From positions 1 to 39,723 of the forward strand of contig JAVCCH010000157.1 of NCBI GenBank assembly GCA_030765535.1: DNA of 39,723 bases. The letters run 5' to 3'. Shown here one piece after another: positions 1 through 39,723 of this stretch (positions within the stretch are counted from its first letter, which is position 1; every line of letters begins with the position of its first letter). Made by a program: the position numbers and the translations under genes. Source of the stretch: Candidatus Tenebribacter davisii (GTDB taxonomy: Bacteria > Cloacimonadota > Cloacimonadia > Cloacimonadales > TCS61). The notes beneath the pieces are model-generated. The model did not search any database. It worked only from the letters and a program-made list of their open reading frames with translations, and was not told the DNA's origin.

Positions 1-174
1 CTTGATAATAACACCGATAGAATGTGTGGTGTAATTATGAACACTCATCATACTGCACTTAATGGTGCACAATGGCGTATTAGAACAATGGCTGCGCAGA
101 GGGGTTGTACCGCAGGTTCTAATGGGGCTCCACTATCTGAGTATTTCACTTTTTACGGATTTCGTTTCAATTAA
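1..174 (+). CDS. C-terminal fragment of an unrecognised protein (5' end outside window)
   Basis: Frame 1 is open from the first base of the window to a TAA at 172-174, giving the last 57 residues of a protein. The fragment starts LDNNTDRMCG and ends EYFTFYGFRFN. It is rich in Thr, Asn, Arg and Gly and holds two Cys. I do not recognise the family. The closing GFR-like aromatic stretch loosely recalls formylglycine-generating-enzyme-like domains, but the piece is too short to call. The stop codon lies 4 nt before the first attC-like repeat (178-300), the spacing expected of a gene in an integron cassette, so the frame is probably real. Another open frame at 62-298 overlaps it but runs through the repeat and is less credible. 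Confidence 0.5.
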   Translation, partial: LDNNTDRMCGVIMNTHHTALNGAQWRIRTMAAQRGCTAGSNGAPLSEYFTFYGFRFN

Positions 175-177
175 ATC

Positions 178-300
178 GCCTAACAAACGTGTCAGCGGTA
201 GGTTGGGTAGTTTGTCTTGGCTGAATCGTACCGATTCAGGTTTGGTCGGTTTGTATGGGCTGAATCGTTCCGATCCCGCCGCACACGCGAAACATTAGCT
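178..300 (+). repeat. attC-like recombination site 1 (imperfect bulged inverted repeat)
   Basis: The left arm begins GCCTAAC (178-184), which fits the attC R'' box RYYYAAC. The right arm ends ATTAGCT (294-300), one base from the R' box GTTRRRY. CTAA (180-183) pairs with TTAG (295-298), CGTGT (188-192) with ACACG (283-287) and GCGG (195-198) with CCGC (279-282). C193 and A194 are left extrahelical on one arm, and an unpaired spacer separates the outer and inner stems, both attC features. The central part holds a perfect hairpin, CTGAATCG-TAC-CGATTCAG (221-239). The site follows the stop of the upstream gene by 4 nt. The changed G of R' suggests it may be weakened or inactive. Confidence 0.62.
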
Positions 301-320
301 GAAATAGATAGGAGAGTTGA

Positions 321-1529
321 TTGAGAATCAGAATATTCATAATATTGTACTTGTTATTATCAGCGAGTCTGAAAAGCCAAATTATTGAACACAGTGTTAT
401 TTCTCTATTTGAACGATTTGGAAATTCACCTTTTTCTGAAATAAGCCAATCTGGTATCGGAAATCTTGGATTTGATAACGATATCTCAAATTATAATCCC
501 AAATTACTTGGAGAATATGAAACACTAATAATCAAAACATCTATTGTCTCGAATATGATAACTTCAAGCGACTTAACAATTGCTTATCCAACCTATAATT
601 GGGAAGAATCTTATGACAATGTTATTAAAGTAATTCCTAATTTCAGTATTGCATATAAATATAGAAATTTATTAATACAGTTAAACTATGATCAAACAAA
701 ATACATAAATGTCAAAGATAAGATTAATGATTTGCTACTAACCTTTCACAATAGTGGTACCTATAATTGGGGGAAAACAAAATACTTTGTCTCAAACCAG
801 ATTTTACAATTATCACTTGTGAAAAAGTTTTATGATGGTTTGTCATTGTCATTTGGAATTCTTACAAATAGTTATGTCCAAAAGATAAGTGGTGATACTT
901 CAGACGAATATTTACAATTATCTCTAAAATTGTTAAAAAAATATCAATTCCAAAGTTCATTAAACTATAAAATAAATCGTAATTTCAATATTTATTTTCT
1001 GATAAAAAGTCAAAGAGCTAGAATAAAGTTATCTCCTGAAAAATTTGAGATATATAATGATATTATTCTTACAAATAGTTTTATTTCTTATCCTGCTCTA
1101 ATTGCCTGTGGTACCCAAATCAATCTAAGTAACAAAACTAAAGTTTCATTAGAAATTCTTAATTATTTCATAAACAAACACGTTAGAAATGAATATGATA
1201 TGTTGATTTATGATAATAACACATCAAAAATACTAGCTGCTCTTGGTATAAACCACCAATTGAATAAAAATGTATTTGTAGGGTTAATGTATAACTCATA
1301 CTTAATATATGACATTAATATAAAAACCAGTTATTCAGATACATTTAAAGATAGAATAATAGATCCCTATTCAATTATTCTCTCTTCAATCTATAGTGTT
1401 AATAGCTTTTCCTTTTCTTTTTCTTATCAATACTCCAATAACGGTTATTATGAAGATAGTGCTATAGATCAACCAGGTAGAGAATTTTCACATTTTATCA
1501 CAATTGGTCTTAGTAAGAGTTTCTTTTGA
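321..1529 (+). CDS. Predicted outer-membrane beta-barrel protein in an integron-like cassette
   Basis: The start is TTG at 321, supported by AGGAG about 6 nt upstream (310-314); no better ATG precedes the signal peptide. The 402-residue product begins with a basic, hydrophobic signal peptide (MRIRIFIILYLLLSASLKS, cleavage near Ser19/Gln20). The rest is rich in alternating polar and aromatic residues typical of amphipathic beta strands, and the chain ends in Phe-Phe (GLSKSFF), as many outer-membrane barrels do. The N-terminal part (SGIGNLGF…NYNP) loosely resembles the start of PorV/FadL-like barrels seen in T9SS organisms. There is no catalytic motif. The gene sits alone between two attC-like repeats (178-300 and 1546-1671) and reads in the direction expected of a cassette gene. 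Function within the barrel group is unknown; a role in transport or surface display is inference. Confidence 0.6.
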   Translation: MRIRIFIILYLLLSASLKSQIIEHSVISLFERFGNSPFSEISQSGIGNLGFDNDISNYNPKLLGEYETLIIKTSIVSNMITSSDLTIAYPTYNWEESYDNVIKVIPNFSIAYKYRNLLIQLNYDQTKYINVKDKINDLLLTFHNSGTYNWGKTKYFVSNQILQLSLVKKFYDGLSLSFGILTNSYVQKISGDTSDEYLQLSLKLLKKYQFQSSLNYKINRNFNIYFLIKSQRARIKLSPEKFEIYNDIILTNSFISYPALIACGTQINLSNKTKVSLEILNYFINKHVRNEYDMLIYDNNTSKILAALGINHQLNKNVFVGLMYNSYLIYDINIKTSYSDTFKDRIIDPYSIILSSIYSVNSFSFSFSYQYSNNGYYEDSAIDQPGREFSHFITIGLSKSFF

Positions 1530-1545
1530 TGTTTAAGAGTATTCA

Positions 1546-1671
1546 GCTAACAAGCGTGTCGTCGGTAGAGTTGGTCAGTGCTCTTTGTTTGAATCTTTCG
1601 ATTCAAACGGTTGGTCAGTTTGTTTTGGGCGTGATCGTTCCGATCCCGCCGCACACAGGAAAAATAAATGC
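1546..1671 (+). repeat. attC-like recombination site 2 (right end decayed)
   Basis: This site begins GCTAAC (1546-1551) 17 nt after the stop of the barrel gene. GTGT (1556-1559) pairs with ACAC (1653-1656) and CGG (1563-1565) with CCG (1649-1651), again with unequal arm lengths. It shares long stretches with site 1, including GATCGTTCCGATCCCGCC and GCACAC, so the two are copies of one element. The inner hairpin is GTTTGAATC-TTTC-GATTCAAAC, the counterpart of the CTGAATCG hairpin in site 1 with different stem bases. The expected right-end GTTAGC is missing (AGGAAAAATAAATGC instead), so site 2 is probably inactive. Confidence 0.55.
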
Positions 1672-1721
1672 ATTATAAAAATAAAAGAGCGAAGAATATT
1701 AAATAAAAATTAGGAGAAATC

Positions 1722-4700
1722 ATGAAATTTAAAAAAGAATATTTAAAAAGTTTTTTAGTTGTATTTTTCTTAATAACTTCTAATCTAATTTTTTCACAGA
1801 CTTTTGAAGAAGTGCAAAACAGTACTTTTGGACATGGAATACAAACAAGCCAACCATCTTTTTATGATATTGATAATGACAATTTATTAGATCTATTTAT
1901 TTCCGATTATGGTAGTAATGGTCAAATTCGGCATTTTGAACAAACAAGTATTTATTCTTACGATTTTCAATTAATCAATTCTCAATTTAGTAATCTGATT
2001 TTATTTCATCCTTCTAAACCTTTTTTTCATGATATTGATAATGATGGTCTATTGGATATGTTAGTTGGTGTTTTGGATGGTAATATTAACCACTTTGAGC
2101 AAACAGAATCAGGATCAGATGAATTTGAATTATTAACAGAATATTTTTGTGGTATTGAAGATTGGCTTCCTGTACCCAACCTCATCGATCTGGATGGAGA
2201 CGGGCTTCTGGATATGATTTGCGGAAGAAGCAATGGTCATTTATCTCATTATGAACAGGTTGCACCTAATTCTTACGATTTTGAATTAATTGATAACAAT
2301 TTTAATTATATTGATGTTGGCAATGCAAACAGACCTACTTTTACAGACATTGATGGTGATAATTTGATAGATTTGATTATTGGTGAAGGTGAAGAATCCG
2401 GTGGTGATGGTGGCGATATATTTTATTATGAACAAGCTGCACCCAATTCTTACGATTTCGTATTTATATCAGACAATTTCCTGCCGATAGATATTGGAAA
2501 ACTGACAACTCCGGCATTTGCATATATAGATAATGATAATAAATTGGATCTTATAGTTGGTGAACTGGATGGGAATCTAAATCTTTTTGAGCAAAATGCA
2601 CAATTCTCTCTGGAGTTTGATATTGTTTCCGAAAACTACCTTACAATAGATGTTGGTAAGTCAGCCTTTCCTGCTTGTAAAGATATTGATAATGATGGTT
2701 TATTGGATTTGATTATTGGAGAATATAATGGGAACTTAAATCTATATGAACAGTGTAGTATCGGTTCATTTAATTTCGATTCTATTTCAGATTCATTATT
2801 AGATGTCGGGAGAGGAAAATCAAATCCAACAATTACTGATATTGATAATGATGGTTTATGGGATCTGTTTCTGGGTGGATTCAATAGTGGAGAAGTCTCT
2901 CATTTTGAACAAACAGAAACAGAAACTTATGATTTCGAATTAGTTACAAATAATTTTATTCAAGTAAATGGAGGAAATGCTGCTTTACATTTTAAGGATA
3001 TTGATAATGATAATTTGCTGGATTTATTAGTTGGAGTTCATACTGGAAACTTAATTCATTTTGAACAAGAAGGTGTGAATTCGCAGATTTTTAATCTTGT
3101 TTCTGAAAATTTCTCCGATATCGATGCAGGTTCTTATGCAATTCCTACAACAACAGATTTAGATAACAATGGTTTAATAGACTTATTGATCGGTGTTTCA
3201 TCTAATGGTAGAATCCGCCATTATGAACAGGTTTCTCACAATTCTTATGATTTTGAATTGGTTGAATCTGTCTTTGAAAATATTAGTACAAGATATATGG
3301 CAACACCAACTTTTGCTGATATAAATAATGACAGATTAGATGATATTATTGCAGGTTCTTATGATGGTGGGCTTCATTTATTTGAGCATCATTCTGATAT
3401 TCAATTGTATTTTACAAAAATAGAAGCCGGAGATTTTGTAAATGAGATAAGTACTTCGATTAGTTGTAGTTGTTCAGATTTTGATAATGATGAAGATATT
3501 GATCTTTTTATTACAAATGCTTGGTATGTAAATCCTGCAAATACAGAAGCGAATTTTTTATACAAAAATAATGGAAATGGAACATTTATCAAGGTTGTAG
3601 ATGGTGATATCGTAAATTTTGAAAATTCTTCAAAAAGCAACAGTTGGGGAGATTATAATAATGATGGTTTTAATGATCTCTTTGTGGCAAACAGCGGACA
3701 ATCGGGTGGCCCTAATTCGTTATTCAGAAATAACGGAGACGGAACATTTACAACAATAACCGATATTACTTTTACCCAAGATATTAATCATACTCAAAAT
3801 GGAGTTTGGGGAGATTTTAATAACGACGGGATGTTAGATTTGATGACAACAAGTGCTACCGGCACTTACTTATATATAAATTTAGATACTGAAACTTTCA
3901 GTGAGAGGATAATGATCAATGAAGGATATTATCAAGGAATTAGCTGCATAGATTATGATAATGATAATGATCTGGATTTGTATCTTACAAGATATTCAAC
4001 TACTGCTAACAATAATACTTTATATAATAATGATGGAAATGGGAATTTTACCAGAATCTATGATAATATTATTGTATCAGATGAAGGAAGTTCACCGGGA
4101 GCAAGTTGGGCAGATTATGATAACGATTGTGATTTGGATCTGTTTGTTCCCAATTCCGATGATAATTATTTTTATTCAAATAATGGTGACGGAAATTTTA
4201 CAAGGATCTATGATAATAGTATTGTAATGGATGAAGGAACATCAATAAGTGCAAATTGGGGTGACTATAATAATAATGGATTTCTTGATATTTTTGTATC
4301 AAATCGTGATAATGAAAACAATTTTTTATATGAAAATACGGGAGATGGAAATTTTGAAAGAATAGTCACAGGAAATATTGCACTTGATATTGGAACATCA
4401 TTTGGTTGTACCTGGTTTGATTCTGATAATGATGGTGATTTAGATCTGTATGTAGTTAATCGCCAAGAAAAAAATTGCTTCTATCAAAATGAAATTGGAT
4501 CAAACAGCAATTGGATAAAAATAAAATGTGTCGGTGATCTCTCGAATAAATCTGCGATCGGTGCGAAAGTAAAAGTAAAAGCTATTATTAACGGTAATCC
4601 TGTCTGGCAAATGCGAGAAATTTCAGGTCAAAGCGGAGCATGGAATCAGAATAGTTTAATCCAGCATTTTGGTCTTGGAAATTCAAATATGATTAGCCAT

Positions 4701-6092
4701 ATAGTTATTGAATGGCCTTCCGGAATTGTTCAGGCTTTGTCAGATATTATTCCTAATCAATTTATTACAATTACCGAACCGGCAGAATCCAGCGTAAAAC
4801 TTGAAATTGAAACCATATATTCAAGTTTTGATCGAGAAGTTATTGTTCCCGTAATTGTATCTGAGAATAATTATCCTATCAATTCTTTAGAAATAAATCT
4901 AACCGAATATTCTGACGGTTTGGAATTCATAAGCATCAATACAGAAGAGACATTGCTTGATGAATCAAATTGGATTTGTACTGCTAATGAAACAAATAAT
5001 ATTCTTCATATTGTTTCTATCGGTTCACAACCTCTTCAAGGAATTGGAATACTTTGTTATTTGAAATTCCAGGTAATTCAAATGGAAGGATTTGTTCCGA
5101 TAAATTTTGATTCCATTGTTATAAACACAGCTGAAATGCTGGCTGAAACCCAAAATGGCAGTGTAAATGTTATTCTACCGAATTATGGTGATGTAGATCA
5201 AAATGGTCAAATTCAAGCAATTGATGCAAACAGAATCTTGGATTATTTGGTAGAGAGCTATTACTTGGATGACATTCAAAAACTTAATGCCGAAGTTTCA
5301 TTTGATAATTCTGTATCTGCTCTTGATGCAAACATTATTTTGCAATATGTATCTGGGATAATTGATTCTTTACCAAATGAAATTGGAGAAGGATATATAG
5401 CTCTCGGAAATATCCAAATGAATGATCAAACTGTATCATCAGAAGAATTGATTGAAACACCATTGCACCTTACCGGTGCTGATAGTATTTATTCATTTGA
5501 AGTTTGCCTTTCGTATGATTCAAATATGATTGAATTTGTATCTTATGAATACTCGGAACTTTTAAATGATTTTATTGTAGAAAGTAATTTCATATATGAT
5601 AACAAAATTTATTTTGCAGGAACTGGTTTTAATCCCATTAATGAAAATGGTGAATTTATTCTGCTTAATTTTTTAGTTTCAGAAGAATTTGATTCGGATT
5701 CCACAATAGTTTCTTTAGATAAATTAAGATGGAATGAAAATGATATTCAAATTGAACCTGCTGAAACAATTTTGTACAATTCTGTATCTACAAGTGAGAA
5801 TCCATTACCATTAGTTACAAAACTTGGATCGAATTTTCCGAATCCGTTTAACCCTTCTACTAAAATTAATTTTCAATTAGCCCAAGAAAGTGATGTAGAT
5901 ATCTCTATTTATAATATAAAAGGTCAGAAAGTGAAACAGCTTGTCAGGAGTCAGCGATTATCCGGTCAGCATTCTGTTGTTTGGCATGGAAAAGATGAAC
6001 AGGATCAACCGGTCGCTTCCAGTATATATTTCTATAAATTGAAAGTAAATAAGAAAACTATAGCTGTGAGGAAGTGTTTGCTTTTAAAATGA
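1722..6092 (+). CDS. Large secreted FG-GAP/VCBS-repeat protein with ASPIC/UnbV, cohesin-like, dockerin and T9SS sorting domains
   Basis: Start ATG 1722 has AGGAGA at 1712-1717. The 1456-residue product opens with a signal peptide (1-25, ending IFS/QTF). Residues about 35-930 hold many Asp-rich calcium-binding-type repeats of two kinds: an early block with the theme DIDNDGLLDLLIG…HFEQ, and a later block with DYDNDNDLDL…NNDGNGNFTRI. These are FG-GAP/VCBS blades, usually beta-propellers for adhesion or ligand binding. Residues about 935-1020 match the ASPIC/UnbV domain (IGAKVKVKA…HFGLG…IEWPSG). Next come a cohesin-like module (about 1025-1150), a type I dockerin-like pair (about 1156-1218; GDVDQNGQIQAIDANRIL and NSVSALDANIIL), and a second cohesin-like module (about 1225-1355). 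The chain ends with a T9SS-type tail (about 1368-1456; NFPNPFNP to CLLLK). It is likely exported to the cell surface. At 4.4 kb it would be very large for an integron cassette gene. Confidence 0.85.
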   Translation: MKFKKEYLKSFLVVFFLITSNLIFSQTFEEVQNSTFGHGIQTSQPSFYDIDNDNLLDLFISDYGSNGQIRHFEQTSIYSYDFQLINSQFSNLILFHPSKPFFHDIDNDGLLDMLVGVLDGNINHFEQTESGSDEFELLTEYFCGIEDWLPVPNLIDLDGDGLLDMICGRSNGHLSHYEQVAPNSYDFELIDNNFNYIDVGNANRPTFTDIDGDNLIDLIIGEGEESGGDGGDIFYYEQAAPNSYDFVFISDNFLPIDIGKLTTPAFAYIDNDNKLDLIVGELDGNLNLFEQNAQFSLEFDIVSENYLTIDVGKSAFPACKDIDNDGLLDLIIGEYNGNLNLYEQCSIGSFNFDSISDSLLDVGRGKSNPTITDIDNDGLWDLFLGGFNSGEVSHFEQTETETYDFELVTNNFIQVNGGNAALHFKDIDNDNLLDLLVGVHTGNLIHFEQEGVNSQIFNLVSENFSDIDAGSYAIPTTTDLDNNGLIDLLIGVSSNGRIRHYEQVSHNSYDFELVESVFENISTRYMATPTFADINNDRLDDIIAGSYDGGLHLFEHHSDIQLYFTKIEAGDFVNEISTSISCSCSDFDNDEDIDLFITNAWYVNPANTEANFLYKNNGNGTFIKVVDGDIVNFENSSKSNSWGDYNNDGFNDLFVANSGQSGGPNSLFRNNGDGTFTTITDITFTQDINHTQNGVWGDFNNDGMLDLMTTSATGTYLYINLDTETFSERIMINEGYYQGISCIDYDNDNDLDLYLTRYSTTANNNTLYNNDGNGNFTRIYDNIIVSDEGSSPGASWADYDNDCDLDLFVPNSDDNYFYSNNGDGNFTRIYDNSIVMDEGTSISANWGDYNNNGFLDIFVSNRDNENNFLYENTGDGNFERIVTGNIALDIGTSFGCTWFDSDNDGDLDLYVVNRQEKNCFYQNEIGSNSNWIKIKCVGDLSNKSAIGAKVKVKAIINGNPVWQMREISGQSGAWNQNSLIQHFGLGNSNMISHIVIEWPSGIVQALSDIIPNQFITITEPAESSVKLEIETIYSSFDREVIVPVIVSENNYPINSLEINLTEYSDGLEFISINTEETLLDESNWICTANETNNILHIVSIGSQPLQGIGILCYLKFQVIQMEGFVPINFDSIVINTAEMLAETQNGSVNVILPNYGDVDQNGQIQAIDANRILDYLVESYYLDDIQKLNAEVSFDNSVSALDANIILQYVSGIIDSLPNEIGEGYIALGNIQMNDQTVSSEELIETPLHLTGADSIYSFEVCLSYDSNMIEFVSYEYSELLNDFIVESNFIYDNKIYFAGTGFNPINENGEFILLNFLVSEEFDSDSTIVSLDKLRWNENDIQIEPAETILYNSVSTSENPLPLVTKLGSNFPNPFNPSTKINFQLAQESDVDISIYNIKGQKVKQLVRSQRLSGQHSVVWHGKDEQDQPVASSIYFYKLKVNKKTIAVRKCLLLK

Positions 6093-6102
6093 AAAGAATG
6101 CT

Positions 6103-6168
6103 GCTAACAAGCGCACCCACATACAGCAAGAAGGAATCTGAGTGAACGTGGCGTGCGCCGGCATTAAT
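6103..6168 (+). repeat. attC-like recombination site 3 (short form)
   Basis: The site begins GCTAAC (6103-6108), 11 nt after the upstream stop. GCGCAC (6111-6116) pairs with GTGCGC (6153-6158) and CCAC (6117-6120) with GTGG (6148-6151), leaving C6152 extrahelical on one arm only. The right end is ATTAATA rather than GTTRRRY, so the outer box is degenerate. It is shorter than sites 1 and 2 and differs in its centre, as attC sites of separate cassettes normally do. Its orientation agrees with the plus-strand genes. Confidence 0.5.
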
Positions 6169-6182
6169 ATAACTATAAAACA

Positions 6183-6214
6183 AAAGTCCGGATTTTTCAA
6201 TCCGGACTTTTTTT
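6183..6214. terminator. Bidirectional rho-independent terminator
   Basis: A 12-bp perfect stem AAAGTCCGGATT (6183-6194) / AATCCGGACTTT (6199-6210) closes on TTTC and is followed by a T run on the plus strand, with A residues on the other side. It can end transcription of both the plus-strand cassette region and the minus-strand rhodanese gene. Confidence 0.85.
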
Positions 6215-6245
6215 CAATTAACTTTATTTAAAGACATTTAGTTTT

Positions 6246-7292
6246 CTATGGACCTGTTTCTACAGGATAACCTGCATTCACCCAGGCTGCATAGTTGCCT
6301 TCCAAACGATAAACGTGGATAAATCCGGCATCTATAAGTTTATTTGCTCCCAGCATAGAGGCTGTATCAGTATGGCAATATACAGCATAATTCGCCATTG
6401 GATCCAGCATTGGAATAGCATCATCTAAACTTCCGTCACCAACATAATAATTAACTGCTCCGGGAATATGACCCTGTTCAAACATTGGTGAAACATCAAT
6501 TACTATAAGGTCAGGATCATCCATCATCATCTGATTAAGTTCCATAGCTGTGATATCCATGTAAGTCTCAACTTCTATAGTATAACCTGCATCAACCCAG
6601 GCACCGTAGTTTCCTTCCAAACGATATACATTTGAGAAACCTGCATCAAATAACATTTGCGCAGCAGACATTGAAGCTGCATCGGTATGACAATATACTA
6701 AATACATAGCATCAGAATTCCAGCCTGAAATAGCTGCTGCAAAGCTGCCATCTCCCAAAGGATAATCCAATGCGCCCGGCAAATGACCGAATTCCCACAT
6801 ATTTGATACATCAATAACTATAAGGTTTGAATTATTATTTATTAATTCTAATGCATCTGCCGGCACTATATCCATGTAACTTGGAAGTTCAATATCATAA
6901 CCTGCATCTACCCAGGCACTATAATTCCCTTCTAATCGGTAGACATTTGGAAAACCTGCATCAATCAACATTTCAGATGCAGAAATGGCAGGTGCGTCTC
7001 CATGACAATAGATCAAATATTTAGCATTCATATCCCAATCTGGAAATGCAGCCTGAAAACTGCCGTCTCCCAGTGGAAAAGATAGAGCACCGGGAAGATG
7101 ACCATCAGCCCATAAAGGTGAAACATCAATTATTAGCAAATCCGGATTATTATTTATCAATTCTAATGCTTCAGCAGGTGAGATATCCATATATTGGCTA
7201 TCAGGACCCGTAGAATCATTCTCATCACAACCTACTACAAACAGCAATACTATTACTGCCATCATTACAAAATAAAATTTATTCTTAAACAT
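6246..7292 (-). CDS. Lipoprotein with three tandem rhodanese-like domains
   Basis: Start ATG (7292-7290) has a strong upstream AAGGAGGAAA. The 348-residue product has a lipoprotein signal peptide with lipobox VVGC and lipid-site Cys22. Three rhodanese domains follow (about 36-137, 138-242 and 243-348), each running from YMDI through IDVS…GH(L/I)PGA to YRLEGNY.AWV.AGY. The presumed catalytic Cys is kept in all three (YCHGDAP, YCHTDAA, YCHTDTA). The active-site loop lacks the Arg and the usual CxxGxR pattern, so classical thiosulfate sulfurtransferase activity is doubtful. The domains resemble one another strongly, which points to duplication within the gene. It would be anchored at a membrane, outside the cytoplasm. 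It stands alone, with a terminator directly downstream. A role in sulfane-sulfur handling or sulfide sensing is inference. Confidence 0.9.
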   Translation of the reverse strand: MFKNKFYFVMMAVIVLLFVVGCDENDSTGPDSQYMDISPAEALELINNNPDLLIIDVSPLWADGHLPGALSFPLGDGSFQAAFPDWDMNAKYLIYCHGDAPAISASEMLIDAGFPNVYRLEGNYSAWVDAGYDIELPSYMDIVPADALELINNNSNLIVIDVSNMWEFGHLPGALDYPLGDGSFAAAISGWNSDAMYLVYCHTDAASMSAAQMLFDAGFSNVYRLEGNYGAWVDAGYTIEVETYMDITAMELNQMMMDDPDLIVIDVSPMFEQGHIPGAVNYYVGDGSLDDAIPMLDPMANYAVYCHTDTASMLGANKLIDAGFIHVYRLEGNYAAWVNAGYPVETGP

Positions 7293-7413
7293 TTTTCCTC
7301 CTTTTGAATATGAACAAGGTAGCTATTAAAAATGAAAAAGCAATATTTTTCTTGAGAATGAATCTCAATTTCAAATAAATACCTTATCCTCAATTCTAAA
7401 TTCTAACCTTAAA

Positions 7414-8064
7414 ATGAAATTTGGAGAGACACCACTGCCTGTAACCTTGAGTTCTTTCACAGTATCTCTTTCAAATAACAAACCATACTTGAATTGGGTT
7501 ACACAGACGGAGCAGAGAAATGCCTATTGGAATGTGTATCGTTCCATTTCACAAAATCTGGGGCAGGCAATGATCTTAAATGTAGAACCGATCGAAGGTG
7601 CGGGAACAACAAGTGAACCAACTGCATATAGTTTTGTGGATCAGTATGGAATTGAAGGTGGAGCAACTTACTGGTACTGAATAGAGAGCATAAGTTATGA
7701 TGGCGATAGTGATCTGTACGGACCTGTATATCTCCTCATCCCACCTAGGATAAATGATCCGGGATTACCTCAAATTCCAAAATATTACGGTTTATATCAG
7801 AATTTCCCTAATCCTTTCAATCCTACTACGATGATCTGTTTTGCTGTAAAGGAAGAATGCCTGGGAGAGTTGACCGTTTACAATGTTCGGGGACAGAAAA
7901 TTAAGACACTTTACCGGGGAAATATTCCTGGTAATGAGATTGTCAGTGTGGTTTGGGACAGCCGGGGTAATGCCGGAAAGGACGTGGCATCTGGTGTTTA
8001 TATCTACAGGCTGGTTACAAATACAAAAGAGCGCTATCTAATGAAGATGCTCTTAGTAAAATAA
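7414..8064 (+). pseudogene. Broken remnant of the C-terminus of a T9SS cargo protein
   Basis: One reading frame from 7414 to the TAA at 8062-8064 encodes about 216 residues, interrupted by TGA at 7678-7680. It begins near LPVTLSSF and passes through NWVTQTEQ…WNVYRS and GTTSEPT to YWY-stop-IESIS, then NFPNPFNP and a tail ending KMLLVK. It closely matches the last part of the C25 protease encoded at 22687-27111, where the stop position is Trp (YWYWLESIS). TGG to TGA is therefore a likely nonsense mutation. No signal peptide or N-terminal domain precedes it. The frame is open only back to a TGA at 7333, without a convincing start or ribosome site. TGA is a normal stop elsewhere here (1529, 6092), so recoding is unlikely. 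This is best read as a truncated, decaying fragment. Confidence 0.75.
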
Positions 8065-8077
8065 AATTCTGTAAAAA

Positions 8078-8112
8078 TAAGCCTTCTGGATTTCCGGAAG
8101 GCTTACTTTTTA
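8078..8112 (+). terminator. Rho-independent terminator after the remnant gene
   Basis: Stem TAAGCCTTCTGG (8078-8089) pairs with CCGGAAGGCTTA (8094-8105) through one G-T wobble, with loop ATTT and a following T-rich run. It lies 14 nt after the remnant's stop. Confidence 0.8.
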
Positions 8113-8134
8113 TTGCTCAGTAATAATTTACCGT

Positions 8135-8163
8135 TTGACACGTAAACCTGCAGAACTTTTTTG
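8135..8163 (+). promoter_or_regulatory. Possible sigma70-like promoter of the parvulin gene
   Basis: A perfect TTGACA (8135-8140) lies 56 nt before the start codon. After a 17-nt spacer the sequence is TTTTTG, not TATAAT, so the -10 is uncertain. Confidence 0.35.
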
Positions 8164-8190
8164 ACCTCTAAATAATAATTAGGAGAATCC

Positions 8191-8934
8191 ATGGAAAATA
8201 AAGTATTAGCAACAGTAGAAGGAACTCAAATCACTCAAACGGAAGTGAACGCTTTTATGCAGAAATTAGGTCAGCAGGCAATGCAATATCAAAGTGAAGA
8301 GGGACAGAAGCAAATTTTGCAGGAACTGATAAATCAAAAATTATTTTTAGCAGATGCTAAAGCAAATAAACTGGAAGAAACTGATGAATTTAACAGTGAA
8401 CTCGACAAGATGAAAGATATGATCCTCACACAATTGAATATCAACACACTTATGAGTTCTGTTAAAATTGAAGATACAGATGTGAAAGATCATTTTGAAG
8501 CAAATAAAGTAAAATTCTCAACTCCTGAGAAAACTGATACGAGTCATATTTTAGTTGATACAGAAGAAGAATGTAAGGATATTCATAAGAAGATAATGAA
8601 TAAAGAGATCACATTTGAAGATGCTGCTAAAGCTCATTCCAAATGCCCTTCAAATGCAAAAGGCGGTAATTTAGGTTCATATCCGAAAGGACAGATGGTA
8701 CCGGAATATGAAGCAGTAGCCTTCAATATGAAAAAAGATGAGATCTCCCAGCCGGTAAAAACTCAATTCGGTTATCATATTATCAAATTGATCGAGAAAC
8801 AGGAAGCATCCGAAGCAAAATTTGAGGATGTAGAACAAAAAGCAAAAACAGACCTTATCAATACCAGACAGAAGGATACTTATATGAAGAAGATAAATAA
8901 TATGCGTCAAATGTATAAAGTAGAAATAGTATAA
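8191..8934 (+). CDS. Parvulin-type peptidyl-prolyl cis-trans isomerase (SurA/PrsA-like, no signal peptide)
   Basis: ATG 8191 has TTAGGAGAA upstream. The 247-residue protein has a SurA/PrsA-type N-terminal helical chaperone region (about 1-95), then a rotamase domain (about 110-215). The rotamase is marked by TSHILV, FEDAAKAHSKCPSNAKGGNLG, a MVPEYEAVAFNM segment and TQFGYHIIKL. It catalyses cis-trans isomerisation of peptidyl-prolyl bonds and probably helps proteins fold. There is no signal peptide or membrane segment, so unlike SurA and PrsA it should act in the cytoplasm. It is a single-gene unit between two terminators, directly upstream of the rnf operon. Confidence 0.9.
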   Translation: MENKVLATVEGTQITQTEVNAFMQKLGQQAMQYQSEEGQKQILQELINQKLFLADAKANKLEETDEFNSELDKMKDMILTQLNINTLMSSVKIEDTDVKDHFEANKVKFSTPEKTDTSHILVDTEEECKDIHKKIMNKEITFEDAAKAHSKCPSNAKGGNLGSYPKGQMVPEYEAVAFNMKKDEISQPVKTQFGYHIIKLIEKQEASEAKFEDVEQKAKTDLINTRQKDTYMKKINNMRQMYKVEIV

Positions 8935-8973
8935 TTGATCTATTAAATACATAGAACAAAAGATATCAATGAT

Positions 8974-9004
8974 AAAGCACGTTCAGGAAAGAACGTGCTT
9001 TTTG
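8974..9004 (+). terminator. Rho-independent terminator after the parvulin gene
   Basis: An 11-bp perfect stem AAAGCACGTTC (8974-8984) / GAACGTGCTTT (8991-9001), loop AGGAAA, ends in a T-rich run. Confidence 0.85.
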
Positions 9005-9077
9005 TTTATGTTAAAACAAAAAATATTTAACCTGCAAATATCAAAATTATCAGCGTAATTGTTTATAAAAAAAATCC

Positions 9078-9106
9078 TTGCTATTAAAGTAAATATTTAA
9101 AATTTG
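9078..9106 (+). promoter_or_regulatory. Possible promoter of the rnf operon
   Basis: TTGCTA (9078-9083), 17-nt spacer, then AATTTG (9101-9106), about 80 nt before the rnfC start. The rest of the 8935-9157 gap is AT-rich, with no other signal seen beyond the terminator. Confidence 0.25.
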
Positions 9107-9157
9107 GTCATGGAAAAAGTTTAATAATTTGTAATATTTATATTGAAGGGAGAGAAT

Positions 9158-10477
9158 ATGGGTCTCAAAACATTTTCAGGCGGAATTCACCCTCATGATA
9201 ATAAGGTATATTCAAAAGATAAGAAAATTGAAATATTACCAATACCTCAAAAAATAGTAATTCCACTTTCACAGCATATTGGATCTCCATCAAAACCAAT
9301 CGTTCAAGTTGGTGATGAAGTTCTTGCCGGACAGAAAATTGCTGATGCTGGTGGATTTGTTTCCATACCAATGCATTCGTCGATCTCCGGTAAAGTAACT
9401 AAGCTGGCAAAATTCAATCATCCAACCGGTATTACAGTTCAAGGTATTGAGATCACTGGTGATGGAGAAGATAAATGGGTAGAACTTTCTGATGATACTA
9501 ATTATATGGATCTTCCGGCTAATGAGATGAAAGACAGGATATCAAAAGCGGGAATTTGCGGAATGGGTGGAGCTGGTTTTCCAACCCATGTTAAATTATC
9601 TCCTCCGGAAGGAAAAACTATTGATACCATCATCTTAAATGGTGTAGAATGTGAACCCTATCTTACAGCCGATTACCGAATCATGCTGGAACAAACGGAA
9701 GATATTATTTCCGGGCTTAAAATATTGATGAAGGTCGTTGATGCCAAGAATGGCGTGGTTGGAATTGAAGCTAATAAACCTGATGCAATAAAAATATTTA
9801 AGAATCTTCTGAAAACCGAGAAAAATATTAAAGTCGTTGGATTACACCTGAAATACCCGCAAGGTGCTGAAAAACAACTGATCTATGCTTCCACAAAACG
9901 CAAAGTTCCCAGTAAGGGTGGATTACCCATGGATGTGAAAGTTGTTGTTCAAAATGTGGGAACTGCTATTGCTGTGTATGAAGCAGTACGTTATAATAAA
10001 CCACTTGTGGAAAGAGTTATTACCGTAAGCGGAAAAATAGTGAAAGACCCGAAGAATATTAAAGCTCGTATCGGTACCTATTATTCTGATCTTCTTGAGT
10101 TTTGCGGTGGTACAACGGAAGAGATCGGTAAAGTAATCTCCGGTGGACCAATGATGGGATTCGCAATCCCGTCACTAGATACTCCCATGACAAAAGGTAG
10201 TTCCGGTCTTCTTTTATTCAATAAAAAAGAGGCACATAAAAAACAAGAAGATGTATGCCTGCACTGCGGACGTTGTGTTGATATTTGTCCAATGAATCTC
10301 GTACCAAGTCTTATCGCTCATCATGTACGTAATAATGACTGGGATTCAGCAGAGAAATTTGGTGTGATGGACTGCATCAAATGCGGAAGTTGTGCTTATG
10401 TTTGCCCTTCTCATATCAAACTGATCCAGTGGATAGATATTGGTAAGATCAAAGTAAGTGAAAGCAGGCAGAAATAG
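9158..10477 (+). CDS. rnfC: Rnf complex subunit C (ferredoxin:NAD+ oxidoreductase, NADH-binding Fe-S subunit)
   Basis: The frame extends upstream to a TTG at 9143, but ATG 9158 is preferred because AAGGGAGAG at 9146-9154 is then correctly spaced and the protein begins MGLKTFSGGIHPHDNK, the family's usual start. Length is about 439 residues, normal for RnfC. It contains the GGIHPxxxK entry motif, the GxGGAGFPTHVK flavin/NAD-binding region (about 132-143) and two [4Fe-4S] ferredoxin-type motifs: CLHCGRCVDICP from residue 367 and CIKCGSCAYVCP from residue 406. RnfC exchanges electrons with NAD(H) on the cytoplasmic side. It is first of six rnf genes in the order C-D-G-E-A-B, and is separated from rnfD by an unusually long 196-nt leader. 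Confidence 0.96.
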   Translation: MGLKTFSGGIHPHDNKVYSKDKKIEILPIPQKIVIPLSQHIGSPSKPIVQVGDEVLAGQKIADAGGFVSIPMHSSISGKVTKLAKFNHPTGITVQGIEITGDGEDKWVELSDDTNYMDLPANEMKDRISKAGICGMGGAGFPTHVKLSPPEGKTIDTIILNGVECEPYLTADYRIMLEQTEDIISGLKILMKVVDAKNGVVGIEANKPDAIKIFKNLLKTEKNIKVVGLHLKYPQGAEKQLIYASTKRKVPSKGGLPMDVKVVVQNVGTAIAVYEAVRYNKPLVERVITVSGKIVKDPKNIKARIGTYYSDLLEFCGGTTEEIGKVISGGPMMGFAIPSLDTPMTKGSSGLLLFNKKEAHKKQEDVCLHCGRCVDICPMNLVPSLIAHHVRNNDWDSAEKFGVMDCIKCGSCAYVCPSHIKLIQWIDIGKIKVSESRQK

Positions 10478-10537
10478 ACTTCGCATTTCGAAGTAATGGT
10501 TTCGGAAATATAATATGAAAGATTATCGGATTTAATA

Positions 10538-10566
10538 TTGAGTATAGCGATAATGCTAAATAAATT
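10538..10566 (+). promoter_or_regulatory. Possible internal promoter before rnfD
   Basis: TTGAGT (10538-10543), exactly 17 nt, then TAAATT (10561-10566). It would start a transcript about 100 nt before rnfD that includes the downstream hairpin structure. Based on box similarity only. Confidence 0.25.
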
Positions 10567-10601
10567 AATTTCAAAATTAAAAAATAAAAAAGGATTAAGG
10601 T

Positions 10602-10661
10602 GATAGGGAAATCTGGAAGCATAACTTCCCAATTTCGAATCCCTAAACCTGAGATCCTATC
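10602..10661 (+). promoter_or_regulatory. Structured RNA leader between rnfC and rnfD
   Basis: GATAGG (10602-10607) can pair with CCTATC (10656-10661). Inside, GAAAT (10608-10612) pairs with ATTTC (10632-10636) and GGAAG (10615-10619) with CTTCC (10625-10629), loop CATAA, with a CT/CA internal loop. The outer stem leaves a one-sided 19-nt bulge containing TCCCT, which could pair instead with AGGGA (10606-10610). The structure ends 3 nt before the rnfD GGAGG, so it may affect translation of rnfD. I do not match it to a known riboswitch class; it lacks the conserved core of the FMN (RFN) element. Confidence 0.45.
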
Positions 10662-10673
10662 GACGGAGGATAT

Positions 10674-11741
10674 ATGAACGATGTTTTTGCTGTTTCCGCA
10701 GCACCGCATATAAAACAAAAGATATCAATAAGTTCTGTTATGTGGCAAGTCGTTTTAGCTCTTACGCCAGCATTGCTGGTGGGGATCTTCTTTTTTGGGA
10801 TCCAATCTCTGCTTTTAACACTTTACGCAGTTGTAGCTGCGGTAAGTACTGAAGCATTGATCCAGAGATTCAGAAAAGTTCCTATAACAGTCAGCGATGG
10901 AAGTGCAGTTGTTACAGGTATTCTTGTTGCATTCAATTTAAATACGTCATCTCCCTGGTGGTTACCTGTTGTCGGAGCAGTTTTTGCTATTGCAATAGGG
11001 AAACAGATCTTTGGCGGTCTCGGCTTTAACATTTTTAATCCAGCTTTATTGGGACGTGCCTTCCTGGTTGCTTCCTGGCCAACATTAACAACTGCAGGTT
11101 GGAAACCTACAAATCCAATGAGCAGTATATTCCAAAGTTCCATAAACGGATTATCAAATTTACCATCTAATGTTCCAGCCGTAATAACTTCTGCAACACC
11201 TCTAGGCGTTGTAAAAGCACTACGTGATACTACTCAGATCAGCAGAGATATGGCTAACACAGTGATGGATAATCTTGCCAGTATGAATACTCTTAATGAA
11301 CTATTCCTGGGAAATATCGGTGGTGTTCTTGGTGAAGTTTCTGCAGCAGCATTACTTATTGGAGCTGCTTTTCTTGCCTGGAAACATATTATTGAATGGC
11401 GAATTCCTGTAAGTTATATTGGAACCGTATTCATTTTGATCTATGTGTTCGGTGGAATTAACGGGATCTTTTCAGCTTCCATTTTGCTGCCAGTTTTCCA
11501 TATTCTTTCCGGAGGTCTTATACTTGGTGCGTTTTTCATGGCAACCGACATGGTAACTTCGCCTGTTACTAAGAAAGGAAGACTGATCTTTGGAATGGGC
11601 TGCGGTATTCTTACTGTTGTTATACGCTTGATCGGCGGGTATCCGGAAGGAGTATCCTACTCAATTCTTCTGATGAATATAACTGTTCCTCTAATTGATA
11701 GATATACTACTCCCAAAGCTTTTGGGGAGGTGAAAAGATGA
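10674..11741 (+). CDS. rnfD: Rnf complex subunit D (flavinylated membrane subunit)
   Basis: ATG 10674 follows a strong GGAGG. The 355-residue protein has the polytopic RnfD/NqrB fold, with many hydrophobic helices from about residue 25 onward. The flavin-attachment motif is TSATPLG, with Thr175 as the expected covalent FMN site. Also typical are GSAVVTGILVAFNLN, the NIFNPALLGRAFL segment and FFMATDMVTSPVTKKGRLIFG. Family members carry electrons within the membrane and take part in ion translocation (Na+ or H+; not decidable here). Its stop overlaps the rnfG start (ATGA), so the two are translationally coupled. Confidence 0.96.
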   Translation: MNDVFAVSAAPHIKQKISISSVMWQVVLALTPALLVGIFFFGIQSLLLTLYAVVAAVSTEALIQRFRKVPITVSDGSAVVTGILVAFNLNTSSPWWLPVVGAVFAIAIGKQIFGGLGFNIFNPALLGRAFLVASWPTLTTAGWKPTNPMSSIFQSSINGLSNLPSNVPAVITSATPLGVVKALRDTTQISRDMANTVMDNLASMNTLNELFLGNIGGVLGEVSAAALLIGAAFLAWKHIIEWRIPVSYIGTVFILIYVFGGINGIFSASILLPVFHILSGGLILGAFFMATDMVTSPVTKKGRLIFGMGCGILTVVIRLIGGYPEGVSYSILLMNITVPLIDRYTTPKAFGEVKR

Positions 11742-12286
11742 AATATTATTTGAAATTAGGATTTGTACTATTAATAATTACTGTTATTGCCAGCGGGATA
11801 TTAGCATATATAAATACAATAACTCAACCTATTATAGAGAGGAATCAGCAAATAGCCCAGGAAAATGCCAGAAAAGAAGTTCTTCCAGCCGCTATCAGCT
11901 TTGAAGAAGTAACAGGTGATCCAACTTATTTCATTGGTATAGATTCTGATGACAATATAGTTGGTTATACTTTTGTAGCTTCACTATATGGTTATAGCAG
12001 TAATGTGGAGACTATGGTCGGGATTAATCCGGAGATGGTTATTGAAAAGATCAAAATAATCTCTCAGTCAGAAACTCCCGGATTAGGTGCAAATTGTGAG
12101 AAACCGGAATTCCAGGCACAGTTTAGTGGAAAACAGAAAAGTGATATGAAGGTTAATAAAGATGGTGGTGCTATAGTAAGCTTAACAGGTGCAACCATAA
12201 CAACTCGTACTATTACTAATTCCATAAAAACTGCTTTGAATAAACTTGATATCCCCATTGAGAATACTGCAGAGGAGGTTGAATAA
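11738..12286 (+). CDS. rnfG: Rnf complex subunit G (covalent FMN subunit)
   Basis: The start overlaps the rnfD stop by 4 nt. The 182-residue protein has one N-terminal membrane helix (about 5-28) and an extracytoplasmic FMN-binding domain. The SLTGAT motif places the covalent FMN on Thr153. Also typical are SETPGLGANCEKPEFQAQF and the early region with KEVLPA. RnfG passes electrons between the membrane flavins of the complex. The C-terminus is short and acidic (ENTAEEVE). The stop codon shares one base with the rnfE start. Confidence 0.95.
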   Translation: MKYYLKLGFVLLIITVIASGILAYINTITQPIIERNQQIAQENARKEVLPAAISFEEVTGDPTYFIGIDSDDNIVGYTFVASLYGYSSNVETMVGINPEMVIEKIKIISQSETPGLGANCEKPEFQAQFSGKQKSDMKVNKDGGAIVSLTGATITTRTITNSIKTALNKLDIPIENTAEEVE

Positions 12287-12873
12287 TGGCTTGGCTTAAA
12301 GAATTTACAAAAGGCTTTATAAAAGAAAATCCAGTTTTTGTTATGGCATTAGGACTCTGCCCTACTCTGGCTGTCAGCTCTTCAGTTATAAACGCAATTG
12401 GCATGGGATTAGCAGCTACTTTTGTACTTGTATTTTCCAATATGTTCATTTCATTGATCAAGAATTTAATCCCTTCTAAAATTAGAATTCCTGCATATAT
12501 TGTTGTTATTGCCTCATTTGTTACAATAGTAGATATGGTAATGCATGCCTATCTTCCGGCAATTCACAAAAGCTTAGGATTATTTATACCACTTATAGTT
12601 GTTAACTGTATTATTCTGGGAAGAGCAGAAGCATTTGCCAGTAAGAATAATGTATTCTTATCAATCTTAGACGGCTTGGGGATGGGATTGGGATTTACAC
12701 TTGCCTTAGTAGTCATTGGAAGTATCCGTGAAATATTGGGCGCTGGTCAATTCCTGGGAATGAATGTACTTCCTGCCACCTATAAACCAATGCTTGTAGC
12801 TATATTAGCACCTGGAGCATTTATTGTAATGGGATTGCTGATGAGCTTAATGAATTTAACGAAGAAGAAATAG
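12286..12873 (+). CDS. rnfE: Rnf complex subunit E (integral membrane)
   Basis: The ATG shares its first A with the rnfG stop (TAATG). The 195-residue protein is almost entirely transmembrane (about six helices) and has the RnfE/NqrD signatures NPVFVMALGLCPTLAVSSSV, IVNCIILGRAEAFA and LDGLGMGLGFTLAL. The Cys in LGLCP and in VNCI correspond to the membrane-embedded [2Fe-2S]-ligand cysteines known in RnfA/E and NqrD/E pairs. It pairs with RnfA (next gene) in the membrane core. Confidence 0.95.
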   Translation: MAWLKEFTKGFIKENPVFVMALGLCPTLAVSSSVINAIGMGLAATFVLVFSNMFISLIKNLIPSKIRIPAYIVVIASFVTIVDMVMHAYLPAIHKSLGLFIPLIVVNCIILGRAEAFASKNNVFLSILDGLGMGLGFTLALVVIGSIREILGAGQFLGMNVLPATYKPMLVAILAPGAFIVMGLLMSLMNLTKKK

Positions 12874-12882
12874 GAGATACAA

Positions 12883-13470
12883 ATGGAATTTGCTGGAAAG
12901 ATACTTTTCATGGCTGTAATGGCCATCTTCGTTCAAAACTTTGTATTAATGAGATTTTTAGGATTATGCCCCTATATTGGTGTATCCAAAAAATTAGATT
13001 CTGCTTTAGGTATGGGAATGGCTGTTATTTTTGTAATGACTATGGCATCTACCTTTACCTGGCTTATACAAACATACCTTTTAGTTCCATTACATATTGA
13101 ATTTCTACAAACAATTGCCTTCATACTCACAATCGCATCACTGGTTCAGCTTGTAGAAATGGTTATTCAGAAAACAGCTCCTGCACTTTATAAATCATTA
13201 GGTGTTTTTCTCCCGCTAATCACTACCAACTGTGCAGTTCTTGGTGTAGCGATATTAAACATTCAATCTGAATACAATTTCATCTTTGCTATTTTAAATG
13301 GTTTATTCGCAGGGATCGGGTTCACACTTGTATTGGTTCTTATGGCTGGAATTAGAGAACGTTTGGATAGAGCTGAATTACCTGCAAGCATGAAAGGAAT
13401 GCCTATTGCAATGATAGTAGCCGGATGTATGGCTTTAGCTTTTCTAGGCTTTTCAGGACTTAAATTTTAG
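12883..13470 (+). CDS. rnfA: Rnf complex subunit A (integral membrane)
   Basis: ATG 12883 follows AGGAGAT, 9 nt after rnfE. The 195-residue, six-helix protein is homologous in plan to RnfE but inverted in topology in the family. Signatures are [34 protein letters not shown] and [26 protein letters not shown] and TNCAVLG contain the conserved Cys that bind the shared [2Fe-2S] cluster with RnfE. The length matches the family. Confidence 0.96.
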
Positions 13471-13478
13471 GAGGATCA

Positions 13479-14384
13479 ATGTCGATATTAATACATTCAA
13501 TTTTAACTTTAGGAATATTGGGACTCATTTATGGTCTTGGACTTGCTTTTGCATCTAAGAAATTCCATGTTGAAGTTGACCCAAAAATAGAAAAGATCAG
13601 TGGAATTTTGCCTAATGTAAATTGCGGTGCCTGTGGTTTTCCCGGTTGTGCTGCTTATGCTGAAGCAGTTGCAACAAAAGGTGCAAAGATCAATCTTTGC
13701 GCTCCCGGTGGTGATGATGTAACTAAAAAGATTGCCGAGATCATGGGCTTGGAAGCGACATCAACTGATAGAAAAGTTGCAATTATTCATTGTCAAAGCG
13801 GCGGGAAAAATAACACAAAATTTAAATATGATTATCAGGGAATAGAAACATGCAAGGCTGCTATACTTTTATCTGGTGGTCCAAATGCATGTAATTACGG
13901 ATGTGTATATCAATATGATTGTGTAAGGGCTTGTAAGTTTGATGCTATGCACATAGATGATAATGGAATGATCATTGTTGATAATGAAAAATGTACCGGT
14001 TGTGGAGCATGTGCAATTGCCTGTCCAAGAAATCTTATAGAGATCGTTTCAATTAAAAAGCGGGTTCATATCCTTTGCTCATCTCATGATAAAGGTGCAA
14101 TTGCTAGAAAAGTCTGTGGTAATAGCACAGCCTGCATTGCCTGTGGTTTATGTGTTAAAAAATGCCCTGTAGAAGCAATATCAATGCAAAATGATCTGGC
14201 AGTAATTGATTATGATAAATGTATCGTTTGCGGGATGTGTGCTGATGTTTGTCCCACATCTGCGATCTTCGATCCATTAAAAGAAGTGAGAGCACAAAAG
14301 AAAGCTACAGCTAAAGCAAAAGCTGAAGCAATGAAAAAGAAAATAGAAGAACAGAAATCTCAAGAAAAGAAAGAAGAAGAATAA
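13479..14384 (+). CDS. rnfB: Rnf complex subunit B (multi-[4Fe-4S] ferredoxin-accepting subunit)
   Basis: ATG 13479 follows AGGAGG, 8 nt after rnfA. The 301-residue protein has an N-terminal membrane helix (about 5-25), then the Fe-S domain NVNCGACGFPGCAAYAE…LCAPGG. Next come CNYGCVYQYDCVRACKF, CTGCGACAIACP, CIACGLCVKKCP and CIVCGMCADVCP, so about five [4Fe-4S] sites. RnfB takes electrons from reduced ferredoxin. The last 35 residues are a highly charged Lys/Glu/Ala tail (AQKKATAKAKAEAMKKKIEE), likely a single helix. It completes the canonical six-gene set. Confidence 0.96.
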   Translation: MSILIHSILTLGILGLIYGLGLAFASKKFHVEVDPKIEKISGILPNVNCGACGFPGCAAYAEAVATKGAKINLCAPGGDDVTKKIAEIMGLEATSTDRKVAIIHCQSGGKNNTKFKYDYQGIETCKAAILLSGGPNACNYGCVYQYDCVRACKFDAMHIDDNGMIIVDNEKCTGCGACAIACPRNLIEIVSIKKRVHILCSSHDKGAIARKVCGNSTACIACGLCVKKCPVEAISMQNDLAVIDYDKCIVCGMCADVCPTSAIFDPLKEVRAQKKATAKAKAEAMKKKIEEQKSQEKKEEE

Positions 14385-14390
14385 TAATAT

Positions 14391-15056
14391 ATGATGAACT
14401 TTTTTGAAGATCTAAATGAGAAGCATTTGAGAAAAAAAGGCCAAAAACTTCTCGCTAAAAATGATTTTGAAAAAGCTTATCTACTTTTTCAAAAAGCAAT
14501 TTTAATAAATAATTCTGTTGAAAATAGATTTAACCTGGCTGTCTCTCAACTGTCAATTGCCAAGTACACAGAAGCTGAAACGTATCTTGAAAGCATTTAT
14601 AACGAATACCCGGAGAATGAATTAAATTTACTTGCATTAGCTGAATGTAGTATTATGCAGAGAAATTGGGAAAAAGCGATAAAATTCTATCAGTTAACTA
14701 CAAATCTATTCCCAAACAAAAAATCGTATCAGAATTATCTTAACATAGCAAATGACGTAGTTGCCAGAGAAAAATATGTAAAAGCAAAAGAACTTTTCAG
14801 GGAAGCTACTTATGAACTAAAGCTCAAACATGATGAAAAAGCACTTAATATCCTGCTTCAAGCTACTGAATATTTTCCAGAAGATGCTACTATACTAAAT
14901 AACATAGCAACTTTGTATATAATGCTTAAAGATTATAAGAAAGCATACAGTTATTCAGTAAAGGCTATTTCTATAAAACCTGATGATTTGCGATTCCAAA
15001 ATAATTTAACTGTAGCAAAAAAGAGACTTAAAAAGATAAAGAGTATTTTTTCTTAA
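14391..15056 (+). CDS. TPR-repeat protein, last coupled gene of the rnf operon
   Basis: It starts 6 nt after rnfB, at ATG 14391 or the adjacent ATG 14394; no clear ribosome site is seen, which suggests coupling to rnfB. The 221-residue product is all-helical, with tetratricopeptide repeats: KNDFEKAYLLFQKAILIN near 23, KYTEAETYLESIYNEYP near 57, NWEKAIKFYQLTTNLFP near 90, HDEKALNILLQATEYFP near 144 and DYKKAYSYSVKAISIKP near 178. There is no signal peptide or membrane segment, so it is cytoplasmic. A role in assembly of Rnf or other complexes is inference from position. No terminator separates it from rnfB. Confidence 0.8.
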   Translation: MMNFFEDLNEKHLRKKGQKLLAKNDFEKAYLLFQKAILINNSVENRFNLAVSQLSIAKYTEAETYLESIYNEYPENELNLLALAECSIMQRNWEKAIKFYQLTTNLFPNKKSYQNYLNIANDVVAREKYVKAKELFREATYELKLKHDEKALNILLQATEYFPEDATILNNIATLYIMLKDYKKAYSYSVKAISIKPDDLRFQNNLTVAKKRLKKIKSIFS

Positions 15057-15079
15057 GAATAACCATTCAAATTCTAGTA

Positions 15080-15108
15080 TTGACAAAAGAGAAAGTATTT
15101 TTTTATTT
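15080..15108 (+). promoter_or_regulatory. Possible promoter before the single-pass membrane protein gene
   Basis: A perfect TTGACA (15080-15085), 17-nt spacer, then TTATTTA (15103-15109), 61 nt before the start codon. Confidence 0.4.
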
Positions 15109-15140
15109 AGGATTATTAAAGTTAGACTTCGGGAGAATTA

Positions 15141-16046
15141 ATGAAGAAAACATTTTTATTATCTTTTTTAGTATTATTCAGTTTATTAAATGCAAGTTAT
15201 TTGATAGATGTATATCATAAAGATTATGGTGTAATAGATAGAACCGTTTTAGTATTCGATACTAAACCTGATTATGAAATCCTTAAACATGAATCTGATA
15301 TTCAAGTTAATTTGCATAAGTGCAGGAAAGACCCTTCCTTACAAAAAATAGACATAACGACAAGCAAATCTATTACAGGTTTTGATTACCTTATATCAGA
15401 AGATAAAGTTATGGTAATGATCCATATTAACACTTCACAATTACTTGTTACTGGAGAGGTTTTTAAAGTAGAAGGGATGGAATTGCAAGGTGAATTTTTT
15501 AAATTAGTACTTGATATTTTCATTTCAACTAATCCACAATCCATTTCAGAGCTATCAAGTTATGCATCTTTTTACGAAACTACTGGAAATAGAATATTAG
15601 CTGATGAATATAATGCTCGTGTCGTGGAACTTAATAAAAAAAATAAACTACCGCAGGAAAATAAAGTTCTTCAACCGGAACAAGCTAATACTTCAAGTGG
15701 ACCTACAAGAGTTGTAAATAAAATGAATTCTCAATTTCAAATGTTTAAATCTAAAGTTAATCTGAAAATTGTAGGGATTATTTTGTGTGCTCTTATTCTT
15801 TTAGGTTTTGTAATATTTCTAATAATCAAACTCCTTCGTAGAAAATCTTCTCGTCTTGATTTTGATGAAGACAGTCTTCGCCCTCATGATGGTTTTGCGG
15901 ATAGAGAGTATTTGGAGAAAGTAGTTAAAGTGCTATCTGCTAAAAACTGGGAAGTTGATGAAATAGCTAAAGAGTTAGAACTACCGTTCAGTGAAGTTCA
16001 AACTATCATTGCTCCAGATCTGGAACAAGAGCTGGAACATTTATAA
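15141..16046 (+). CDS. Unrecognised exported protein with one membrane helix and a C-terminal HTH-like region
   Basis: ATG 15141 has CGGGAGAATTA upstream. The 301-residue product begins with a signal peptide (about 1-18, SLLNAS). A beta-rich region of about 20-135 (DYGVIDRTVLVFD; GFDYLISEDKVMVMIHI; FKVEGMELQGEFFKLVLDI) resembles AMIN-like domains in layout, though I cannot confirm that. A linker is followed by a strong membrane helix at about 211-233 (VGIILCALILLGFVIFLII). The cytoplasmic C-terminus (about 240-301) contains VVKVLSAKNWEVDEIAKELELPFSEVQTII, a helix-turn-helix-like pattern. It could be a membrane-anchored sensor or cell-envelope protein; no function is assigned. It follows the rnf/TPR genes but has its own promoter-like box and ends at a convergent terminator. 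Confidence 0.65.
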   Translation: MKKTFLLSFLVLFSLLNASYLIDVYHKDYGVIDRTVLVFDTKPDYEILKHESDIQVNLHKCRKDPSLQKIDITTSKSITGFDYLISEDKVMVMIHINTSQLLVTGEVFKVEGMELQGEFFKLVLDIFISTNPQSISELSSYASFYETTGNRILADEYNARVVELNKKNKLPQENKVLQPEQANTSSGPTRVVNKMNSQFQMFKSKVNLKIVGIILCALILLGFVIFLIIKLLRRKSSRLDFDEDSLRPHDGFADREYLEKVVKVLSAKNWEVDEIAKELELPFSEVQTIIAPDLEQELEHL

Positions 16047-16056
16047 TATTATTATT

Positions 16057-16098
16057 TAAAAAGAGCCATCCGGCAAATGCCGGATGGCTCTTTTTTTT
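16057..16098. terminator. Bidirectional rho-independent terminator between convergent genes
   Basis: A 15-bp perfect stem AAGAGCCATCCGGCA (16061-16075) / TGCCGGATGGCTCTT (16078-16092) with a two-base AA gap, flanked by A and T runs. It serves both the plus-strand gene ending at 16046 and the minus-strand gene ending at 16105. Confidence 0.9.
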
Positions 16099-16104
16099 CA
16101 TAAA

Positions 16105-18372
16105 CTACTTCAAAAGAAGCATTTTTTTAGAATCAATTATTTTATTACCAACTTTTAATTGATAGAAGTAAACTCCGCTGGCAACCGCTTGATTGCTTTC
16201 ATCAATACCATGCCAGATAACTAGATGATCTCCCATTTCAAGAATCCTGTTAACAAGTGTTTTAATTTTCTCCCCTTTAATATTATAGATGATTAATTCA
16301 GTATTATCAGTACTGGTTAGTGTAAAAGAAATATTGGTTTCCGGGTTGAATGGATTTGGATAATTTCGTCCTAAAGACATTATAGCTTCAATTTCATTCT
16401 CATCCATTGCTATGATAGGATCAAGGTAAAAATCTTGAATAACAGCATTATTGGCAATTTCAATATCATTTACATGCATACTAACGAAACCATTTTTCCA
16501 GCAATCTACTCCATATAGTTCATTGGGAAGATCCATATAATAATAGCCATCAATATCTGACTGAGTTTCCGTATTATATGTTGCTGAGTTAACTTGTATA
16601 TAAGCATAAGGTATTGGGATATTTGTATTTGCTTCATACACATTTCCTGCCAGAGAACCATCCAGTGAAACTGGTTCAAGTTCTATATCAAGTGTAATTA
16701 TATCATTATTTATTATAACCTCATCATTGTGATAGGAATAATAATTCTGACACCATGCATCCATACCATAAGAACCATTAGGCAAATCTAAATGATAAAA
16801 ACCACTTCCGTTTGAAGAGGTACTTGCATAATAATTTGCATTACCCACTGTTATTTCTACATTCTCTATTGGATTAGTTGTTCCTGTTTCATAAATATTT
16901 CCTTCCAGGGCTCCATCGAATTGAATTGGATCAAGTTGGAAATTCAGTGTATACATTTCATCTGAGATCACAACATCATCTACGATCTGCTGATAATACA
17001 TATTCCCATTTGCTTCAACCTGGTATGTACCATTTGGTAGTACTATTTGATATGAACCATCATCATCAACACCTGAGCTGAACCAATTTATACCATCATT
17101 CGCATTTATCCAACAATCTTCTGCAGGTTCCATAGTCATTGCATCTAAAATCGTACCCTCAATTCCTCCTGAAACTTGATAAATATGAAAATTGATATTT
17201 GCAGAACCTGAAATTATGTTATTGTAGAATTCCATTACATAAACTCCAGGGATATCCTCGAGTTCTACACTAATTCCATAACCACCTAAAATGTCAGCTT
17301 CACTTGAAACGGAAAGCGAATACGTTCCATTACTCATACTAGATGCTTCTGTATAACCAATATATTCATGATATGCAACTATTTCATAACCTGGAACTGG
17401 TATATCATCCAGATAAACTGTTCCTGTTATCGTAGCATCAGTACCATAAACAGCAAAATCAACTGTCTCTGATGTACCATCTTCAATATATATTCCCACA
17501 TCATCAGTCGACATGTAATCGGGATATAGATCTAGATCATTCAATTCTATTTCCCAATTTCCTTCAACCACGCTCATTTCATAATATCCATCTTCATCTG
17601 TTTGACCCCAAGCACTCTGCGGACTTTCTTGATATGCGAATAAACTTGCATCAACTACTGCTTCTCCGTTATCATCTAAGACATGACCGCTTATTGTTGA
17701 ATTTCCTTCAACGAATTCAAAATCATAACCGGTAAGATGAGAATCTATTAATATATTTGAATAATCTGTGGTTGCATACATACCATCCAAAACATGAATC
17801 GGATCAAAGGCCATAATCATATATTCATCCATTTCAGCTACAAAATTCTGATAATTTCCAGAGTTATCAGTAGCTGTCATCCACATATCACCTTGATCTG
17901 ACATTGCCATAATTATTAAACTTGGCGTTACCGGAGTAATGGAACCCGATATAGAATATATTGATGTAATTGGATCAATCCAGAGATAGGCATAGCCAAT
18001 ACCACCATTATCCTCTGCTAAAAAGAATAACCCGGCATTGGAACATTGATTAGGTCCTTCTTCATCTCCAGAAATCGTAAATACATAAATGCCATTGGCG
18101 GGATTTTCATCTTCCGGACTATTATCGATAATTTCGTCCACATTATCCGGAATGATCAGGTCAATATTATCTTCCCAAATCTCGTTTCCATTCATATCTG
18201 CCGCTATTGATGTTACCGCTTGTGAAGAACCGGCAGAAAAGTTGATAGTTATAACAATCTCATCTCCCTGTGTTATTGTAGCCTGATTTGCACCATTGGC
18301 AAAAACTTCTATCGCAAATATATTCCCGATAAAAGTAAAAACAATTAGAAATAAAATAATCTTTTTTTTCAT
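16105..18372 (-). CDS. Secreted multi-module protein with carboxypeptidase-regulatory-like domains and a T9SS tail
   Basis: Start ATG at 18372 has AAGGGGGATG upstream. The 755-residue product has a signal peptide (1-20, ending IFA). A beta-rich N-terminal domain (about 21-130) is followed by about six modules of roughly 85-100 residues, each opening with a G-x-(I/L/V)-x-G-x-V/I pattern (SISGSI, TISGHVL, TITGTVY, GIEGTIL, ALEGNIY, SLAGNVY) and containing GxY…LPNG.Y. These are CarboxypepD_reg-like (transthyretin-fold) domains, used as structural or binding modules. The last two or three are closely similar and look recently duplicated. The tail holds LGRNYPNPFNP, IIYNIKGEKIKTL, a WHGIDE segment and ends KKMLLLK, the T9SS sorting type. 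It carries no enzymatic motif; a cell-surface structural role is inferred. Confidence 0.85.
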   Translation of the reverse strand: MKKKIILFLIVFTFIGNIFAIEVFANGANQATITQGDEIVITINFSAGSSQAVTSIAADMNGNEIWEDNIDLIIPDNVDEIIDNSPEDENPANGIYVFTISGDEEGPNQCSNAGLFFLAEDNGGIGYAYLWIDPITSIYSISGSITPVTPSLIIMAMSDQGDMWMTATDNSGNYQNFVAEMDEYMIMAFDPIHVLDGMYATTDYSNILIDSHLTGYDFEFVEGNSTISGHVLDDNGEAVVDASLFAYQESPQSAWGQTDEDGYYEMSVVEGNWEIELNDLDLYPDYMSTDDVGIYIEDGTSETVDFAVYGTDATITGTVYLDDIPVPGYEIVAYHEYIGYTEASSMSNGTYSLSVSSEADILGGYGISVELEDIPGVYVMEFYNNIISGSANINFHIYQVSGGIEGTILDAMTMEPAEDCWINANDGINWFSSGVDDDGSYQIVLPNGTYQVEANGNMYYQQIVDDVVISDEMYTLNFQLDPIQFDGALEGNIYETGTTNPIENVEITVGNANYYASTSSNGSGFYHLDLPNGSYGMDAWCQNYYSYHNDEVIINNDIITLDIELEPVSLDGSLAGNVYEANTNIPIPYAYIQVNSATYNTETQSDIDGYYYMDLPNELYGVDCWKNGFVSMHVNDIEIANNAVIQDFYLDPIIAMDENEIEAIMSLGRNYPNPFNPETNISFTLTSTDNTELIIYNIKGEKIKTLVNRILEMGDHLVIWHGIDESNQAVASGVYFYQLKVGNKIIDSKKMLLLK

Positions 18373-18485
18373 AACATCCCCCTTACATACATAATTTTTT
18401 AAATTTACTAACTATAACAATTTAATTATTTGTAAAAATATATGCAACAATAAAAAGGATAAAAATAATTTCATTGTAAAAAAAA

Positions 18486-18515
18486 TTGACGCATTTCTTT
18501 CCAAACCAATATTCG
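18486..18515 (+). promoter_or_regulatory. Possible promoter of the secreted cyclophilin gene
   Basis: TTGACG (18486-18491), 17-nt spacer, then ATATTCG (18509-18515), 64 nt before the ATG. The 18373-18549 gap is otherwise AT-rich and separates two divergent genes. Confidence 0.35.
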
Positions 18516-18549
18516 AATTGTTAATTAATAATCTCAGGGAGGATGAATT

Positions 18550-19647
18550 ATGAAAAAAAATCGTCTACTTTTTATCAGTTTATTATTATTAGTCTCGATC
18601 AATTTTCTTTGGAGTCAGACTGTTGCAAAATGGCATACATCGATGGGTGATTTTGAAGTTACAATGCGTGAGGATCTGGTTCCTATTACTGTTGGAAATT
18701 TTGTAGATCTCACAAATTCAAATTTTTATGATAATTTGATCTTTCATCGCGTTATTAGTGATTTCATGATACAAGATGGTTGCCCTCTAGGAACTGGTTA
18801 CGGTGGACCAGGATATGCTATTCCAGATGAATTTCATCCAAGCATAAATTATAATGTGCCATATGTTTTAGGCATGGCAAATGCAGGTGCAAATACAGGT
18901 GGTTCTCAATATTTTATTACTGTTGAGTCATATCCATCACTCAACAATAGCTATTCAGCTTTTGGCCATGTAACACTAGGTTCTAACATTGTCGAAGAAA
19001 TCAGTGAAGTACCTACAACCGGTCCTAACGGTACACCTGCCAATAAGCCTCTTACAGATGTTGTAATAGACAGCATAAGGATAATGACTCCACGACTTGA
19101 TGGTTATTTACCTATAGAAGATACTCTTTATGTTAATGCTGGAGAAGCGATGGTATTCGCTTTAGTTTGTAATGAAGAAGATGTAACTTATTCCTGGTTT
19201 ATTGATGATGAGCTGCAAATGGAAACCAGTTTCATCTTAAATTTTACACCTGCAGTTAATGGATGGCATGAAGTTAAAGGAGTGGTCTCCAATGAAAATT
19301 ATGATCTACCAAAAGTGTGGTGGATATATGTTACGGGAGGTACAGAGATAACGGATGATGTAATAAGTAATAATACCAGACTTTATCAGAATATACCTAA
19401 CCCATTCAATCCGGAAACTACTATCAAATTCTATCTGAATGAAGCGGAGCAAGTTTCTCTGGAAATTCGCAACATAAAAGGACAACTGGTAAAAACATTA
19501 TTAAAGAGTGAGCTTCAAGCCGGAGAACATAGCATAATTTGGAATGGAAAAGATGATTCAGGGCATAATGTTGCATCCGGTATTTATCTTTATCATTTGA
19601 AAACGAATAACATTTCAGAAATAAAAAAGGCAATATTACTCAAATAG
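18550..19647 (+). CDS. Secreted cyclophilin-type peptidyl-prolyl isomerase with a T9SS sorting tail
   Basis: ATG 18550 has AGGGAGG upstream. The 365-residue product has a signal peptide (1-22, ending LWS/QTV). A cyclophilin domain spans about 24-180 and contains the active-site stretch FHRVISDFMIQDGCP with the catalytic Arg, then GSQYFITV and FGHVTLG. A short Ig/PKD-like beta domain follows (about 190-270; VNAGEAMVFALVCNEEDVTYSWFIDD). The T9SS-type tail (about 280-365) contains NIPNPFNPETTIKF and ends KKAILLK. The enzyme would isomerise prolyl bonds outside the cytoplasm, perhaps at the cell surface. The next gene starts 8 nt later, so the two are likely co-transcribed. Confidence 0.9.
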   Translation: MKKNRLLFISLLLLVSINFLWSQTVAKWHTSMGDFEVTMREDLVPITVGNFVDLTNSNFYDNLIFHRVISDFMIQDGCPLGTGYGGPGYAIPDEFHPSINYNVPYVLGMANAGANTGGSQYFITVESYPSLNNSYSAFGHVTLGSNIVEEISEVPTTGPNGTPANKPLTDVVIDSIRIMTPRLDGYLPIEDTLYVNAGEAMVFALVCNEEDVTYSWFIDDELQMETSFILNFTPAVNGWHEVKGVVSNENYDLPKVWWIYVTGGTEITDDVISNNTRLYQNIPNPFNPETTIKFYLNEAEQVSLEIRNIKGQLVKTLLKSELQAGEHSIIWNGKDDSGHNVASGIYLYHLKTNNISEIKKAILLK

Positions 19648-19655
19648 GAAGGAAA

Positions 19656-20903
19656 ATGAGAATTGCAATAATTGGTTTTGGAGCTGCTGCGATTGGTTTT
19701 ATTGAAAAGATTAAAGACAGTAGTAATGAAATACATATATTTGAAAAAAGTAAAGATATCTATTCATCAAGTATTTCTGGAATACGTGCTGATGGAAAAT
19801 TGTTCGTTTCTAAAGAAATGGGTGGAGATATTAAAGTTGAAATAGCTTTGCAGGAAAAGCTAGTTGAGTATTATATTAGCAAAACGAATGATCGTAAATT
19901 TGAAAAAGGAAGTTCTTTTACAAATAGAGAATTCTATAAGCAGTTCTATGCTAAAGGATTCCAACCGATAATCTCAGAATTTTCCCATTTAGGAACCGAT
20001 CAGTTGAAGCAGGTTCTATACACAATTTATGAAGATTTTAAAACATATAAAAATATCCATTTTCACTTTAATGAAAATATCACTGATCTGGAAGTTATAC
20101 CAGGAAAAGTTAAACTGAATAATGATGATACTTTTGACAAAGTTGTAGTCGCTGTGGGACGTAGCGGACATAAACTTGTTAAGACTATCATTAAGAAATT
20201 CCCGAACGTTGTTACTGATAATACAATGGTAGATATGGGCGTTCGTTTTGAACTTCCAAATCATATCGTGGATGAGCTGAATAAAGAGATGTATGAATTC
20301 AAGGTTAAATACAAAAGTAAAACAGGTTACATGGTTCGCACATTCTGCAACAATCCAAGCGGGTATGTTGTAACAGAAAACTATGGAGATTTTGCAACTG
20401 TGAATGGGCATTCCAAGCTCAAGGAAAAATCAGAAAACACAAATTTTGCAATTCTTACTTCAGTCAAACTAACTCATCCGTTTGATGATCCTATTGGTTA
20501 CGGTTCACACATAGCAAAACTGTTTAAACTTTTAGCTGGAGATAAAAAAGTAATTTTACAAACTTACCAGAATTTCAAATCTTCCAAGCGGACCAAGCAT
20601 CTATATAGAGTTAATCCAACCTTAGATAGAGATAGTTATATTCTAGGTGATATTAATCTTGCCTTCCCTCGTAGAATTGCAGAAAGTATTATAGATTTTA
20701 TTGAAAATCTGGCTACTGTTGTTCCGGGCATTGCCAATGGTGACAACTTGCTTTATGCTCCGGAAATTAAATTTTATTCCAATAAACTAAGTAACAATAC
20801 TTTTGATGATTTGAAATTCATTGGTGATTGTTCAGGTGGAACGAGATCCATAATCTATGCTACAGCCCATGGGTGGTTAATGGCAGAAAGATTATTAAGT
20901 TAA
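19656..20903 (+). CDS. FAD-dependent oxidoreductase of the COG2509 type
   Basis: ATG 19656 follows AGGAAGG, 8 nt after the cyclophilin gene. The 415-residue protein opens with a Rossmann FAD-binding motif, IAIIGFGAAAIGF (GxGxxxxG), and has a second dinucleotide region with VVVAVGRSGHKL near 165-177. The C-terminal GDCSGGTRSIIYATAHGWLMAE places FAD against the active site, as in the uncharacterised FAD-dependent dehydrogenase family COG2509. It has no signal peptide, membrane segment or Fe-S motif, so it is soluble. Family substrates are unknown. Confidence 0.8.
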   Translation: MRIAIIGFGAAAIGFIEKIKDSSNEIHIFEKSKDIYSSSISGIRADGKLFVSKEMGGDIKVEIALQEKLVEYYISKTNDRKFEKGSSFTNREFYKQFYAKGFQPIISEFSHLGTDQLKQVLYTIYEDFKTYKNIHFHFNENITDLEVIPGKVKLNNDDTFDKVVVAVGRSGHKLVKTIIKKFPNVVTDNTMVDMGVRFELPNHIVDELNKEMYEFKVKYKSKTGYMVRTFCNNPSGYVVTENYGDFATVNGHSKLKEKSENTNFAILTSVKLTHPFDDPIGYGSHIAKLFKLLAGDKKVILQTYQNFKSSKRTKHLYRVNPTLDRDSYILGDINLAFPRRIAESIIDFIENLATVVPGIANGDNLLYAPEIKFYSNKLSNNTFDDLKFIGDCSGGTRSIIYATAHGWLMAERLLS

Positions 20904-20928
20904 ATATTATTTTCAAAGGAGATGGTAA

Positions 20929-21249
20929 ATGAACAAAGTAATTATGGCAATTTTATTACTCTTTTTATTCTCTTGTGTTATTAATATTGGTGATGTAAAT
21001 CAGCGTCATGGTGAATTAAATAGAGAATGCAAGAAATTACTAAAAAAACAAAAGGTTGAAGTTCATTCTGTATTAAAAGATTTGGAAATGGGAACCCCTG
21101 AGAGAGTTATTGCAACAAGTGATTCTACCGAAACAGAATATTTCTATAAAAGATATGTGCCTAAGCGTAAGAACAGATATTATGATGAAATTATTCTGGA
21201 TTTTACGAATAACGTTTTATTGAAGTTTAAAGTAAATATAGTTCGTTAA
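20929..21249 (+). CDS. Small lipoprotein, possibly BamE/SmpA-like
   Basis: ATG 20929 follows AAAGGAGATG. The 106-residue product has a lipoprotein signal with lipobox LFSC (Cys16). The mature part has a helical start (RHGELNRECKKLLKKQ), then LEMGTPERVI followed by a Tyr-rich beta hairpin and IILDFTNNVLLKFKV. The G-T/M-x-x-V turn followed by two or three beta strands resembles the BamE/SmpA fold of outer-membrane assembly lipoproteins, but similarity is weak and I would not assign the name. It lies 25 nt after the flavoprotein gene, probably in the same transcript. Confidence 0.65.
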   Translation: MNKVIMAILLLFLFSCVINIGDVNQRHGELNRECKKLLKKQKVEVHSVLKDLEMGTPERVIATSDSTETEYFYKRYVPKRKNRYYDEIILDFTNNVLLKFKVNIVR

Positions 21250-21284
21250 TTTTATTAATTTACGCATCAAAATGAGGGAAACAA

Positions 21285-22625
21285 ATGAGTAAAATTACAC
21301 ATATTATTAAACGTAGCGGAGCTGTTGTATCTTTTAAAAAGGAACGTATCTCCAATGCAATTTTTAGAGCAGCAGTTGCAGTAGGCGGCCGCAATAAAGA
21401 AGTTGCGGATAAGTTAGCAAACGAAGTAGTTGAAATCCTTAATAAAAACTATTCAGATGAAGAGACTCCACATATTGAAGATATTCAGGATACTGTTGAA
21501 AAAGTTCTGATCAAAAACGGGCATACCCAAGTTTCAAAAGCTTACATACTTTATCGGAATAATAATATCCAACGTAGGAAAGATAAGGCAATAAAAGCAT
21601 CTTCCCCATCAACAAATATTCCCTGGCATAAGATCTGGAAAATTTTAGACTGGTCAGTTACTAGAAATCTGCATACAGTTGCAGATTTAAACAAGCGAAT
21701 TAAAAATGGTGAGTTTCCACATATAGTTCATGAATCTGAAATGGCTTATGCAGAAGAAGTTGCATTGGCGGCAGAACTTATTGCAAACAGGATCGATAAA
21801 TTAAAAATGGTATTAATAACCGGACCATCCTCTTCCGGAAAAACAACAACTACCATCAAACTTGAGCAACATCTCAATAAACTTGGATACAAATTTAAAA
21901 TGTTTGCTGTTGATAATTATTTTTATGATCTTTCAATACACCCAAAAGATGAATTTGGTGATTATGATTTTGAAACTCCGCAGGCACTTGATCTGGAATT
22001 AATAAATGAACATATTGAACTCTTATGTAATGGTAAAGAGGTAAATATTCCATTTTACGATTTTAAATCAGGGACAAGATTTCTTGATAAAACACCAATG
22101 AAACTTGAGAAAAATGAAATCCTGCTTATTGACAGCCTGCACGGCCTTTATCCGGAAATGACAAAATCAATTGATGATGAGTATAAATTTAAATTATACC
22201 TGGAACCAATGTTCCAGATCAAAGATAATAATGGGAAATACCTGCGTTGGACAGATATCCGTCTGATCCGTAGAATGCTGCGTGATTCTATTCACCGCGC
22301 CTATAATCCTGCTCAAACCCTGGAACACTGGCATTATGTTCGATCCAGCGAAGTACGTCATATTATACCTTACCTGAATACTGCTGATTACATCATTAAT
22401 AGTGCTATGCCGTATGAACTACCCATCTACAAAGCAAGACTTGGCAAAGATTTTGAAAAATGGGCTGCAGAATACAAAGATAATGAATTGAAAAAAGATG
22501 CCTTTCTTCGTGCTTCACGTATCAATGAATTTATGCAGCAGGTAAGCAGTTTCAGTAATGAATTAGCAATCCCACCAGATTCAGTTATAAGAGAATTCAT
22601 TGGTGGGAGTATTCATAAATATTAA
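21285..22625 (+). CDS. ATP-cone domain fused to a uridine kinase/phosphoribulokinase-like kinase
   Basis: ATG 21285 follows GAGGGAAA. The 446-residue protein has an N-terminal ATP-cone (about 4-95), with VVSFKKERISNAIFRAA, a HIEDIQDTVEKVL segment and KAYILYR. ATP-cones are nucleotide-sensing domains best known from ribonucleotide reductases and NrdR. A linker domain (about 112-172) leads to a P-loop kinase: Walker A GPSSSGKTTTT at about 180-190, then VDNYFYD, the DFETPQALD segment and IPFYDFKSGTR, as in uridine kinase. The pairing suggests a kinase, probably of a nucleoside or sugar, whose activity is tuned by ATP/dATP; substrate specificity is not readable. In many related nucleoside kinases the N-terminus is instead a TGS/ThrRS-like domain. 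It has no export signal. Confidence 0.85.
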   Translation: MSKITHIIKRSGAVVSFKKERISNAIFRAAVAVGGRNKEVADKLANEVVEILNKNYSDEETPHIEDIQDTVEKVLIKNGHTQVSKAYILYRNNNIQRRKDKAIKASSPSTNIPWHKIWKILDWSVTRNLHTVADLNKRIKNGEFPHIVHESEMAYAEEVALAAELIANRIDKLKMVLITGPSSSGKTTTTIKLEQHLNKLGYKFKMFAVDNYFYDLSIHPKDEFGDYDFETPQALDLELINEHIELLCNGKEVNIPFYDFKSGTRFLDKTPMKLEKNEILLIDSLHGLYPEMTKSIDDEYKFKLYLEPMFQIKDNNGKYLRWTDIRLIRRMLRDSIHRAYNPAQTLEHWHYVRSSEVRHIIPYLNTADYIINSAMPYELPIYKARLGKDFEKWAAEYKDNELKKDAFLRASRINEFMQQVSSFSNELAIPPDSVIREFIGGSIHKY

Positions 22626-22630
22626 TAAAT

Positions 22631-22660
22631 TTGACAAAAAAATAAATTTTTAATTTTTCA
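22631..22660 (+). promoter_or_regulatory. Possible promoter of the C25 protease gene
   Basis: A perfect TTGACA (22631-22636), 17-nt spacer, then a T-rich TTTTTCA with no clear -10, 56 nt before the preferred ATG at 22687. Confidence 0.35.
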
Positions 22661-22686
22661 ATAAAATTGATTTAATGGGAGAAAAT

Positions 22687-25600
22687 ATGAGAAACACTAT
22701 TATATTATTATTTTGTATTATTGCAATCAGTTTATCTGCATATCAGGCTGATGTTGCATTTACTGATAGTTGGGATAAACAGGGTTTAAGTATTAAAGAA
22801 CAAAATTTCAAAAATCTTAAATTAAACTATTCGATCAACAAATTTCGTTTTGAAGAAGTTATGATCGATAATGAAAATCTAACTAATATTCATTTGCCGG
22901 GAGTTTTCTTGCCTAACGATGAAGGAATGCCGAATTTACCTGGAAGCGGAAGTTATATTGCTATTCCACAAGGTGCAAAGGCAAACCTGAATATAATCAA
23001 CTACCGAATTGAAAAATATTCTAACATTGAAATAGCTCCTGCTCCACGCATTCCGCTCGATACTGAAGACGGACCTTTGGAATACAATAAAAATAATGAA
23101 ATTTATACCAGAAATGCTAACTATCCTGAAAATTTTATCCAACTTTCCGAACCTACAAAGCTACGTGGTGTTGATGTTGTAATGCTGGGTATTACACCTT
23201 TCCAATATAATCCGGTTACAAAAGAACTTCTGGTTTACCGAGATGTAGAGATGGAAATTACTTACTCAGGTGGAACTGGCCATTTTGGAGAAGACAGACT
23301 GCGAAGCCGCTGGTGGGATCCGATCATCAAAGATGCAATTCTTAACTCCTCAATACTTCCTGAGATCGATTATAATTCAAGAGATATAACCCGAGATGGT
23401 GCAGAATATTTGATTATCTGCCCTGATGATGCTACTTTTATTACTTGGGCAAACACTATCAAAGATTTTCGTCAACAACAGGGTATTTCTACGATGATCC
23501 AAACTGTAACACAAGTTGGAGGGAATACTACAAGTGCAATTGAGACTTACGTGAATAACGCTTATAATAGCTGGGGTACTCCACCGATTGCAGTTCTACT
23601 TTTAGGTGATTATGGATCAAGCGGCAACACTGTGATGTCTTCTGCAAATTTTGCGCATCCATATAGCGGAACCTATATTTCTGACAATGTATTTGCCGAT
23701 GTGGACGGAGATGATCTCCCTGAAATTGCCTTTGCTAGAATGACTGCTCAGAATAGCACTCATCTGGAAAACATGATTACAAAATTTATTGATTATGAAA
23801 ATCAACCACCCATAGATGCAGATTTTTATGATAAGCCAATTACTGCTCTTGGCTGGCAAGACGATAGATGGTTTCAGGTTTGTTCGGAAGTAGTTGGTGG
23901 ATTCTGGAATAATACTCTTGGTAAACAAACAGTAAGAATTAATGCATTAGGTAGTCCTGCCAACAATTACAATTCAGGACCTTGGTCAACCGCTACAAAC
24001 ACTACCACAGTTATGAATTATTTTGGTCCTAATGGACTTGGTTATTTACCTGCCACCCCTCAAGAATTAGGTGGTTTTACAGGCGGAGACGCCACTGATG
24101 TTAATAATGCCATTAATAGTGGTACTTTTATGTTACAACATCGTGATCATGGTTATGAGCTGGGTTGGGGTGAACCATCATATACAAGTTCTAACCTTTC
24201 CGGAATTGGGAATAATGATCCTGTCTTCGTGATGTCTATCAATTGCCTTACTGGACGATTTGATTATGGTAGTGAAGTATTTACTGAAGCTTTTCACCGT
24301 ATGGAGTATGGTGCATTAGGACTTATAGCAGCATCACAAGTTTCTTACTCTTTTGTAAATGATGTATACGTTTGGGGTCTTTATGATTATATGTGGCCCG
24401 ATTTTGATCCGGGATATGGTGCAGCAGGCAATGTTAACATCTTGCCTTGTTTTGGCAATGCATCAGCAAAATATTATTTGCAAGCATCAAGCTGGCCGTC
24501 TAATCCTAGCGAAAAACAGATCACTTACAGACTTTTCCATCATCACGGTGATGCTTTTAGTACTGTTTATTCAGAAATTCCGCAAAATCTTACAGTAACA
24601 CATGCTGCAACAATCCTTTCTGGAGTAACCTCATTTTCTGTAACTGCAAATAATGGTTCTTTTATTGCCTTAACAGTAAATAATGAAATCATTGGTACAG
24701 CAGATGGAACAGGTTCTCCTGTAGACATTACAATTCCTGCTCAATCTTCTGGAACTATACTTGTTACAATCACTAAACAGAATTACTTCCGTTATTCATC
24801 TACAGTTGATGTAATACCTCTAGTCCCAAACATTACCGTAAATCCAACTACTCTTTCTGAGACACTTGGTTTAAACCAAACTGAACAACAAACACTAACA
24901 ATAACAAATGATGGAGAAAGTGGTTCAACATTGAATTATAGTTTGGTGATTGAAAATAATACCCGATCAACAAGCTCAAATCTTAAGTATAAAGCTTATG
25001 AAATCAAAGAGAAAATTGCTAGAGCTTTAACAATAACGTATGAAGAAAGAAATATTTTAAAAGAATTTGAAAATAAAAAAAATATCTTAATCCCAGCAAT
25101 CGGAAGAGCCTCAGCTACTTGTTATCCCACTAGCTCTGATTATTGGAGTGGTTCAACCACTTCATCAACCAAAACTGACAATAGTGAAGCTCGTGCTTAT
25201 GGTGGAGGTGAATCTGGTTGGATAATGTTTGATGTTTCTCCCATCCCTGATGATGCAGCAATAAATTCAATTGTATTTAACTTTTATGTTAATGATACCA
25301 ATTATCCTTATTGGAGTACTACTCCGGTTTCCAATGATCCAGTTACAACTTCTGCATCCACACTTTATGCAGATGTTATAGCAGAAGAAGACACAGATTA
25401 TTATAATTATCAAAATGAAGCAAGTAGTTATGCTACGGGATTGAAGAGTTTGGTTTTAGGTGGTGGAGCAAATACAGATTTATTTAATAAATTAAGCAAT
25501 GACTGGTTTGCAATTGGGCTTTCAAGTCGCGATTCTGACCCTACATACTACCTTGAAGTTGATGGCTGGAACCAAACCAATGTACCGTGTATAGTAGTCA

Positions 25601-27111
25601 ATTACACTCCAAATTTACCTGTTCTGGAAATTACATCTCCAAATGGAAGTGAAGTATGGGCAAATGGAACTTCTCATAACATTACTTGGGATCATTCAGG
25701 TACCGCTCTTGCCAACGTAAAACTGGAACTTTCTACAAATAATGGATCTACTTATTCAGATATTATTGCTTCTACACCAAACGATGGAACTTATGAATGG
25801 ACAATCGCAGGAAGTATTTCTGAGCAATGTTTGGTTCGTGTTAGCGATCCTTCAGAATCAACTACAAATGATGTTTCAGATGCTGTATTTAGAATTTATG
25901 ATACTGTGAGTTGGCTCACAATAGGTCAAGACAATGGTTCTTTGGGTCAGAGTTTTTCTGATAATTTAACTTTAACGTTTGATTCTTCCGGTCTTTCTGC
26001 AGGTACATATAATGCAAACATAGTAATTTCATCAAATGATCCGGATGAAGCAACTGTTACAATTCCTGTAACATTAGTTGTTAATGATAACAGTTCCAGT
26101 GGTTCAGGAGATAATTCTGGTAACACTTCAGGTCCTGCTGTAGTAGATATGCCATTAACAAATATTGACGGTAATTCGGTAGATCCCAACGTTTCAATAG
26201 ATCCAGCTGATACTCTCCCAATTACAGTTAATGTAACTGTAACAGATGAAGTACAGGGTTCAGTTCCAGTTGCATATCCCGATAATGTAATAATTTCTTA
26301 TGCTGTTGATATAATCGGAACCATCTCAGATGTGAATTTAGCTTTTGATTTAGAATTCACTGGTCTTACTGGTTTAGACCAAGTACACTGGCTTAATGGT
26401 TACAATTGGGAAGTTCCAAATAACGTTAATATAGAAACACCAAATCATATCACTTTCAATTTAACATTAACAGATAGAAATGCTTCTACAGAGATCATTC
26501 TTACTCGTGATGATCCTCTACCGGTTACCCTCTCCTCTTTCACAGCAGCTTATATTAGTAACTCTCCAAAAATTAATTGGGTAACACAGTCGGAATCCGA
26601 TAATATTGGTTGGAATGTATATCGATCTTATTCAGGCAACTTTGGTCAGGCTTCCAAAATAAATTCTGAAATGATCCCTGGAAATGGAACAACCAGTGAA
26701 CCTTCCTTCTATTCTTTTACAGATGAAGATGAAGTTTGTGCAGGCTTCACATATTGGTACTGGTTAGAAAGTATCAGTGGTTCAGGTGAAACTGAGAGTT
26801 TTGGACCGGTTTCTTTAACTATTCCTGGTGGGGGTAATAACATACCGGCAATACCTCTTACAACTGAATTATCTCAGAATTATCCTAATCCCTTTAATCC
26901 CAGTACACTCATATCATTTGATATAAAAGAGAATGAAACCGGAATTTTAACAATTTACAATATTAAGGGTCAACTTCTTGTAACTGAAGAATTTGAGACA
27001 GGACGGCATCATTATGTTTGGAATGCTCAGGATCATGCTTCTGGAGTTTACCTGTATAAATTAAAAACCAAATATTATTCCAGGATCATGAAAATGTTAC
27101 TTGTTAAATAG
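22687..27111 (+). CDS. Secreted gingipain-like C25 cysteine protease with Ig-like domains and a T9SS tail
   Basis: The frame opens at ATG 22675, but GGGAG lies inside that extension and gives correct spacing to ATG 22687, which starts MRNTIILLF, a proper signal peptide (about 1-18, LSA). The protein is about 1474 residues. A propeptide-like region (about 30-210) precedes a Peptidase C25 domain (about 230-590). The catalytic dyad is His488 in QHRDHG and Cys520 in SINCLTG, 32 residues apart as in gingipains. Asp-rich segments (FADVDGDDLPEIAFARM) fit the family. Further on are a DNRLRE-type domain, a Ser/Thr-rich Kre9-like Ig domain (ITSPNGSEVW…ITWDHSG) and a repeat with SSNDPDEATVTIPVTLVVND. 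The tail has YPNPFNPST and ends KMLLVK. It is likely a surface or extracellular protease. Confidence 0.9.
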   Translation: MRNTIILLFCIIAISLSAYQADVAFTDSWDKQGLSIKEQNFKNLKLNYSINKFRFEEVMIDNENLTNIHLPGVFLPNDEGMPNLPGSGSYIAIPQGAKANLNIINYRIEKYSNIEIAPAPRIPLDTEDGPLEYNKNNEIYTRNANYPENFIQLSEPTKLRGVDVVMLGITPFQYNPVTKELLVYRDVEMEITYSGGTGHFGEDRLRSRWWDPIIKDAILNSSILPEIDYNSRDITRDGAEYLIICPDDATFITWANTIKDFRQQQGISTMIQTVTQVGGNTTSAIETYVNNAYNSWGTPPIAVLLLGDYGSSGNTVMSSANFAHPYSGTYISDNVFADVDGDDLPEIAFARMTAQNSTHLENMITKFIDYENQPPIDADFYDKPITALGWQDDRWFQVCSEVVGGFWNNTLGKQTVRINALGSPANNYNSGPWSTATNTTTVMNYFGPNGLGYLPATPQELGGFTGGDATDVNNAINSGTFMLQHRDHGYELGWGEPSYTSSNLSGIGNNDPVFVMSINCLTGRFDYGSEVFTEAFHRMEYGALGLIAASQVSYSFVNDVYVWGLYDYMWPDFDPGYGAAGNVNILPCFGNASAKYYLQASSWPSNPSEKQITYRLFHHHGDAFSTVYSEIPQNLTVTHAATILSGVTSFSVTANNGSFIALTVNNEIIGTADGTGSPVDITIPAQSSGTILVTITKQNYFRYSSTVDVIPLVPNITVNPTTLSETLGLNQTEQQTLTITNDGESGSTLNYSLVIENNTRSTSSNLKYKAYEIKEKIARALTITYEERNILKEFENKKNILIPAIGRASATCYPTSSDYWSGSTTSSTKTDNSEARAYGGGESGWIMFDVSPIPDDAAINSIVFNFYVNDTNYPYWSTTPVSNDPVTTSASTLYADVIAEEDTDYYNYQNEASSYATGLKSLVLGGGANTDLFNKLSNDWFAIGLSSRDSDPTYYLEVDGWNQTNVPCIVVNYTPNLPVLEITSPNGSEVWANGTSHNITWDHSGTALANVKLELSTNNGSTYSDIIASTPNDGTYEWTIAGSISEQCLVRVSDPSESTTNDVSDAVFRIYDTVSWLTIGQDNGSLGQSFSDNLTLTFDSSGLSAGTYNANIVISSNDPDEATVTIPVTLVVNDNSSSGSGDNSGNTSGPAVVDMPLTNIDGNSVDPNVSIDPADTLPITVNVTVTDEVQGSVPVAYPDNVIISYAVDIIGTISDVNLAFDLEFTGLTGLDQVHWLNGYNWEVPNNVNIETPNHITFNLTLTDRNASTEIILTRDDPLPVTLSSFTAAYISNSPKINWVTQSESDNIGWNVYRSYSGNFGQASKINSEMIPGNGTTSEPSFYSFTDEDEVCAGFTYWYWLESISGSGETESFGPVSLTIPGGGNNIPAIPLTTELSQNYPNPFNPSTLISFDIKENETGILTIYNIKGQLLVTEEFETGRHHYVWNAQDHASGVYLYKLKTKYYSRIMKMLLVK

Positions 27112-27125
27112 TGAATGAATTAATC

Positions 27126-27166
27126 AAAATCCCCCACTGAGATTACTTTGTGGGGGATTTTTTTTA
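27126..27166. terminator. Rho-independent terminator between convergent genes
   Basis: Stem AAAATCCCCCAC (27126-27137) pairs with GTGGGGGATTTT (27150-27161) around a 12-nt loop, and is followed by T residues on the plus strand and preceded by A residues. It ends the C25 protease transcript and may also act on the minus-strand kdsB operon. Confidence 0.8.
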
Positions 27167-27245
27167 TAGCAAATAAATTTGTAGATTCTTCGTAAGAACA
27201 ACTTTTGAAATCTTCAGAAAGACAAATTTTTTTGTTAATATTTTG

Positions 27246-27974
27246 TTATTTAATCGTTCTTAATAAATTTTCAGCTTTTTTCAAATCTTGTGGAGTATCA
27301 ATTCCAATTCCTTTGTAATCTGTTAAAACCATTCTTATTTGATAGCCATTTTCTAAAAATCTTAGTTGTTCAAGCTTTTCTATCCTTTCCAGTTTACTCA
27401 CAGGTAATTCCACAAATTCAAGAAGTATTTTTCTGCGGAAAGCATAAACTCCAACATGTTTAAAATAATCAGTTTCTGATGAACGGGGATATGGAATTGG
27501 CAAACGAGAAAAATAGAGTGCATTATTATTTTTATCACATACAACTTTTACTGTATTAGGATCAGTAATATCTTGTGTAATTTTATGCATGAGTGATGCG
27601 ACTTGAACAGAAGGATCTGTAAATACTTTTATCAATTCATTAAGCGGTTCTTCAGTAATGAATGGCTCGTCACCCTGTACATTCACAATTACCTCTGCAT
27701 CACTACAGCACGGCAATTTCTTACACACCTCGGCGACTCGATCTGTTCCACTCCGATGTTTTTTACTGGTTAAGGTTACTTTACCTCCAAACTCTGCAAC
27801 CGCTTCAAAGATCCTTTGATCTTCTGTTCCAACAATAACTTCTGCAAATAATCCGCTACTTTTTGTCTGTTCATACACACGCTGGATTATGTACTTATTT
27901 CCCAATTTTGCTAAAGGTTTTCCCGGGAAACGGGTTGAGTCAAATCTGGCGGGAATAACTGCAATTGCTTTCAT
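27246..27974 (-). CDS. kdsB: 3-deoxy-D-manno-octulosonate cytidylyltransferase
   Basis: ATG at 27974 has AATAGGTAAAA upstream. The 242-residue protein has the KdsB nucleotidyl-transferase signature: VIPARFDSTRFPGKPLAKLG, the HRSGTDRVAEV region, VNVQGDEPFI, FKHVGVYAFRR and the ending region YKGIGIDTPQDLKKAE. It activates KDO as CMP-KDO for lipid A/LPS core synthesis, so the organism makes LPS. The length is normal. It is the last gene of a minus-strand run of mnmG, a lipoprotein and kdsB, 34 nt after the lipoprotein gene. Confidence 0.95.
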   Translation of the reverse strand: MKAIAVIPARFDSTRFPGKPLAKLGNKYIIQRVYEQTKSSGLFAEVIVGTEDQRIFEAVAEFGGKVTLTSKKHRSGTDRVAEVCKKLPCCSDAEVIVNVQGDEPFITEEPLNELIKVFTDPSVQVASLMHKITQDITDPNTVKVVCDKNNNALYFSRLPIPYPRSSETDYFKHVGVYAFRRKILLEFVELPVSKLERIEKLEQLRFLENGYQIRMVLTDYKGIGIDTPQDLKKAENLLRTIK

Positions 27975-28008
27975 TTTTACCTATTCTTTAATTTCTTTCT
28001 TAACATAA

Positions 28009-28788
28009 CTATTTTGAAATTTCCATCTCATGATAGACTTTGAATAATCTTAAATTATCTATTAATTCTGTTGTTATATAACTTTTCATTAATTTCATTT
28101 TTGAAAGTTTTTCGGATGTTTCTAAAGCAATTCGTTTTTCTGTGATTTCATCTGTATTTATAATTGCTGACTGAACTTTTTTCTCAAGATAGTTTGCAAT
28201 TTCATATCTAGCTTCTTCGGCTGCATTATTCCAGGCTAACACTAGTGAAGATGATCTCACTGTTTTGTAACAGATCACTTTATTCGCTTTAACCTCTAAT
28301 TTATTGTTTTCAAAAAGTTTTGGAATTTTCATGATAGTAGTACTTTTAAAAGAAGTATTTAATTCACCCTTTGTTGCAGAAAATAATCCGATAAAATAAC
28401 CAAGTACTTCAACAGAATCCACTAGTACAAGTGAGTTGTAAATTTGCTCTGTAACTTGTGGAGATGAACTTACATTCAATTTAAATTCAGTAGCGTTAGA
28501 TTTAAGAGTGTGATCACTGGAAGTGGAAGCATATTTATCTATCGTGTAGGAGGCCTGATTTCGACTTTTCATTACAGCTGCATTTTGTTTCGCAGCTTCT
28601 TTCATTTCATCTGAATTCATACTTTTTTGCGAAATTCCAACTACAAAATTCTCAGGTGTTGTATAAACCCATTTTGGAAGTGGTGCTATTTCATAACGAT
28701 CTTGAGTTTGTTGTTTGTAAATTTGATTATTTGTGGTACAACTGCACATGATCAATATTGAAAATATCAAAAATCCAATTTTTTTCAT
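28009..28788 (-). CDS. LPP20-like lipoprotein
   Basis: ATG at 28788 overlaps the mnmG stop by 4 nt and has AGGAAGGATAA upstream. The 259-residue product has a lipoprotein signal (lipobox MCSC, lipid Cys17). The mature part begins with PKWVYTTPENFVVGISQKSMNSDEMKEAAKQNAA, which resembles the LPP20/penicillin-binding-activator-associated family: PxW…P…GIG, then a helical run of Ala/Lys/Asn. Later segments (VKANKVICYKTVRSSSLVLAWNNAAEEARYEIANYLEKKVQ) also fit. It is probably a periplasmic or outer-membrane-facing lipoprotein of unknown function. The family call is moderate. Confidence 0.65.
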   Translation of the reverse strand: MKKIGFLIFSILIMCSCTTNNQIYKQQTQDRYEIAPLPKWVYTTPENFVVGISQKSMNSDEMKEAAKQNAAVMKSRNQASYTIDKYASTSSDHTLKSNATEFKLNVSSSPQVTEQIYNSLVLVDSVEVLGYFIGLFSATKGELNTSFKSTTIMKIPKLFENNKLEVKANKVICYKTVRSSSLVLAWNNAAEEARYEIANYLEKKVQSAIINTDEITEKRIALETSEKLSKMKLMKSYITTELIDNLRLFKVYHEMEISK

Positions 28789-30632
28789 TTATTATCCTTC
28801 CTATTTTTACTTTTTTTCATATATACCAGAAGTGAAGTTACGTCAATATGGTTTACACCAGGGATCCTGGAAGCCTGACCTAAAGAAGTTGGTTTAATCT
28901 TATTTAACTTCTCTCTTGCCTCATAAGCAATTGATTCTATCTTCATATAATCAATACCCTGGGGGATTTCAGTATGTTCCATTTTCTCAAATTTATCTAT
29001 TTCTGCCATTTGCCGGTTAATGTATCCTTCATATTTAATGTTTAAAGTAATTCTATTTTGAATATCAGGAGTAACATCTTCCGGAATTTCGTAACCGAAT
29101 TCCGAGAGATCAGAAAATGATAGTTCAGGACGCTTAAGGATCTTCTCATACCTCATTGGTTCTTTAAGTATTGGATGTTTGTTAGAAGTATGCGTTTTCA
29201 AAAAATTCAATTCTCTATTAAATATTTTCTTCATCGTTAGAAATTGCTGCCAGCGAACATCATCCACCAACCCCAATTTATACCCGATTGGCATTAAGCG
29301 TTCATCAGCATTATCCTGTCGCAGGTATAATCTGTATTCAGCCCTGGAAGTAAAAAGACGATATGGTTCATTGGTTCCTTTTGTCACCAGATCATCCAGT
29401 AAAACACCAACATAAGATTGTGATCTATCAAATATCAAAGAGTCTTTACCGTCCAAAGATAAAACCGCATTAATGCCTGCTGCAAGCCCTTGGGCAGCGG
29501 CTTCTTCATAACCGGAAGTTCCGTTAATTTGTCCCGCCAGATACAAACCTGATATAATTTTTGTTTCCATTGTAGCTTTTATTTCATCAGGAATTACATA
29601 ATCATATTCGATAGCGTAACCATAACGTATTATAGAAGCATTCTGCAAACCTGAAATAGAGTGGATCATCTCTTTTTGAATTTCAGGAGGTAAACTGTTA
29701 GAAGTTCCATTTACATAGGCTTCAAAAGTATCTGCTCCTTCCGGTTCAATGAAAACGTGATGCCTGTCTTTACCAGAAAATTTCACGACCTTATCTTCAA
29801 TTGAGGGACAATATCTCGGTCCTATTCCATTAATAAATCCACCGTAAAGTGAAGATCTATGTAGATTTGAATTGATAATTTTATGTGTTTCAAGATTTGT
29901 AAAAGTAAGATAGCAGCTAACATCGTTTCTTATTTTTATATCTCTGTAATATGAGAATCCTTGTGGATTATCATCACCTGGTTGTTCTTCAACTTGATCC
30001 ATGTCAACAGTTCTTAAATCGACTCTGGGAGGAGTTCCTGTTTTGAACCTGGCTAATTTCAAACCAATTTTAGTAAGTGAAGCAGATAATTTATCTGAAG
30101 CAGGTTCACCTGATCTACCGGCACTGATATTTACACTGCCAACATGAATAATCCCTTTTAAAAAAGTACCATTTGCCAAAATAACTTTTGGGGCATAATA
30201 TTCTTCCCCCAGATTTGTTCGTACTCCTTTTACAGTTTTATTATCACTTTCTAAGATTATTTCATCTATCATTGATTCAACTATATCCAAGTTATCTTGA
30301 TCTTCTAATGATTGCTGCATTATACGCGAATACAATCTTCGGTCATTTTGTGATCTTGGAGCCCAAACGGCAGGTCCTTTTTTTCTGTTCAACATTCTGA
30401 ATTGAATACCTGTTAGATCTGCAACTCTGGCAAGTTCACCACCTAAAGCATCAATCTCCCTGGCAAGATGCCCTTTTGCTGGTCCGCCCAAAGATGGGTT
30501 ACAACTCATTCGTCCAATTGTCTCAATTTTTATCACGAGAATAAGTGTATTTGCTCCCATTCTGGCAGCAGCAAGTGCAGCTTCAATTCCAGCATGTCCT
30601 GCTCCAACAACAATTACATCATATTTATTCAT
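28785..30632 (-). CDS. mnmG: tRNA uridine-5-carboxymethylaminomethyl modification enzyme, FAD subunit
   Basis: ATG at 30632 has a CAGGAAT upstream. The 615-residue protein has the full MnmG/GidA signature: VIVVGAGHAGIEAALAAARMG (FAD GxGxxG), MSCNPSLGGPAKGHLAREIDALGG, TGTPPRVD, FIEPEG and LAGQINGTSGYEEAAAQG. With MnmE it makes cmnm5U at the wobble position of tRNAs and is cytoplasmic. Length is normal (about 620). It is first in the minus-strand unit, with the lipoprotein gene overlapping its end. Confidence 0.97.
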   Translation of the reverse strand: MNKYDVIVVGAGHAGIEAALAAARMGANTLILVIKIETIGRMSCNPSLGGPAKGHLAREIDALGGELARVADLTGIQFRMLNRKKGPAVWAPRSQNDRRLYSRIMQQSLEDQDNLDIVESMIDEIILESDNKTVKGVRTNLGEEYYAPKVILANGTFLKGIIHVGSVNISAGRSGEPASDKLSASLTKIGLKLARFKTGTPPRVDLRTVDMDQVEEQPGDDNPQGFSYYRDIKIRNDVSCYLTFTNLETHKIINSNLHRSSLYGGFINGIGPRYCPSIEDKVVKFSGKDRHHVFIEPEGADTFEAYVNGTSNSLPPEIQKEMIHSISGLQNASIIRYGYAIEYDYVIPDEIKATMETKIISGLYLAGQINGTSGYEEAAAQGLAAGINAVLSLDGKDSLIFDRSQSYVGVLLDDLVTKGTNEPYRLFTSRAEYRLYLRQDNADERLMPIGYKLGLVDDVRWQQFLTMKKIFNRELNFLKTHTSNKHPILKEPMRYEKILKRPELSFSDLSEFGYEIPEDVTPDIQNRITLNIKYEGYINRQMAEIDKFEKMEHTEIPQGIDYMKIESIAYEAREKLNKIKPTSLGQASRIPGVNHIDVTSLLVYMKKSKNRKDNK

Positions 30633-30688
30633 AAATTCCTGATTGGTTCAATTTTGAACCTTATATTTTATCTATTATAACTAATTTC

Positions 30689-30717
30689 CATATGTTGAAA
30701 ACCAGCTTAAGTGTCAA
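30689..30717 (-). promoter_or_regulatory. Possible promoter of the mnmG operon
   Basis: On the minus strand, TTGACA (30717-30712), 17-nt spacer, then CATATG (30694-30689), about 80 nt before mnmG. A plus-strand promoter lies just beyond it, so the 30633-30852 gap is a divergent promoter region. Confidence 0.4.
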
Positions 30718-30745
30718 GGTTGTTCAAATTGTACACTTTTTTGAT

Positions 30746-30774
30746 TTGACAAGGATACTATAGTTTAAAGATTA
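30746..30774 (+). promoter_or_regulatory. Possible promoter of proS
   Basis: A perfect TTGACA (30746-30751) followed after 17 nt by AGATTA (30769-30774), about 107 nt before the proS ATG. TATAGT occurs at 30759-30764 but is too close to this -35. Confidence 0.3.
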
Positions 30775-30852
30775 GAAAGTCAATGTTGAACATGAGAATA
30801 AGCATAGATAGAAAAATAAATTCTATCAAATAATTGGGAGATATATTTTTAA

Positions 30853-32376
30853 ATGGCTAAGCAAAAAAAAACAGCGATTAATCCAAGAAGAGATCAAGAT
30901 TATCCAGGCTGGTATCAGGAAGTTGTAAAAGCTGCTGATATGGCAGAGAACAGCGATGTTCGCGGATGCATGGTTATCAAACCATGGGGATATACAATTT
31001 GGGAGAATATCCAAAAGAATTTGGATATAATGTTCAAAGACACCGGACATGAAAATGCATATTTTCCACTCTTTATTCCAAAAAGTTTTTTTGAAAAAGA
31101 AGCTAAACATGTAGAGGGATTTGCTAAAGAATGTGCGGTAGTAACACATACTCGTCTGGAAGATGATAAAAAAGGCGGACTGCAGCCAGCTGGAAAATTA
31201 ACTGAAGAACTCATTGTGCGTCCAACCAGTGAAACTATAATAGGAGCATCATTCAGTAAATGGATAAATTCTTACCGTGATCTTCCCTTGCTTATAAATC
31301 AATGGGCAAATGTAGTTAGATGGGAAATGAGAACTCGCTTATTCTTGCGTACAACTGAATTTTTATGGCAAGAAGGTCACACTGCCCATGCATCAAAAAA
31401 AGAGGCATTAGAAGAAACATCCAAAATGTTAGGAATTTATGCTGACTTTGCCGAAAATTTTCTTGCCATGCCAGTAATTAAAGGTGAAAAAACAGCATCT
31501 GAAAGATTCCCGGGTGCTTTGAATACCTTCTCAATTGAAGCAATGATGCAGGATAAAAAAGCTCTTCAATCCGGGACTTCTCATTTCTTAGGATTAAATT
31601 TTTCTAAAGCATCAAACATAAAATTCCAGAATAAAGAAGGAAGAGAAGAATACGCCTGGACTACATCATGGGGAGTTTCTACAAGACTTATTGGAGCTCT
31701 CATTATGGCGCACAGTGATGATGACGGACTGGTACTCCCTCCCAAAATAGCACCTTCACATATTGTAATGATTCCAATTTATAGAAATGAGGAAGAACAA
31801 ACTAATGTTATGAACTTCATTGATAAACTTATTGTGAAACTAAAAAAATTGAGATATAATGAAGAAAAAATTCGCTATAAAATAGATGATCGAGATATGC
31901 GTGGTGGTGAGAAACTATGGGATTGGATAAAAAAAGGTGTTCCAATCCGACTTGAGATCGGACCTCGTGACATTGAAAATAACTCTGTATTTATGGGTAG
32001 AAGAGATAAGGACGCAAAAGATAAGACCGGAATGAATGTAGACAACTTTGTAAATGATCTTACAGATATTCTTGATGATATTCAACATAACATTTTTACT
32101 AAAGCATTAAAATTCCGTGATGAAAACACAATAAATATAGATGATAAAGATGCATTTTATAAATTCTTCACACCTGAGAATAAAAATAATCCTGAAATTC
32201 ATGGCGGCTTTGCTAAAAGTCATTGGTGCGGTAGTGCTGAGTGTGAAGAAAAGATCAAAGATGATCTAAAAGTTACTATCCGTTGTATCCCTTTTGATGA
32301 AACAGAAGAAAATGGAAAATGTATTTGTTGTGGTAAAAAAAGTAATAAACGTGTTATATTCGCGAAGGCTTATTGA
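30853..32376 (+). CDS. proS: Prolyl-tRNA synthetase, archaeal/eukaryotic-like type 3
   Basis: ATG 30853 has GGGAGATATATTTTTAA upstream. The 507-residue protein begins MAKQKKTAINPRRDQDYPGW and has class II aminoacyl-tRNA synthetase motifs: GYTIWENIQKNLD, LIVRPTSETI (motif 2 region), RWEMRTRLFLRTTEFLWQEGHTAH and TSWGVSTRLIGALIMAHSDDDGL (motif 3). It lacks the bacterial INS editing domain and has the short, zinc-type C-terminal region with CGSAECEEKIK and CICCGKKSNKR, ending in Ala-Tyr, all as in type 3 ProS. It charges tRNA-Pro. It shares one base with the start of the next gene (TGATG), so translation is coupled. Confidence 0.96.
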   Translation: MAKQKKTAINPRRDQDYPGWYQEVVKAADMAENSDVRGCMVIKPWGYTIWENIQKNLDIMFKDTGHENAYFPLFIPKSFFEKEAKHVEGFAKECAVVTHTRLEDDKKGGLQPAGKLTEELIVRPTSETIIGASFSKWINSYRDLPLLINQWANVVRWEMRTRLFLRTTEFLWQEGHTAHASKKEALEETSKMLGIYADFAENFLAMPVIKGEKTASERFPGALNTFSIEAMMQDKKALQSGTSHFLGLNFSKASNIKFQNKEGREEYAWTTSWGVSTRLIGALIMAHSDDDGLVLPPKIAPSHIVMIPIYRNEEEQTNVMNFIDKLIVKLKKLRYNEEKIRYKIDDRDMRGGEKLWDWIKKGVPIRLEIGPRDIENNSVFMGRRDKDAKDKTGMNVDNFVNDLTDILDDIQHNIFTKALKFRDENTINIDDKDAFYKFFTPENKNNPEIHGGFAKSHWCGSAECEEKIKDDLKVTIRCIPFDETEENGKCICCGKKSNKRVIFAKAY

Positions 32377-33191
32377 TGGATTTTTATATAAACAAAGATG
32401 ATGAGATAGAATTATTCAAACTTCTTAAGGCTGCCGGAGTTTGTGATTATTATAGCGATATCCGCGGATTCATTAAAGATGGTCTCGTAAAAGTAAACAG
32501 CGAAACCAATACACTTAAACATACAATGGTAAAGATCGGAGATTTTGTTGAATATAAAGATTACAAGATAAAAATTGTAGAAAGCAAGCCAAAAAAAGAA
32601 CAACGAGAGATAAGAGAGCAAATTGCAACAGAGCAGAAACAACCATCTCAACGAATTCAACATGGTAAATTCAGATCTTGGAGACCTAAACCAATAGAAT
32701 TAGAAAATGATCTTGATAATGATCTTCTTAATGTATCACAGAAATTACATGAGAAATTGTTATACAAAAAACTCACCCTTTCTCTTGCAGAATCTTGTAC
32801 AGGTGGAATGATACAGGAAATAATTACATCTTATTCTGGTGCATCTGAATATTTTGTTGGTGGAGTTGTAAGTTACTCCAATGAAGCTAAACATAATGTT
32901 CTTAAAGTTAAGGATGAAACACTTAATAAATTTGGAGCTGTATCGAAAGAAACTGCCATAGAGATGGTTAACGGTGCAAAGACACTGTTTGATACAGATA
33001 TTTCAGCTTCTATAACAGGAATAGCAGGACCTTCAGGAGGTACCAAAGAAAAACCGGTTGGAACTGTATTTATTGCAATATTCATCAATAACAAGATCAT
33101 AAATAGAAAATTGTCTCTATCAGGAAATCGTGAAAATATAAGAAAAAAATCTGCTCAAGTTTTATTCAAATTGATTTTAGAAAGTGTTTAA
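32376..33191 (+). CDS. S4 RNA-binding domain fused to a CinA-C/PncC-like nicotinamide-nucleotide amidase
   Basis: The frame opens at TTG 32373, but ATG 32376 overlaps the proS stop (TGATG) and starts MDFYINKDDEI, which I prefer. The product is 271 residues. Residues about 8-70 match a short S4-type RNA-binding domain (IELFKLLKAAGVCDYYSDIRGFIKDGLVKVN…VKIGDFVEY). A charged linker (about 70-115) follows. The second domain (about 120-270) is the CinA C-terminal/PncC type: LAESCTGG with the catalytic Ser, VVSYSNEAKHNVL, FGAVSKETAIEM and GIAGPSGGTKEKPVGTVFIA. PncC deamidates NMN to nicotinic acid mononucleotide in NAD recycling. An S4 domain on this enzyme is unusual, as is coupling to proS. It is soluble. 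Confidence 0.85.
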   Translation: MDFYINKDDEIELFKLLKAAGVCDYYSDIRGFIKDGLVKVNSETNTLKHTMVKIGDFVEYKDYKIKIVESKPKKEQREIREQIATEQKQPSQRIQHGKFRSWRPKPIELENDLDNDLLNVSQKLHEKLLYKKLTLSLAESCTGGMIQEIITSYSGASEYFVGGVVSYSNEAKHNVLKVKDETLNKFGAVSKETAIEMVNGAKTLFDTDISASITGIAGPSGGTKEKPVGTVFIAIFINNKIINRKLSLSGNRENIRKKSAQVLFKLILESV

Positions 33192-33211
33192 AATTGAAAC
33201 AGAATTTTATG

Positions 33212-33240
33212 TTGACATTACCAAATAAAATTGGGATTTA
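33212..33240 (+). promoter_or_regulatory. Possible promoter of the porU-porV unit
   Basis: A perfect TTGACA (33212-33217), 17-nt spacer, then GATTTA, about 134 nt before the GTG start. A TATAAA at 33280-33285 could belong to a second start site. Confidence 0.3.
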
Positions 33241-33345
33241 TGCTACAGTTTGTTATTAATTTTTCAATATTTACTTTTATTATAAACAGAGTTATTATTT
33301 GTAATTCTAAATTCTTTAAATTTAATCATGTTATTAGGAGTTAAT

Positions 33346-36300
33346 GTGCAAAAATTATTATCAATAATTTTATTGATCGTTCTTTCTAGTTTGGTTTTTG
33401 CTGAAAATTTTGAAGTTATAAGCCAAAATGAAAATGAACTGGTAGTTAAGTTTATACTTCCAGACTATGATAAAGAAATTGTTTCAACTAAATTTGGTAA
33501 TTTAAATAAAATAATCTGTTCAGATGCCTCTTATCCAGTTGAAGGAGGATATCCATTGTTACCTTTCTTTACTGAGATCATTGGTTTACCAATTGATGGG
33601 AATGCTTCCTTCCAAATTATTGATAAAAAGCAAAAAATAATTTCAAACTTCAAAGTATACCCAACCGATAAAATGATCCCATCTGAAACTTCGGTAACTT
33701 ACGAATTTTATATGAATAAAGAGATCTATAATTCGCCTGTCATCTACCCGGCTAAGATAATTGAAAAAGGATCTCCAGCTTATCTAGGCGACAGATACTT
33801 TATGGGATTTAATATTCATCCTTTCCAATATAAGGCAAAAGGTAATGAATTAATCCTAACAGAAGAATTGACTTTTCGTATTAAGATATTGGGAGATAAG
33901 AACAGAAGTATCTCTCAAAGCGAGAATTATATAGATGAAGTAGGTAACACCTTTTTCCTCAATAATGATTTTTCAAAAAAATGGCGTAAGGAAAAACAGA
34001 AATCAGGATATAATCCTCCTAGACAAGGTGAAGAAGTAAATGAGCTAAGACTTATTGTTGGGGAAAAAGGAATATATAAAGTAACTTATGATTATTTAAT
34101 GGAAACTCTTGCGGGATTAGATTTTCCTCTTGATTATGAAATGGCATTTGATTGGGATGAGATCGATCCTCGAAATTTAGAATTAAGCTGTATGGGAAAT
34201 CCTGTGCCAATACATTTTGTTGGAGCTGAAGACGGCTCTTTTGATCCGGGTGATTTTTTTGAATTCTATGGTGATATTCATTATGGAGAAGATCATTACT
34301 ATGATGATTATACTTCAGAAAGTTCTTATTTTTTAAGACTGATGGATCATCCGGGAAGCAGAATGGCTGTTGAAAATGGTGGCTTGGGAAATATTAATTC
34401 AGGTCAATTCATCATACCGGAATCATATCAGCAAACTATTCATTTTGAAGAGCAAAACTTCAAGAATCTTCTTGGTGCACAATATCTTTGGAACAATCCA
34501 AATTATTATCGTGAAGATATCTGGTTTTGGCATAGAATAAACTCCCCATCTTTAGAAATATATCCATTTGAGCTGCAATATCCTGACCAGCGTCCATCGA
34601 AGAGATATACTGCCCAAATTTGCCTATATAGTGCAACATTTAATAAACACAATTATTCCCAGATCAACCATTCAGCACTTATCAATATCAATTCATCACA
34701 AATCGATCAAAATGAATGGAATGGACAAACTGAGCAAATGTTCAATAATTATGATGAGCCACTCATGAATAGTCTTTTATTTCATGGTGAAAACAATATG
34801 TATATAAATCTCCCTGGAATTCCGGGGATAGAAAATCAGCAGGTACTGCTTGATTATTTTGATATCGATTACTGGCGTGAATACAAAACAGATTCAGATA
34901 AAATGGAATTTTCTGAACCTCAAGATAAACCATTAGGATTATTCCAATTTGAATTAGAAAATTTCTCCAGCGACCAAGTCTCTGTATATAAACCTGGAAC
35001 AAGCATAATAGAAAATGTGCATGTGAAATCATTCCTGGGAAATGGAGCACCTCCCTTTAAAATTTCTTTTCAAGATAGTGTCATTAATCGTAATACAAAA
35101 TATTATGCTGTTACAGAAGAATTGAAGAAATTACCACTGAAAATTCTTCCTAACATGCCGTCGAATTTAAGATCACAAACAAATTTTGCTAAATATCTAG
35201 TAATAACAAAAACTGATTTTATTGAAAATGAGTCTTTACTGCAATTCAAACAGAAATGGGAAGAGCAGGGAAAAATTGTTAAAATAATAAGTCTTCAGGA
35301 TATCTTTGATGAATTTAATTATGGTATCCGTTCTGCACAGGCAATTAAGGATTTTATTCAATATGCATACAATAATTGGAGTGGATCAGGTATTACCCAT
35401 GTTCTTTTTTTAGGAGATGGCATTACAGATGAGAGAGATAGCAGTCCAAGTCGTGAATTTAACCTAATCCCTTTTAAAAATGTTTGGGTAGAATATTGGG
35501 GAGCTATTGCCAGTGATAATTGGCTTGGATGTATAGTTGGTGATGATCTGGTTCCAGATGTTGCGATCGGCAGAATAAATATTTGGAAAGAAAATCAGAT
35601 ATCAGATATTGTAGATAAAACAATTCAATATATTGATCAGCCAAATTATCAAGATCTCTGGCACAGTCATGTTACTCTTGCAGCCGGTGGAAACCCTGGT
35701 GAGGGAGCTGTTTTTGCCAATCAATCAGAATATATTCGCTCACTATGGATCCCTGATGATTTCAAGGTGAGCCGTGTTTATTGTAATACTACCGGTCTGC
35801 CCGATTCCTATTCCGGAAATACAACTGACCTTATCAGTAATATTAACGATGGAACTATCTATCTCCAATTTATGGGTCACGGCGGAGGCCATATTTGGGC
35901 AGATTATAACCTTCTGAACATCGCAGATATTGCAACCTTTAATAATGATAATTTCCCGCTTGTTGCAAGTTTATCTTGTTATGGATCTGCATTTAATTCC
36001 GCCCAAAGTAATTGCCTTGGAGAAGAATTGATTTTGCGGCCAAATCGCGGAGCAATTGGACATTTTGGTTTTACGGGTTATGGTTATCTCAATGCTGATG
36101 TTTCTGTCAGTAGATATCTTACAGAAGCTATCTTTGATAAACATATTCCCACAATAGGTGATATTACAAATTTTGAAAAAGCCAAATTCTTCGCTGCTTA
36201 TAATTTTTCAGGAGTTGGAGTTGCATTAATACATGGTTGTGCTCTTTTAGGTGATCCCATGATAGAACTTGTATTACCATATGACCAAAAACAGGTTGAT

Positions 36301-38373
36301 CTGAATAAATATAATCTTACAGAAGGTGATACCCTGCAAATGAGTTCATCCGTCGGAGCTCAAATAAGCGATGGAAAATTCGTGGTCTTTGATGAAGATG
36401 ATTCTCAACTTCCTCTTGATCAGTATTATCCAATTGAATTACCAGTAGTAAACGATACACTGAAAGTATCAGATTTTATAGTACCGGAAAACGGAGATCC
36501 AATATATTCCAGGTATGTTAAATTATTTGCTTATGGAGATGATGGAGAAGTGACTGGTATAACAAATTTTGCAGTTGGTCAATCTGCTATGGTAAACCTG
36601 GAGATCATACCAGACCCACCTGAAGATGGAGATCCGATAAATATTCGCGCTGATTTTTTTGATGAAAATGGTTTAGCTGACATTTATTTTGTTTTAGAGA
36701 GCGATTCATCAACTATAGAAATGATAAATATTGATGATCATACCTACGAATTAGAAAATCCGCTTCCCGCTTATTCAGCTGGAGATGTGGTCTATTTCCA
36801 TTTTAAAATATTTGATACTATTGGTGATTCTACTATCACAGATAAAGACCATATAACAGTTGCTGGACCGGATCTTGTGATGGAACATTTTGAGTTGACT
36901 GAACATGAAAATGCACCGGCAGTAAAAGTATTACTCCGGAACTCAGGTTCTACTGTAGCTGGTTCCTGCAATCTGCGATTATATTCATATCATTATCAAT
37001 ATGATCCAGTACAAATATCGTTATTAACAACTATGCGAATCGAACCTCTTAATGTTCTGGAAAATAGATGGGAATATATTCCAATTCCAATTTTTCATGA
37101 TAAAGAAATTGTATTCAAAGCTATCGTAAATGAAAATGAAAAGTCTTTTTCAGAAATCAATATCTTTAATAATTTTATATTTTCTGATAGTTATTCGATA
37201 AATATGTTTGAAGTAGGAAACTCGGGGGCAGCATTTTCTGCCACTAGTCTTGATAATAATCTGCTATGTGAATTCCCGCAAGATTTTCTCTCTGAGCCAT
37301 CTATCTTCTACATTAATTCAGTTAATACAGAAAATCCAATTGATCAACCGGATATTAAGGAAATCCTTCCATTAAATCAACCTAGCTCATTCTGCTATGA
37401 AATTGGAACACTTGATGAATCATGTCTGGCAGATTCCATTGGTCATTTCCAAATCAACAAATCCATTACACTAACATTCAGTTATAACCCGGCTGACACT
37501 CTTACACAGACTATGGAAGCTGAAGGTGATTTCAATATCTACAGATGGGAAAATAAATTCAACAAATGGATTAAATATGGTGGATTAATAGATTCAGTAG
37601 CAAATACAGTTACTTATGAAGTGGATCGAATTGGAACTTACTCCATATTACAAAATAGAGATTATGAGACTCCATATATTGAAGCAAATATTGAAGGTCA
37701 GGAATATACACAAACTTTATCTTCTAGTCCAGGACAGCAATTTACTCATGGCGGTTATATTTCTAAAGATGGAGTAATTTCATTTATCTTAATGGATGCC
37801 AATGGTATTGATGTCTTTGAAAATGATATTATTCTTTATATGTTAGATGGTTTGAATGTAACTGAAATCGGGAGAGATGAATATTCATTAACTATTACAC
37901 CCGGAAGTATTAATCAAATCCCTCTTAAATATCAACTGAATAACCTGGAAAAAGGAACTTATTACATAAATTTAGAATGTCATGATGTAAATGGAAATGC
38001 TGAAGAATTAGAAATTGAATTTATCGTAAATAATGAATTTGATATAATAAATTTTGCAAACTATCCGAATCCGGTTAAAACAGCAACCTACTATCCTGAA
38101 AATTCAGGCAGAACCAGATTTACTTATGTACTAACTGATGATGCTGACAAAGTTAATATAAAAATTTATACCGTGAGCGGTAGGTTGGTAAAAACATTCA
38201 ATAATATCCCCTCTTCGGTAGGATATCATGAGTATCCACGCGATATACTTGGCTGGGATTGCCGAGATAAAGATGGATATTTTTTAGCAAATGGAGTATA
38301 TTTTTATCGAATTACTGCAACAAAAGGTAATAAGAAAATTGAAAAAACTGGAAAAATGGCTATCCTGAAGTAG
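33346..38373 (+). CDS. porU: PorU-like C25 peptidase (T9SS attachment/signal peptidase), very large
   Basis: The frame opens at ATG 33328. TTAGGAG lies within that extension and gives good spacing to GTG 33346, which starts the signal peptide MQKLLSIILLIVLSSLVFA; this start is preferred. The product is about 1675 residues. An N-terminal beta-rich region is followed by a C25 catalytic domain (about 620-985), with His845 in FMGHGG and Cys878 in ASLSCYGS, 33 residues apart as in PorU and gingipains. Further beta domains and a terminal NYPNP tail ending KMAILK follow. In Bacteroidota, PorU cleaves cargo sorting tails and attaches the proteins to lipopolysaccharide. The gene is directly upstream of porV (9 nt), the partner known from that system. 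It is longer than the usual 1100-1300 residues, so the name is by context and catalytic pattern. Confidence 0.75.
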   Translation: MQKLLSIILLIVLSSLVFAENFEVISQNENELVVKFILPDYDKEIVSTKFGNLNKIICSDASYPVEGGYPLLPFFTEIIGLPIDGNASFQIIDKKQKIISNFKVYPTDKMIPSETSVTYEFYMNKEIYNSPVIYPAKIIEKGSPAYLGDRYFMGFNIHPFQYKAKGNELILTEELTFRIKILGDKNRSISQSENYIDEVGNTFFLNNDFSKKWRKEKQKSGYNPPRQGEEVNELRLIVGEKGIYKVTYDYLMETLAGLDFPLDYEMAFDWDEIDPRNLELSCMGNPVPIHFVGAEDGSFDPGDFFEFYGDIHYGEDHYYDDYTSESSYFLRLMDHPGSRMAVENGGLGNINSGQFIIPESYQQTIHFEEQNFKNLLGAQYLWNNPNYYREDIWFWHRINSPSLEIYPFELQYPDQRPSKRYTAQICLYSATFNKHNYSQINHSALININSSQIDQNEWNGQTEQMFNNYDEPLMNSLLFHGENNMYINLPGIPGIENQQVLLDYFDIDYWREYKTDSDKMEFSEPQDKPLGLFQFELENFSSDQVSVYKPGTSIIENVHVKSFLGNGAPPFKISFQDSVINRNTKYYAVTEELKKLPLKILPNMPSNLRSQTNFAKYLVITKTDFIENESLLQFKQKWEEQGKIVKIISLQDIFDEFNYGIRSAQAIKDFIQYAYNNWSGSGITHVLFLGDGITDERDSSPSREFNLIPFKNVWVEYWGAIASDNWLGCIVGDDLVPDVAIGRINIWKENQISDIVDKTIQYIDQPNYQDLWHSHVTLAAGGNPGEGAVFANQSEYIRSLWIPDDFKVSRVYCNTTGLPDSYSGNTTDLISNINDGTIYLQFMGHGGGHIWADYNLLNIADIATFNNDNFPLVASLSCYGSAFNSAQSNCLGEELILRPNRGAIGHFGFTGYGYLNADVSVSRYLTEAIFDKHIPTIGDITNFEKAKFFAAYNFSGVGVALIHGCALLGDPMIELVLPYDQKQVDLNKYNLTEGDTLQMSSSVGAQISDGKFVVFDEDDSQLPLDQYYPIELPVVNDTLKVSDFIVPENGDPIYSRYVKLFAYGDDGEVTGITNFAVGQSAMVNLEIIPDPPEDGDPINIRADFFDENGLADIYFVLESDSSTIEMINIDDHTYELENPLPAYSAGDVVYFHFKIFDTIGDSTITDKDHITVAGPDLVMEHFELTEHENAPAVKVLLRNSGSTVAGSCNLRLYSYHYQYDPVQISLLTTMRIEPLNVLENRWEYIPIPIFHDKEIVFKAIVNENEKSFSEINIFNNFIFSDSYSINMFEVGNSGAAFSATSLDNNLLCEFPQDFLSEPSIFYINSVNTENPIDQPDIKEILPLNQPSSFCYEIGTLDESCLADSIGHFQINKSITLTFSYNPADTLTQTMEAEGDFNIYRWENKFNKWIKYGGLIDSVANTVTYEVDRIGTYSILQNRDYETPYIEANIEGQEYTQTLSSSPGQQFTHGGYISKDGVISFILMDANGIDVFENDIILYMLDGLNVTEIGRDEYSLTITPGSINQIPLKYQLNNLEKGTYYINLECHDVNGNAEELEIEFIVNNEFDIINFANYPNPVKTATYYPENSGRTRFTYVLTDDADKVNIKIYTVSGRLVKTFNNIPSSVGYHEYPRDILGWDCRDKDGYFLANGVYFYRITATKGNKKIEKTGKMAILK

Positions 38374-38382
38374 GTATTTATT

Positions 38383-39396
38383 ATGAAAAAATTAATTATA
38401 TTGTTAACTGTTTTATTTCTTTCGGCTTCACTATTTGCTGGAAGATATGCCGGCGAATTTATGGTAATAGGTTCCGGTGTTCGTTCATCCGGGATGGGAA
38501 AGGCATTTACTGCAATTGCAAATGATGGATCAGCGATCTATTGGAACGCTGCAGGTATAGCACAATTACGTAATACTGAAATTGGTGTTATGAGAGCATT
38601 TTTATATAACGGCCTTGCAACTTATGACAATTTCACTTTCTGCCAACCACTTCCTAATGAAGTAACTATTGGTTTTAACTGGACTCGCTTGGCAATCGAT
38701 GATATCCATATTTTTTTAGAAGAACAGTTAGTGGGAAATCCCAGTTTTCGATCTGCTTATTATGAGTACAATCTTACCGGAATACCAGATGGTGAAATGA
38801 CAAGCACCGATGACCTTTTTCAATTTGCATTCTCCAAACATATTCATTATGATATAAATCTAGGCTGGTTATTCTTCGATGTTCCATTTGAAATGTATTT
38901 TGGCGGAAACATCAAATACATAAAGCGTAAAATTGATGATAATATTGGAAATGGAACTGGATTCGATTTTTCATTTTTGACCAGGACAAGTCTTTCAGTC
39001 TTGTTTGAAAGAGATTGGTTGGGAGATTTCACTTTTGGTGTTAATTTCCAGGATATTGGCGGAAGTGATATTACCTGGGATGTAGTAGATGATGATTCAG
39101 ATCATAAGGATGAAGTTCTAATGAACAGTAAGCTTGGGATGGCTATTATCCAGCCGATACCGGCAATTAATTCTACACTTACTTTATCACATGATGTTAA
39201 TTACATTTATAGCACAATACATCATTTTGGCTTGGAGTATAAATATAGTGATCTAATTGAAGTTCGTTTGGGATATTACGATACGAACTTCACTACTGGC
39301 CTTACCATAATATATAAAAATGTTTCACTTGATTACGCATTTCTTACAAATAATTTAGCTAGTACTAATCGTGTTGGATTGAGAGTTAATTTCTAG
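38383..39396 (+). CDS. porV: PorV-like outer-membrane beta-barrel (T9SS)
   Basis: ATG 38383 lies 9 nt after the PorU-like gene; no strong ribosome site is seen. The 337-residue product has a signal peptide (1-19, ending LFAG). It then has the UPF0164/PorV start, GEFMVIGSGVRSSGMGKAFTAIANDGSAIYWNAAGIA, where the GxGxRxxGMGxAxTA…NPA-like pattern is characteristic of the family. The rest is amphipathic beta strands, and the chain ends RVGLRVNF with a terminal Phe. PorV shuttles T9SS cargo to PorU at the outer membrane. Length fits the family. It is likely in one operon with the PorU-like gene and the following lipoprotein. Confidence 0.85.
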   Translation: MKKLIILLTVLFLSASLFAGRYAGEFMVIGSGVRSSGMGKAFTAIANDGSAIYWNAAGIAQLRNTEIGVMRAFLYNGLATYDNFTFCQPLPNEVTIGFNWTRLAIDDIHIFLEEQLVGNPSFRSAYYEYNLTGIPDGEMTSTDDLFQFAFSKHIHYDINLGWLFFDVPFEMYFGGNIKYIKRKIDDNIGNGTGFDFSFLTRTSLSVLFERDWLGDFTFGVNFQDIGGSDITWDVVDDDSDHKDEVLMNSKLGMAIIQPIPAINSTLTLSHDVNYIYSTIHHFGLEYKYSDLIEVRLGYYDTNFTTGLTIIYKNVSLDYAFLTNNLASTNRVGLRVNF

Positions 39397-39409
39397 CAAG
39401 GAGTTCAAA

Positions 39410-39723
39410 ATGAAGACAACTTTTTTTATGCTTATTATATTCCTGATCTTACTGGGATGTACCGGAGAAGAAAGTCTTGGTGTTGACACTCAAGCTCCGA
39501 ACAAACCACAGCTTGTTCCTCATTTTGGAGATACTGGAGATGGTGGAGATTCAAGTATCCCGGGTGTAAATTTTTATAATACTACTTACGATATTAATTT
39601 TGAAAATAATGGTATAGATGCGGTTATGGCAGGGAATTGGATAAAGACTCAATGGTTTTACCTGGAAGATTCAGATATAGATTTTCTAAAAATATTCAGG
39701 TTTTCTTCACAAGAGTATTACAA
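39410..39723 (+). CDS. N-terminal part of a lipoprotein, downstream of porV (runs off window)
   Basis: ATG 39410 follows AAGGAG (39398-39403). The frame stays open to the window end, giving 104 residues. The lipoprotein signal peptide ends in the lipobox LLGC (Cys17), preceded by MKTTFFMLIIFLILL. The mature chain starts TGEESLGVDTQAPNKPQLVPH and has a Gly/Asp-rich patch (FGDTGDGGDSSIPG). This is followed by aromatic segments (WIKTQWFYLEDSDIDFLKIFRF) that resemble a fibronectin type III-like strand pattern, though this is not certain. Its position suggests an outer-membrane lipoprotein made together with the PorU/PorV pair. Full identity cannot be judged from the fragment. Confidence 0.75.
   Translation, partial: MKTTFFMLIIFLILLGCTGEESLGVDTQAPNKPQLVPHFGDTGDGGDSSIPGVNFYNTTYDINFENNGIDAVMAGNWIKTQWFYLEDSDIDFLKIFRFSSQEYY

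Follow-up and report, generated by a model that had tools for sequence, protein, structure and literature searches.

In textbooks, the ATP-cone is the switch through which dATP controls ribonucleotide reductase. Within the window, by which we mean the whole 39,723-nucleotide stretch of “Candidatus Tenebribacter davisii” DNA analyzed here, such a cone is found at the head of a P-loop kinase, raising the question of what the switch could control there and what the kinase phosphorylates. A conserved family of cone-kinases would represent a separate route for cells to sense the dNTP pool, as well as a natural test of a mobile sensor domain transplanting control onto a different enzyme.

A conserved ATP-cone/kinase fusion

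The whole gene (positions 21285..22625, on the plus strand like all features of the protein) is an open reading frame with an ATG start, preceded by the purine-rich GAGGGAAACAA, and encodes a 446-aa ATP-cone/PRK-family kinase fusion according to Pfam. The opposite (minus) strand of 21285-22625 is closed and full of stops. The initial annotation had proposed an N-terminal ATP-cone (about residues 4-95) ahead of a P-loop kinase with the motif GPSSSGKTTTT, and both domains are recovered: the ATP-cone model (PF03477) matches residues 6-92 with 81.4 bits (cut-off 25.8; E 7e-23), and the PRK/uridine-kinase model (PF00485) matches residues 178-373 with 74.0 bits against a cut-off of 22 (E 2e-20). From Pfam, structure overlay, alignment and residue counts together, we delimit the cone as residues 3-98 (21291..21578). 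It is followed in the model by a helical linker (residues 107-168; 21603..21788), the part of which from residue 123 is held in common with the TGS-type kinases described below. The P-loop kinase domain (residues 174-375; 21804..22409; Pfam and UCK2 overlay) carries the Walker A motif GPSSSGKTTTT in its translation at residues 180-190 (21822..21854), and the protein ends in a helical tail with the sequence REFIGGS (residues 376-446; 22410..22622), also common to TGS-type kinases. The AF2 model of the 446-aa protein reaches a pLDDT of 87.4 and a pTM of 0.71.

We confirmed 360 relatives by tblastn in genome contigs. The best 80 of these 360 show 59 to 86% identity and cover the query end to end in most cases, with some a few residues short and two (L006 and L077) showing larger gaps at contig ends. 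Labels among these best 80 are Cloacimonadota, Ignavibacteriota (some as “Bacteroidetes” or “bacterium”), Chloroflexota and, twice, Armatimonadota, the first three (Ignavibacteria in the case of the second) forming the bulk. Searching with PF03477 and PF00485 together, the check suggested at annotation, we observe both domains, at the Pfam cut-off or a strict E-value, in all 42 members scanned out of 81 sequences. In addition, 138 of the 446 columns in the alignment of these 81 sequences hold a single residue, that of the window protein, at 97% or more. The fusion is therefore beyond chance.

Full-length forms are present in 22 of 78 genomes drawn from the window's phylum (draw centers, which are known carriers, included), in 11 of 99 from the phylum of genome G102 and in 2 of 81 from the phylum of genome G100 (draw centers included in both). 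The 22 carriers in the window's phylum, 20 recognized by kinase match or reading and two (G068 and G069) by frame length alone, belong to only two families, where they make up 15 of 22 and 7 of 10 genomes. Armatimonadota was withdrawn as a further phylum: the genome (G098) of the Armatimonadetes-labeled record L051 shares its contig coordinates with G054, a genome placed in the window's own family, and represents a mislabeled assembly, while L014, which also bears an Armatimonadota label, is a close sister of L051 in the kinase tree. Weak “cones” on frames of 457-461 aa in G057 and G050 sit in unrelated proteins, and a 544-aa frame with a cone in G077 looks like NrdD. The Cloacimonadota genome with L004 contains a second, divergent ATP-cone kinase (L117), which clusters with Melioribacteraceae (support 99/91) and may point to lateral transfer or to an error in binning.

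None of 168 pattern hits in viral contigs is a relative by tblastn. A PADLOC search of the window protein returned weak matches alone (E 0.002 and 0.004), and PHROGs matched only the cone, with an NrdD-like family.

Gene neighborhood

Preceding the kinase gene are a small ORF and a gene for an FAD-dependent protein, and following it is a gene for a gingipain-like C25 peptidase. The small ORF (20929-21249) is lipoprotein-like, has no Pfam match and is kept directly upstream of the kinase in close relatives, and the peptidase (22675-27111; 1478 aa) has a propeptide and a sorting tail. At 18550-19647, the window encodes a cyclophilin-type isomerase whose C terminus is a secretion sorting-like tail. 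We clustered neighboring ORFs at 80 of 81 copies (L075 left out) and compared the larger clusters. Across these 80 copies, no neighbor keeps a fixed place across phyla as an operon partner would, and no conserved nucleotide-metabolism neighbor was found. Two clusters do extend across phyla, namely, secreted proteins at 20 loci, in varying places on both strands and probably linked into one cluster through a shared sorting tail, and a histidine-kinase-like protein at 8 loci, again in varying places. Two further neighbors come back within Cloacimonadota only, the FAD-dependent protein at 10 loci and the small lipoprotein at 5.

The nucleotide site of the ATP-cone

Structure prediction of the cone, another check proposed at annotation, bears out the assignment, with model residues 3-99 overlaying the dATP-bound cone 5OLK at Z 16.6 and an rmsd of 1.3 Å over 97 residues (38% identity). 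In Leeuwenhoekiella blandensis NrdB, Arg102 contacts the gamma-phosphate, a salt bridge joins Asp73 to Arg95, and the cone-cone contact of the dATP-bound tetramer is built from Met80, Ile92, Ile93, Asp73, Asp76 and Lys89 (PMC5794259). By alignment and overlay, Arg102 corresponds to R98 and the salt bridge to D69/R91, while Met80, Ile92, Ile93, Asp76 and Lys89 correspond to I76, I88, L89, E72 and K85; each of these residues is the commonest at its position, in at least 76 of 81 sequences. The cone residues Lys7, Arg8, Tyr83 and Arg91 of Prevotella copri NrdD (PMC11226230) are all retained, as K9, R10, Y90 and R98, whereas its phosphate-coordinating Arg87 falls on position 94, which is Asn in the window protein and Arg in 36 of 81 sequences. 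Overall, K9, R10, Q68, D69, E72, K85, Y90 and R91 are found in 81 of 81 sequences and R98 in 80, so that the loss of nucleotide-binding residues, raised at annotation as an objection, is seen at position 94 alone.

We compared these kinase cones with 12 “reductase” and 8 “NrdR” control cones, both sets defined by frame length rather than by family model. The 12 cones on reductase-length frames have most site and cone-contact residues in common with the kinase cones, I76 being the main exception, while the 8 on NrdR-length frames are without Q68, E72, K85, Y90 and R91 and were not picked up by a profile of the kinase cones. The window cone is thus of the reductase type and not of the NrdR type; the residues shared with the reductase-length cones indicate this type and not a particular oligomer. 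Their retention argues for a largely intact nucleotide site and, as far as residues can tell, a working one. Other positions are particular to the kinase cones. The GGR loop at residues 34-36 (21384..21392) is found in 81 of 81 kinase cones and 0 of 12 on reductase-length frames, I76 in 80 of 81 against 2 of 12, and G79-H80 in 80 and 79 of 81, respectively, with His in 0 of 12. These are therefore candidate sites of contact with the kinase.

The kinase half and its nearest relatives

The description of the kinase as uridine-kinase-like stands in part. Membership of the PRK family is clear, and the NCBIfam udk model (TIGR00235) is the best kinase match; its score of 92 bits, however, lies far below the 220.3-bit cut-off, and the window kinase is distinct from canonical Udk. 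The kinase overlays human UCK2 at Z 14.8 (rmsd 3.1 Å, 185 residues, 26% identity). All 80 cone-type sequences carry D210, E230 (equivalent to UCK2 Asp84), Y258, F260, R326 and R329, of which D210, E230, R326 and R329 correspond to the transfer and ribose-side residues of UCK2. The acceptor-site motif Y-D-F-K-S-G-T-R (residues 258-265; 22056..22079) differs at the position of UCK2 His117, the base-reading residue, which is Tyr in Thermus thermophilus. Here, alignment to UCK2 and 3ASY/3W8R places G263, and 79 of 80 cone-type sequences have Gly at this position. A second motif, D-S-L-H-G-L (residues 283-288; 22131..22148), begins with D-S-L in 80 of 80 cone-type sequences, where E-G-I is found in 26 of 26 TGS-type sequences and in the genome's own Udk. 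To judge from these two sites, G263 and D-S-L, a kinase specific simply for uridine is less likely.

Related two-domain kinases with a TGS-like N terminus had been invoked at annotation, and one is indeed present in the same genome (L085; 557-aa frame), to which the kinase half, from residue 123 to the last residue, shows 35% identity over 324 aa. We observe 44 positions that are near-invariant with the same residue in both 80 cone-type and 26 TGS-type sequences, and Gly at the His117 position is also found in all 26 of the latter. In a tree of 107 rows, with a single, very distant Udk as the outgroup, a branch separates all 80 cone-type sequences from all 26 of the TGS type (support 83/93 and 95/77), which is compatible with one fusion event. 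The tree and the counts include 26 of 30 TGS loci, L100, L108, L110 and L114 being left out because they lack a match to the P-loop pattern.

The one TGS-type enzyme for which we found a published assay is TmUK of Thermotoga maritima. In that work, neither the full-length protein nor three truncations formed UMP, full-length TmUK hydrolyzed ATP when uridine was present, and the assays were run at 37°C, far under the growth temperature of the organism (PMC10248530). Since this TGS enzyme was without uridine-kinase activity, “uridine kinase” is an unproven label for the window protein, given its residues, and caution in its use is advisable for both the cone-type and TGS-type families.

Reductases and other kinases in the carrier genomes

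A PF03477 search of the genome of origin (95% complete) recovered one ATP-cone, that of the window kinase. The one reductase found there by PF02867 is a class II enzyme of 751 aa without a cone (NF006417, 1140 bits against 961), and NrdD was not found. Of four PRK-family frames in this genome, one is the window protein and another the TGS type; the others are a canonical Udk above the NCBIfam cut-off (263 bits; motif Y-D-F-K-T-H-S-R) and a 300-aa relative. With this Udk present, and a thymidine kinase and a tandem dNK encoded as well, the window protein is probably not the principal uridine kinase here. The tandem dNK is a 473-aa frame on contig C70 (L143:265-1686) with two PF01712 matches and, at 1e-20, none from NCBIfam; a genome of the same genus (G048) likewise has a single frame with this double match.

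Canonical Udk accompanies the cone kinase in 36 of 58 genome entries, or 35 of 57 once the G054/G098 double is removed. A different picture emerges in the Ignavibacteria clade (assigned by title, or by place in the tree for L029, L044 and L067), where none of the 15 genomes with a cone kinase yielded a Udk above the cut-off. The cone kinase is the sole udk-model match in seven of these, and eight have further matches under the cut-off. The TGS type is absent from the 8 of 8 Ignavibacteria-clade genomes tested, and no TGS-type match was obtained at E 1e-40, a threshold that TGS-type proteins clear easily, in 99 genomes from the phylum of G102. Thymidine kinase is present in 12 of the 15 genomes and dNK in 13, broken or partial in two of those. 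It may be that uridine/cytidine phosphorylation in this clade falls to the cone kinase alone.

Regarding cones elsewhere in carrier genomes, 7 of the 22 carriers in the window's phylum also have one on a reductase-length frame, which rules out a strict replacement of the reductase cone by the cone kinase. Among 40 genomes reached through relatives (two of the genomes so reached, those of L040 and L058, are chromosome records by title), 22 have cones on kinase-length frames only, and the other 18 have further cones, mainly on NrdR- or reductase-length frames.

Proposed function

We favor, with reasonable though incomplete confidence, a small-molecule kinase gated by ATP/dATP through its cone and acting on a nucleoside-like acceptor, a reading in which we infer the binding, the gating, the oligomer change and the acceptor class. 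The C-terminal PRK-family domain would use ATP to phosphorylate a nucleoside or a nucleoside-like acceptor. At the N terminus, the cone of the reductase type would bind ATP or dATP, perhaps two nucleotides per cone by analogy with Pseudomonas aeruginosa NrdA and L. blandensis NrdB, and would switch the kinase, most likely by way of cones that pair under the influence of dATP and thereby alter the oligomer. Allosteric tuning of the kinase by the nucleotide pool, as put forward in the initial annotation, can be soundly inferred. The acceptor is probably a nucleoside, with uridine or cytidine the most plausible in Ignavibacteria, where the search gave no Udk above the cut-off.

The identity of the acceptor is where the main competing explanation lies. 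Other PRK-fold kinases include phosphoribulokinase, pantothenate kinase and glycerate kinase, and the cone could gate a kinase whose acceptor is a sugar, a vitamin or another phosphate acceptor. With the helical linker included, overlays of the model with type I pantothenate kinase reach Z 16.2 (220 residues, rmsd 3.8 Å), slightly above the value for UCK2, and the replacement of Udk residues by G263 and D-S-L, as well as the Udk, thymidine kinase and tandem dNK already in the genome, point the same way. However, identity in the overlays is 14-17% with pantothenate kinase against 26% with UCK2, the first 27 Foldseek rows are UCK/uridine kinase entries, and udk is the best NCBIfam kinase match, albeit far below its cut-off. 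We therefore hold a non-nucleoside acceptor to be possible but a good deal less probable than a nucleoside-like one.

A kinase domain that acts as a nucleotide-sensing ATPase or regulator without small-molecule transfer, in line with the autoregulation of translation suggested for the TGS type, appears improbable. The T. maritima results (PMC10248530) fit such a role, with ATP hydrolyzed in the presence of uridine and no UMP formed by any construct, but they were obtained far below growth temperature, and the six invariant kinase residues are hard to account for without catalysis on an acceptor. Least of all do we expect the cone to be a relic that merely stabilizes the fold or oligomer; position 94 is not kept as Arg, which would fit such a relic, but the eight cone residues common to all 81 sequences speak against it.

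For the gated nucleoside kinase favored here, a more far-reaching and decidedly tentative reading is that the dATP checkpoint has moved from ribonucleotide reduction to the kinase in genomes where the reductase is cone-less and an NrdR cone was not found. It draws on the genome of origin, with the kinase cone as the sole ATP-cone found and a cone-less class II reductase. If true, dATP would pair the cones and shut or open a nucleoside-phosphorylating enzyme, and the dNTP pool would control salvage and not reduction.

Comparison with known systems

No description of a fusion of a cone with a uridine-kinase-type enzyme was found in the open-access literature, a scope within which absence is weak evidence. 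Nor did that literature describe an ATP-cone together with phosphoribulokinase or a nucleoside kinase, or a kinase domain fused to one; ATP-cone and uridine kinase co-occur there in PMC2795772 alone, with “uridine kinase” appearing only in the reference list within the accessible portion of that article. Each of the two domains is already known by itself.

Class I reductase cones (L. blandensis NrdB, 5OLK; P. aeruginosa NrdA, 5IM3) resemble the window cone in fold and in nucleotide-site and contact residues, but have no kinase attached and carry Arg at position 94 in both structures, where the window cone has Asn. Archaeal 2-phosphoglycerate kinase, whose N terminus is reportedly an ATP-cone according to the ATP-cone paper of 2000, is another small-molecule kinase with a cone-like N terminus. 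Residues 20-98 of the window protein match positions 15-89 of its profile (NF003259) weakly (E 0.003, 17 bits), but only this N-terminal stretch was matched and not the kinase part. Canonical Udk/UCK (TIGR00235) has the fold, Walker A and transfer residues of the window kinase, which in turn differs by a Gly for the base-reading His, an extra helical linker, the C-terminal tail and the fused cone. The closest relative found is the TGS-type kinase, a three-domain “uridine kinase” represented by TmUK and L085, which has the kinase core, the preceding helical segment and the C-terminal REFIGGS tail of the window protein, and in which a ThrRS-like N terminus (by weak matches to ThrRS-length frames) stands where the window protein has its ATP-cone.
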